A stretch of DNA of 64,000 bases from Myotis daubentonii (Eukaryota > Chordata > Mammalia > Chiroptera > Vespertilionidae). The notes below the pieces were generated by a model. The model made no database searches. It was not told where the DNA came from and saw nothing but the letters and a program-made list of their open reading frames with translations. The stretch lies in assembly GCF_963259705.1 (NCBI RefSeq), contig NC_081842.1:89210433-89274432 (forward strand), in the 5' to 3' direction. This document shows positions 1-64,000 of this stretch, piece by piece. How positions within the stretch are numbered: position 1 is the first letter of the stretch; every line of letters begins with the position of its first letter. Made by a program: the position numbers and the translations under genes.

Positions 1-90
1 TGGGGGGAGGGAGTGGGCCGGGAGAGGTCAATGGGGGAAAAATGAGACATATGTAATACCTTGAACAATAAAGATTTTTTTTAAAAAAAA
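1..90 (+). mobile_element. L1 3' end with poly-A tail (cut by window edge)
   Basis: The G-rich stretch followed by ATGAGACATATGTAATAC, then AACAATAAAG and an A-rich tail, matches the 3' ends of the two other L1 copies here (near 42,840 on plus; near 52,195 on minus). Only the end of the 3' untranslated region is visible. The rest lies upstream of the window, so coding content and age cannot be judged. Confidence 0.8.
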
Positions 91-264
91 GAGTCAAAGC
101 CTTGATTGGAAGGTCTCTAAGGTTCCTTTAAAGTCTGGAATTTTATTATGATTATGTATAAAGCTCAGGCCAAATACCTTGGTGTATAGCCTTTCACACC
201 CTACAGATAATACTATCAAATCATGTTGGCTTCATCTTTAAAGATATGATAAAGCCAAAAAGCA

Positions 265-740
265 TTTCACCATTTTGAATTGTCCTGATTTAGTAACCAT
301 CTCTCATCTGGATCATTCTTTCTCACCTCTCATGCTTCCATTCTTTCCCCACTCCACTCTGGTGAGGAGAGCAATCCTGTTAAATGTGAACCAGATCATG
401 TTATTCTGTTTCTCAAAAAAAAAAAAATCAACATATTGTCTATACTTATGTCTGGACCACACACACCTGTGTGCACACTCACACACACACACATCTGTTC
501 TCCAGATTAAACTTCTGTTGTTCATCCATTAAATGTCCAAATTTTTACCATCCAGGTTGCTCACCTAATTATGTCCCTTCATTATGTGTCTCAGCTGGAA
601 CATAACTGTTTAGATTTTATCACAGAAGTATCCCTTCTATTACCTTCCTTGTTCTGTACACAATTTCTGACAGCACTCTCTTTGATTGTATTAGCATATT
701 TGACTATCATATTCTTTGAATCATCTAAATGTTTAGTCAA
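265..740 (+). mobile_element. Probable L2 LINE remnant
   Basis: Phrases such as 'accagatcatgttattctg' near 392 and the later C/T-rich text follow the general wording of the L2 3' region, but divergence is high. A short CA run lies at 478-492. No reading frame is preserved. It could also be unique sequence; the call rests on resemblance only. Confidence 0.35.
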
Positions 741-893
741 GTAAAATTTTTACACTTTTAAAAAATATATAAATTCCTACTCAGTCTTCCCCTTTCTGTA
801 GTTGATTGATAGACAATTTTAACTCAAACACAGAACTTGTCATGCATCACTAGAGACATCCATTCGTTTTTGTATTGATTAATTTATAAGCAC

Positions 894-976
894 TTTTTTT
901 TGGTTAATCCTCATCAAAGGATATTGTTTCCATTGATTTTTAGAGAGAGTGGAAGAGTGGGAAGAAGGGTGGGAGA

Positions 977-1038
<62 letters not shown>

Positions 1039-1210
1039 CATCAATGTGAAAGAGACACATTGATTAATTGCCTCCTGCATGTTTCCCAACCTGCATGGGA
1101 ACAAACCTGCAACTCAGATACATGCATACATGCCCTTGACAAGAATTGAACCCTTGACCCTTGCTTGTGCAGGCCAGGGCTCTAACCATTGAGCAACGCC
1201 CACTAGGGCA
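894..1210 (-). mobile_element. Ves SINE (tRNA-derived), minus strand
   Basis: On the plus strand it runs from a T-run (the reversed A-tail) through 'aatcctcatc', an expanded GA array (about 975-1036) and the reversed tRNA-like head ending 'cactagggca'. An exact 9-bp target duplication, ttataagca, flanks it at 884-892 and 1213-1221. The GA expansion is the usual CT-rich linker grown into a microsatellite. Confidence 0.92.
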
Positions 1211-1221
1211 AGTTATAAGCA

Positions 1222-3390
1222 TACTTGAGACATTGTAGCTACCTATGGATTCATTCATACTGAATCATCAAGGTCAGCAAAATGTGTAGACTGTCTAAGG
1301 TGCTACTTCCAACATTCACTCACAGTGGAATACAAGGTTTGACTTCAGGAAACCGTAAGCTAGAGAAAGATCTCCTGTTGTGCCTTTCCTCCCTGGCTCC
1401 CAACTCTTCTGAGTGCCCTACATCTGCACTTCTTCATACTTCCAACTTCTCCAAATACAGAGCAGAGAGGCAGCACTTACTCTACCTGACTCAAGTATAA
1501 CACGCAGATGAGATGTTCTCAAACTCCTGGACAATTTTTGTACATTTCAAGCTAAATCATGTATGCAACATTTCCCCATGTTTCAGCATGCTCTGCATGT
1601 TTTAGTGTTAAAATTTAGATTTTTTACTACAGTTTCTGCATTCATGCTTTAATAGCTCCAGAAATTCACCTCATGTCTCTCTTTGTCAAATCTTGCTTTT
1701 AAAGATATAGCCATAAAGCATGAATCAGACTAGTCAGACATTTAGTCAATGAAAAAACTAAATGAGTACCCTAAATGTGTGTGGCTGCACATCATTGGTT
1801 TTATAGTCTAAAAGAGTTCATGTGTTATTTGGAATATGTAACAATATGATCCTTTTTGAAAAATAAACTAAACTTTGCCCTGAATTCCTCACAGTGTTAA
1901 TAGTAGTTGCACATGAGTAAATCAAGACAGAGCTTGTGCCCTCTGGCGCAACAGAACATATGTATATATTCGCTTTTCATTCCAATAAGGGCTCTAGAGT
2001 GCAGAACTACTAGCATACAAAATAAAAATAAACCTCAATACATGGGTAATGGATTTGGTTCTTCAATAAAAGCAACCTTAATAGCTATCTTATTTCTATT
2101 TCAAATGAATAAGAATAAAGATATGCCCTGCATGTTAGATTTTGGTAAATTACTAAGTATGAATAATTTACTAAAACAATGGCATTGCATTTTCTATAGA
2201 AAAAAAGTGGCCCTTTTTTAATGATATCTATTTCAAGCTGCATTTAATTGGCCTTTTCCCCATTGCTTTATTAAGTCATGTAACAAATACAGAGCACTTC
2301 CTATATGAAATATGTGATTCTAATTAGTAATTTTGTGGGAGCAAAAATAAGCTAAAGAAGTTAAAGTCAGGTAAAGTCATTAGAGGTATATAAAAATTAA
2401 GTAACAAGGCACTGTAAAACTTGGGATCACTAATAAAATTGCATAAGTCATTGACTTTATGACTATAAACTTGATGCTTTTAGATAGTTGGACTGACTCC
2501 AATATATAGCATTTAGAAAAAATTCTCACTTTAAAAATGTCTCCTCTTCAACTTGTTTCTCTTATGTGCAAGGAAGTGATTCAGAAGCTTAAGATGCCTA
2601 AGAATGGATGAAAAATATAAACAATCTTGAAAATAATTTTATATATTTTTGATGCAAAGATATACAAATCTCCAAAATGTATAAATCTGAACTGATTGAT
2701 AAACTTAATAGTAATGATAAATAATATCTGAATGTATATATTATTCAGACTCTGGGAGAATATTGTATTATTTTCACAATTTAATATTAGAATTGCTTAC
2801 CTTCAATCTTTTGATTTCTCCTTGAATTGTGGGAATTATAATTTAGGCTACAAACCATCATTTCAAAACAGAATAAAAAGATTAAAATTTTACTATTACC
2901 TTTATATTATAAATAAAGACCTGTGCATTCAGTTTGCTGAAATTTTGTTGATACTGTGTATTTAGGCCAGTTTTTTTTTTTTTTGGGGGGGGGGTAACCA
3001 TTTACAAAGTTTTTATGACAATACCATCAATAATCACGTTTAGTGATTGCCTATTCTATACATGGTGTAAAGAGATATAAAGGTGAATTAAGGTAGGATC
3101 TGTGCCTATTAAGAATACTCTATTTTGGATGATAATGACTAACTCACAAGCAAAGTAACTTCTATTACAGGCTTAAATTTGTCATGCACAATAGCAGGTT
3201 GATTTGTTATGTCAGAAGATACTTTATAGGTTAAAACAGTTTTTCTGACAACAGCTGCTGCCATTGGAGATGTGGAGGGTACAATTCTGAGGTTCGTTGG
3301 CATAGGATACTGAATTGTAAGGAAGCCTGTTCAGAAGTTTTCTCCTGATCTCTTTCTTGGAAGCCTGCCCTTGTTTTTACTACCAGAAGG
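1222..3390. other. AT-rich DNA without recognised genes or repeats
   Basis: No coding pattern, RNA gene or family repeat is recognisable. The one local oddity is a 16-T run followed directly by a 10-G run near 2,971-2,996. Short open frames here lack any protein-like composition. Confidence 0.5.
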
Positions 3391-3852
3391 ATGCTGTGTG
3401 AGTGTCCTATTGCTGCCATAACCAGGGATCATAAACTTGGTGACTTAAAACAACTCAAATGTATTATTTAAAGCTATGGAGGCCAGAAATCCAAAATGGG
3501 TTTCACTGGATTAAAATTTAACTATCATGAGGGTGTGTTCCTCCTGGAAGCTCAGAGGGCAAATCTGCTTTGTGCCTTTCCAGGTTTTAGAGGCTGCCTG
3601 GGGTCTGGCTCCTTGCTCTTCCTCCATCTTCAAAGCCAGCAATGTGGCATCCTCAAACCTGTCTTTGACTCCCACGCTTCTGCCCTTCCTCCACATTTAA
3701 AGTCACTGCTACATTGGGCCCGCCTCATCTTAAAGTCAGCTGATGAGCAGCCTTTATTTCATCTGCAATCTTAACTCCCCTTTGCCATGTTCCACAGGTC
3801 CCAGGCATTAGAATGTGGACATCTTTGGGAGAGAGCATTCTGCTTACCTCAG
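3391..3852 (-). mobile_element. Old LTR of MaLR (MLT1/MST) type, reversed
   Basis: The text 'ctattgctgccataacc', 'ggtgacttaaaacaac', 'ctatggaggccagaaatcc' and the closing 'gaatgtggacatctttggg' follow the reversed wording of mammalian MaLR-type LTRs. Divergence is high and the ends are approximate. The short open frames inside are incidental. Confidence 0.5.
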
Positions 3853-5169
3853 GGGAGACTTTTAAAGCAAAGTAACATTGGTTCTACAAAACATTGGCTT
3901 ATTCCAGTGTGGATTGTTTTCCCAATGGCACCTAACACCTCCCATATGTTACAAAAAACACTGTTGATCTTACTGATATGAATATGCTATTCTTTGCTAC
4001 TGTTGGGCATCATGGTTACCTGTGTTCAAAATTCTAACCCATCCAGCCTTCATTTGGCAAGAGTCTTCTTGATGTTTTTTCATCAGCACTAACAGATTTC
4101 TAGAAAAGAAAGTAAAATATACATGGACAAATCCTGACATGAAATTTTTCATTGAAATAGACTTGGTTTAATACTTTGTTTCAAATTCTGTCCTATCAAC
4201 ATAGTGCATTAGTATTTAATAAAAAAATTTAATTGATATTTAATTTTTGACTCAAGCTTCATTCAAAGAATTGACCATCAACATATTTAATTTTTTAAAT
4301 GACTGCCTTTTTCTTTTATCCACTACATATATCTGACACATAGGGCCCAATAAATATTTGTTATATTAAGTCAACAATATTCAATTAACATTTACCTTAG
4401 AATTTAAATACATTTCAAACATACATATTTGAAAACTATCACTCAATTTTATTATAAGGACAAACTATTTAGAGCTAGATTTCAATGCTTGATAATTTTA
4501 TTGTCATTCATTTCTCCATTTGCTCATTCACTTATGCTACAATCTAGAGGTGAAAGAGATCTGAGAGGTTATCTATTATAAACTCTTCATTTTACAAATA
4601 GACATATCAGAACCCATGACAAAGTGTTAGTGAACCTCACTGTTGGTCCCTGGAAGGTCTACAACGAGGAACCTAGATGACCCAACTCTCAAACCAATAC
4701 TTGACCTGTCCTATAGATCTGCCTTAATAAAAACAAACAAAAATGCACACAAAAACACAGAATAAAGAAGTGGAGAGTAGATCTGAAAGGTACTCTTTGA
4801 GAAATCTGCAGTCATGGCTGATACATTTAAACATTTTGACTTATGATGAAATGACAAGATATTCCCACCACCTTCATTGGCCAGGTTATAATTATGTTTA
4901 TAGTTTATAGAGGCTGCTTGTAAAATATGAGAGGGAAAATCTTTGGATAAGCTTCTCATTCTCTTAGGTACATTTGAGCTAGGACATGTTTCCTTTCAGC
5001 AAATTATTTCTGCAATTTAATATGGAGATTCAGTTGAGAACCCGTTAATATTTTTATAAAGATATTCTGATTTTAATAAAGATAAATATATTATTTTAGG
5101 TTAGAAGCATGAATGGGCAGATATGGAATCAGTCCCTGAAAGGAATGATGCAAAAATGGAATTGAGATT
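3853..5169. other. AT-rich DNA with a short L2 3'-end fragment
   Basis: Around 4,300-4,375, 'tctgacacatagggccc' followed by 'aataaatatttgtta' looks like the 3' terminus of an L2 LINE in plus orientation. The remainder shows no recognisable gene or repeat. Confidence 0.45.
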
Positions 5170-5358
5170 TTTTTGAACTTTTTATTATTTTTTAATTGAT
5201 TTAGGGAGAGAAAAAAGAGAGGAAGGGAGAGAAAGAGAGAGAGGGTAAGAGACTGAAAGAGAGAGAGAGAGAGAAACATCAGTGTTAGAGAAAAACATCC
5301 CCACAGGCATCTTGATAGGTAATTGAATGCTCCAACCTATTGAGCCACACTGGCCCTC
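5170..5358 (-). mobile_element. Diverged Ves SINE, minus strand
   Basis: A T-rich tail, a GA-rich linker ('gggagagaaagagagaga'), 'gaaacatcagtgttagag' and the reversed tRNA-like head ending 'ccaacctattgagccacac' identify a SINE. It is more diverged than most copies here and lacks part of the tRNA-unrelated body. No target duplication was identified. Confidence 0.8.
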
Positions 5359-5490
5359 TCTACAGTTTGCTAAGGAAATTAGGAAGCTGTGATATTTACA
5401 AAACTGTGACAGCAGTTCCCATGAACAAGTCAGGATGCACAGAAGCATCTAGATCATCATTCAATTTCTAAGCCATCAGAAACGGTTCTT

Positions 5491-5688
5491 TTAAAAAAAA
5501 AATTAATTGCTTTCAGAGAGGAAGGGAGAGGGAGAAAGAGATAGAAACATTAATGATGAGAGAGAATCATTGATCAGCTGCCTCTTGCATTCCCCCCACT
5601 GGGGTCATCGAGCCTCAACCTGGCATGTGCCCTGACCTCCTGGTTCATAGGTCGAAGCTCAACCATTGAGCCATAGTGGCTGGGCTCG
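5491..5688 (-). mobile_element. Ves SINE, minus strand
   Basis: Body order is T/A tail, GA-rich linker, 'gatgagagagaatcattga', then the reversed head ending 'aaccattgagccatagtgg'. Flanks carry a 12-bp duplication with one mismatch: gaaacggttctt at 5479-5490 and gaaacagttctt at 5689-5700. Confidence 0.9.
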
Positions 5689-5700
5689 GAAACAGTTCTT

Positions 5701-6497
5701 AATGCTCATAGTCACCTCAAGCCCAGCCTAAGGTTATCCTGATTTGGGTTGGTGGGGTAGGGATTGAGAGAAAGTACTAGTATTTCTGTGGGATACATTC
5801 TGCATTGCAGAAGCAAAAAGCATAACAATGTAAAGGGCAAATGTTTTAACTCAATTAACATTACAGAGATGCCATATCTTATAGGACATGTATTAAATTG
5901 AAGAATAAATTACAAGAGGTTTTATGACAAAAGATTGCCTAGTGACAAGGAAGACTTTTAAAAATATAATCAGAAGTGTTGGTCAGATAAATAAAGTGAA
6001 TATACATATAAATTGTGGTTAATCTTAGTTATTTTAGCGATAGCTGACATTACCAGGGAGGGCTTTCTTTTTGTACATTATGCCCATTACCCATTACATA
6101 GTAAAGCAGATCAAAGAGCAGGGTTGTGTTACCAAGGGAGGTTGGGGACTCTCTCCTTGGGGGTCATAAATACAGTTTTCCATCTGCTGGAAACTGTTTA
6201 GGTAAAACATGCCTGAAGTAAGGGGCTGGATCAGATGATCTCTGGGGGTCTCTTCCAGCCTTTTGAGTCTTCGAGAGACATTTCTAATCAGCATGTTAAT
6301 GAGTGCTTTAAATTTGTATTCTGGTTTCCTTGAAGATAATTACCAGAAACACTAAGTGGAGAATAGCATTTCTAAATGCCTGTTTAAAAGAAGAAAAAGA
6401 AGGAAGAAGAAGGGGAAAAAAAAAAGCAAGGATTCTGTTAAAAAAGAAAAATAGAGGTAATAAAACTGACCCACTTGATATCAGAGAAGGCAATTAC
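5701..6497. other. Non-coding DNA with possible L3/CR1-type end
   Basis: Near 6,205-6,270, 'ggctggatcagatgatctc' and 'tctcttccagcc' resemble the 3' terminal phrase of ancient CR1/L3 LINEs. An A/G-rich tract lies at 6,386-6,455. Nothing else is recognisable. Confidence 0.4.
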
Positions 6498-6690
6498 CTG
6501 AGAAGGTAGCATGGTTCGATGGCCTCGGCAACGTCTGAGAAAGTCCGAGGCCACTGCCTTCTCCCTGTTCTTGCGATGTCTTGCTGTGTGACCCAGGGCA
6601 AGTCACTTGACCTCCGTTTCTGCATCTGAAAACACAAGAGCCCAGGAGTTGTGCTTGATCACCTGGCGGATAGCAAGCTATGGGAATTAA
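6498..6690 (+). mobile_element. MIR SINE, plus strand
   Basis: The core phrase 'tgctgtgtgacccagggcaa' followed by 'gtcacttgacctccgtttc' and 'tgcatctgaaaac' is the diagnostic middle of MIR. This is an ancient mammal-wide SINE; the ends are approximate. Confidence 0.8.
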
Positions 6691-8393
6691 ATGAAGAATA
6701 GAATTTCATTTTTGGCTTCCTCACTGCTGCCTGATGACAGATGGGAATCATATGAATTGGGTGAGCCCCTGTGCTTCATTGACTTACAGAAAAAAGGTCT
6801 GAATAACATGGATGGTAAACTAAACTTTGAAAACCCTTTCAGAAATTTTAACTTGAATAGTAAAGTTAAAACTAATTTTAACTTTAATAGATAATGTAGA
6901 TATTAAGTATAATAAACATTTATTTTGACTTCTGCATTATAGAAAATCAATTGTGATTTTCCTCCATATTCAATTAATGTAGTTACTCCAAAATTACCCC
7001 TGAAGAAAAGGAATAGGAAAAATACAGACTAGGTTAGGGGGATATCTTTCCTCCCTTACCTAGACTTAGAAGGAGAAAAACCTTTTTTTTTTTTTTTAAA
7101 TATTGATGGATAGCTGCTTTATAAATAATATAAAAAGTTTATCAGTTCAAATTATTTTTCTCTCTCTGTCCTTCCTTTCTTTACCAGTAGTAAAATAAGG
7201 TTAGTGTGACTTTTTATATTTCTTGACATAAATGTGATTTGTCCTAAGCTGGCAGGTTTCCAAACCTGGTGCATGCTTAGCTTCATGCTATTTTCAACAA
7301 CATTTTTTTTTTCACCAGAGAGCAGTACTTGCTTTAATAAACATGCCCTAAGTAAGAAATCAAATGGGGAAGAAATTAAATTTATGCATAACACAGAATG
7401 TAATGTTTTCCAAAATCAGCTAAAATTTATGTTTCTGATGCAATCTTCAAAGAAGGCAAATAACAAATTTTAAAAATATATAAGATGATATGAGAATGAA
7501 TTGACATTATGTTTATGACCAAACTTAGAAAACTGAAACTTCTATACCAGGTAAGATCTCTGATTACTACTACTAACATTATCTCTATTTTAACATATTA
7601 CATTTATGCATTAAAGTGAAAGAGCCAAACACATTCTGAAAAAGCTGGCATCTTGATTAGAGATTGCGATTATATGCAGCCTTTTGTTCAGAAACATTAA
7701 AGAGAGGGCAGGCATATCATAGGAAATACTGCTGTACACGAGGTTTGGGGAATCATAAATTCTGGTTCCGACTCAGCTATTCAGCTTTCAGATGGCATTA
7801 TACCTTAGTCCCACCATCTGTACAGTATGAATAATCTTATTTCACTAACTCACAGGTGTGTTGTAAAGAAAAGACAAAAAAAGTAATTCTGAACATACAA
7901 CCATGCTCAGAGTCCAGACTGTAAGGAAAACAAATGGTTAAGAGATACAAAGCAAATGGGTTGAACTTTCCAATAACACTCTAGCACACTTAACCTGATT
8001 TAAAAAAACAACAACACACAACAACACACATTTTCTAACAATGTTTACCTACCAAAATTTTCATATAACTTAATTTTATTCACAAAATATGCATGATTTG
8101 GACTTAGAATTTTGCTTCAAAGTCTATGAGGGATAACAAAGGAGAAAGCACACCTTGACGCTAGATGTTTTTGTATCTCTTTCTTGAGAGGATTAGCTAA
8201 TGGTAGACTCTCACTATAAACCTGCATAGTTTCTAATTTTAAATCACACCTTTAATTGAAGGATTGAAAAATAGACTATGTCTGAAGAGCAGGGACTGGG
8301 ACAATTGTTAGGAGGCAAAGGAATGCTTTTTTGTTCCAGGTATTGACATCTATTAAATGAAACAAGTAAATGGCCTTCTAAATTTTAAATCCT
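6691..8393. other. AT-rich DNA with a weak MIR remnant
   Basis: At about 7,765-7,880, 'ccgactcagctattcagc' and 'ccaccatctgtacagtatg' resemble a decayed MIR in plus orientation. The rest shows no genes or family repeats. A 16-base T run lies at 7,083-7,098. Confidence 0.4.
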
Positions 8394-8630
8394 AGTCCTA
8401 GCTGGTTTTGCTCAGTGGATAGAGCATCAACCTGCAGACTGAGGGTTCCCCGGTTGGATTCTAACCAAGGGTAAGTACCTGAGTTGCAGGCTTGCCCTGG
8501 TCCGGGCCGTGTGGGTGGCAACCAATCCTTGTGTGTCTCTCACATTGATGACTCTCTCTGTCTCTCCCTCTCCCTCCCACTTCCTCTAAAAATCAATGGA
8601 AAAATATCGTCGAGTGAGGATTTAAAAAAA
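8394..8630 (+). mobile_element. Ves SINE, plus strand
   Basis: The tRNA-like head 'ctagctggttttgctcagtg' with 'gatagagcatcaacctgc' is followed by a middle with 'ggcaaccaatcc', a CT-rich linker and 'aaaaatcaatggaaaaat' before an A-rich tail. The long middle marks the longer Ves form. The internal pol III boxes are part of the head; this is not a functional tRNA gene. Confidence 0.92.
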
Positions 8631-11600
8631 TTAAATTTGAATTCCAAGGATACCAAATCTTTATACCCAATTTGGTCAGATGTCTACCCCTGCATATTCA
8701 GGTACATTCAGAATAGAGAGGTTAGAGTGCCCATGTGGTCACTAAACTCCCATTTTTTCTTAATAACAGACTATCACCAGATATAAGAAAAATCATGTGA
8801 TCCAAGAAAGCACGCCAGGTGGTGACTTCTAAAAGCATGTTACTAAATTTTAGTAATCCTTTGGTATATGAGAGAAAGATAACACTTGCACTTTCTTCAC
8901 TTCATGCTTAGGAGAACATTTCCTACCATCTATTGCCCAGTAAACACCTTTGTGTCTTAACTCCTTTATTCTCTAGAAAAAAAGAAAACCCAAGTTTGGA
9001 AATGCAGAGTTGGAAGTTGTGTTTTCAAATTTCTTTCTTTATGTGACTTTCTGGTAGTATTTTGCTTTGAACATAGCAGTTTCTCTTACCAACCTCCCTG
9101 AGCTTCTTCCTTTTATGAAATTTGAGCTTCTTACAAGAAAAATGAAATAAACAATGCTAATTAAGTTAAGAGCTCTGGTTCAATGTAAGGAAAGTCAGGA
9201 GGAAAGAGAATTTCAAGGATGGATAGTAGTCAAAATTGTTAAAATCATGCACAGTGGATGAATTGTAAAGGGGAGAAAGGCCATTTTATTTTGTGATTAT
9301 CATTAGTGACCTTCAGAAATGCAGTTTCATTAGTGTAGAAGCAGGAGGTCAAAATACTTTGAAGAGCAAGTGATGGCAAGGAAGGAAGTGAAGTCAGCAA
9401 GTATAAAATACACTTCAAAATTCTGAGTTAAATAAAAAGGAGTAGATTGTTGCCAAGACACTTGAAATACAACCTCCAGGAAAACTCTTTAATTTCTGGA
9501 CCCAGACATGCTTCTAGAAGAAGGTAAGAAATGTGTTTATGTTTTGTCCAGGACCTCCTGCATTTCATGCCCTATCGGCCTTGAATGGGTGCCCACAAGC
9601 ACCTTTACCTTTTTAATCACTCATCGCTTTTCTCTCTTTTTTTTTAATCCTTATTCTCACCTTCAAGGGATCAAGGTCAATAGGGTATCTTGCAGTCAAC
9701 AACTAATATTGTTTTGGGGTTTCATTCTGTCCTCGGTTTAGAATAGATTAGAGCATCTGGATTCTTTTGACAGCAACATCTAACAAGCAAACATTTCTCT
9801 ATAACTTTATAATATAGACCATCTTAAAGGAAGGACATGCTAAAGGGAACAGAAAACATCTTCCCATGAATATACGTGTAACGACATGAGAGCTCCCAGT
9901 GGAGAGGTACAGATGAAAGACAATGGCCCATTATTTATCAAACTGATTTGAAGACTGCCTACATCACCTGGAGTACTTATCTCTGTCACAGATTTGTCAG
10001 GCATAGAGCAAAAGAGAGTTTATCTTTGGAAAGGAAAAGGGATGTCTTTGCCTCTGAGTTTAAGCAAAGGGGAAGGAGCTGGGTGAGCTTTATGGAAAAG
10101 TGGACAAGTGCTCACATAAATAGCTTACTTATCACACCTCCCATTTCCCTAAGTAATGTAGAAAGTGGGGTTATGTACTGAGCAAGAAGTAAATGATTGG
10201 AATTGTGAGTGGAGAAAACATAAAGACGTTTTGGAATGGTAACTGTGCTGGATTCCTTAGGAATCAACCATGCTTTGTTGTTTATAAGGCACCCCCCACC
10301 CTTCAACATTATAACAGCTCATGGCAGCTTAAAATCAATACTGGCTCAGTCTTGATGTAACTTCTATTTTCGCTACATATAGGAACTTGCTTATGGCAAT
10401 TCATATTTTCACTTAAATTGAGTTATGTGCATTGTTGCAAATGTCATAAAAAGATTTCTCTATGATTCAACATTGAAATAATAGGTTATTTTGCACTCTG
10501 AGAAACATGGAAACAAGAGCAGTGGAGCATGAATTTGATATTGATGAACCCAGTATTCATCAGTGGGGGATGAACATGATTCTGTAATTTCTTGCAGAAA
10601 AAACAACCAAAAGCTTTCATGGGATCCAATAATATAAGCTATGCAAATATTTATTACTGAGATGTTTGTAGCATAGGATTATCTTTAAGGTATTTGACAT
10701 CCTTTGGTCAGAAAATTTCAGTGAATTGAACAGAGATCCTTCACTTCCAGCAACAAGTGATTCAGTTGAATACAACTGAATAAATACAGGTGTAGTCAGA
10801 TAAGCTGAGGAATCCTGGAGCTCTTTGAATGCCCCCAAATTATATTGTCAATACAAAAGCACCAAAAAGATGAAGATCATGAACATGGATGAAAAAAGGC
10901 AATGTATCACCATGAAGCTGCACATGACTACCAATGGCCAATTGTTTCCTTCATGTTGAATTCTAACCTCAAAAATATATATTTCTAAAGAATACCTCCT
11001 CAGAATGTTATTCTGTGTTTGTGTGCACATGAATGGGTGCACATGTGCATACACGCACACATACAGACTATATACCCACACAGATGGTGAAGAATGGCTG
11101 AACCGATTAACTGCATAAATGTGTTCTAAAGGAGACACTTAGAAATTTTTCTTCACAAGTGTCAATATTTTACTTCTTGATTCTAGTTAGTGGAAATGCA
11201 CTTGACTAGTTTAAAAATAAGCCTACCCCAAACTATAATGACTTAGTTGTCTATCCTACCATTTGAAGGGATAGCTACAACCTCATAATTTTCAAGAAAC
11301 CAACAATTTAAGCCCCATTTAAAGAAGGGCCTGAACCCATATTGAAAGAAATCTCTCTATTTATACCTGCTAGAAAATTTGATAAAGTGCTAGAGATCAA
11401 AAACTGCCAAATCGAAGTCAAAAGTCTATATAAAATCTTGAAGAAAATAGTGAAGATGTAAGAAATAACTATGCATCAACAACATACTTATAACAGACGA
11501 TGATAATTGGTATGAAAACATGGTTATTGATGAATAAAAAGTTTCAAAATAGTGGGCTCAAAGTGAATATATTTTAGGAATTCTATGACAAATAAATTGA

Positions 11601-11883
11601 GATAGAAAAGTGACATAGTTTGCTAGTATATTTATATGTATGCATAAAATAATATTTAATAACTTTTGCATGTCTAAGTCTAAACGAGCTTTTTAAATAA
11701 ATGTGAAAAACTTAAAAATATAAGTTCTAGAAAAGCATTATGTCATAGTTTAATTGGCAGGATTTTTTTCTTCTCATTCACATATAACATAATGGTGCTT
11801 CTGAGGATTGATGGCATCTTAGATTAAATAAAGTACTGCAACAGGAATTTTATACTGTTATATCTATGGACTTTTCTTCCTAT
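8631..11883. other. Non-coding DNA without recognised features
   Basis: About 3.2 kb free of recognised young transposons. A short alternating purine-pyrimidine tract (GTGTGCACATG type) lies at about 11,015-11,070. Open frames are short, unrelated to known families and lack codon structure that I can recognise. Confidence 0.5.
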
Positions 11884-12130
11884 GCACTCTCATTCATTCA
11901 TGCATTTGTGCAACCTATTATAAGTAACAACTTTGTTCTAGGAATTGCACTAAAAACTAGGGATAAAAAGGCTAATGAGGCATAGTCTTATGATTAATGT
12001 GTTCACAGTCTAGTTGGGGATAAAAATAGAAATAAATTACACTATAAAGTGATAAGCACTATTGTAAAGGTATATACAAAATGTCAGTGGTAATGAAGCA
12101 TCCCAGAATATTCAACAAATAGTGTGAAGA
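11884..12130 (-). mobile_element. L2 LINE 3' region, reversed
   Basis: 'tctcattcattcatgcattt', then 'gttctaggaattgcac' and 'cacagtctagttgggg' follow the reversed L2 3' end (the phrase that ends with TTGAATGAATGA in sense orientation). It is diverged and non-coding. Confidence 0.65.
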
Positions 12131-12279
12131 ACAGGGTGACAGAAACACTGGTAGCAGAAGAACTTAGATGGGTAAATTGGAACTAGAATTGGAAGTATCT
12201 TGTCTGCAATGATGAGATTGTAGTGATGGGAATCACTGAAGAATTTTTCCCAGGATATGATGCATTTGCTTTTTAAATT

Positions 12280-12392
12280 TCTTTTTATCATGGTAAAATA
12301 TAAGTGAGATAAAATTGACCATTTTAACCATTTTTAAGTGTACAGTTCAGTAGTAGCAAGTACACTCACGTTGTGCGGCCAACATTTGATTT
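12280..12392 (-). mobile_element. Old L1M-type fragment
   Basis: 'ccattttaaccatttttaag' followed by 'tgtacagttcagtagtagc' is a common phrase of ancient mammalian L1 3' regions, read here in reverse. Short and isolated. Confidence 0.5.
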
Positions 12393-13084
12393 TTGAGAGG
12401 ATAATTCTGTGGCAGATAAACTGGAATGCAAACCACTAGAAAAAAAGATGAATTGAACATTTAAATTGATATAATAGGGCCATAATTAGAATCAGAGACT
12501 AGTATATTAGGACAATTAAAATAAAGTTTCCAGGAGGATTATTTGAGGGGAATACAAATGAGTTCTGTTGTAGACATGTTATGTATATGAGACATCTGTG
12601 GGAAGCCATCCAGTACACAGTCGGACAAATAAGTTCAGAGTTCAGAGATGTGGGGCTAGAGCCATTAGCCTGGTTGAAGTGAACTCTCCTAAGGAACATG
12701 CAGGGAACTGAAGAAAACAGTTTCAAGGATGAAGCCTTGATGAGACTCAGCATTAAGAGCTCACTAAGAAAAAGTCAATAAAGGATAGCATAAAAGAAAC
12801 AGCAACAGGAGCTAAGATAAAAGGCCACTGTAAGCATTAAGTAAGAAAAGTTTTTCAAGGGGCGGGAATATTGAAAAGCATCAAATACGCATATACAAAC
12901 AGGATAAAGCTTTTAAAATAGTTAGATTTGACAATTAGGAGGTCTTTGGTGACTCTAGCAAGGGCAGTTCCTTAGCATTGTTGATATTATGGGGAGAAAC
13001 TGGATTATAGTGGGTTAAAGAAGAACAGAAACAATAGGAATCTGAAAGAATAAGAGTAATGATAGATAATAGTTATGAAACACA

Positions 13085-13246
13085 CAATGCCAGGCATTGT
13101 GCAAGTATTATGTAACATTATGCCATTTACTTCCCCTACTAACTTTTCACAGTAGGTATTAAAATTTTAAAGACTTAGAAAAGCTAATATAACTTGCCCA
13201 ACAATACATAGCTTTTTAAAGCCAGGTCACACTACTTTATATTCCA
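13085..13246 (-). mobile_element. MIR SINE, reversed, cut by Helitron
   Basis: 'aatgccaggcattgtgcaag', 'taacttgcccaacaat' and 'aaagccaggtcacac' follow the reversed MIR consensus. The element ends abruptly at the CTAG of the adjoining Helitron. Confidence 0.65.
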
Positions 13247-13610
13247 CTAGAGGCCTGGTGCATGAAATAGTGCACTTGGCGGGGGGAAGGTGGTCCCTCA
13301 GCCTGGCCTGCACCCTCTTGCAATCTGAAACCCTCGGAGGATGTCCAACTGCTGGCTTAGGCCCATGGGGAGCAGGCTTAAGGCGGCAGTTGGACATCCT
13401 TAGCACTGCTGTGGAGGCAAGAGAGGCTCCCGCCACCGCTGCTGCACTTGCCAGACTTCTGGCTGAGTGGTGCTCCCACTGTGGGAGCTCACGACCACCA
13501 GGGGGAAGCTCCTGTGTTGAGCATCTGCCCCCTGGTGGTCAGTGTGCATCATAGCTACTGGTCATTCGGCCGTTTGGTCTATTTGCATATTAGCCTTTTA
13601 TTATATAGGA
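13247..13610 (-). mobile_element. HeliBat-type Helitron (non-autonomous), minus strand
   Basis: Read on the minus strand it starts TCCTATATAATAAAAGGC, carries the octamer ATGCAAAT (plus 13,581-13,588 reversed) and ends with a hairpin-like GTGCACTATTTCATGCAC followed by CAGGCCTCTAG. Flanks are A before TC and T after CTAG, the expected Helitron A/T target with no duplication. The 364-bp interior is GC-rich with 'accaccaggggg'-type phrases and encodes no Rep/helicase, so it must have been moved in trans. Confidence 0.95.
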
Positions 13611-15291
13611 TTGATGAGAAGTAAATGGAAAATTAGGATATTTACAAATGTAAGTATAAAGTATTATTTCAAGAAGTTTGACCAAGTGGAGGAAAGGAGA
13701 TAAGCTGGTAATTGGAGGAGGTAGTAATATAATATTGAAATAAGTTTTTTGGGGGTAATGGGCATGGGAGGTGGAATTATTTTAGATTGAAGAAGACTTG
13801 AATTATTTTAATTAGGTAAGTAAAACAGAGTTTCAATAATGCAAAAGAGAAAGAGGATAATTAGTAAAATGAGAGCCCAAAGAAGGAAAGAGAATAAAAG
13901 TTCCAGCTCATGGGTCAGAGGTTTACTCTGGGAATAAGAGGAATCTGATCTCAGAGACAGAAGAAAAGAAGCATGTTTAGCATTCTATATAGATAACTGA
14001 ATATGGCAGGGAAGTTATGAATTTTTTGACTGACATGCATCTTTTCTAACAGTGTAGGATATAGTTGGGCATTTAAAGAGTATAATAAACATCTACACCA
14101 AATGCCTGAAGGAATTGGAAAAGAGAAATTTAACAGTAAACACTTTAATGGTAAGGTTTAAATTAGAAGCCATAACTTTGTGTGGATGCCAATATACATT
14201 GCTACTTGATTCACTTTTACCAATGTGTGAGGCATTGATTATAAAAGAGAACTGAAAGTTGTTCCTGTATTGCTCCATGGACAATGACTGGTTCAGAGGG
14301 GGAAATAGAAAGATGAGAAAATGAGATAATTCAGGAACGTGGTGAAAATGTTATTATGGTGAAATCAGCACAGAGCTGCTAGAGAAGGGTGGGGCTAATC
14401 ATAGCATTTCCACTTGGGATCAAAGCAGAAGTGTAGTGTAGAAAAGAGATTGATAAATATGAAATAATATATGGTTGTAGGAAGAATAGCTTATTTTCAG
14501 AGTTTAAGCTTTCAGAAGCACTCCTGAGAGTCGACCACCTCCACTATTCCATCTTGAAAGAATTTTGCATAAAGGAGAAGAGGGAAATCACCAAATTAAA
14601 ATCATGTTAGTAAAGTAAATAGGGATTTTAAGTAATTTGAGTTTTACCCCTAGTTGAACAAATTTTCCAGCAATATCATTCAATGGTGGCTGTCAAAAGT
14701 ACAATTCTGAAAGAAAAGTGATTCTCAGAAATACACTAGCAACAAAAAGACAGAAATTCCTATGCCTACATAGGATTTCATGAAAATAAAAATTAGCTCT
14801 TTTCTCAAAACTCTCTGACCCCAAGTTCTGGTTAATGTGGTTACTGCTTCTGCTCTACTTCTAGAAACCTTCAATTCCCTCAAGGTTAAAGCTTGAATCT
14901 ATGAGAACGAAACCTTCCTCAAGGGTCAATTTTTGTATTCATGTTCAGTCACTGATGATTGGCAATTATTTTTTAGGCAATTTGCTCATGTTTTGTATCT
15001 CTTTATTACTAAGATCATGCTTAAGCATTTGCATAGTATAAATTTGCATAATGTTCTCCATCAGCATTTATGTGACATTTTATTATTTCATCTCTTGTAT
15101 TGTCTTCTTCACCCTTTGTTTTTAATTGTTACATGGTAACAAGCAAAGTTTACTTCAATGACAAAGGCTCCCTAAAATAGAGTGTAAACAAATACCCATG
15201 CCTACTACTGTACTGTTTTACTATTTAAATAATGTTCTGGGTAATAAGGCAAGAGATTTCTTTCTGAATTGTCTGAGTTTCATCAAGTTCT
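13611..15291. other. AT-rich DNA without recognised features
   Basis: No gene or family repeat is recognisable between the two Helitron loci. Confidence 0.5.
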
Positions 15292-15526
15292 TCCTATATA
15301 ATAAAAACCCAGTGACTGAAATGGCAGAATGACCAGAAATCAGAATGACCATGGCCAGTCCCGCCCTCCAGCGTGACCCCCACCCTGATCAGGGGTGTGG
15401 CTGGCCTGCAAACTGCCTGCGGCCCCTTGCCCCGATAAACCCAGCCCCACAGTGGGAACCCCCACCCCAATCTGGGGCCCCCATCAGGGCAGGCCAGCCA
15501 GCCCTTGCCTGTGCACTGGGCCTCTA
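15292..15526 (+). mobile_element. Left unit of a compound Helitron
   Basis: It begins TCCTATATAATAAAAACC and ends ...CTGTGCACTGGGCCTCTA, directly followed by the TCCTATATAATAAAAGGG of the next unit. At this internal end the hairpin's left arm is absent (only GTGCAC right arm remains) and the final G of CTAG is missing. Its 3' portion ('acagtgggaaccccc') resembles the left units at 51,273-51,909 and 59,461-60,097, implying a shared ancestral junction. The 5' flank is T rather than the usual A. Confidence 0.85.
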
Positions 15527-15977
15527 TCCTATATAATAAAAGGGTGTTATGCAAATTGACCCTAACGGCAGAATGGCCAGAGCAACCACTTAACCAGTCA
15601 CTATGAGGCGTACTGACCACCTCTCAGTTCCTTTCCCTGGCTGACAGGCTCCAATCCTCTGATGGTGAACAGGGAAATGGGGGTGGGTGGTGGGGCAGGG
15701 GATTCAGGTAGCACCAGGCCAAGGCTCCCACCCTGCTGGTTGCCCCACACACAGAGGGTGACCTGTGGTGGGGGTGGGGCCGGTGAGCAAGTGGAAATGG
15801 CTGACCTCTTGGTTCCTTCCCCTGGATGTCTGGCTCGGATTGCCTGATGACAAACGGGGAAGCAGGGGTGGGTGGTAGTGGGGTGCAGGGCTGGCTGCAG
15901 GCAGCTGGGGAAGATGGCTCTGATTACAGGCCAGGCCTAGGGACCATACCCGTGCACAAATTTCATCCACCAGGCCT

Positions 15978-15981
<4 letters not shown>
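15527..15981 (+). mobile_element. Right unit of a compound Helitron
   Basis: Starts TCCTATATAATAAAAGGG, has ATGCAAAT at 15,549-15,556, a GC-rich interior and ends CCAGGCCTCTAG followed by T. The terminal hairpin is decayed: 'gtgcacaaatttcatccac', where the second arm should read GTGCAC. No transposase is encoded. A GT microsatellite starts right after the CTAG. Confidence 0.9.

Positions 15982-16026
<45 letters not shown>
15982..16026. repeat. (GT)n microsatellite
   Basis: About 22 uninterrupted TG units immediately 3' of the Helitron CTAG. Helitron insertion next to, or slippage seeded at, this terminus could both explain the position. Confidence 0.95.
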
Positions 16027-16028
<2 letters not shown>

Positions 16029-16060
16029 TTTTTTTTCTAATCCTCATCCAAGGATATGCT

Positions 16061-16108
<48 letters not shown>

Positions 16109-16253
16109 AGAAACATTGACAGGCTGCCTTCCATATGTACCCCAAACAGGGATCAAACCGACAACCCAATCATGTGTCCTGACTGGGAATTGAACTGGCA
16201 ACCTTTTGGTGCACAGGATGATGCTCAACCAACTGAGCCACTCTGGCAGGCTC
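16027..16253 (-). mobile_element. Ves SINE, minus strand
   Basis: Reversed tail (T-run), 'taatcctcatccaaggat', a GA array, 'gaaacattgacaggctgcc' and the reversed head 'caaccaactgagccactc'. It abuts the GT microsatellite, so the target duplication cannot be read clearly. Confidence 0.9.
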
Positions 16254-16404
16254 AAGTTCATATTTTTTGTTTTAATCAAGCATATAGAAACTACCTGAAT
16301 ACTGAAATCTATGTATAACCAGCTAACCTGTATTTATACATTTTCATTAAAGGTAGCTTACTTTATGATAATTAATATGCAGCAATATGGGCTTTTATCA
16401 TTCT

Positions 16405-16612
16405 GACCCTGTTCAAATGCTACTTATTACAAAATCTTTCCTGATTTCCCAGGTACAGTTAATTACTTCCTTGTCTGTGTTCTGAAACAACTCTGCTCGT
16501 ATATGTCATTCATCACTGTTTACAGGTCTAAATCTTTCTTTAGACTTTTACCCATTTGAAGATGGAGGTGGTCTTATTTACCTTTGAATCTATAAACACA
16601 ATAAATGTGTGA
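16405..16612 (+). mobile_element. L2 LINE 3' end, plus strand
   Basis: 'ctgttcaaatgctacttatt', 'aatctttcctgatttccc' and the terminal 'aacacaataaatgtgtgac' follow the L2 3' consensus order. Ancient, non-coding. Confidence 0.55.
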
Positions 16613-16679
16613 CTCAGATTTTATGTAATTCAAAAACATTTTTTAATTACATAGGATTTAACAAGCTTTTAAACATTTT

Positions 16680-16980
16680 TGTTACAGTATAAACTTTATA
16701 AAAATTGTACAGTTCCTAAGTGTTCAACTTGATGAGTCATTAAGTGTTCCCAACTTTTGTCATGAAATGATCCACCAGAATCATTCTGTTACTTGTCAGA
16801 GAGGCCCCTCAGTCCTATCCTCAAGGCCTCTCAGAGTTACTGTTCCTTCCCCTCATCCAAAAGTAACCACATACAGATGTTAACGTTATAGATTATTTTT
16901 GTAGTAAATAGTATGAAACAACTTTATTTAGTTTTTGTGGTTCCATGTAACTTTGGGATAAATGAATTTGTACCCCTTTA
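16680..16980 (-). mobile_element. Old L1M-type 3' fragment, reversed
   Basis: 'aaaaattgtacagttcctaa', 'gtgttcaacttgatgagtc' and 'aagtaaccaca' match a widespread phrase of ancient L1 3' regions in reverse. Boundaries are approximate. Confidence 0.45.
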
Positions 16981-17228
16981 TTTTATTCTCTTTATTTTAT
17001 GTATGTATGAATAAAACACAAATGATGACAAGTTCAAGACCTACAGTAATTCAAATTAAAAGTGTCAAGTAGTGTTAATAATGCTTATCTAATTTGAACA
17101 CAGACTGAGTATATATACAAAATACTAAAAAATAACTGACAATTGTTTATCTTTCAGAAACAGAGAAACAGATATTTTTACACTTTATCTGAGCCAACAA
17201 GCAGTTTCAAAGTTAAAAATGGAATGGT

Positions 17229-17624
17229 TGTTATGGACTGCATGTTCCTGTGTCCCCCACCCCCCAAACTCATGCTGAAGCCCTAACCCCTGTGGTGGCA
17301 TTTGGGGGTGGGGACTCCATGAGGTAGTTAGGTTTGGATGAGGTTGAGGATTGGGTCCTCATGGGGGGATTAGTGCTCTTATAAGAACAGACACCAGAGA
17401 AAACTTGCTTTCACTCTCTCACCTTGTTCGTGCAGAGGAGGTCAGGTGAGTTGCACAGTGAGAAGGCAGCCATCCAAAACCAGAAAAAGATCTCTCACCA
17501 GAACCTGACCACACTGGCATCCGGCTCGCAAACTTCCACTTCCAGAGCTACAAGAAATAATTTCTGTTGTTTAAACAGCTCAGTCTATGGTATTTTGTTA
17601 TGGCAGCCCAGACAGACGAAGACA
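17229..17624 (+). mobile_element. MLT1-type solo LTR (ERVL-MaLR)
   Basis: Starts TGTTATGGACTGCATG, contains 'gattagtgctcttataag', 'tttctgttgtttaaacagc' and 'tctatggtattttgttatgg', and ends GACGAAGACA, in the MLT1A order. An exact 5-bp target duplication, atggt, flanks it (17,224-17,228 and 17,625-17,629), so both ends are original. No internal retroviral sequence remains; it is a solo LTR left by recombination. Confidence 0.9.
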
Positions 17625-17860
17625 ATGGTATTTAACAATTTTCCCAGTTTTTGAATCTTAAGCTTCTCATAGATTCTTAATATTTCAATTTCCAAGAATG
17701 CATATAAGAAATGTACACGAAGCTCAGCTCTATCTTGCCATAGCTAATATTTGATTTTCTTAAATCAAATTTTGCAGCTGAGACTTTGTTGACGGTTCCT
17801 TTTTCCAATGTCAATGATGTAAATAAACACCGCCAAATTTAGAGTGTCTTCTATTCAGAG

Positions 17861-18112
17861 CAGTGGTTCTCAATTAGGGAGCTCTCCCCACCCCGCAGGA
17901 GATTATATTTTGGTTACCACAACTCATGATGTGCAGGTGGGATGGGGTGTACAATGCTAATAAAATCTAATGGATAGAAGCCAGGGATGCTGCTAAACAC
18001 CCCACAATATAGGGAATGGTCCCCTGTAACAAATAATAATAATTATTATTTTTAATCCTCACCCAAGGATCTTTTCCCCATTGATTTCTAGAGAGAGTGT
18101 AAGCGTGTGAGG

Positions 18113-18156
<44 letters not shown>

Positions 18157-18365
18157 TTGAGGTGAGAAAGACTCATTGGTTAGTTGCCTCCTGCACACAC
18201 CACTAGTGAGGTGGGGGACCTGCAACCGAGGTACATGCCCTTGACCAGGAATCAAACCTGAGACACTTCAGTGTGTGGGCCAACACTCCAATCACTGAGC
18301 AAAACTGGCTAGGGCAAGAATTATGTTGCTTTAAATGTTAATAGTGCCAAGACTGAAACCACCTG
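17861..18365 (+). mobile_element. MER5A-like hAT element split by a SINE
   Basis: The 5' part starts CAGTGGTTCTCAATTAGG and includes 'gaagccagggatgctgctaa'; the 3' part after the SINE has 'gttaatagtgccaagactga'. This order is that of MER5A, an ancient Charlie-type MITE. The SINE occupies about 18,048-18,315. Confidence 0.85.
18048..18315 (-). mobile_element. Ves SINE inserted in MER5A-like element
   Basis: 'ttttaatcctcacccaagg', a GA array, 'gaaacattgaggtgagaaag' and the reversed head ending 'ctgagcaaaactggctaggg'. Flanks aataattatt and aagaattatg are a plausible imperfect target duplication. The SINE therefore post-dates the MER5A-like copy. Confidence 0.9.
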
Positions 18366-18428
18366 CCTTAAAAAGAATGTTGGTAGGAAAATAAATTTCA
18401 TCTTATGCTAACTTGTTATACCCTATTA

Positions 18429-18595
18429 TCCTATATAATAAAAGCATAGTATGCAAATTATCCCCTCAACTGGAGTTCTTCTGGGAGTTTGACCAGGGGG
18501 TGGGCTGGCCGGGGGAAGGGAGGGAGTACCCAGCTGGCAGCCAGCAGCCGCTAGGGTCCCTAACAGTACATGAATTTCGTGCACTGGGCCTCTAG
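18429..18595 (+). mobile_element. Short HeliBat-type Helitron
   Basis: Starts TCCTATATAATAAAAGCA after A, has ATGCAAAT at 18,451-18,458, and ends CATGAATTTCGTGCAC then TGGGCCTCTAG before T. At 167 bp it is the smallest Helitron here: little more than the two terminal regions, so it is a useful view of the minimal mobile ends. Confidence 0.95.
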
Positions 18596-20586
18596 TTTTT
18601 TATACTTTGTAATGCCCAAGTTTTAACAAATGGTAAATGATATATTTGTGTAGTTTTTATTTTGCTTTGCATTTTTAATGTAAAGAGGATTAATACTGAT
18701 TTAAAGAAAATTAAACAAACACCTGGAGAAATTCAGTAACTAAAAATGCTCAAATATCACTTTCTATATCTTTTGAGTTGTATGTTTCAAGAAAGGAGCT
18801 GCCTTGGTTTAAATGTGCTTTGGATAATATTCAGTTCTAGGTAGCTATTATTATTTACAGTAATAATTATAGCTAGTATGAACCTTCAAGATACATTATT
18901 CACCGTTTGTTAACACTACTGCATTTTATTTTTGAGGTATGTTACCACATTTTAAACAATTTTTTTCCTTAAACTTTAATTTGAATCTATTTGCATCCCT
19001 TATTTGTGCAAAGTAACAATATGTGAAAACAACTTTTCTAGTGGAAAGAATACCAGATATAGCTTACTTTCTAGACTGTGCATAAGCCATGGAATATCCC
19101 TATACTTACTTGAATGTTGTGTTTGGCTTTTAAAAAAATGGTGACCTATAAGCAAAGCAGTGATTCTTTACATGACTTTGCCAAGGGTAAAATGCCAACT
19201 AATAATGTCACTTTAGTAGAAAAATGCTGCTGCTTACTTCTTATCATGCTTCACAATAAAGCATGTATATTAGTAAAGGAGAGGAGGAGAGAGGAATGAA
19301 GGAGCAGCAAAAGAGAGATTACACAGGGCTTGAATATATTATCACCCTGAAGTCAGTAGGGAAGGCTGCTAAATGCTCTTACAACTGTAATAGCCTATCT
19401 CATGTTAATTCTAGCCTGAAGCTCCCTAACATTTTTTGTTTCGAGATAATGGGGACAAAACTAATTTTTTTTCTTCTGGTTGAACTGCAGTGTTTTTTTT
19501 TTTTCTTCTTTGTGTTTTTTTTTTTTTTTCTCCCAAGGATGTCAAATAAATTAAAGTCTTTGCAAACACCAATACAAAAGCCTTTTGCTTTGCAGAATTC
19601 CCATTAATAACATGCAAGAGTTATTACCCTTGATACTTAGTAGATTTTTTAAATAGCTAGCAATGATTGTTTTGATTGAATATTGGCTTATAATAGGCTT
19701 GTAAAGGAATTTAAGCACCCTTAATTGCTTTCAACCTTCGCTTCCGGTGCCTCCTGAAAATCCTTAGCACAATAGATCTTGGAGTCATTCAGATGGAAAT
19801 ATTTTATAAAAATGAAAGTTAATGCCTATTAACCTCAAAAGTGAAGCCAATTAAAATGGACTATATTAATTTGTAAGAATTTGATATATTATTGATCCTC
19901 TTCTGTGAAAGGGGACATTATTTTATGGCAAGTTGCAATTTAATTTTCTTGGATATTCAACTCTCTCTTAAGCAAAGAAACTTCATTATTTCTGGTATAT
20001 AAATCAATTGGGATTTTATGTACTGAATGCCTCATCTGATTTTTTCATATTTCTTCAACTACTTGGGAAAATGCTGGGATTTTATTAAAAGAAAATACAT
20101 TACCTGAAATATTGAAAACCAAGGTTGTTTTAGTATTTTGTTTGATATTTATGTCTTCTCCGCGGGAATGCTTATAGGCTATACTCTGTTTTACCAGACT
20201 CTGAGAGTAAGAGAGAACCACTCCAGGGACTAATCTGCTGAAAAATATGTGAAGTGATTCCACTCTGAGGCTGTAGAATCCACTAAAACTCAGTTTCCAC
20301 AGCATGAAGGATGGCAAGAGAAGCAGGGTTGAGGCTAGATTGGGCTCTGAAGGGTTATGAAAAATGATTTCTTACGTGCTGTTTTGTCACTTTCTATCTA
20401 TCCGGGCAGAATAGTATCAGTAATTGAAAAACACACTAGTTGAGACCCTGGAGTGTTTCTGCTGCAAGGGCCCCATAGCATAAAACTATGGGGAAACGGT
20501 TATAAATTTAAAGGTCTGTATCTGCTACTCTTTTTCTCCTTTGAAGCCATTGATGGTAAAAATGACAGCATCTCTTAGATTGCAAA
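18596..20586. other. Repeat-poor AT-rich block with dense TAAT/ATTA motifs
   Basis: No transposon is recognisable apart from homopolymer T runs at about 19,490-19,530. The part from 19,600 to 20,100 is rich in homeodomain-type TAAT/ATTA words. This texture is common in conserved non-coding DNA near developmental genes, but conservation cannot be seen from one sequence. Confidence 0.4.
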
Positions 20587-20609
20587 GGAATTTCTGTTAT
20601 TGTTATTAT

Positions 20610-20893
20610 TGTTATTTTAAAATCCTCACCGGAGGAGTGAGGATATTATTTCCATTGATTTTTAGAGAGAGTGGAAGGAAGGGGGAAGGGGGTGGGGGCA
20701 GAGAGAAAGAGGAGACAGAAAAACCTCAATGTGAGAGACACAGTGATTGATTGGTTTGCCTCCCACATGTGCCCCGACTGGAGGTGGGGATCAGACCTGC
20801 AACCCCAACAAGAGCTCTTGACCGGGAAGTGAACCCCAAGACTCTCTGGTGTGCAGGCCTATATTCTAACCACTGAGCAATGCTGGCCAGGGT
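20610..20893 (-). mobile_element. Ves SINE, minus strand
   Basis: 'aaaatcctcaccggaggagt', GA-rich linker, 'cctcaatgtgagagacacag' and the reversed head 'ccactgagcaatgctggcc'. The 5' flank 'ggaatttctgttattg' (20,587 on) is partly repeated after the element as 'ggaatttccattattat' (20,894 on), an imperfect target duplication. Confidence 0.9.
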
Positions 20894-21129
20894 GGAATTT
20901 CCATTATTATCAGGTTTCTTAAGCCATTAAAGAAGACTTCTGGACTACTTTCGCTATTCTCCTATGTAGGTTATAATATTTCTTTAGTTTTCGTTGGTTG
21001 TTGATTTTAATTCTATCTATTTTACATGTTTACATAGAAAGAGTCCGTTATCTTCTAGAATAAACACAATATCACCATAATATGTGCGTAATTAGGTCAG
21101 GACTCTGTATAATAGGCCTCTATCTACAG

Positions 21130-21422
21130 CAGTGGTTCTCAACCTTCCTAATGCCGCGACCCTTTAATACAGTTCCTCATGTTGTGGTGACCCCCAACCA
21201 TAAAATTATTTTCGTTGCTACTTCATAGCTGTAATGTTGCTACTGTTAAGAATCGTAATGTAAATATCTGATATGCAGGATGTATTTTCATTGTTACAAA
21301 TTGAACATAATTAAAGCATAGTGATTAATCACAAAAACATTATGTAAATATATATGTGTTTTTCGATGGTCTTAGGCGATGCCTGTGAAAGGGTCGTTCG
21401 ACCCCCAGGTTGAGAACCGCTG
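21130..21422 (-). mobile_element. SPIN-type hAT MITE, minus orientation
   Basis: Terminal inverted repeats: CAGTGGTTCTCAACCTTCC at the left and ...GGTTGAGAACCGCTG at the right. The interior ('ataaaattattttcgttgct', 'gtgattaatcacaaaaacat') is the wording of non-autonomous SPIN elements. An 8-bp target duplication with two mismatches flanks it: atctacag and atttagag. SPIN elements are known to have been transferred horizontally among distant tetrapods, vesper bats included. No transposase is encoded. Confidence 0.92.
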
Positions 21423-21703
21423 ATTTAGAGTCACTGAATTGGTAGAGATGAATACATATTCTTGCACATTTAAAAGACCACTTGATTAAAACAAAGACAA
21501 AAAATAGATTTACTAAAAATGAAGTGCTCATAATTTTAGGTTATGCTTTCTGACTTGTATGTACAAAATTAATGGTGATGACCCATAATCAAAAGAATAG
21601 GTATCTTAAATGATTTCCCAGTGTTTGTTTTGGGCTATGCCAGTTCCTTTACTAATCACCATGGCACGTTGGTAGGGTCTGTCACCTTAAAATATAACCG
21701 TAG

Positions 21704-21915
21704 TGCCTGGCTGGTGTGGCTCAGTGGTTGAGCATCAACCTATGAACCAGGAGGTCATGGTTCAATTCCTGGTCAGAGTACATGCCTGGGTTGAGGGTTC
21801 GATCCCCAGTGTGGGGTGTGCAGGAGGCTGCCAATTAATGATTCTCTCTCATGATTGATGTTTCTCTCTCCCTCTTCCTTCCTCTCTGAAATCAATAAAA
21901 ATATATTTTTTAAAA
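21704..21915 (+). mobile_element. Ves SINE, plus strand
   Basis: Head 'gcctggctggtgtggctcag', B-box-like 'ggttcaattcc', 'gaggctgccaattaatgatt', 'ctctctcatgattgatg', CT linker and 'aaatcaataaaaatat' tail. It belongs to the short form also seen at 49,607-49,824. Confidence 0.93.
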
Positions 21916-21956
21916 AGTGCCCCAACTTATTCTTACTCTTATGATAGGTTAATGTG

Positions 21957-21987
21957 AGAAATATATATATATTCTAATATATATGTG

Positions 21988-22053
<66 letters not shown>

Positions 22054-22085
22054 ATATGTGAGTGTGTGTGTATGTGTGTGTGTAT
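21957..22085. repeat. Compound (TA)n-(CA)n-(TG)n microsatellite
   Basis: A long TA run (about 21,990-22,040) passes into CA and then TG repeats. The self-complementary TA core can extrude cruciforms. Confidence 0.95.
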
Positions 22086-24099
22086 AATCAGTGGGATAGG
22101 GGAAACTAACTGATCATAATATAAATCAAATATATGACTTTGGAGTAATTGATATCATATTGCAAGCCACCACTTAAACATAACAATAAATTGAATTATC
22201 TACAACTTTCATATTGATCCATGATCGTATGTTTTAGCAGGTCTCCCTTACCAGGCTTGGTTCCTTCACCCCTCCTTAGAGTCTTTCCCTGCCACTTTAT
22301 GACTATCTTGGGACTACAAGCCTCCCTTATCCCCCTCACACACCCCCTACAGTGATGTCTCAGGCCAGACTCTGCTGACACCTGCACTAATAGCAGGGTA
22401 GATTATCTACTGTTCTTAATTATCTCTCCCACAGCTCGCCTCCATTAGCTTGGATAATTGACTGTATGTATAACATTCATAAGCCGAACAATGTGCTATA
22501 GAAAAAAAATTAAGGGAGAGCAAAAAAATGAATCTTTAGTTTATATAAAATTAGCTATGTGTAGTGTCAGATGTTGTACAGCATCTGGAGTTTTGGAGGG
22601 AGCATCTGTTTTCTTTTGTTGGAAAAGTCATTAAGAATTTAGAAGGAGATTTTTTTCAAAGGATAGGAGAAAGTAGTATTGCATAGATTTTTCATTGAAT
22701 AGGTATTAAAGAAAAAAGTGTTTCAATGAGTGAAAGTTGTGCTCTAATGAGCGAAGGGTCTGGAAGCAGCAACCTAATGAGAGATGAAAAGACTGATCAT
22801 GAGTTACAGAGCTGCATGGGGCGGGGGACGTGTAAAGAGGGTAAGGCTCTGAATTCAGTGGAAAGTGGTCGTCACAGGACAAGTATGGGAGAAGAAAATA
22901 TCTTTTCTATATTCTTTCAGTCAATCCTCTAGATTACCTCTGCAATTTTTGTCCCTATGAAATAGATGGTTATTGCTAATATATGACTAGCATATCTGAG
23001 TATTGAGTAGATTTAGCAATTTCCTCAAGTTGACAAATGGTGAAACTGGAATTTAAACTCATAGAGTGTGATGTTTGAGGATGCAATGTGATTCAGCATG
23101 CTATTTGTATCATTTAGACTACTGTAAGCATCATAGATCCAAACTGTATTTCTTTAAAAGTAAATAACAACAAATATGAATAACATGGAATCATTATTAC
23201 AAGTCTATATTTCCTTCAATATGTAAATAATGATTATAATATACAGGGAAAGTGATAATGACAATAAATTCATGATTTAGTTGTCAGAGTACTTCAAAAG
23301 CAAAGAAATCTCAGGAGTAATTAGATATAAACAGGATTAAAGAATTGTTTAGATGTGAATAATCCAACATTTCATCGCTTTTGTGTTCAATTAGGTAATA
23401 GTGCACACTTTCATTTTGCATATTTTTACATTAATTTTTATAATAAAGATAAGGTCATTTATATACTTACTTATTATGAGCACTTTAGATGACCTACTAA
23501 GACTCCTGGTATATTATGATTGAAGTTCTAGGAGAAAAAAAAGGTGGAATTTTGCTCTCATACCTCTAATGAGTTGATCTCACACAAAAAATGAAATATA
23601 AAAAAAAAAATACTTTGAAATTATTTATTAACTTATCCTGGTATGAAATATACTTGTGTAAAACTTTTTTAAAATTCAGATTTCATCTTGCTTTGTTTAT
23701 TTTCTATGCTGGTAGAAGTGTTTGAAGCTGAAAGGTTGGCATTTGTGTTTCTGCTGACTTGCACATTTCATACAATAGGACTTGTTATTAAGGGCCTGAT
23801 CATGGTCAATGCAATCTGCAGTGTTAGCTAGTTTTTGAAACTAGTAGTGAATTCGAAATTAATTACAGACTATTTTGGGTTCATTAGTGTTCATGAAGGG
23901 TTTTATGCCTGCTTGTTTGTTTTTAATTGAGTTGAGGAAACAAAAATAACAAATGCTGCTTTCTTTCATATGCAGACACAAAGTGGTGCTATCTTCAACT
24001 GAAACACTGATAACAGCAATGACAAAGACAATATAATCAAAGAAAGGAAATATGCATCTATCGTATTTGCTACCACAAAGCATGGAATAAGAAGGGCAA
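22086..24099. other. AT-rich DNA without recognised features
   Basis: No gene or family repeat is recognised over 2 kb. Several short A runs occur (for example 23,601-23,610). Confidence 0.5.
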
Positions 24100-24356
24100 T
24101 CTATAATAATAAAAGGGTAATATGCTAATTAGACTGGACATCCTTCCGGACGTCCTTCCAGATGAAGCGGGGCCAGAGGGAGGCCCGGGTCCCGGGTGCC
24201 TGCAGGCAGCCAAAGGAAAGCCAGCCCAGGTCCCAGGTGTCTGTTGGTGGCCAGAGGAAAGCAAATCCAGGTCCTGGGTGCCAGAGAGAAGCCGGTGCTG
24301 GCAGCCGGGGGAAGGAAGGCCTACTCTTGCACGAATTTTGTGCATTGGGCCTCTAG
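24100..24356 (+). mobile_element. HeliBat-type Helitron (TCTATAATAA subtype)
   Basis: Starts TCTATAATAATAAAAGGG after A with 'taatatgctaattagac' and 'cggacgtccttccag', and ends TGCACGAATTTTGTGCA then TTGGGCCTCTAG before T. Its 5' end shares this distinctive subtype with the element at 42,927. The 257-bp interior is GC-rich with partly repeated 'cccgggtgcc/aggtcccaggtg' phrases. Confidence 0.95.
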
Positions 24357-25797
24357 TATTAAAATAAGTAGTAAAAACAAAGAAAATAAAGTTTGTAATT
24401 TCATGTCTATTTACCAAAGAGGTGAAAGTTCTAAGCATTCCATATAATCAAATAATTTATTAGGTTTGTGATGTTAACTGCTTACAGCTAAACAACTTGT
24501 AGCCTAATTGCTTCTTGTACTAGAGTTAGAAATGTCTTCCTGCCCCTTATCCCCAAAGCGGGAAACCCAGCCTCAGGCATGGAAAGTGCTGCACAGGAAA
24601 CAGTAGGTAGCATAATTCAGCCATGTCAAATTAATGTTGCTGTCCTGGGAACACAGATAGAATCATGAAGGAAGAGCAAGGACGTTTAGGAGAGACAGTC
24701 CTTCAGTAGGACATCCCACTGGTTTTTATTTGTGTGTGGAAAATAGTGATTTATTTCCCTTTAAAAATAATATTCTAGAAATGAATTTTGAGAGGCTACA
24801 TTTCATCCATTCATTCTTCTTCTTCTTTTTAATATTTGGTTAATTCTCCACAGTGGCTATGATTTTCCCAAAAGAGTAGGAGGGTGAGCATATATATAAC
24901 TTGAGCAAGGAAATAATAAATGTGGAATTTAATGTATAAATCTCCTTGTAAGCCAAGTCCACAACTGCTCTTTGCTCCTGTGGTTTAAAGTCATCCTGCT
25001 CTTGTTAGATGATAGATGATCAGCAGAGAGGAAACAGCAGGTTTGAATTCACAATGATAGATAATGGGCTTAATAAAAGTGTATTCTTGAACTTGGTTTG
25101 AACAGCCAGCCTCATCACTTGAGACGTTTAAAAATACACTGGATAAAGAAAAAGAAAATGCCCTTCAGAGGAAATCATTTCCTATACGCATAGATAATCT
25201 GTCTTTTCAAGGTTTTGTCTTGTATGAAAAGTGGAACTAATGCTATACCAACAGGAGTCTGAGAAATCTTCTTTAACTCACACACACAAAAAAGAGCTGA
25301 TAACTGTGATGTGATGTGGGCGTGGAGAAAAGGCAGTCTGTCCACTCACCCTGGGCATGGAGGGACAAGTCTAGGATGGGATCAGCTAATTCCCACTGCT
25401 CATTACTTAGCTAGCATCTAGTGGCATGCTCTAGGTCATTTTTTATGTGCCTTTTTTTTTTAATAATTCACAGAGAAAAAATAGGAATTAAAGGTAAGTC
25501 ATGAAAATTGATTACAAAATGATCTAAGACCATGTACAGAGAGGATTTCACTTTTCTGTGACTGAAGAAATCAGATTTTGGCACATTGTGATGACCAGAG
25601 TGGAAATGACCTTCTTGAAATACTCAACTAAAAACACAAAGTATTGATAAATGTGAGTTCCTAAACACCATAATAAATACTCAAAGGAACAGTTCTCAAA
25701 CTAAGTTTCACATGATTAACACAATTTAGAAAACTATATCTGTTCAAGTATTAAAGTATTAGCTTTATTTTTAAAATAATTTTGAACACAGTGCAAT
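24357..25797. other. Non-coding DNA without recognised features
   Basis: No recognised gene or repeat; open frames are short. Confidence 0.5.
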
Positions 25798-25830
25798 GAT
25801 TATGATGATGATGATGATGATGATGATGAT

Positions 25831-25883
<53 letters not shown>
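25798..25883. repeat. (GAT)n followed by (GA)n microsatellite
   Basis: About nine GAT units (about 25,801-25,830) run into about 25 GA units. No SINE body adjoins it, unlike most GA arrays in this window. Confidence 0.95.
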
Positions 25884-25886
<3 letters not shown>

Positions 25887-26226
25887 TATTCCATTATTTG
25901 TTTTAATCAGCAATAGCAAATGAGATATGACCTGTTCCAGATATTTAAATTTCTTAATGTGTTGCAGTAAATAGATTGTTGCTCATGGTATAATAGATTG
26001 AACTCATTGCCTGGGGAGGGGGACTGCATTATAATTAAATGTTGCCAGAGGGATTACCAGAGAATATTTCCCCAGATTCTCAGATCCCTTTAATCAGAGT
26101 TCCCTGTGTTTTATGAACACGTATTTGTTACCACTGAGGAAACTTCTGAAGTTTTGATGTTCTATTTTCCTTTCTGAGATAAACACTAGGGAATTTTGTG
26201 TTATCTGTTCAAGTACATAGTGTATC

Positions 26227-26900
26227 TGTGGCTAAGAAGAGGCTAGTTCTATAATGACTGAAAGGGGGCTATGCACTAAAGTTGACAAGCTCAGGGGGCC
26301 ACATGGCAGGGCTGGCAAATTCAAAGACCAAAAGTCACACAGGATTGTCTGATCACAAACTCTTAACTGGTTAGGCCGTGGCAGGTAATCACGTTTCAGG
26401 CCTATAGTGTCCCTAGCAAAGGTCAATCTTTACTTCAAGTGAGCTCTGTCCATTGTTCTCAAGCATCTTTGCAATGTCTGAGCAGTTTTCTTTTCCTACC
26501 CCTCCAAGGCACAGCCACAGGTACCAGAGTGCAAGATCACAGAACCCCTCATTATTATGCTGTTCCCTGAATACCATCTCTATGTGCTGTAAATGTTAAT
26601 TATTAACTATCCTGCACCCACCAATGTAAAATGTATGTGTTTTTCCATTTTGCCTTTTATCTAATCCTAGAGATTTCCCCACTATGCTTTCTCCCCCACC
26701 TTAATCTACCGCCAGTTAATTCATGGAACCCTCCTTATATCTCCCTCTTTATTCTTAAGTATAAAATAAGCTGCAAAAACAGCCATTCTCTGGAGCATTT
26801 TCTTAATCCATTTTGATTTTGCTTCCTGGCATATGTTATCAATTTAGCTCAAATAAACTCCTAAAAATTCTCTACAGGTTTGGACTTTCTTACATTAACA
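26227..26900 (+). mobile_element. Possible solo LTR, family unknown
   Basis: A TG start (TGTGGCTAAG), a TATA-like 'gtataaaataagctgc' near 26,760, an AATAAA signal near 26,853 and a CA end near 26,900 give an LTR-like order. No matching target duplication was found and I do not recognise the family, so this may be chance. Confidence 0.35.
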
Positions 26901-26962
26901 AAGTAAAGAACCAAATATGTACTGCAAAGGTATATCATCAGATTTTTATATATCTGTGAATA

Positions 26963-27110
26963 TCTATATATAATTAGGCTGGGATGTCATAATGGTCACG
27001 ACCAGCTCAGGAGGAGGGGCTGGGCACTGCTGGGAGCCTGAGAGAACAACATGCAGCGGGGGCATGCCCAGGCCACCCCCTACGCCCACCAGCCCCAGCA
27101 GGCCCAGGAG
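26963..27110. repeat. GC-rich tandem repeat, left half (host of SPIN)
   Basis: Contains 'gggggcatgcccaggccacc', which recurs on the other side of the SPIN at 27,449 on. Removing the SPIN and one target copy leaves a period of about 70 bp. The left edge 'tctatatataattaggctgg' faintly resembles a Helitron 5' end, but no hairpin-CTAG end was found. Confidence 0.55.
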
Positions 27111-27421
27111 CAGCGGTTCTCAACCTGTGGGTTGCGACCTCTTTGGGGGTCAAACGACCCTTTCACAGGGGTCACCTAAGACCATCGGAAAACACATATA
27201 TAATTACATATTGTTTTTGTGATTAATCATTGTGCTTTAATTATGTTCAATTTGTAACAATGAAAGTACATCCTGTATATCAGATATTTACATTATGATT
27301 CATAACAGTAGCAAAATTACAGTTATGAAGTAGCAACGAAAATAATTTTATGGTTGGGGGTCACCACAACATGAGGAGCTGTATTAAAGGGTCACGGTGT
27401 TAGGAAGGTTGAGAACCACTG
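27111..27421 (+). mobile_element. SPIN-type hAT MITE, plus orientation
   Basis: Starts CAGCGGTTCTCAACCTGTGG and ends GGTTGAGAACCACTG. The interior matches the 21,130-21,422 copy in reverse ('atataattacatattgtttt', 'gaagtagcaacgaaaataat'). The 8-bp duplication is cccaggag (27,103-27,110) and ccctggag (27,422-27,429), one mismatch. Non-autonomous. Confidence 0.94.
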
Positions 27422-27510
27422 CCCTGGAGCAAGAGAGGAGAGGCAGGGGGGCATGCCCAGGCCACCGCCACTGGGAGACAGTGCCCCAGCAGGCCCACCT
27501 CTGTGCGTGA
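27422..27510. repeat. GC-rich tandem repeat, right half
   Basis: Second unit of the approximately 70-bp repeat interrupted by the SPIN, with 'ggcatgcccaggccaccgcc' and 'ccccagcaggcccacc'. It is followed by ordinary DNA. Confidence 0.6.
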
Positions 27511-27685
27511 GCTACAGAGGAAACATCTTTCCTGACTGCTCATTGGCTAAGCTCCCCGTACACCTATCAGTGTTCTTGGTAACTTGGATAATAAGCATCC
27601 AAGAAAGTGATCTAGGGTTTTTCCACCTCACTCCTGGAGGAAAAAACGAAGGTCCATAGCTGGAGGGGCTGACAAATGTCATATC

Positions 27686-27940
27686 CTGCCCTAGCTGGTT
27701 TGGCTGAGTGGATAGAGCCTCAGCCTGCAGACTGCAGGGTCCAGGTTTGATTCTAATCAAGGGCATGTACCTAGGTTGCAGGCTTCTCCCTGGCTGGGGC
27801 CCAGATCAGGGCTCATGCAGGAGGCAACCAATCGAAGTGTCCCTCTCACATTGATGTTTCTCTCTGTCTTTCCCTCTCTCTTCCATGCTCTCTAAAAATC
27901 AATGGAAAAATATCCTCAGGTGAGGATAAAAAAAAGAAAG
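27686..27940 (+). mobile_element. Ves SINE, long form, plus strand
   Basis: Head 'ctagctggtttggctgagtg', a middle with 'ggaggcaaccaatcg', CT linker and 'aaaaatcaatggaaaaatat' before an A/G tail. An exact 12-bp target duplication, aaatgtcatatc, flanks it at 27,674-27,685 and 27,941-27,952. Confidence 0.96.
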
Positions 27941-28079
27941 AAATGTCATATCTAATGAAAGAGACATCTTGAAAATGTCTAAAGAAAGTTGTCATTTTTT
28001 CATGGTGAAGGGACTGGAGTCCAAGTTGATGAAAACACCTTGGCGGCCAGCAGTGGCAGCAGCAGTGGGGTGATGGGGG

Positions 28080-28239
28080 TGTCATCTTCCCCTGATCAAT
28101 CCGCAGAAGGATGCCAGACTGCAGTTTAAGCCATCAGTAGGGCATGCCCTGAGGGCACCAGGACTCTGAGAGTGGGCAGGCTGGGCTGAGGGACCCTCCC
28201 CCCCCCCCAGTGCACAAATTTTGTGCACCAGGCCTCTAG
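28080..28239 (+). mobile_element. Helitron 3' fragment
   Basis: Ends with hairpin GTGCACAAATTTTGTGCAC then CAGGCCTCTAG followed by T. No TC start typical of the family is visible, so the 5' end is missing or has been replaced by unrelated sequence. A 12-base C run lies just upstream of the hairpin. Confidence 0.8.
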
Positions 28240-28647
28240 TTGTATAAAGAATACATTCTCTAGAAAACTTTCTAGTCACTTTCTGGGTACGGAAAGTTTG
28301 CTTTAAAAAATGGTATTATTTTTTTCTGATCCCCAACTCTGCCTTTATTTCTCATTCTCAAGTTACTAGGCAGGAGTAAGGAGAGTTTATCCAAGGAGAG
28401 GATCACCTTACTGTTCTGGCCCCTCCTCAAATTCATCCCTGAGCTGCCCTGGCCCTCTTGCAGGGTTAGTGACTAGAACTGGGAAGATGTAAGAAATAGA
28501 AAAGAGCTTTCTGACAGGCACAGGGTAATCTAGTGACAGGGCCCTATGAAAGTGGCCCTTTGCTAATACTGATATTTCTTGTGGATGCCTTTCTGAGTTC
28601 CTCAGGTACATGCCTTGCTGGTGACCTCCAATTGCAGTGTCATTGGG
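28240..28647. other. Unrecognised non-coding DNA
   Basis: No recognised gene or repeat between the Helitron fragment and the solo LTR. Open frames crossing it run into the LTR and are not supported. Confidence 0.45.
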
Positions 28648-29391
28648 TGCCGGGAGCCGGTCCATCCTTGCTGCTTGACACAGTCGCTGCAGGAAAGAAA
28701 CATCTACACAGCATATGTTTCAAGGGACCTGGCGTTTATAGCATACTGTTCTTAATATGTTTGCTCACCTTCTTGGCACTATGTGTTTTAACCAAGGTCA
28801 CCTCTCCGAGAAAGGTTGTTTCCCCAGGTAGGGATTTTCCCCTGAAGTTAGGGAGGGAGTAAAACCCCTTAACTAAGTGCCAGGCGGGTAGTTAATCACT
28901 TTAACTACGAACAATCATGCTTAAGCTACATAATCTTTACTCCCTGGAATGGAGATAAGAAACGCCCTAACCTTTGGAATAGAGATTGATAGGATTGGAA
29001 TCAACTGGTATAAACACAGATGTAACAAGACAACAGAACACAGAACCTAGAGACAGAACCTAGCGAGAGAACCTGGCTGAAGAACCTAGAGACAGAACCT
29101 GGCTACAGAACCTGGATAGAACATGGCAAGAGAACCTGACTAGAACCTGGTGACTGAACCTGGCTGGAGAACCTAGCAAGAGAACATGGACATAGAACCT
29201 GGCTGGAGATCCTAACCAGAACTTGGCTGGAGATCCTAACCAGAACTTTGCTGGAGATCCTGACCAGAACTTGGCTAGAGATCCTGGCTAGGCTGCTGAT
29301 CAACTGAACGCTGTCTCCATGTCATTCCTTCTTCGCCGACTCTGTCCACACCTTTGGGGACCCCTGGACCTGCTGGGGTTGGACCCCAGCA
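28648..29391 (+). mobile_element. Class II (betaretrovirus-like) ERV solo LTR
   Basis: Begins TGCCGGGAGCCGG and ends ...GGACCCCAGCA, 744 bp. An exact 6-bp duplication, attggg, flanks it (28,642-28,647 and 29,392-29,397); six bases is the usual size for class II ERVs. A TATAAA box is at 29,009-29,014, and the G/C-rich 3' part has the U5-like phrase 'ttcttcgccgactctgtcc'. No gag, pol or env adjoins either side, so the provirus has recombined to one LTR. The region after the TATA box holds an AGAACC-rich tandem repeat. Confidence 0.9.
29035..29292 (+). repeat. AGAACC-type minisatellite inside the LTR
   Basis: Variable 15-24 bp units built on AGAACCTGGCTGGAG and AGATCCTAACC. The 3' four units (29,197-29,292) settle to a clean 24-bp period. 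It lies 20 bp downstream of the TATA box, that is, in the presumed transcribed R/leader. A minus-strand open frame through it is a repeat artefact. Confidence 0.85.
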
Positions 29392-29397
29392 ATTGGG

Positions 29398-30776
29398 GTG
29401 GTCACTACTGGCTCAAACATTCCACTTATGATCCTGCTTTCAGGTCACTGGGCATCCAGAGGTACCTCCCTCTGTTACCGACCAGGCAGTCATCTGTGTA
29501 ACATTTGAAAGGGCTTTGGCTGATACACAGTGCATGTCTTGCCCACAGGTCAGAGAGCATCGCATACTTCTCTTCTGTCCTTACTGAAATGTGTTCCCTT
29601 GACAGTCTCTATTCTCTAACATCCACTTTGTCATGTTTTAAGCTATAGATCTGGTACCAGTTTCTGTACTTAAAAAATGTCAAGGATCAAGTATTTCTTT
29701 TAAAGACTGTTCTTGGCTTGGATCAAGAGGGAAGAACCACCTTCTCCTATCCAATGCTTGGGAGTCTGTGTGTGCAGACAAGTGCTCCCATGTATATCTG
29801 GGTGTCGAGAGAGGGTGGACGCTAAAGCATTCTGAAATCTCCAACCTCAGCATGGAAGTAGGTGATAGGTTGAGGGTTGCAAAACAGGTTTAGCCACACT
29901 CTTAGTAACTCTACATAGAACGTGCACCACCACGTTTTTGGAATGTGGCCACATATAGCACTAATTGTTTTGTTGTAGACCTTATGGTAATAAATACAGG
30001 AGTTGCACTTTAAAATCCTTTTTCCATGTAGATGTGGGTTTGGATTCTATCCTGAATGAAGAGTCCCTGTATAATTTTAGGCATGTGAATGAAGTAAATT
30101 GAACTATATTTTAGGAAATTAATTCTAGCAGCAGCATAGGCAATGGACTGAAGGAAATGAGACTGATTTTAAGAAATGTCAGGACACAATTGCAGTAACT
30201 TAATCAGGCTTAAAGTTAGGCAGTAACGGTGAAGGATGGTGAGATGAAGGCAGATGGCAGTGGTATGAAGGAATTAAAATCTGTATGACATGGTTATTCA
30301 TTATAGACAGGGAATAAATGAGAGGAGTTGTCAAGGAAGATTTTCAGGTTTCTGGCTTATGAAATAACAGAGAGCGGTACCATTAATTGAGATGGAGAGT
30401 GTAAGAGGAGAAACAAGCTTGAATGAAAGATGGTGGTCAAAGATCCTGTCAGTTATGTAGCAAAGACAGAAATGTGTTCACACACATATAGGCATGCAAT
30501 CTATGCTAACATTAATGTATATCATATCAATTCTTCTCAACTAATCCTTCCTGTCACTTGTATAAGGATCAGAGTTGGAACACTCTTTCATAAAAAAGCA
30601 CAGCAATCCGGTTGCCTTCACTGAAAACTGCAAAGCAAGATTCTGGTGCTTGGAACAAGAAAATAAACTACAAGTATTGCTCATAGTATATTTCCACAGA
30701 AGTGACTAGAGCCCTGGAGGTTGTTACAACACCCCCAGCTAGAGATCACAGGCAGGTTCCGGGAATACTAACTTTA
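29398..30776. other. Unrecognised non-coding DNA
   Basis: No gene or family repeat recognised between the solo LTR and the short hAT. Confidence 0.45.
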
Positions 30777-30784
30777 GACGATAC

Positions 30785-31001
30785 CAGTGATGGCGAACCT
30801 ATGACACGCGTGAACTCATTTTTTTGGTTGATTTTTCTTTGTTAAATGGCATTTAAATATATAAAATAAATATCAAAAATATAAGTCTTTGTTTTACTAT
30901 GGTTGAAAATATCAAAAAATTTCTATATGTGACACGGCACCAGAGTTAAGTTAGGGTTTTTCAAAATGCTGACACGCCGAGCTCAAAAGACGCCATCACT
31001 G
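30785..31001 (+). mobile_element. Short non-autonomous hAT (CAGTGATGGCGAACC type)
   Basis: Left end CAGTGATGGCGAACC; right end CGCCATCACTG, its inverted match with a small deletion. The interior includes 'ctcatttttttggttgattt' and 'tctatatgtgacacggcacc'. The flanking 8-bp duplication, gacgatac and gatcatac, matches at six of eight positions. This belongs to the bat nhAT group; no coding capacity. Confidence 0.9.
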
Positions 31002-31137
31002 GATCATACGGTTACATTGGAATTTGGGAGCCAGTTCAACCGGGGCTCCATTGAGTAAGTATTTTTAAATGAATAAAACTTTGTTCAGCACTGAAATGGC
31101 TACTTTCACTTAGCTAAGTTAAAGTAAAGGGAGGGCC

Positions 31138-31254
31138 CTAGCTGGTTTGGCTTAGTGGATAGAGCATTGACCTGTGGAGTGAAGGGTCCTGGGTTTGATT
31201 CAGGGCTCAATCCCCATTCAGGAGGCAGCCAATTAATAATTCTCTCTCATCATT

Positions 31255-31288
<34 letters not shown>

Positions 31289-31345
31289 CTTTCCTCTCTG
31301 AAATCGATAAAAAAAATATTAAAAAAATAAATTAATTAAAGAAAG
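31138..31345 (+). mobile_element. Ves SINE with internal deletion, plus strand
   Basis: Head 'ctagctggtttggcttagtg', then 'gggtttgattcagggctcaa', where the segment between the B box and the next phrase is missing. It continues with 'ggcagccaattaataattc', a (TC)n linker at 31,260-31,290 and an A-rich tail. Confidence 0.9.
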
Positions 31346-31574
31346 AAAGACATTTTACTTAATACATGAAATCAAAAAGGCTTTGGCCTGGAAATTTTCT
31401 CTTGTAGATCAACAGTCAAACAGTTTAATTGGTTGTTTTTTCATGCTCTCATCTCCTTGATAATATTATATAGAGAAGACTGCAGAGGCAAAAAAAAAAG
31501 AAAAAAAAAGTCAGTTTTTCAGTTATGGGGCTCATGGACTAAGGCCTCAGCTCAGTTAAACAATATGATTTATT

Positions 31575-32072
31575 CTTAAATTATCCAGAGTGGCTGCTGT
31601 AGATTCAAGAAATGACCGTAATTATTTTTGTTACTGCCTTCAAGAGGTGGAATCTAGTCCTCCATTCTTGAATCTGGGCTGGCCTTGTAACCAACAGAAC
31701 GCAGCAGAGTGAAGTAACTGGTTCTGAGCCTAGCGTTAAGAGATCTGTGTTTCTTTACTTTCTTTCTCTTGCCTGCCATGTGAACAAGCCTAGGCTAAAC
31801 TGCTGTGTGATGAGAGAATAGTCCAGTTATTCTTGTTACCTCCAGACATCAGCTGAGCAACATCCAGACACGAGTGCTAGGCTATCCCAGGTGGCCAGAA
31901 CCCACCATCCCACCAGATGGCTGCAGGTATATGTAGGAATCCAGCAAAGATTAACCAGGTCTGACCCAGATCAGCAGAACCACCCAGCCAACTTGCAGAT
32001 CATCAACAATGATAAATGGTTATTTTAAATTTGGGGCAGGTTTGTAACATAGCAAAGTTAACTGATAAAGGA
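31575..32072 (+). mobile_element. MLT1-type LTR (ERVL-MaLR), diverged
   Basis: 'tgaatctgggctggccttgt', 'ttgcctgccatgtgaacaag' and the end 'gggcaggtttgtaacatagc' plus 'aaagttaactgat' follow the MLT1B-D order. No clear target duplication; the ends are approximate. Confidence 0.6.
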
Positions 32073-33154
32073 GTTATTCTTAATAAATTACTGACAAGCT
32101 TAATCTGCCCAAATCTCCTACTTTCTAAGACATTTGCTAAGGGCTGACCTCAGGTATTTAATGACAGCCATAAAAGCCAATTACCAGAATAGGTAAAAAA
32201 TATACATAAATGATCATGTAAACAAAGCATCCAGATTTTGACTATAACTGTAGGATTTTATCTGTGTTGTTTGATATTTACTATAAAGTATGCAGATATA
32301 ATACTGATTGAGTGGAGTCTTATTTTCTAATTTTATAATATTTAAATATTAAGGAATATTAGTTGTATTGATGTTTTAAAACAGGAAACAAAGTTAATTT
32401 TCTCAATTGTATGCCTTATATTTTAGAGGTTATATCAAAAACAGAAGAGAGTTTAACAATTTTTTTGGTCCATTTTTGCATTACTGTTTTATTGCTAATT
32501 ATGAACTATGTGATAAAATATTCCATCCTAAAATTAAAGATATTCAGACCAAGATATAGAAAAAATTATATATAAAAACACATTTTAAAAAGGAAAATAT
32601 CAGCAAATAGAGAGTAATAGGGCCACTGTTTACTCTCATGCTATATTGTCCATCATTAGTGGTTTAGCTAATTTCAACTGGGATCAGTAAAGAGCACACT
32701 GTGACTAATTATCTAATCTATACCTCCAGGGTATTAGTTATGGTCTCTTGTTCAATTAAAAAAAATTCACAGGCAATGCAAAATTTTCTGTGACTCTTAA
32801 AAAGAGTTTTTGGTAAATTGACTAATAATCACAGTTAGTTATGATATTAATTGACCTGTGTTTCATTGGAAACACTTCCAAAAAGCAATAGTGGGTATGA
32901 AAATAGATACTTTATCTTTCAAATGAAAATCTAATGTTTTATTCATGATGAAATGTGAATAAAAATCAACTGAATTCATTCTATCATTATATTATTATTT
33001 AATAAAATTATATTTAAAAGAACAATATGAGAAGAATAAGAATTTTATAATTAGCACAATCACATCGTTGAATATCTTAGCACAGTTCCAAAGCTAAAAT
33101 TAGTAAAGATAAGATAAACATAGTATTTTTATTCATTTTATACTTATATAATTT

Positions 33155-33365
33155 ATCCTGTGGCAGAAACTGTTATAAATGTTTGTGAATATTAGCTTCT
33201 TTAATCCTCATAACAACCTTAGAGATGCTATTATTTCATCTTACAAATACAAACATTGAGACAAAGGAGAAAATTTAGATAGAGAGGTAAACAAACTTGA
33301 CCAAAGTTACATAGCTAATAAATGGCAGAATATCAATTTTAACCCAGGAAGTCTGATTATAATCC
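33155..33365 (-). mobile_element. MIR SINE, reversed
   Basis: 'ttaatcctcataacaacctt', 'tatttcatcttacaaatac' and 'gaccaaagttacatagctaa' follow the reversed MIR consensus. Confidence 0.65.
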
Positions 33366-35021
33366 TCCATATTTTAATAACTATTCTATAAAGTAAGTTT
33401 TCTTTTTAAGTTCATCACATTAAGGATATCATTAAATAATTGGTTTCATATTCTATAAAAAAAACCCCAATATTTATTTTTTCAAACCATGAGACAATTT
33501 CCCAGGTCTGGGTTATTTTTAGCTATTTTATGTAATATTTTCTATGAAATTACTCTCACAATACTCGGAGTTGATTTTACCATGTTTAGCAAACTAAAAA
33601 GATGCTAGATGTCCAGATAAACACTGAAATTTTCTTTCAAATATTTGAATATTTAGCCTAAACAATGTTAGATGTAGAAAAGTTCTTAAATACTTGAGTT
33701 GATGTTATTTATTTACTGTATTTTATTATATATATGCATATAATTTGACTAAATATACATACATATACTTAAACTAAAAGCACTAAAGGTAATTTCAAAT
33801 ACTCAGTATTCTAGTTGTTTAAAACTCAAAGTGAAGCAACAGATGGAGGGGAGGGTACATCGAGTCGCCAGGGGTGCTTGCTAATTAGCATGCACTACCG
33901 TAGGCACCAGTACTGTATGTAGATTGTCAGCTGTGTATTATATTTATCACCAATGTCATCCATTATCTGCAGGCTATTTTCAGAAGCTAAGTACTCTGCC
34001 CAAACTATTAACCACTTCATTTAGTCCAAAGTGGAAAGGGGGCTTTTATGAGTAGAAATGTATAGAGGTGGCTGCTAGATTCATAATTTAGTAATGCATC
34101 ATGAATCCTTAACTTTCCCATTTAAATATTCTACTTTGTGGGCAAATATAGATTCTCTTTCAAAAGTGTAGACATAATATATTATCTCCAGGAAATAAAA
34201 AATTATTCTAATGTCGCATAGCACCAAGATATTATTTCTCACTCAACTTTTAGCAATATTATTTCCTCAGGGCAATGTTTAATGCTACCGTTATAAAATA
34301 TTTTGACAGAACATAATTTCTGTAAACCCAAATGCTGCAAGCATTTGAGATAAACTCAATCATGTGGTAAAAAAAAAAAATCAAATTAGCTTTTTTAAAC
34401 ATGGGAAATTATGTTTAATTGAAGGCAATATGACTAAGACTAAGTTCTAGAAAAGACAATACAATTTCAGTTGAAACAATTTGAATCTTGCAATATTCTA
34501 TGAAGAATACATTGAAATTTTATGTATTAAACTGGAAAATGTTGACAGATTATGGCTAGAAATTTAAGAGTAGGCATAATTTAGAAACTAATTCTTTATA
34601 AAATCATTAGAAGAAATTAAATCACAAAAGAGGTGGTGTTATCAGAGTTTCAAGACAGCCATTATTTCCACAGGGCCAACAGATCAGCTGTGGCATGTAT
34701 GACGTCAGGGCGACTTATTCTGAGGGCTTCTGAGTTTAAGGTTTGCTAGAACAGTCGATAATGAGAATTGTGAATTTGTTCCAGCAAAATGGAAAGAAAA
34801 TGAAAAGCAAAGTTGTATTATTGTCTACATTTCAAGTGAAAATGTGAAGAGATTTTGAAATAGGAAAAGTGAAAGACAAATATACATCAGAAGAGAAGAT
34901 CATAAAGGAGGAGATGCAAGGACAATGATCCAAATAAATGCAAGTTAAAACAAGGAAAATATATTATTTAAATGGGAAAATTTTTTACATGGTGAATTAA
35001 AATACTAGGTATGGTGTAGTG

Positions 35022-35350
35022 CAGTGGTTCTCAAAGAGAAATTGGGAGCCCCTGAAAATCTCCAAGAACTTTTCATAGAAACCACATAATCGAAGTATTG
35101 TCATAATAACACCATGACATAATTTGACCTTTTCACTCTCGTTCTCTCATATTTGTTCTAGAGATTATCTAATATATGATGAATGATCATTCTAATAACT
35201 AAAAGAATGCTTATGTGTTTACATTTTCTTCTGCTTTTAATTTCCAACATGGTAAATATAGCTAACACTGAGTCACATAAACAAAAACTCTTTGGACTCG
35301 TCAATAAGTTTTAAGAATCTAAAGAAGTCCTGACAACAAAAAATTGATGC
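35022..35350 (+). mobile_element. Ancient Charlie-type hAT remnant
   Basis: Starts CAGTGGTTCTCAAAGAGAA; 'ttgaccttttcactctcgtt' and 'cataaacaaaaactctttgg' are phrases of old mammalian Charlie MITEs. The 3' end is decayed. Confidence 0.65.
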
Positions 35351-35997
35351 CTGCTTGTGTAGTTGTAGTGAGTACATCAACAATCTTTCAGAGTATGTGA
35401 AATACTTAGCTTGAATCAGCAACTTTAAAAAGAATCATTTTCTTGAACTAATTATTTTACTAATAGCAATCAAATCTCAAGTAATCATCAGAAAGCACAC
35501 TAAATGTTGCTTACAATAGTAAGCATTACAATTGTATGTTTAGTCAAATAAAACATTGGAATGATAAAAATATGAAAATACTTTAATAAGTGCTACTAAA
35601 TCCAAGGAATCAAACATTTGGGGATTTAAGAAATGTTTTACTAACAATAGAGTTTTAAAATAATAAATCCTGATGAAATGATTGTGGTTAATTTGCCTGT
35701 TGTGGGGGCAGAATTGTGTACTGGTGAGAATCATATCTTTCATAGGCAGGATAGTTGGGAGCCTGCCACAGCTTAAACTGTTTTCTGTTATATGACATTT
35801 TATGGGCACCTTACTAATTTTAAAGCTGACTCTACATCTGCCCATTGAGCCTATATGGGTTCCAACCTAACAGGGTTGCTGTATTAGATGAGATCTTGCA
35901 TTTAGCATTGAGCATGATGAGGCTTGGTATGTAAATCAATGCACATTAGCTATTGTAAATATCTATGTAAAATATTGAAGTTAAGCTAAAAAATATT

Positions 35998-36085
35998 CAT
36001 CTATTTAACAAAAGTTTGTTTAATACCAGCCATGTGCCATGGACTGTTCTAGGCTATCAGGTCAAAACAAAATGATTTCTGAACA
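35998..36085 (-). mobile_element. L2 3'-end scrap, reversed
   Basis: 'ccagccatgtgccatggac' and 'tgttctaggctatcagg' match the reversed L2 terminus. Confidence 0.5.
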
Positions 36086-36825
36086 AAAAAATGCCCAAAC
36101 TACCATTGTGAGATATATATTAGTTCTCTTTAGATGATAGGGTTGTAATTTGTAATTTGTTTCTTATATATATTGTCATATTTTTCTAAATTTTCTACCA
36201 TGAGCAATGTTAATTTTAGGAGAAACTGGAAACATATATTAAACATATAAGAGGCAAATAATATTTGTTCTTGATCAATTCTTTTTATTTTAAAAAATAT
36301 GTTAAAAACTAAATCTATAAAGAAACTATGTGGTTCATTTTAGGGAAAAGAAAATATGTTTTCTAAGGAAATATAATTAACAATAATACAACCTCTAGCT
36401 AATCTTTTTAAAATACAAAACTGGTGAATTAAAGTGTTATATGAAAACTGAAAAAATATAATTTATAGATAGGTTAAATACATCAAGTAAAAGTCATATG
36501 ATTAATGATTAATTAAATAAGTAGTATGATGTTTCACACTTTCTGGAAAATTATTTAGATAAAACATTAGAAATGTTTATACCCTCTGACAAAGTAAGTC
36601 TACTTTTAGATACATATCACAAGTACATTATCAGAAAAATCTGAAAACACTCAAGTGAAAGATATTTATCAAGGCACTGACTGCTAAATAGAAAAAAGAA
36701 AAGAGAAAGGTAAGAAACAACCTAAATATCAAAAAAGAAGGAAAGGTTAATTGTAAGACAGTTATAAAACAAACTATCAAATAGTCATTAGAATGAATTT
36801 TAATGATGCTGAGGAATAATGATGG

Positions 36826-37210
36826 TGTTATAGTCTCAGTGTTGTGTCCCTCTCAAATTCACATGTTGAAATCTTAATCCCAATGTGGTGGTATTAGGAG
36901 ATGGAGACATTAGGAGGTGATTAGGTCAGGGGGTTGTAAGACTCAAGGTTGGGAGTGACCTTATAAAAGAGTTCCCTTACCCTTTCCACTGGATGAGGAC
37001 ACATGGAGAAGATGACTGTCTAGATTTATACCAAACAGGAGAAAACAGGGTAAGGAGAGAACCAGAAAGCCAGCTGTCACCAGACATTGAATCTGCCAAC
37101 ACCCTGATCTTGAACTTTCCAGCTTTCACAACTGTAAGAAATAAATGTTTGTTGCTTAAGCCTCCCAGACTAGGGTATTTTTGTTCGAGAAGCCCAAAGA
37201 GACTAAGAGA
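36826..37210 (+). mobile_element. MLT1A-type solo LTR (ERVL-MaLR)
   Basis: Starts TGTTATAGTCTCAGTGTTG, with 'gttgaaatcttaatccca', 'taggaggtgattaggtcag', 'gtaagaaataaatgtttgtt' and the end GACTAAGAGA. Flanks gatgg (36,821-36,825) and tatgg (37,211-37,215) form a 5-bp duplication with one mismatch. The terminal CA has decayed to GA. Confidence 0.88.
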
Positions 37211-37284
37211 TATGGAAAAAATATTCATGATATAATAATAAACAAAAACTCAGCCTATAGCATGGTATAAAAATTGTATCTCCA

Positions 37285-40200
37285 GAGAATCCAAGATGGC
37301 AGTTGTCAGGACTGCAGTGAGGGAGAGAGTGTAAGTGAGGGAGTGAAAGGGGAGTGCGTGGATGTGTGGGGCGTGTGTGTGTGTGTGTGACAGTTATATT
37401 CCTTAGGACTGTTGGAGGCTGGCAGTCCAGGCTCCCCTGGCCGGGCAGCCTCTACTGCTGCTGAAATCTCTCCTGGGGCGGCCGGCTCTGCCACAGAGGC
37501 TGTGCCATTTTGAAGGGAGAGCAGCTGTGACTGGGAGCCCAGCCTCACCTCCACCCGGGGAGACCTCGGACACCACCCGGGACCCTACAGCCACACCAGC
37601 CAGGGACCTGCTGCCTTGGCTGCGAACCCATGAACACCGAGACTCCAGCCTCCCTGGCCATGGGCTCCTAAGGAGTTTGTCCAGGGGGAGACAAAATGGC
37701 AGCTGAATAGGTGGACGTGTCCTGCCCTTTCTCATGGAGCAGATAGAAGACACAGCTGAATCAAATAACAACCACCCAGGAATTGGCTTATTAAATATAG
37801 CTGGTGAGACAATCCGTGGCCAGAAAGGATGGGAGATGCCTGGTGAATGGTAGGATTAGGTATCTGGGCTGGAGAGAGAGACATGTGCACAACAGGGACG
37901 AGAGAGTCAGAAGGAAACTGCGCTGCACTATATCCGCGTCCCTTGGGGCACGTGTAACACTCAACTGTGAAAGGGGGTCCACAGGGCTGCTGGCAGCGTG
38001 GACTCTAGATCTAAGCCCACAGCTGTGGGAGGCTGTGCCCAGAAAGGCAGCCGGAAGATCTGCACCTGCTGCGCAGTGCCGGGGGTGAGAGATGTGCAGC
38101 GGCTTGGTTGCTCTGTCGTTATATTTTCCTTGCTTTTATTCGCTAAACCCAGTGCAAAGGAACTTTCAATTACAAATACTTACCGAGGCTGCGGTGCAGG
38201 GGATGGTGGTTTTGTGGAAGCCGGGGAACAAACTAGGGAGAATTGATCAGGAAGCCAGCTCTGGGACATTCCGGTCCCTCCAACCCTGAACAGACATTTT
38301 TCTCCTGAAGACCAGGCCACTCCTGGCAGCCCAGCTGCACCCAGCCTTGAGCAGGGCAGGGAAACAAGGATTCTGAATACCCACAGGAAGCCCTCAAGGA
38401 CTGTATTGAGGGGCCATTTGGTCCTGGAAACTAATACAGCAACACTGCCACCCAAAGCCCCTGTCAGAAATAGGCGCTTGTGTAAACACGACTGAAAGCA
38501 GGCAAAGTGGGCAGATTGGTCCCTCCTGCCTGAAACCAAGGATGTGGAATCTGACACAGAGGAGCGGTGGATTGCTGGGAACTTCAAAAATACTATACAT
38601 AACAAGGCTATCATTCAAAATGAAAGGTGAAATCAGTAGCTTCACAGACAAAAAAGGGCTAAGGGAGTTTATTACCATTGAGCCACCAATGCAAGAAATG
38701 CCAAAGGGACTGCTGTAAAAAGAGGAAATAGGAAGGGAAGAAGGATCACAGGCATAAAGAATAAAAATGGCAACAAACAAGTACTATTTGGTAATAAACA
38801 TAAGTGGATCAAATGCTACAATCAAAGGACATAGGGTAGCTGAATGGATAAGAAAACATGACCCATATATCTGTTGTCTACAAGGGCCCAACGTCAGAAC
38901 AAAGAACTCAGACTGATAGTGAAGGGATAGAAAAATATTTTTCATGCAAATGGTAATGAAAAAAAGGCTGGGGTAGCAATAATTATAACTGACAAAAATA
39001 GACCTCAAAGTGAAGGCCATAAAAAGAGATAAGGAAGGCCACTTCATAATTCTAAAGGGAGCAATTCAACAAGAGGACATAACTCTGGAAAACATATATG
39101 CACCCAATACAGGAGCACCCAAATACATAAAAAGCAAATAAACAAACAAACAAAAAACACCCAACTCTGGAAGATATCAAGGGAGAGGAGAGATACACAG
39201 CAATACAGTCATAGTAGTGGACTTTAATATCCCATTGACACCACTGATAAATCCTCAAAACAAAAAATAAGTAAAAAGAAAAATCAAACCTAAATGACTC
39301 ACTAGATCAGATGGAATTAATTGACATCTTCAGAACATTTCACTCCAAAGCTACGGAATATACATTCTTCTCAAGTTCACACAGGACATTTTCAAATATA
39401 GACCACATATTGGGACACAGGCAAAGTCTCTCCAAAATCAAGAAGATAGAAATCATATCAAGCATCTTCTCAGATCACAGTGGCATAAAATTATAAATCA
39501 ACTACAATAAAAACAATGGAAAAAAAATCAAACACTTGGAGGCTAAATAGCATGCTATTAAATAATGATTGGGTTACCAAGGAGGTCAAAAGAGGAATAA
39601 AAAGCATTCTGGTAATAAATGACAATGAAAACACAACAATCCAAAATCTATGGGACATAGCAAAAGTAGTCCTGAGAGGGAAGTTCATAGGTCTGCAGGC
39701 CTACCTCAAAAAATAAGAAAAAAAAGTAATAAGTTACCTAACCCTATAACTCAAAGAATTAGAAAGAGAGCAACAATAAAAGCCCAGAGTGAGCAGAAGA
39801 AAGGAAATAATAAAGATCAGAGTGGAAATAAATGACATAGAGACCAAAAAACAATAGAAAAGATAAATAAAACCAGGAGCTGGTTCTTTCAAAGATAAAC
39901 AAGATTGATGAACCTCTAGCCAGGCTCACCAAGAAGCAGAGAGGACCCAAATAAACAAAATCAGAAATGAAAGAGGTGAAGTAACAACTGACCCCACAGA
40001 AATACAAAGGATTATAAAAAATACTCAAATGTACAATTCTATTCCAACAAACTAGACAAAATGGACATATTGTTAGAAAAACTCAAGCTTCCAAAACCCA
40101 ATCAGAAAGAATAATAATAAAAAAAAACCTAAATAGGCTGATAACTACTGAGGAAATTGAACCAGAATAAAAAATCTTCCAGCAAGCTAAAGCCCTGTTC

Positions 40201-42872
40201 TGGTTGGCTTTACAGGGGAGTTCTACAAAACATTATAAGAAGAACTAAAACCTATCATCCTCAGACTATTCCAAAAAATTCAAGAAGAAGGCACACTTCC
40301 AAGCTCTTTCTCTGAAGCCAGTATTACCCTAATTCCAAAACCAGATAGAGACACCACAAAGAAAGAGAACTACAGGCCAATATCCCTAATGAACATAGAT
40401 GCAAAAATCTTCAACAAAATTTTAGCAAATTGGATCCAGCATTACATTAGAAAGGTCATACACCATGACAAAGTGGGATTTATTCTGGAGATGCAAGAAT
40501 AGTACAATATCTGCAAATCAATAAATGTGATTTGCAGAAACAAAATGAGAGACAAAAATCACAAAATCATATCACTTGATGCAGAAAAAGTATTTGACAA
40601 AATCCAACACTTTTTCTTGATAAAAAAAAACTCTCAGCAAGTAGAGGAATAGAGGAATCATTCAATATAATAAAATAAAATATATTATATTATAATAAAA
40701 GCCTTATATGACAAACCTACAGTCAACATCATACTCAATGGGCAAAAACTAAAACCATTTCCCCTAAGAACAGGAACAAGACAGGGTTTCCCCCTTTCAC
40801 AACTCCTGTTCCACATAGTACTGGCAGTGCTAGCCATAGCGATCAGACAAGAAGAAAAAATAAAAGGCATCTAAATGGGAAAAGAAGTAGTAAAACTGTC
40901 ATTAGTCTCAGATGACATGATATTGTACATAGAAAAACACAAATACTCCATCAAAAAACTAATAGACTTAATAAATGAATTCAGCAATGTAGCAGGATAC
41001 AAAATCAACACCCAGAAATCTATGGCTTTTTTATACACCAATAATGAAATCACAGAAATAGAAACTAAAAAGTCAGCCCCATTTATCATTGCAACAAAAA
41101 AATTAAGATACCTAGGAATAAACTTAACGAAGGAGGTAAAAGAACTGTACTTAGAACTATACTTGAAAAAAGTAATAGAGGAAGACATAAAAAAATGGAA
41201 GAACATACCATGTTCATGAATTGGTAGAATCAACATCATTAAAATGTCCATACTACCCAAAGCAATTTATAGATTCAATGCAGTACCCACTAAAATACCA
41301 ATGGCATACTTCACAGACCTAGAACAAACTCTCCAAAAATTCATCTGGAAAAAAACAATCACAAATAGCCACAGCAATCCTGAGAAAGAAGAACAAAGTT
41401 AGAGGGATCACAATACCAGATATCAAGCTATATTACAAAGCCACTGTCCTCAAAACTGCCTGGTACTGTCACAAAACACACATAGACCAATGAAACAGAA
41501 CCGAGAGCCCAGCAATAGACCCAAGCCATTTTTCTCAATTTATATTTGACAAAGGAGGCAAGAACATACAATGGAATCAAGACAGTTTCTTCAATAAATG
41601 TGCTGGGAAAATTGGTCAGATACATGCAAAAATATGAAACTAGATCACCAACTTACACCATACACAAAAATAAACTGAAAATGGTTAAAGGACTTAGATT
41701 TAAGATGGGAAACCATAAAAATCTTGGAAGTCTCCATAGGCAGCAAAATATCAAACATATATCATAGCAATATCTTTACTGATACAGCTCCTAGGGCAAT
41801 GGAAACTAAGGAGAATAAACAAATGGAACTACATCAAAATAAAAAGCTTCTGCACAGCTAAATAAATCATCAACAAAACAACAAGAAAGCCCACTGCATG
41901 GGGAAACATATTTGCCAATGCTATCTCAGATAAGGTTTAATCTCCAAAATTTACAGAGAACTCATACAACTTAACAAAAGGAAGATAAACAATCCAATCA
42001 AAAAATGGGTGAAGGACCTAAATAGACACTTTTCATAAGAGGACATACAGAAGGCCAAGAGACATATGAAAACATGCTCAAAGTCACTGATCATCTAAGA
42101 GATGCAAATCAAAACGACAATGAGGTACCATCTCACACCTGTCAGAATGGCTATCATCAACAAATCCACAAATAAGAAGTGCTGGCAAGGATGTGGAGAA
42201 AAAGGAACCCTCGTGCACTGCTGGTGGGAATGCAGACTGGTGCAGCCACTGTGGAAAACAGTATGGAGTTTTCTCAAAAAGTTAAAAATGGAACTCCCGT
42301 TTGACCCAGTAATCCCACTTCTAGGAATATATTCCAAGAAACCAGAAACATCAACCAGAAAGGATTATGCACCCCTATGTTCATAGCAGCACAATTCATA
42401 ATGGTTAAGATTTGGAAACAGCTTAAGTGCCCATCAGCAGATGAGTGGATTGAAAAAAGTGGCACATCTACACAATGGATTACTATGCTGCTATAAAAAA
42501 GAAGGAACTTTTGCCATTTGCAACAGCATGGATGGACCTGGAGAGCATTATGCTAAGCAAAATAAGCTAGTTGGAGTAAGATAAATATCACATGATCTCA
42601 CTCATATGTGGGATATAATGAACAACATAAACTGATGAACAAAAATAGATCCAGAGACAAGGGAACACTGAACAGACTGTCCAACCTCAGAGAGAAGGCA
42701 GGGGACTGGGGTGTTAAAGATCAACCAAAGGACTTGTGTGCATGCGCATTAGCATAACCAATGGACACAGACACTGGGGTGGTGGGGCCTTGTCCTGAGG
42801 GGTGGGCATGGCTGAGGGGGTTTCAATCCAGGGAAATAGGAGACATATGTAATATGTCAAACAATAAAAAAA
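37285..42872 (+). mobile_element. L1 LINE with 5' UTR and degenerate ORF2
   Basis: A 5.6-kb insertion flanked by a 10-bp duplication with one mismatch (tgtatctcca at 37,275-37,284; tggatctcca at 42,873-42,882). Order: 5' UTR starting near 'ccaagatggcagttgtc' to about 38,420; a 350-bp segment with no recognisable ORF1; ORF2 endonuclease and reverse transcriptase; C-terminal zinc knuckle; 3' UTR; AACAATAAAAAAA tail. Many frameshifts and stops show it is dead. Because both ends are original, the missing ORF1 is either an internal deletion or a property of the source element. Confidence 0.92.
38790..42590 (+). pseudogene. L1 ORF2 pseudogene (endonuclease-RT)
   Basis: The ancestral protein nicked DNA and reverse-transcribed L1 RNA. 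Pieces of the frame survive. Endonuclease: IDHILGH and the SDH motif at 39,311-39,496, although the usual QETH is read as QGPN near 38,880. RT: TGTRQG near 40,780, the active-site block LVSDDMILYIE at about 40,908, and NIPCS near 41,215. C-terminus (42,102-42,386): zinc knuckle CX3CX7HX4C intact ([18 protein letters not shown]). The catalytic block reads SDD where most mammalian L1 have FADD. Frameshifts and stops separate the pieces; no intact product is possible. Confidence 0.88.
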
Positions 42873-42926
42873 TGGATCTCCACCATACATACTCATAAAC
42901 ATGCACACTCACTCACTCCCCCCTCA

Positions 42927-43108
42927 TCTATAATAATAAACAGGTAATATGCTAATTAGGCCAGACGTCCTTCCAACATTCTTCCTTCCAGACAATGCCA
43001 CAGTGGGTGGGGGCTGCAGCAGAGGTGGCAGAGGCCCCTGGAGGTGGCGGTAGCGGACAGGGACCGGGGCCAAGGCCCTTGCATTAATTTCGTGCATCAG
43101 GCATCTAG
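42927..43108 (+). mobile_element. HeliBat-type Helitron (TCTATAATAA subtype)
   Basis: Starts TCTATAATAATAAACAGG after A with 'taatatgctaattaggcc', and ends TGCATTAATTTCGTGCA then TCAGGCATCTAG before T. The usual GGCCTCTAG is mutated to GGCATCTAG. It lies 45 bp beyond the L1 target duplication. Same 5' subtype as 24,100-24,356. Confidence 0.93.
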
Positions 43109-43499
43109 TATGCTTATGAAAGGAAATACTCTAAGATATTACAGCAATTATATTTTGAAATATTTTAATGTAAGCATGTTTTACTTTTATGATCTGAATA
43201 AATAGTCATAAAATAAAATACCATTAATATGTCAATTTATCTTGAAGACTGTAGTTTTTTGCTATTTACTAGTATATTAGAATTATGAAATATTTAGATC
43301 CTTTTGAAAGAAAAAACCCTATCATGGTCCCTTGACAAAGCTGTTATTTTCAATCTCTTTTTCATCCTAGTCATGCACAACCAACACATCACAAGTACTG
43401 TCAGAACCTTCTAAATACCTTCAAATAGTGCCCAACTTTATCCTCTCTCCACCCTATCTCTACTGTTTAGTATAAAAGGAGATTGACAGCCTTTCTCAC
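43109..43499. other. AT-rich DNA without recognised features
   Basis: Nothing recognised. Confidence 0.5.
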
Positions 43500-44050
43500 C
43501 TGCCTTCATGCCTGACTTCTCTCCTTGCGTCATTCTCACCTTTCCTAGTCTTAGCCTCTGCAAAGTTCCCCAATGACCTTTCTAAAAGACCTTTCCACTC
43601 ATGTCACTCTGCTGGCCAAAACCTTTCAAAGATTATGTATGTTGTTTATATTAAACAGGACCCTTTATGCTTTGATCCCTGACCTACCCTACCTGTAATA
43701 TACCAAATCACTTGTTTTCCCCAATGACCTATATATTCTTTCACAGTTCCATGCCTTTTCTCCTTTATTACCCTTCCTGAAGCGTGTCACCACCTATGAA
43801 CTTAACAACTCAGTTTCCAATATTCACATAAAAACTTCCTTCTTTAGTAATCCTCTGACACCTCATAAGAGAACTTTGGGAGTGATTTCTGTATGCTCCC
43901 AGAACATCACCACCCTAACTTTGCATTTCTCTGTGGCATTATGACTGTGTATACTAGTATACTTATCTCCCTTGAAGCAGATTTAAGCTTCCTTATCCCC
44001 AGAACTTGGAAAAGTACCTGGTACTGTGAAGGTTCTTATAAAGTATCTTG
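43500..44050 (+). mobile_element. L2 LINE 3' region, plus strand
   Basis: 'actctgctggccaaaacctt', 'ccctttatgctttgatccc', 'cagttccatgccttttc' and the terminal 'tccttatccccagaacttgg' with 'aagtacctggtactgtgaag' follow the L2 3' order across about 550 bp. No open frame. Confidence 0.6.
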
Positions 44051-44089
44051 CCTTTGTTAGAGTAGACAGATAGATATTAACTAAAGAGG

Positions 44090-44724
44090 AGAGAGCAAAA
44101 TAAAACAGACATCTGATTAAGTTTGATTAAGTAGGAAAAATAGCTTTTCAGTCACCCTGGGGAGTAACCAGGAGCTGGCATCCTTTGCTAAAGGGACAAA
44201 AACATCTGAATGGGCAGGAAAGACAGCTTGTGGGTCACCTGGGGAGTCCACAGGACTTACAAGGTATGTGTGTGTGTGTGTGTGAGGGGGTTGGGGGTGT
44301 GGAAATTGTGAAGGAATTCCTCTCACTAAGTGCATGTGCAGTAGAAGCCAAATGAGGAAGGGGAACTATGAGGCATGCCAGTAGGAGCCAAAATGGCAAC
44401 CATAAAAGGAGGAGGGCCACTGGCCTGAGAAAATTTGTGAAAAAAACATTGGATAGGGGGAATAGCACAGGACCCAGAAAAGCCAGGAAAGCGGTAACAC
44501 AGTTTGAAAGAAAGCCCATTCTTTTCCAAAATCAAGAAAATATATGGAATCTTAGCAAGGACCTCAGGGCAGCTCTTTAGCCTGCCCTCTCTGTGCCTCT
44601 CCCAGAGTTTACTATCACTTTTCGCTGTAATAAATCTTGCCACTATTGGGTAGAACTCCTGTGTGAGTGTCCTTGAAATTCTTTTTCTGGGATACCAATG
44701 CAGAACCTATTCCCTTCAGTAACA
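44090..44724 (+). mobile_element. ERV class I-like LTR (probable)
   Basis: 'agccaaaatggcaaccataa', 'cctctctgtgcctctcccag' and 'gctgtaataaatcttgccac' (poly-A signal near 44,629) give the R-U5 style of gammaretrovirus-type LTRs, ending near AGTAACA at 44,724. The 5' boundary and the target duplication are not resolved. A (TG)n run sits at 44,264-44,284. Confidence 0.5.
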
Positions 44725-45345
44725 TTTTTCTTCTCTCAGCCCTATTTCTCTTCGGAGTTTCTCCCTCTGGAAGAAGGTACCTCTTCAGGATACACCAAGA
44801 GTGGGGTGCAAGGTTAAACAAGGGAGGCCCCCTCTAAGTATGCAGTTCTACTTGGGAAAGGCCTTAGTAACCTAATATCCTGATTGCCATTTCCATTTAA
44901 GACTGTTACACAAACGGTTAATGTATTACTTAAAATATTCCATGAATATCTAGGCTCAAAAAGAAGGATATTCTATGGTCAAATGTGCGTAGTTGATACT
45001 GAATGTCATATTGTCTTCTTGGAGGATGACAGTGCATATAAGTTTGTAAAAAGTGTTTAGAAGTCCTGCAGGAAAGAAACATTTAGTTTTAACTCAGGAT
45101 TTCCCCAAATCATTTACCATCAATTTCCCTTCTAATTCAGAAATAAATAAAATAAAAATAGTACTTATGAACATTTTAGGAAACTATTGTGCTGAAGAAT
45201 GACAACATTTCCCTTAGATCCCAAACACTGTCAATGCCTTATTACATTTCCAGAATTTTTCTAGGATACTCTTAACAAGAACTCCCTCCTGCTCTCCAAT
45301 AATAGGCTTTATTTTAGAGGAGGCAAAACTCTCAGAGTTTTGTGG
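44725..45345. other. Unrecognised non-coding DNA
   Basis: The first about 110 bp may still belong to the preceding ERV (C/T-rich text to about 44,830). Otherwise nothing is recognised. Confidence 0.4.
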
Positions 45346-45349
45346 AGTA

Positions 45350-45435
45350 AATACTTGTAATAAAGCACTTAGCACAATGCCTGGCACACAGAAGGGACTC
45401 AATAAACCATAATTGTTATTTACTTTGTATTATTA
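45350..45435 (+). mobile_element. MIR 3' end
   Basis: 'taataaagcacttagcacaa' and 'tgcctggcacacagaaggga' are the MIR 3' phrase. It stops just before the Helitron at 45,441. Confidence 0.65.
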
Positions 45436-45440
45436 TTATA

Positions 45441-45823
45441 TCCCATATAATAAAAGGGTAATATGCAAATTGACCCTAATGGTGGAATGACTGAGAACGA
45501 CCAGTCACTATGACATGCACTGACCACCAGGGGGAAGATGCTTAATGCAGGAGCTGCCCACTGGTGGTCAGTGCACTTCCACAGGGGGAGCTCCGCTCAG
45601 CCACAAGCCAGGCTGTCAGCTGCGAGCGCAGCGGCAATGGTGGGAACCTCTGCTGCCTCCCCAGGACTAAGGATGTCTAACTGAGGCTTAGGCATCACTC
45701 CCTGCAGGAAGAGGGCCTAAGCCAGCAGGTGGACATCCCCTGAGGGGTCCTGGACAGCAAGAGGGCACAGGCCAGGCTGAAGGACGCCCCCAGTGCATGA
45801 ATTTTTGTGCACCGGGCCTCTAG
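45441..45823 (+). mobile_element. HeliBat-type Helitron
   Basis: Starts TCCCATATAATAAAAGGG after A with ATGCAAAT at 45,463-45,470 and 'attgaccctaatggtgg', and ends with the hairpin GTGCATGAATTTTTGTGCAC then CGGGCCTCTAG before T. Both ends are well preserved. The interior includes 'gcactgaccaccaggggga', also found in the elements at 13,247, 49,946 and 61,701. Confidence 0.96.
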
Positions 45824-45889
45824 TTTTACTATAAACTCTGTTGGTAGTTCCACTAGCTAAAATCATTTTGTTCATAAATCCTGTTTTAA

Positions 45890-46130
45890 CACATTGTTTG
45901 CGGGTAGTTTTTATCACATGCTAACAGGTGGCGCGGGCCATTTTTGCTGATTTTTTGCGCAAATGGCAATGTTCAGTAAAATTACGATAACTTCAGTTTA
46001 CATATTTATACGTTACCCGCATTCTACCGCTAGTCTATAAAAAAGTATTAATATGTGTCCCGCGCTCTACTACACTGGTAGACCGTATAAATACGTAAAA
46101 CGTATAAATACGTTTCCCGCATACAATGTG
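45890..46130. mobile_element. piggyBac MITE (TTAA target)
   Basis: TTAA at 45,886-45,889 and 46,131-46,134 bounds terminal inverted repeats CACATTGTTTGCGGG and CCCGCATACAATGTG (one mismatch over 15 bp). The 241-bp interior has extra CCCGC words near 46,016, 46,060 and 46,116, and a direct repeat of cgtataaatacgt (46,084-46,096; 46,101-46,113). No transposase. piggyBac families are known to have been active recently in Myotis. Confidence 0.95.
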
Positions 46131-46134
46131 TTAA

Positions 46135-47149
46135 CTATCAAGAATTTTTTTACTCTAACACTTGAACTAAATATTTTATTTATAAATAAATTATGTATTG
46201 ATTATATTGCAATGCCAGAACTTGACATTTTGATCATGAATTATATTATTTTTTAGAACCATAGAACTTGTAATTAAAAATATTACATTTTATAAATGGC
46301 ATTAAGTGAAATATATGTTTTTAAAATGATATTTTATAAATTAAACTTTAAATATATAAAAATTTAATTTTAGACAGGCCTACCCCAAGTAAGCAACTTC
46401 TAAATAGGGGATTAATATTTATAGAAAATATGATGAAGATTTAATACATTTGATTTTAAAAACACATACAATTTGGAAGAATATAGAACAGCAAGCCCCT
46501 AATAAGTAGTAAAATGCCATCACAAACACTTTGTGTAAGAGAAATTGCATTAGTAAACATACCGCAATATGTTGAACCTCACTAGTACTAAATAAACAAT
46601 ATTTAAACAAAAATAATACAAATTTGGTAATACCTCAAATATATAACATAATTAAAATGTTCTTTGCTCATAAGAATGGATGGAAATTTTAAACTAATAC
46701 AATTTAATTTAATGGAACATTTTGGCAAAGAAATTTACTTTGTGTTTAAAATTTTTAAAGTGTTTACTTTCTTTACTCAGTATTCCCAATCTTCATAAAT
46801 TTCTTGCTTGTGAAATAAAAAATGAATCTCATTATACATTTATTAAGACTTTAATTAAAGTTGTTTTAGAGCACTTCTGCATTTTGCCTAGGTCAAACGG
46901 CAAGAGAATGTACTGTTTTGGCCTCTTTTACTCATTTAACTTGTCATTATTTTAAATTAGTATTCAAATCCATTAATTTGACTTTCCTAATAAATCCACG
47001 ATGAAAATAATAATTATATTTTAATTTTATATGTTTCAAAAATACATAAATTTTAAGCTAAAGACTACAATATTATTGTCTGAATTTATTTTTAGTGGCA
47101 TTTTTAAAAATCCTCATAATTACATTTCTAGACTAATATTATGAAGTCA
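46135..47149. other. AT-rich DNA without recognised features
   Basis: Very AT-rich, no recognised repeat or gene. Confidence 0.5.
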
Positions 47150-47275
47150 TTGCCAAACTAATACTTGCTAGAGAACAGGGATTCTCTTATTTATTCTTAA
47201 TCCTCTGTACCTAGCAGGATAGGTGGCATGGAGAACACATTTAATACATGTTTGTTGACTAAATGTATAAATGAA
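47150..47275 (+). mobile_element. L2 3'-end fragment
   Basis: 'ctagagaacagggattctct', 'aatcctctgtacctagcagg' and 'tgtttgttgactaaatg' follow the L2 3' terminus. Confidence 0.6.
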
Positions 47276-47579
47276 AAACGTATAATCTCTTGTACTTGGA
47301 AATTTGCATTTTATTTTCTTCAAGGATGTACTCTGTGTATGTTAGATTGGTTGTTTCTATTTAAATATATTCAGACCCTAAGGGATTATTTTCATCTAAT
47401 TTTATTCAGATGGCTCCAATCTTAAAAACAAACACAATCTTTCAAATCATCTACCATTACTAATTTTTGGCCATTTTCCATATTTCCTTTTCTTTGTCTC
47501 AACTTCCAGAATGTTTTATGGTTTTAATTGTTATAAAGCTAAGCCATGGCCTTTGTGACCGAAAAAAGAGTTGGGAGGG

Positions 47580-47830
47580 ATTTTAGAAATCTAGTAATCC
47601 AAACTGAGAGATATAATAATTGGGTGCTAAATAATTTGCTCACAGTTTTAAAAATAACTAATGACAAAATCAGGACTAGAATCCAGATCTAGGTTGCATT
47701 GCTCTAGTCTTTTTTCCACTATTATTCTTCTCTGACTTTTTTCTTTTATCTGTTAATTCATTCAAAAACTATATATTGAAGGCACAGTTATTTTCAGGCC
47801 CTATGAGCTTCACCAGTGATAAGAGTAAAT
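47580..47830 (-). mobile_element. MIR and L2 scraps, reversed
   Basis: About 47,580-47,700 resembles reversed MIR ('aatcaggactagaatccag'). About 47,750-47,830 resembles the reversed L2 end ('taattcattcaaaaactat'). Both are weak. Confidence 0.4.
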
Positions 47831-48482
47831 GGAAAAATTATCATTTGATTTGAATAGACACACTTGGCATTTAAAAATATGTAATGTTCTCTCCCTCTTG
47901 TATAACAATTCTCAAATCTCTTCAGATTTCTTGTTTTGTGTCTTAAACAAGCTGATTCAACATACTGTTCAGCACTGGGTTTCTTTACCACTTTTTAAAT
48001 TATAGCCTTCCCTTGAGAAACTTGATTAATTCACATTGCTAAAATTATCACCTTAATGCAAATGGCATCTGGTTTCATTCTGTTTCTAGTTTCTTTGATT
48101 TGGAACATGGTTTTGAAACACTAATAGATTTTTTATTCTGGAAGACCCTAATGCTTTGACATTAAACATAAGCACTAAAAATGGTAGTGATGTTAATTGA
48201 GAAGGGTAATCAGGATATCACCACTGGGTCCTATTTCCTGTGAGTTAATGCAACTCAATTATGTCCGCTATCCATAGAATGAAACTTTAGCAATGAGCTA
48301 TTGTTTTAATTTTATACTATTTTTATATAAAACTGTGTTCTTTGTAAAATAACAGTATTTAAAGTTTTAAAAAAATATAATAAATACTTAATTGCTACTA
48401 TGGTTGATAATTAGTGTTTACCAATGTTCCAGAGATCTCTGCATTCAAGTTCAATTTTTTAAAAAGGATATTTGATACTTTA

Positions 48483-48695
48483 TTTTTTTTAATATATTTT
48501 GTTGATTTTTACAGAGAGGAAGGGAGAGAGATAGAGAGTTAGAAACATCTATGAGAAACATCGACCAGCTGCCTCCTGCACATCCCCTACTGGGGATGTG
48601 CCCGCAACCAAGGTACATGCCCTTGACCGAAATCGAACCTGGGACCTTTCAGTCTGCAGGCCAACGCTCCATCCACTGAGCCAAACCGGTTTGGC
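48483..48695 (-). mobile_element. Ves SINE, minus strand, well preserved
   Basis: T-rich tail, 'gatttttacagagaggaag', 'gaaacatcgaccagctgcc', 'cctactggggatgtg', then the reversed head 'ccactgagccaaaccggtt'. An exact 16-bp target duplication, gatatttgatacttta, flanks it (48,467-48,482; 48,696-48,711), suggesting a young insertion. Confidence 0.96.
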
Positions 48696-48711
48696 GATAT
48701 TTGATACTTTA

Positions 48712-49149
48712 AATGAACATATTCCTTCAAATACTGGTGTTTTTTTTTATTACTTAAAGGAAGCCACACGTTATTAAGTTTGAGAATTCAATGAAATATT
48801 TTTTTAATTGCCAATCAGCAAGAATAAGCAATAACAAATAAAGCTGGTTTCTCTAAAATGCCAATTTTAAAAATTGAGATTTAAATTCAAGACTCTTCTA
48901 TACCAAATTTATTTTCCCCTGCCCTGCACTGATTCTCTTTGGTATTAATATCTTCCTGGTATAAAACTTGGGCCCAAGTGTAGAAATATCACAGAAGATG
49001 AAAGGGAGGTTCACAGAAGACAGTGAGTACATGGTAATCAAGGTCAATGCTATTTGACTCTTGAAGGACACTCTACAATGTGCATCTTTAAAATCAATGA
49101 AGACAAATTAAAATGGTGAGTATAAATCTGTTCCTGGAATTCTGAAAAA
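48712..49149. other. Unrecognised non-coding DNA
   Basis: Nothing recognised. Confidence 0.5.
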
Positions 49150-49945
49150 AAATATATTTTTATTTTAAATAATTTCATTGTTTAATTTCAGTTGACATGC
49201 AATATTATATTAGTTTCAGGTGTACAACCCAGTGATTGGACATTTGTATAACTTAAGTGATCATCCCAATAAATCTAGTACCCATCTGACATAATAGATA
49301 GTTATTACAATATTATTGTCTGTATTCCTTATGTTGTACTTAAGATCCCTGTGACTATTCTGTAACTACCAGACTGTATTTTTTAATCCTTTCATCTTTT
49401 TACCCAGCCACACCTCTCCTCCCATCTGGCAACCATCAAAATATTCTCTGTATCTATGAGTCTGTTTCTGTTCTGCTTGCTATTTTATTTATTTATTTTT
49501 ATATTCCACATATAAGTAAAATCATATGGCATTTGTCTTCCTCTGTCTAACTTATTTCACTCAGCACAATACCTTCTATGCTGTTTCAGATAGCTGGATT
49601 TCATTACTATTTTTTTAAATATATTTTTATTGATTTCAGAGAGAAAGAGAAAGGGAGAGAGAGATAGAAACATCAAGGATGAGAGAGAATTTTTGATTGG
49701 CTGCCTTCTGCATGTCCCATACTGGAGACAGAGTCTGCAACCTGGGCATGTGTCATGACTGGGAATCAAACTGTGACCTCCTGGTTCATAGATTGATGCT
49801 CAACCACTGAGACACACCAGCTGGGCTGGATTTCATTATTCTTATGGCTGAGTTAGATTCCATTGAATACATGCAACACTTCTTTATTCATTCATCTATT
49901 GATAGACACTTAGGTTGCTTTCCATATCTTGGCTACTAGAAATAA
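49150..49945 (-). mobile_element. Ancient L1, 3' portion (interrupted)
   Basis: In reverse it gives the L1 3' UTR and ORF2 end: 'tattagtttcaggtgtacaa', 'attccacatataagtaaaat', 'cttaggttgctttccatatc'. It is broken by a SINE at 49,607-49,824 and by the Helitron array starting at 49,946. It continues in frame of sequence at 51,910 ('tgctgaaattaacgtatgg'), so the Helitrons entered an A/T dinucleotide in 'aataa|tgctga'. Confidence 0.85.
49607..49824 (-). mobile_element. Ves SINE inside the ancient L1
   Basis: T-rich tail, 'attgatttcagagagaaag', 'catcaaggatgagagagaat' and the reversed head ending 'tgagacacaccagctgg'. An exact 14-bp target duplication, gctggatttcatta (49,593-49,606; 49,825-49,838), matches L1 sequence on both sides. 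Confidence 0.95.
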
Positions 49946-50341
49946 CTAGAGGCCCGATGGATAAAATTCCTGCACTGGGGCGGGCCCTCAACCTGGCCTG
50001 CACCCTCTCAAAGTCTGGGACCCCTCAAGGGATGTCAGACATCCCTCTCGCAGTCTGAGACCCCTTGTTCCTTACTGACCGCCTGCTCACTGGTCCTTAC
50101 TGCTCAGCTCACTGCTCCTTAGTGCTGCCCTGGAGGTGGGAGAGGCTCCTGCCACCGCCCCTGCACTCGCCAGTCCTAAGCCCAGCTTCTGGCTGTGTGA
50201 TACTCTCCCTTTGGGAGCGCATTGACCACCAGGGGGCAGCTCCTGAATTGAACATCTGTCCCCTGGTGGTCAGTGTGTGTCAAAGTGACTGGTCGTTTCA
50301 CCATTTGGTCTATTTGCATAGTAGCCTTTAATTATATAAGA
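49946..50341 (-). mobile_element. HeliBat-type Helitron, first unit of a three-unit array
   Basis: On the minus strand it begins TCTTATATAATTAAAGGC with ATGCAAAT (plus 50,312-50,319 reversed) and ends GTGCAGGAATTTTATCCATCGGGCCTCTAG-like: a decayed hairpin, then CTAG, then T. Its 5' TC is in direct contact with the CTAG of the next element (50,342), so the two form a head-to-tail array without host bases between them. Confidence 0.93.
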
Positions 50342-51272
50342 CTAGAGGCCCGGTGCACAAAAATTTGTGCACTCGGGGAGGGAGGGGGGTTTCCGGGGGG
50401 GAGTGGGGGTCCCTCAGCTCGGCCTGTGCCCACTCGCAGTCTGGGACCCCTCGGGAGATAACGACCTGCTGGCTTAGGCCTGCTCCCGGGTGGCAGAGGG
50501 CAGGCCCAATCCCTAGGTGCAGCCCCTGGTCGGGCTCAGAGCAGGGCCGATTGGGGAGTTGGGGCGCTGCCCCCTGTCATGCACAGAGCAGGGAAGATCA
50601 GGAGGTTGCGATGCCACCCTCAGTCACGCTCAGGGTAGGGCTTAATGGGGGGTTGGGGCATCGCCCCCTGTCACACTCAAGGCAGGGTCGATGGGGAGGT
50701 TGCGGCGCCACCCCCTATCACACGCAGAGCAGGGCCAATCAGGGGGTTGGGGTGCTGCCCCCTGTCACGCTCAGAGCAGGGCCCGTCAGGGGGGTTGGGG
50801 CTCCGTACCCTGTCACGCACATAGCAGGGTCAATCAGGGGGTTGGGAAGCTCCCCCCTGTCACGCACAGAGCAGGGCCCATCAGGGGGTTGGGGAGCTCC
50901 CCCCTGTCACTCACAGAGCAGGACTGATCAGGAGGTTGAGGAGCTCCCCCCTGTCACTCACAGAGTAGGGCCAATAGGGGATTTGGGGCACCGCCCCCTG
51001 TCACACACAGTGCAGGGCCGATAATGGGGTTGGGGAGCTCACCCCTATCAGGCACAGAGCAGGGCTGATCAGGAGGTTGGGGCACCTTCCCCTGTCACGA
51101 ACAGAGCAGGGCGGATAGGGAGGTTGTGGCCCTGCCACCGTCACACACAGAGCCTCAGGGTGATCAGGGGGTTTGGGCGCTGCCCCCTGTCATGCTAATC
51201 CCAGTGCCGGGACGCCTCTCAGCTCCTCTGATCCCGGTGCTGGGAGGCATATTACCCTTTTACTATATAGGA
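50342..51272 (-). mobile_element. Compound Helitron copy A, right unit with 47-bp minisatellite
   Basis: Minus strand: starts TCCTATATAGTAAAAGGG, passes through a 47-bp repeat array (about 50,530-51,200) and ends with an intact hairpin GTGCACAAATTTTTGTGCAC then CGGGCCTCTAG. Its 5' start is fused directly to the truncated CTA end of the left unit at 51,273. The interior is strongly G-rich on the plus strand. The antisense frame is open for 223 codons (50,353-51,024 plus) only because the repeat lacks stops. Confidence 0.9.
50530..51200. repeat. 47-bp minisatellite (about 14 units), copy A
   Basis: The word gcaggg or gtaggg recurs at 50,541, 50,588, 50,635 and 50,682, exactly 47 bp apart, and continues with small changes. 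Units contain 'ggttggggagctcccccctg', including the palindrome GGGGAGCTCCCC in several. The same unit builds the array in copy B. Confidence 0.93.
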
Positions 51273-51909
51273 TAGAGGCCTGGTGCACAGGTTGGGGCCG
51301 GCTGGTTTGCCCTGAAGGGTGACCTGGATCAGGGTGGGGGTCCCCGCTAGGGTGCCTGGCCAGCCTGGATGAGGGGATGATGGCTGTTTGCAGCTGGTCA
51401 CACACCCTTCAGGGTGGGGGTCCCCACTGGGCTGCCTGGCCAGTCTGGGTGAGGGGCTGAGGGCTGTTTTCATGCTGGCGGGTTACTGAAGCTCCCAACT
51501 GCTCCTTTTTTTCTTTTCTTTTTTATTCTGGGCCAGCTTTAGCTCTGGCTCCAGCTCTATCTAACTTATACCTGAAAGCAGGTATCTGGTTTGTTTGGGT
51601 TCTATAATCGAAACACTGTATCAACTCCAGCTATGAGATCCTGGCTCACTGAAAGCAGGTTTCTGGGGTTTTGTTTAGCGTCTATATTTGTTACAAAGTT
51701 TCAAACTGCAGGCTCAGAGGCCGGCAAGGCAGGCGGGGAACGTTGGAGTCCTCCGTCACTGAAGCAAGCAAGCCTCATGTTAGCTTCAAGCTGTCTGGCT
51801 GCCGGCCGCTATCTTTGCTGGCAGTTAATTTGCATATCGCCCTGATTAGCCAATGGGAAGGGTAGCAGATGTAGGTCTAATTACCATGTTTCTCTTTTAT
51901 TAGATAGGA
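51273..51909 (-). mobile_element. Compound Helitron copy A, left unit
   Basis: Minus strand: starts TCCTATCTAATAAAAGAG after A, has CCCATTGGCTAATCAGG and ATGCAAAT (plus 51,828-51,835 reversed), a YY1-like AAGATAGCGGC (51,805-51,815 reversed, one change from consensus), GC-rich and then A-rich text, and ends TGTGCACCAGGCCTCTA without the final G or the left hairpin arm. It is closely similar to 59,461-60,097. Confidence 0.9.
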
Positions 51910-52191
51910 TGCTGAAATTAACGTATGGATGTATATGTCTTTCCAATATAGTGTTTTGAACTTTTTCAGAGAAATACCCAGAGGTGGAATTGCTGAGTTC
52001 TGCTTGCTATATGGCCTTTCTTTTAAGTTTATTTTTTTCTGGTATAAATATTGCTACCACAGAATTTTGTTTGTATTTTTATGAAATACTTTTTTCCATT
52101 CCTTTACTTTCACAATATATGTAAAGGTCTTGTTTTGTTATCCATTCAGCCTCCATTTGTCGTTTGATTTGAGTATTTAATCAACTTGCAT
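51910..52191 (-). mobile_element. Ancient L1, middle portion with internal deletion
   Basis: 51,910-52,017 continues the ORF2 C-terminal region ('gagaaatacccagaggtgg'). From about 52,030 the text ('tccattcagcctccatttg', 'tgatttgagtatttaatc') is the reversed ORF2 endonuclease start (coding for GLNAPIKR-like residues). The reverse-transcriptase region in between is absent, so this L1 lost about 3 kb or never had it. Confidence 0.7.
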
Positions 52192-54827
52192 GTATTGTTT
52201 AAATTATTACATATGTCTCTTTTTCCCTTATTGACTCCTCCCTGCCACCCCCACCTCCAGGATAAGCCCCCATTGCCCCAATGTCCATGTCCATTGGTTA
52301 TGCTAATATGCATGCATACAAGTCCTTTGGTTGATCTCTTACCCCCACTCCCAGCCCCATCCTCCCCTGCTTTCCCTTTGAGGTTGGATGGTCTGTTCAG
52401 TGTTTCTTTGTCTCTGGATCTATATTTCTTCACAGTTTATGTTGATCATTACATCCCACATATGAGTGAGATGTGATATTTATCATTCTCCGACCGGCTT
52501 ATTTTGCTTAGCATAATGCTCTCCAGGTCCATCCATGCTGTTGCAACTGGTAAAAGTTCCTTCTTTTTTATAGCAGGAACTTCTTTTCCATTGTGTAGGT
52601 GTACCACTTTTTTCAATCCACTCATCTGCTGATGGGCACTTAGGTTGTTTCCAAATCTTAGCTATTGTAAATTGTGCTGCTATGAACATAGAGGTGCATA
52701 TATCCTTTTTGGTTGGTGTTTCTGGTTCCTTCCAATATATTCCTAGAAGTGGGATCACTGGGTCAAATGGGAGTTCCATTTTTAACTTTTTGAGAAAACT
52801 CCATACTGTTTTCCACAGTGGCGGCACCAGTCTGCATTCCCACCAACAGTGCACAAGAGTTCCTTTTACTCCACTTCCTCACTAGCACTTGTTGTTTATT
52901 GATTTGTTGATGATAGCCATTCTGACAGGTGTGAGATGGTACCTCATTGTTGTTTTGATTTGCATCTCTCAGATGATTAGTGACTTTGAGCACATTCTCA
53001 TATGTCTGTTGGCCTTCTGTATGTCCTCTTTAGAAAAGTGTCTATTTAGGTCCTTCGCCAAGTTTTTGATTGGATTATTTATCTTCCTTTTGTTAAGTTG
53101 TATGAGTTCCCTGTAAATTTTGGAGATCAAACCTTTATCTGAGATAGCATTGGTAAATATGTTCTCCCATGCAGTGGGCTTTCTTGTTGTTTTGTTGATG
53201 ATTTCTTTAGCTGTGCAGAGCTTTTTATTTTGATGTAGTCTCATTTGTTTATTTTATTCTTAGTTTCCATTGCTCTAGGAGCTGTATCAGTAAAGGTATT
53301 GCTATGACATATATCTGATATTTTGTTGCCTAATGAGACTTCTAAGATTTTTATGGTTTCCCATCTTATATTTAAGTCCTTTATCCATTTTGAGTTTATT
53401 TTTGTGTATGGTGTAAGTTGGTGATCTAGTTTCATTTTTTTGCATGTATCTGACCAATTTTCCCAACACCATTTATTGAAGAGATTGTCTTGACGCCAAT
53501 GTATGCTCTTGCCTCCTTTGTCAAATATTAATTGAGCAAAATGGCTTGGGTTTATTTCTGGGTTCTCTTTTCTGTTCTATTGGTTTATATGTCTGTTTTT
53601 GTGCCAGTACCAGACAGTTTTGAGGACAGTGGCTTTGTAATATAGCTTGATATCTGGTATTGTGATTCCTCCAATTTTGTTCTTTTTTCTGAGGATTGCT
53701 GTGGCTATTTAGGGTATTTTTTCATTCCAGATGAATTTTTGGAGAGTTTGTTCTAGGTTTGTGAAATATTCTATTGATATTTTAGTAGGGATTGCATTGA
53801 ATCTATAAATTGCTTTGGGTAGTATGGTCATTTTAATGATATTGATTCTACCAATCCACGAACATGGTATGTTCTTTCATTTGTTTATGTCTTCCTTTAT
53901 CTCCTTTTTTTTTATATCCTGCATCTTTCTGAGTACAGGTCTTTTACCTCCTTAGTTAAGTTTATTCCTAGGTATATTACTTTTTGTTGTTGCAATGATA
54001 AATGGGTCTGATTTTTTAGTTTCTTTTTCAGTTAGTTCCTTATTGGTGTATAAAAAAGCCATAGATTTCTGGGTGTTGATTTTGTATCCTGCTACATTGC
54101 TGAATTCATTTATTAAGTCTATTAGTTTTTTGATAGAGCCTTTGCGGTTTTCTATGTATAATATCTTGTCATCTGAGGCTAATGACAGTTTTACTTCTTC
54201 TTTTCCAATTTGGATGCCTTTTATTTCTTCTTCTTTTCTGATTGCTATGGATAGCACTTCCAGTACTATGTTGAACAGGAGTGGTGGAAATTGGCATCCC
54301 TGTCTTGTTCCTGTTATTAGGGGAAATGGTTTTAGTTTTTGCCCATTGAGTATGATGTTGGCTGTAGGTTTGTCATATAAGGCTTTTAGTAGGTTGAGGT
54401 ATGATCCCTCTATTCCCACTTTGCTGAGAGTTTTTATCAATAAAGGGTGCTGGATTTTGTCAAATGCTTTTTCTGCATCAATTGATATGATTATGTGATT
54501 TTTGTCTCTCAATTTGTTTATGTGATGTATCACATTGATTAATTTGCAGTAAGTGTACCTCTTGTATCCCCCGAATAAATTCCTCTTGATCATGGTGTAT
54601 GATCTTTCTATTGTAATGCTGGGTCTAATTTGCTAGAATTTTTTTGAGGATTTTAGCATCTATTTTCCTCAGGGATATTGGCCTGTAGTTCTCTTTCTTT
54701 GTGGTGTCTGTACCTGGTTTTGAAATTAGGGTAATGCTAGCTTCATTGAAAGTGCTTGGAAGTGTGTTTTCTTCTTGAATTTTTTGGAATAATCTGAGGA
54801 GGATAGGTTTTATATCTCTAATCCTTT
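52192..54827 (-). mobile_element. 5'-truncated L1 inserted in the ancient L1
   Basis: In reverse it gives the 3' end AACAATACA-type tail, the 3' UTR ('acatatgtaataatt'), then ORF2 up to the RT N-terminal part near 54,827, where it stops. The ancient L1 resumes at once ('gaagtaattgttgatag'). A 2.6-kb 5' truncation is ordinary for target-primed reverse transcription. The target duplication is too decayed to call. Confidence 0.85.
52483..54820 (-). pseudogene. L1 ORF2 pseudogene (RT to C-terminus)
   Basis: The best frame, 53,952-54,593, carries the RT core: [41 protein letters not shown] and the active-site block [12 protein letters not shown], then [15 protein letters not shown]. The catalytic block is SDD with a following K for M. 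The C-terminal piece at 52,483-52,854 has HCWWECRL and [20 protein letters not shown]. Frames are separated by stops and shifts. Confidence 0.85.
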
Positions 54828-57150
54828 TGAATTTGAAGTAATTGTTGATAGATATGTATTTATTTCCACTTTAATATATTTTTCTCTTCTTAAAGAAGGT
54901 CCCTTAACATATTTTTTTAAATACTGGTTTAGTGGCAATGGACCTTCTAAGCTTTTTCCTTTTTGGGAAGCTCTTTATCTTCCTTTTGATTATACAAATG
55001 ATAGATTTGATGGGTAGAGTCATCTTGGCTGTAGATCCTTGCTTTTAATCATTTTGAATATTTCTTGCCACTCTTCTTTGTTCTACAAAGTTTCTTTTGA
55101 AAAATTGACTGACAATCTTATAGGAGCTCCCTTGAAGATAGCTGTTTATCTCTTGCTGCTTTTAAGATTCTCTCTTTGTCTTTAAACTTTGACATTTTAA
55201 TTATGATGGGTCTTGGTGTGGGCCTCTTTAGTTTATCTTTTTTGGGACTCTCTGCACTTTCTGGACTTGTATGTTTATTTCCTTCACCAGGTTAGAGAAA
55301 TTTTCTGTCATTATTTTTTCAGGCTGGTTTTCAATTTCTTGCTCTTCCTTTTCTCCTTCTGGATCATCACATAGAAATGTTTATACTCTTGAATTTGTCC
55401 CAGAGGCTCCTTACATTGTTTTCAGTTTTTTGGGTTCTTTTCTCTTTTTGTTGCTCTCACTGGATGTTTTTCCTTCCTTATAAACCAAATTGTTGATTTG
55501 ATTATCTGTGTCTTCTACTCTACTGTTGATTCCCTATAAATTGTTCTTCATTTCAATTTGTGAAGCCTTCATTTCTGACTGGTTCTTTTTTTTATGGTTT
55601 CTATATCCTTTTTCATGCTGTTGAAGTTCTCATTAAATTCCTTAAGTGTTCTAATAACCGTTGTTTTGAACTCTGTATCTGGCATTTTACTCGCCTCCAT
55701 TTCATTTAGTTCTTTTTCTGGGATTACTCTTCTTTCATCTGGGGCCCATTTCTTTGTCTCTCCATTTTGGCTGCTCCTCTGTATTTGTCTCTATGTATTA
55801 GGTAGAGAGGCTTTATCTCATAGACTTGGTAGAGTGGTATTGTTTAGTAGGTTTTCTGTAGGTCCCAGTGGCACAGCCACCCAAGCTGGATGATCCAGGT
55901 GTGGGATGTGTGTACTATTCTGTTAGAGCTGAGCCTTGATTGCTATTGGCACCTCAATGGGAGGAATTGACCCCCAGGCCTATTGGCTGTGAGGACCATC
56001 TGAAACTATAGGAGAGGAGCTTCTGTGCATGGATCAACACTACAGAGCAGAACTTGCTTCACTGTGGCCCTGGTGCTCAACCAGTCCTCCCCTTGAGTGT
56101 GTCACTTGTAGAGGTGGTAGGGTTGTAAAATGGCATGGTCTGAAGCTGTCCATTGCGTGCACATGCTCTGGGGCTTCCAGGGGGTGCAAAGTCTGCCACT
56201 GTCTGTGTTCTTCCAAGGGCCACCCAGCACAAACTAAAGAGCAATCTGCAGATGGCTGCTACTTGTGATGGGCTTGCAGGTACCCAGGAGAGGCCAAACC
56301 ATGGACAGCTGCTGCTAGTGCTGGGCCTGGGGCCACTTAGCAAGAGGTAAGGGGTACGCAGATATTAGATTATGCTTGTTTAAAAGATTTTAGGAAAGTC
56401 TAAAATGTGACACAAGAAAGGCCAGTTTTATGGAAAAGTCAATGGAAACTGCTTAGGTTGGCTCTCAAGTTGGGTGGGGCAGCGTCTCAGGGAATCACCA
56501 GGGCAAGGTGAACAGTGTGAGCCACATTGAAGGAGACTCAGATATGGTACCCGCCTGTCAGCTCTGTGTTGGTGGGTTCTAAGAAAAGGAACAATGACCT
56601 CTGCCATCATTTTTTTTTTTTTGTCTGACAGAAAGCTGCCCCTAGCTTTGTCTGATTCCAGACAATTCAGTTCCTCCCTTTATATCCTTAGTTTATTTCA
56701 AGTTACTGCCTACTGCTGGAGCTTAGAGGGAGTAAGTCTGAATGGGCTCTTTAAGCAGAACTGCCTGGGACTCCAATAGCCTTCCATCTCACTCAGCCAC
56801 AATCCTCACTAGTTTTTATAGCATGGACTTTTCTTCCTGCTCTGGAACCCTGCCTGGGCTGGCAGACCTGTTGTGGGTCTGGGACTCCTTGCTTTTCAGG
56901 TGGGACCTCTGTCTCTAAAATATCCTTCCTGATTTTAAACCTCCACACATGGCTATGAGACCAGTACCTTCCATGTTTCCACACCTTCAACCAATCTTGA
57001 TGTGGCTTCTTCTTTAAATCCCTTGTTGTAGGACTTCCATTAAGCTAGATTTTAGGTGGTTCTGAATGATGGTTATACTGCAGTTTATTATAATTTTCAT
57101 GTGGTTGTGGGAGTATTCAAGTATCACATTTACCATCTTGACTGAAAGGC
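54828..57150 (-). mobile_element. Ancient L1, 5' region and 5' UTR
   Basis: In reverse this is the 5' part of an old mammalian L1. Markers: 'aagaaggtcccttaacat', 'gagctcccttgaagatagc', 'tttccttcaccaggttag', 'tgttgattccctataaat', 'gagccttgattgctattgg', 'gatgtggcttcttctttaa' and 'atggttatactgcagttta', ending at 'catttaccatcttgactg' (57,127-57,144), which corresponds to the CAAGATGG start. No ORF1 frame is intact. Open frames here are fragmentary. Confidence 0.75.
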
Positions 57151-58524
57151 TCTTTTTTTTTTAACTCCTTTATCAACATAATGGAATTAATAATATATAT
57201 GTTAAAGATTAATTTTGAGGATTGGAAAAAAATATGCAAAGCATCTGACATTGTGTCAGACATATATATCTACTTTTCCATCTTCAGCATAGGAATCTGG
57301 ACTATTTACATAACTCCCTTTTTGCACATGCATTGCTCAATTATTAATTTTTTTTACAGAGGTCAATCCACTTCTGGTTTTACAGATAGCAAATGGTACA
57401 GTATGGCCTGCACGCCCACATTCCTGACACGTAGTGACTGCACCCTCTTTCTTCCATGGATGAGGACATCCCTGGGCACACTACAAAAATTTCAACTGGA
57501 ATCAATCCTCAATTGGCTCTCTAAACTCTACTTTAGTAACACACCCTGATTTCAAAGAAATGCTGACATGTGGAAGATTAGTATGAAGGTGAGAGGGAGG
57601 AAAGAAATCAAGCCAGTAAGCCCTAAACTTATGTATGTGTTGAATATTTTATGGGTAACTGCACATGGGATTGTTTTTTTTTTCTTAAGTATGTGTAACA
57701 TCTGGTTCTTTTTTTCACTGAAATCATGTGCAGTGCTTTTTTTTCTTCTTTAGAGCAGATTTTTCTATTGTTTCATAAATAATTTTGCTTTTGTACCAAA
57801 AGCATTTGTATTAATTCAATATGGTCCAATAAAAGTGTTCTGTGGAATGGATTTGACCATATTGTTTACTGATCCCTCCATTTATTGGCTTTATGCTCAC
57901 CATTAGCCAACTATCACATCAAGTTTTGGGGTATTTATCAGAAGTTATACAAAGGGAAATCCTACTATTTGATGCCCTTTCCCACCACCCAACACCCCTG
58001 GTATTTGGAAGGCAGGAAGCAGGAGGGGTGAAACAGAACTTAATCTCTCTTTGTTTTGCAAGGAAAAAACATATACTGTATATAAATGCTTCTGCTGCTG
58101 CTCTCCACTTAACAAAGCAACAGCATTGCTGTATCTGAGACTTAGCAGTAAATTAGCACACCGGCGGAAAAACTCAGTTCCAGCTCAGGGGTGCATTTTG
58201 CCACACAGTTGAACATGAAACGGGCCTGAAATCATTTTGAATATGTGGGGAAAAAATGGATTTAAAGTTCAATTTGTTAGTATTATAAACAGAAATATTT
58301 ATAATTTTTTCAATTTTATGATAACTATGATGTCTTTTTATACTGCCAGTCTTAATTTCCATTATGATGTGGGATGAAGACCTTACCCCATGCTCAATGA
58401 TCAAGGTAAAGGCACCCAAAATATGCCAGTCCTCTGTCTCTATCTACCTGTAGGCACTCTGAAAGGTGTTGGTCTTATGTGTCTACCTTTATACTAAATT
58501 TCTGTTCTGCTCCACTGTTAACTC
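57151..58524. other. Unrecognised non-coding DNA
   Basis: Several T runs; no gene or repeat family recognised. A 122-codon frame at 57,181-57,549 has no recognisable domain and lies beside L1 sequence. Confidence 0.45.
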
Positions 58525-58540
58525 AAAATGAGCATGCCTA

Positions 58541-58749
58541 GCCGAAGCCGGTTTGGCTCAGTGGATAGAGCATCAGCCTGTGGATTGAAAGGTCCCAGGT
58601 TCGATTCCGGTCAAGGGCATGTACCTGGGTTGTGGGCACATCCCCAGTGGGAGATGTGCAGGAGGCAGCTGATCGATGTTTCTCTCTCATCGATGCTTCT
58701 GACTATCTCCCTTCTTCTCTGTAAAAAAATCAATAAAATATATTAAAAA
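58541..58749 (+). mobile_element. Ves SINE, plus strand, well preserved
   Basis: Head 'agccggtttggctcagtgga' (A-box region), B box 'ggttcgattcc' near 58,598, 'gaggcagctgatcgatgttt', CT linker and 'aaaatcaataaaatatatt' tail. An exact 16-bp duplication, aaaatgagcatgccta, is at 58,525-58,540 and 58,750-58,765. The head still has near-consensus pol III promoter boxes. Confidence 0.97.
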
Positions 58750-58975
58750 AAAATGAGCATGCCTAAACTGAAATAATTGTTTATTCCCATGAAACCAGAA
58801 TTTTCTTCAACCTCTATTAATTCCAATAATGGAACCATCATTTCACTATTTCTGCTGCCACCACAGTTCATCTAATTTGCATCAAATCATGGCTTGACAA
58901 ATTCAATGGTCTCTTCATTGAAATGCTTTATCTTCTAAGTGGATCAGAAAACTGGTATATTGATTGCTAGATTTT

Positions 58976-59189
58976 TTAATATATATTTTATTGATTTTTT
59001 ACAGAGAGGAAGGGAGAGGGATAGAGAGATAGAAACATTGATGAGAGAGAAACATCGATCAGCTGCTTCCTGCAAACCCCCTACTGGGGATGTGACCGCA
59101 ACCAAGGTAATGTCCTTGACTGGAATTGAAGCTGGGACCCTTCACTCTGCAGGCCGATGCTCTATCCACTGAGCCAAACTGGTTAGGGC
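58976..59189 (-). mobile_element. Ves SINE, minus strand, well preserved
   Basis: 'tattgattttttacagaga', 'gagagaaacatcgatcagct', 'cctactggggatgtgaccgc' and the reversed head 'ccactgagccaaactggtta'. Target duplication tgattgctagatttt and tgattgatagatttt (58,961-58,975; 59,190-59,204), one mismatch. It lies only 210 bp from the plus-strand copy, giving an inverted SINE pair. Confidence 0.96.
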
Positions 59190-59460
59190 TGATTGATAGA
59201 TTTTAATACATATCACTGGCATATGTGTTTTAACATACAACTTGCTTTACTCAAGTATTTGCAATGATTGTTTGCCTCTTAATGGGTCACGTGTAAATTT
59301 TTAAGCCTGGCATGCATAGTCCTACACAATTCAGGCATAATTTATCTAATAGTGTGCTCCTTGTCATGTAAAGGATCTTTGTAGAGACTTCATGGTTGTG
59401 AAAGTAATTGCCACATTTGAACTGTGTAATATTCTAGTCCCTTTCAAATTTATTACACTA

Positions 59461-60097
59461 TCCTATCTAATAAAAGAGAAACATGGTAATTGGCATATGA
59501 CCGCTACCCTTCCCATTGGCTAATCAGGGTGATATGCAAATTAACTGCCAGCCAAGATGGCGGCCGGCAGCCAGGCAGCTTGAAACTAACATGAGGCTTG
59601 CTTGCTTCAGTGATGGAAGACTTCAACGTTCCCCGCCTGCCTTCCAGCCTCTGAGCCTGCAGTTTGAACATTGTAACAAATTAGGAAGCGAAACAAAACC
59701 CCAGAAACCTGCTTTCAGCGAGCCTGGGATCTCAGGGCTGGAGTTGATACAGAGTTACGATTATAGAACTGAAACAAACCAGATACCTACTTTCAGCAGC
59801 TGAGGCCTCAGAGCTGGAGCCAAGCCTCAGAGCTAAAGCTGGCCCAGAATAAAAAAGAAAGAAGAAAAAAGGAGCGGTTGGGAGTTCAGTCCCAGCCTGA
59901 AAACAGCTCTCAGCCCCTCACCCAGACTGGCCAGCCACCCCAGTGGAGACCCCCACCCTGAAGGGTGTGTGACCAGCTGCAAACAGCCATCATCCCCTCA
60001 TCCAGGCTGGCCAGGCACCCCAGTGGGGACCCCCACCCTGATCCAGGACACCCTTCAGGGCAAACGAGCCAGCCCCCACCCATGCACCAGGCCTCTA
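59461..60097 (+). mobile_element. Compound Helitron copy B, left unit
   Basis: Starts TCCTATCTAATAAAAGAG after A. Promoter-like words follow: inverted CCAAT box (ATTGG, 59,515-59,519), octamer ATGCAAAT (59,534-59,541) and YY1-type AAGATGGCGGC (59,554-59,564). A partly duplicated segment (two 'acctgctttcagc/acctactttcagc' phrases about 70 bp apart) and an A-rich tract follow. The internal end CATGCACCAGGCCTCTA lacks the left hairpin arm and the final G. No transposase and no convincing captured coding exon. Confidence 0.92.
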
Positions 60098-61083
60098 TTC
60101 TATATTGTAAAAGGGTAATATGCCTCCCAGCACAGGGATCAGCGTGACAGGGGGCAGCACCCAAACCCCCTGATCGCCCTGCGACTCTGTGTGTGAGACA
60201 GAGGGCGGGGCGACAACCTCCCTATGGGCCCTGCTCTGTTCCTGACAGGGGAAAGTGCCCCAACCCCCTGATCGGCCCTGCTCTGTGCCTGATAGTGGGG
60301 GAGCTCCCCAACCCCCTGGTCGCCCTGCGGCTCTGTGTGTGACAGGGTGCGGCACCCCAACCCCCCCACCCCAAGGGCCCTGCTCTGTGTGTGATGGGGT
60401 AGAGCCATAACCTCTCCATAGGCCCTGCCCTGAGTGTGACACTGGCGGCGCCCCTACCCCCTGATCGGCCCTGCTCTGTGCCTGATAGTAGGGGAGCTCC
60501 CCAACCCCCTGGTCGCTCTGCGGCTCTGTGTGTGACAGGGTGCGGCACCCCAACCCCCCCACCCCAAGGGCCCTGCTCTGTGTGTGATGGGGTAGAGCCA
60601 TAACCTCTCCATAGGCCCTGCCCTGAGTGTGACACTGGCGGCGCCCCTACCCCCTGATCGGCCCTGCTCTGTGCGTGACAGGGGGGAGCTCCCCAACCCC
60701 CTGATGGGCCCTGCTCTGTGCGTGACAGGGGGTGGCGCCGCAACCTCCCCATCGACCCTGCCTTGAATGTGACAGGGGGCGGTGCCCCAACAACCCCCCA
60801 ATCGGCCCTACACTGAGCGTGACTGAGGGTGGCATCGCAACCTCCCAATCCGCCCTGGTCTGTGCATGACAGGGGGCGGCACCCCAACTCCCCAATCATC
60901 CCTGCTCTGAGCCCGACCAGGGGCTGCACCTAGGGATTAGGCCTGCCCTCTGCCACCTGGGAGCAGGCCTAAGCCAGCAGGTCGTTATCTCCTGAGGGGT
61001 CCCAGACTGCGAGAGGGCACAGGCCGGGCTGAGGGACACCCCTCCCCGCCGAGTGCACAAATTTTTGTGCACTGGGCCTCTAG
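60098..61083 (+). mobile_element. Compound Helitron copy B, right unit with minisatellite
   Basis: Starts TTCTATATTGTAAAAGGG, directly fused to the left unit, then 'taatatgcctcccagcacag', a long 47-bp repeat array, a 'cacctgggagcaggcctaag' segment, and an intact terminal hairpin GTGCACAAATTTTTGTGCAC then TGGGCCTCTAG before T. The 235-codon minus-strand frame at 60,222-60,929 comes from the array. Confidence 0.93.
60133..60925. repeat. 47-bp minisatellite with 193-bp higher-order duplication, copy B
   Basis: Unit type CTGATCGGCCCTGCTCTGTG plus GACAGGGGGCGGCGCCCCAACCCC. A four-unit block of 193 bp at 60,268-60,460 is repeated at 60,461-60,653, and I see only two differences between the blocks. 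Copy A lacks this block duplication. Confidence 0.93.
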
Positions 61084-61204
61084 TAATTGATAACTCTTTG
61101 ACTTAATTTCCACTTTTTCCTGACACAAAATTTGTTTCTATTTAATTAATATGCTCATTAGACATATAAAATATTTCGGATGTGTTTTGTTTTTTATTGA
61201 TATG

Positions 61205-61330
61205 TGCTTTTCTTTAGATGATAAGATCCTGAGCAAAAAGATTGTCATATATCACTTTGTTTCCCCATATCGTATACTATCACATGGTACTGTGCACATT
61301 ATAGATACCCACTAACTGTTGATGTTATTA
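61205..61330 (+). mobile_element. L2 3'-end fragment
   Basis: 'gatgataagatcctgagc', 'cacatggtactgtgcacatt' and 'gatacccactaactgttga' follow the L2 3' terminus, diverged. Confidence 0.5.
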
Positions 61331-61700
61331 ATCTTTTAAATTCACCACCTCTGTGACTCTAGGCCAGCTTTCAATATCCAGCTCCAATCTTGCTTGACTA
61401 TGAGGTTTAAGAAATTTTTATGTTATCTAAAAGTTTTTCATACTTTTAGCCAGTTCTACCTTTTCTTGTCACCACAATTGGGCTATAAATAATTCCACCC
61501 TCCTCTCTCTAAGATTCTGGGCACATAGTATGTACTTTAAGTATGCATGATTGACTTGTATCTCTCTGAAAACTTCTGTCTCTTTTTTCAGATTACTAAC
61601 CTGTAGACGTATATGAAAGAGTTGTACTGTAATAAAAATGGGTTATCAGTATACCTGGAACTTATTAGGACTGTATATATTCTGTAACTCCAAAAAAGTA

Positions 61701-62275
61701 TCCTATATAATAAAAGGGTAATACACAAATAGATTGAATGGCAGAACAATCGAACAACCAGCCAAAGCGTAATATGCTCATGATATGCTAAGACTGCTCA
61801 ACCACTCGCTATGACATGCACTGACCACCAGGGGGCAGATGCTCTGACCAGTAGGTTAGCTTGCTGCTGGGGCCTGGCCAATCGGGACTGAGTGAGATGG
61901 GCCGGACATGCCCTGGAGCCCTCCTGCGGTCCTTCCCCAGCCGGATCATGCACTGGTGGGGTCCCTCAGCCTGGCCCATACACTCTCGCAATCCGGAACC
62001 CCTCAGTGGATGTTGGGGAGCCAGTTTCAGCCCTATCCCGCAGGCCACTTGCTTTGGGAGGGTGCCAGATGAAGGGCTCAAGGCTGGCAAGCACTGCTGT
62101 GGCAGCATGATGGGACTGATTGGGCGTGAGCCTGTGGCAGGCACAATGGGGCTGGGATAAGTGGGAGCAGCAGGGAGGAGCTGCAGGTGGCTTTGGACTG
62201 TGGGATTCGTCCCGATCCCTGAAGGCCATCCAGAGGGACCCCACCCATGCACAAATTCGTGCACCAGGCCTCTAG
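61701..62275 (+). mobile_element. HeliBat-type Helitron
   Basis: Starts TCCTATATAATAAAAGGG after A; 'actgaccaccagggggcag' in the 5' third; ends TGCACAAATTCGTGCA then CCAGGCCTCTAG before T. At 575 bp it is the longest simple Helitron here. The 151-codon minus-strand frame (61,809-62,264) has no recognisable domain and lies in GC-rich filler. Confidence 0.95.
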
Positions 62276-64000
62276 TGTCTGTATAAAACTCAAACTAAAG
62301 GGCTATTTGTATAGTTCAGTGAGAACTTGCCAACAAGCTGGAAGATTGAGGTGACTTTCTTTGCTACGGTACACTACTTCATGCACTCTGTTCTGAGTGT
62401 GCTGCTCCTGGGTATGAAGCTTGGCACACATTTGCTTGGGTACGCGGCCAGGTTAGCAGTTTCCATTGTTGTAGTCCCAGGCATCTCTAATGACCAGACA
62501 CACATTTTTGCATGATTTCATTTACTGGTTTGTGCCAAATAAAGACAACAGAAAGAAAGGTCCCGTGTAGACAGCTATGCCAAATGGAAGTGGCGCCACT
62601 GCTACCCAGGGGTGTCGCTCCTAGTAAACTAGGACCATGGAGACAGCCAAATGGGTGGGAGAGCCCAACATAAATATAGATAATATTTGTGGTTTAACTT
62701 CCACACAGTTATGCAGAAGACATTATGCATGGGCTTACAATTTTATCTGGTATTTTTAAAAATACTAAGGCATAAATAAGAACATGACCTAAATGCATAA
62801 ATAAGGGTCTGTTTACCATGTGCTTATTTCTCAGAGTCTCGGGACTAAAATATACATGATTTCTACCATGTGCTAATAAAACTATTGAATTTTGCCCAAT
62901 TCAAAATTAGGCAAAGAATGAGTATTTACTAGTAAAATTAACTTTTTCTTTTTCTTCTCATTATAGCTACATACAAAGAGAGAGAGAGAAAAAAAGAGCA
63001 ATTATGTAGTACTTTATTATTTAAAAATGATAATAATTTGCAGCTTTGTTGAGATAATTTATAAAATGCATGGCACATGGTAAGCCTAAATAACTGGTAG
63101 TTCTTATTCTAGCCTTTTAATCAGAGAAAACTATGCTGCAATTAATTGTTTATATATGACCTTGGGGAAATGGCTCATCAACACTAACTTTAGCTTTTAC
63201 AACAACGAGGACAAAAATATTAATAACACCTGGAAGAACAAGCTGATTGTACAATTCAATAAAATTATGAACAAAATGGCCTGACAAATACTGGCAGGAT
63301 TAAATGTGAAAACAATAGCCCTCCAGGTTGCTCAGTGGGTTGGAGCATGGACAAGGAGGGTTACAGGTTCATTTACTGCTAAGGGTACATATCCAGGTTT
63401 CAAGTTCCATCCTGCTAGTATTTCTCTACTTTTATGTTTTGAAAATATCATTTCACCCATTTAAAAAAGTCATTTGGTAACTATATTTTTCACTATCTAT
63501 TCAAGTAACTTGGGAAAATATATGAAAATATGGAAAGTGTTTCTAGACTTACAGAGATAAATGGGTTGGGACAGAGAGATCTGTGCATCCACCCAGCATG
63601 AAAGCACCTCTTAAGCTGAATAGATCTTCAAAGCATACCTGAGGGAATTCAGTCTGCTCAGGGCTCAGTCATGCTTCCTGACCAATTAAAATGACAGACT
63701 GTATGTTAAATGAATTTTCCAATTGTGAAAAAATATATATGATGAAACAACAAATCACTAGGGCATGCTTTTATTATATTATCAAAGCCTTTAAAACACT
63801 TAATGACAGTAGGAAATGGCTTCTTGCCATAATTATTTTTAAGTTGTGCTTATTTTATTCTTCTTCGTTGGCACACTTACCTGTGGCAATTTATCAGTAA
63901 GAAGAGACTTATACCACCATAAGTACCACCTGTAATGGGAACATATTATTAGCACCATCATTAGCAGTATTTATATAGCATCATAAATATGCTTAAATAT
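62276..64000. other. Mostly unrecognised DNA with MIR and SINE scraps
   Basis: 63,030-63,112 resembles a MIR 3' end ('aaatgcatggcacatggtaa'). The rest, including 62,300-62,700, is not recognised as gene or repeat. Confidence 0.45.
63319..63420 (+). mobile_element. Truncated, diverged Ves-type SINE head
   Basis: 'ctccaggttgctcagtgggt', 'tggagcatggac' and 'gttacaggttcatttactgc' keep the order of a tRNA-like head. It lacks the CT linker and tail. Confidence 0.5.

Follow-up and report, generated by a model that had tools for sequence, protein, structure and literature searches.

A large compound Helitron family in Myotis daubentonii with a degenerate terminator at its internal junction

In Helraiser, a reconstructed bat Helitron, the 3' hairpin acts as the stop signal: once it is deleted, at least 36% of events capture downstream sequence, compared to about 11.7% when it is present (PMC4778049 section 11). 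In Myotis, new 3' ends have been traced to adjacent insertion, to deletion or mutation, and to bypass (39 of 395 copies; PMC4778049 section 12). For the FoHelis of Fusarium, the section on composite elements proposes that several 5' ends came to share one 3' end through self-insertion (PMC5148889 section 16). Here, we describe a family from Myotis daubentonii in which two different Helitron units are joined head to tail at an internal 3' end that lacks its left hairpin arm and its final G.

Structure of the compound copies in the window

The window (the whole 64,000-bp stretch analyzed here; C4:89,210,433-89,274,432, within a 2.13-Gb genome) is rich in Helitron ends of the Helibat kind. Two of its elements, copy A (51909-50342, minus strand) and copy B (59461-61083, plus strand), are each made up of two units that differ in sequence. 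Unit 1 measures 637 bp in both copies (A: 51273..51909, minus; B: 59461..60097, plus) and begins behind a host A with the Helibat-type start TCCTATCT (5' end of copy A: TCCTATCTAATAAAAG). Unit 2 is of a long type, measuring 931 bp in A (50342..51272, minus), where it begins at the junction itself, and 986 bp in B (60098..61083, plus), and it ends with a hairpin and CTAG (a CTRR-type end) in front of a host T, placing both compounds between A and T. When the last 45 nt of each end were folded as single-stranded DNA and compared to shuffles (z), the outer terminators of A (50342..50386, minus; GTGCACAAATTTTTGTGCAC hairpin and CTAG) and B (61039..61083, plus) folded strongly (z -7.07 and -6.74, respectively), in agreement with a preliminary description of this DNA that had credited both outer ends with a full hairpin and CTAG. 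Tandem repeats of 47 bp lie within unit 2 (A: 50537..51192, minus, 13.9 copies; B: 60144..60893, plus, 15.6 copies), and an 80-bp repeat (1.9 copies) lies within unit 1 (51329..51478, minus, in A; the same in B at 59892-60041). Over the 47-bp units of B, there is also a 193-bp higher-order repeat (60257-60751; 2.6 copies, 93% matches) that is absent as such in A.

The alignment of A with B contains 1,359 identities, 147 mismatches, and 205 gap positions (90% identity at aligned bases; 92% in unit 1 and 89% in unit 2), and the match ends at the outer boundaries, save for 12 bases on the left and a common T on the right. The flanks of the two copies are unrelated and show no obvious target-site duplication beyond A and T, as judged from the flanks themselves. 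The two copies represent a single compound. Units of this size, 0.5-1.2 kb, leave no room for the 1,496-aa RepHel transposase, and the family looks non-autonomous.

The internal junction lies at 51,273/51,272 in A (minus; ...TGTGCACCAGGCCTCTA/TCCTATATAGTAAAAG), at 60,097/60,098 in B (plus; ...ATGCACCAGGCCTCTA/TTCTATATTGTAAAAG), and at 15,526/15,527 in a third element, locus C (plus; ...TGTGCACTGGGCCTCTA/TCCTATATAATAAAAG). All three junctions were found at the bases where the preliminary description had placed them, and the first unit ends GGCCTCTA at each, which in the 637-bp unit 1 reads (G/A)TGCACCAGGCCTCTA, with unit 2 adjoining without a gap. The right hairpin arm, GTGCAC (ATGCAC in B), is present; the left arm and the final G are missing at A, B, and C, as had been claimed, and a Helitron 5' end runs from the next base. 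The TC-type start that had been reported to follow is present in A and C, but B starts with TT. The dead internal 3' ends (A: 51273..51317, minus; B: 60053..60097, plus) fold at shuffle level (z +0.08 in A, +0.66 in B, and +0.87 in C). The solo ends used for comparison fold weakly (45823: z -0.79; 62275: z -1.07).

Directly behind copy A lies another Helitron (49946..50341, minus), making a run of three units. The joint between them (CTAG/TCTTATATAATTAAAG) keeps the hairpin and the G and is an ordinary tandem insertion at A/T before the older element's own start; it serves as an internal control for the odd junction, which lies 931 bp from it.

Locus C (15292-15981, plus) is a distant relative of the A/B compound. 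The last ~150 bp of its 235-bp unit 1 (15292..15526, plus; preceded by T instead of A) are akin to the A/B unit 1 (72%), and its 455-bp second unit (15527..15981, plus) is a different one that keeps CTAG at the end of a decayed hairpin region (z +0.56). The three loci of the preliminary description are all fused junctions, yet they do not represent three independent events, but one family (A and B) and a relative (C). Given that C joins a related unit-1 end to a different second unit, a single founder is not certain.

Among the solo Helitrons of the window, 45441..45823 (plus) resembles unit 2 in its 5' end and last ~118 bp (80% at the 3' part) and is, from sequence resemblance, a candidate relative of unit 2's parent. 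In a second solo element (61701-62275, plus), the inner part (query 246-313) matches the 3' regions of other Helitrons in opposite orientation, as if the element carried an inverted Helitron fragment. A junction look-alike at 21114-21150, with AGGCCTCTAT (21114-21123) followed by CTACAGCAGTGGTTCTCAACCTTCC, was rejected as a fourth junction because no Helitron start comes after it; CTACAGCAGTGGTTCTCAACCTTCC resembles a hAT transposon end.

Copies and insertion sites across the genome

To survey the family genome-wide, the junction 16-mer GGCCTCTATCCTATAT was counted, with the reversed pattern as a control. It occurs 13,900 times exactly (6,881 and 7,019 by strand), compared to about one occurrence expected by chance from the base composition of the window and none for the control, and a chance origin of the junction was rejected. 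If ~13,900 copies average 1.3 kb, they comprise ~0.85% of the genome. An Rfam search of the window returned no matches. Three scans of viral contigs gave 1, 0, and 6 exact matches, which were taken as chance (for the single match of the first scan, no Helitron is visible in the 231 bases of L001), and two scans of a genome contig collection gave none. The 16-base 5' end has no occurrence in the literature searched, and Helibat is not mentioned in PMC4971623.

We fetched 40 junction loci as 6-kb pieces (L016-L055); these are 40 of the first 42 listed places on contig C1 and not a random sample. The left hairpin arm is missing in 40/40 loci, and the unit-1 end is recognizably common to nearly all of them (L020 has a different upstream stretch). 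Based on its first bases, unit 2 is long in 18 loci, short in 21, and unclassified in one (L054). Unit-1 starts could be placed in 34 of the 40 loci, preceded by A in 29, G in three, and T in two, and outer ends in 36, followed by T in 34 and A in two. Flanks were compared among the 33 compounds whose two ends could both be placed (A, B, and 31 of the fetched loci). Edge matches were found in none of 528 pairs on the left and in two of 528 on the right, where the matching flanks begin with another Helitron-like start; interspersed repeats shared elsewhere in the flanks are common. The concern raised in the preliminary description, that the junction might exist only as segmental duplicates with the same flanks, was not borne out, since the count and flank comparison suggested there yielded 13,900 junction copies and, among the 33 compounds compared, left flanks that all differ at the insertion edge. 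Segmental duplication as the source of the copies was rejected, based on the unrelated flanks of A and B and the lack of left-edge matches. The fetched compounds stem from one kind of element that inserted independently at each site, and the whole pair, with the same outer ends, recurs at unrelated sites as a mobile unit.

Two of the fetched loci have further features. L021 (G000:C1:1579164-1585164) holds two long-type compounds that are separated by ~2.4 kb and oppositely oriented, an arrangement like that of A and B. In L037 (about 1814-900, minus), a Helitron directly behind the compound has the ~80-bp repeats of unit 1 and a CTAG end behind TGCACGAATTTTGTTCAC, and it is a candidate relative of unit 1's parent.

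The 3' end of unit 1 was counted genome-wide with the tag CTTCAGGGCAAACCAGC: 8,480 ends continue with TCCTATAT, 2,263 with T and a base other than C, and 100 with G, a tally that leaves out ends followed by TC and an otherwise altered start. Within the second group, 1,996 go on as CTATA and are compounds with one altered base (55 T, 6 A, and 6 G in the 67 strings inspected). Because copy B carries T at this base, it looks like a member of a sublineage in which the internal start changed from TC to TT, and this sublineage with a damaged start seems to have multiplied. Ten of the G cases were fetched and all run into a Helitron-like start; eight are the same compound with a T-to-G change, and two (L056 and L059) differ. 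Unit 2 certainly comes next in 10,476 of the 10,843 counted ends (96.6%), with 367 not assigned either way. No left arm was found in the 100 G-followed ends (inspected over 45-46 nt each), nor was a solo unit 1 with an intact hairpin found among these copies. The long-type internal start lies behind CTCTA in 5,401 cases and behind an A preceded by a non-T base in 158, the latter counted with a pattern that is two bases longer at the 3' end and misses solos behind TA; these 158 starts may be mutated compounds or true solos. We read the counts to mean that neither internal end is used often.

Ordinary tandem junctions provide the contrast. Junctions with both hairpin arms number 1,531 with the G and nine without it, showing that head-to-tail insertions that keep the terminator are common and that the G-less, arm-less junction is essentially one family. 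Intact internal hairpins, which the preliminary description had named as evidence that would speak against it, are nearly absent from this family (9 vs. 13,900, with 0/100 left arms among the G-followed unit-1 ends). A first unit that keeps CTAG and the hairpin is present at the joint of A with its neighbor and at the 1,531 other junctions, and is found neither in A, B, or C nor in any of the 40 fetched loci. The figure of 1,531 is a pattern count alone and may include amplified compounds. Of 32 further starts of the same type in the fetched loci and the window, six lie behind CTAG, five behind CTA (A, B, and C being three of them), and the remaining 21 behind other sequence.

At non-CpG sites, copies of the long lineage diverge from the column majority by an average of 5.0% in unit 1 (18 copies) and 3.9% in the last 260 bp of unit 2 (19 copies); in the short lineage, the averages are 9.5% for unit 1 (median 6.5%; 15 copies) and 4.9% for unit 2 (18 copies). 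Per-copy divergences of the two units correlate with r about 0.00 in the long (17 copies) and 0.43 in the short lineage (13 copies); these numbers are too few to speak against co-insertion, yet they lend it no support.

Proposed origin of the fused pair

The preliminary description had proposed that an ancestral unit lost its terminator, that transposition read through into a second unit, and that the fused pair then spread as one element. Joint spread is well supported, and terminator loss as its cause is likely. In our preferred account, which we regard as probable, the A/B family derives from two older Helitrons that were fused with the unit 1 terminator already dead in the founder, and read-through gave rise to ~14,000 copies from this one fusion. 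The body of the element would thus be two older Helitrons joined head to tail, the first of which would have been without its left hairpin arm, loop, and final G from the start. Rolling-circle copying from the 5' end of unit 1 would pass the junction and stop at the hairpin and CTAG of unit 2, and the pair would thus insert as a single piece between A and T. The copies, on the order of 14,000 and all from one founding fusion, would fall into two main lineages distinguished by their unit 2, which is long and has 47-bp repeats in one and is short, mostly about 470 bp, in the other. A compound that starts at unit 1, passes a dead end, and stops at unit 2 is what the hairpin-stop model predicts. 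We infer that the dead terminator is the reason why the pair moves together and that there was one founder.

A possible route to the loss of the arm lies in the hairpin itself. GTGCAC is its own reverse complement, and therefore the two arms are also direct repeats, of which one may have been deleted together with the loop (12 bp in the 62275 end), leaving a single arm. After such a collapse, the CACCC upstream of the left arm and the CAGGCCTCTA downstream of the right arm would remain, as they do in unit 1. The intact end at 62275 reads CACCC-ATGCAC-AAATTC-GTGCAC-CAGGCCTCTAG, and removal of the loop and one repeat (12 bp) turns it into CACCCATGCACCAGGCCTCTAG, identical to the unit-1 end of B plus G. 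Among 64 intact-type ends in the fetched loci and the window, six have ACCC before the left arm and one (62275) collapses exactly. The match hints weakly at such a collapse, its context being C-rich and no intact unit-1 parent having been found. Loss of the final G could reflect either the deletion of one base or the landing of unit 2 between CTA and G. In the account of Helraiser insertions, 46 of 1,751 lie outside AT dinucleotides, with TT, AC, and AA given as the most prominent sites and AG not named in the section concerned (PMC4778049 section 10).

Only tentatively do we suggest a wider reading, in which terminator collapse might be a built-in route to bigger Helitrons. Self-complementary arms are direct repeats, so the stop would be easily deleted, and an element that lost it beside another Helitron would grow into a larger one, having two starts but a single stop; in this genome, one such fusion would have outgrown more than 1,500 ordinary tandem pairs to become a major family.

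The strongest competing explanation, although unlikely, is that fusion came first with the terminator still working, that the pair spread by occasional bypass, and that the arm and G decayed early, making their loss a by-product. Approximately 11.7% of Helraiser events bypass intact hairpins (PMC4778049 section 11) and ordinary tandem pairs are common; given that assays show intact hairpins being passed over too, the lost terminator may be an effect and not the cause. However, the same decayed end in 40/40 loci implies that the loss preceded most of the amplification, and hairpin-bearing junctions without G number just nine.

It is less probable still that the tail of unit 1 represents the final 16 bases of a Helitron remnant, truncated at its 5' end, that lay beside the insertion and was later carried along by read-through. 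De novo 3' ends beside 5'-truncated Helitrons have been reported (PMC4778049 section 12), and the lack of a hairpin-bearing unit 1 parent among the 100 G-ended copies fits this explanation. Against it, the CACCC before the lone arm also stands before the left arm at 62275, which is unexpected for a random breakpoint, although in a C-rich context this counts for little, and the loss of the final G would still be needed.

Independent tandem insertions, with each locus being a separate landing at A/T before the TC of another element and the pairs never having moved jointly, are very improbable as an explanation. Such insertions are real and frequent, as the Helitron behind A and the 1,531 hairpin- and G-bearing junctions demonstrate, and they have been published for Myotis (PMC4778049 section 12). 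They keep the G and the hairpin, however, whereas the arm-less, G-less junction is the same in 40/40 loci with a unit-1 end common to nearly all, and for A and B they are contradicted by a match that spans the whole compound. Least credible is an imprecise joint of a Helitron circle or multimer closed without G: Helraiser circles join CTAG to TC and, in the passages on circles in PMC5876387, about half of the unselected ones have aberrant junctions, but units 1 and 2 differ and hence do not come from a multimer of one circle, and the loss of the arm would be left unexplained.

Comparison with described Helitrons

Both tandem Helitrons in bats and read-through following loss of the hairpin have been described before. 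A literature search, run without the bat-specific 2007 and 2014 papers, turned up no large compound family of apparently single origin and no compound Helitrons of such scale in which the internal terminator is dead. The hairpin-terminator model, as published, is based on work in human cells with a reconstructed element and on individual exemplars from nature. The 13,900 exact junctions of this natural family add a fossil of the predicted event, seen in 40/40 fetched loci, with ordinary tandems as a built-in control. The family allows the link of terminator loss to the emergence of composite Helitrons to be counted within a single genome and tested across the vesper bats.

Like the Helibat Helitrons (Helibat1/Helraiser and HelibatN; PMC4778049), the compound has 5'-TC and CTAG-3' ends, a hairpin ~11 nt before the 3' end, and A/T insertion, but a second start lies within it, immediately after the disabled internal end. 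An existing HelibatN consensus may already contain this junction, and the family warns that a fused element may hide inside a repeat consensus. Tandem Helitrons of bats and plants (PMC4778049 section 12 and the tandem elements treated in PMC5876387) are likewise arranged head to tail without a spacer; their first unit keeps the hairpin and CTAG, whereas that of the compound has lost both and the pair itself is mobile. The composite FoHelis of Fusarium resemble it in combining two or more 5' ends with only one functional 3' end, but as described in the section on composites (PMC5148889 section 16), the 5' portion that is duplicated in them usually measures <200 bp and they occur in few copies, compared to two whole, different units and ~14,000 junction copies in the compound. 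Further precedents are the hairpin deletion in Helraiser and the natural bypass exemplar (PMC4778049 sections 11-12), in which a 3' end without its palindrome is passed and a downstream end is used. For natural bypass, the published record is a single exemplar in a set of 395 copies from three subfamilies, whereas in Myotis daubentonii the bypassed end is fixed in a family.
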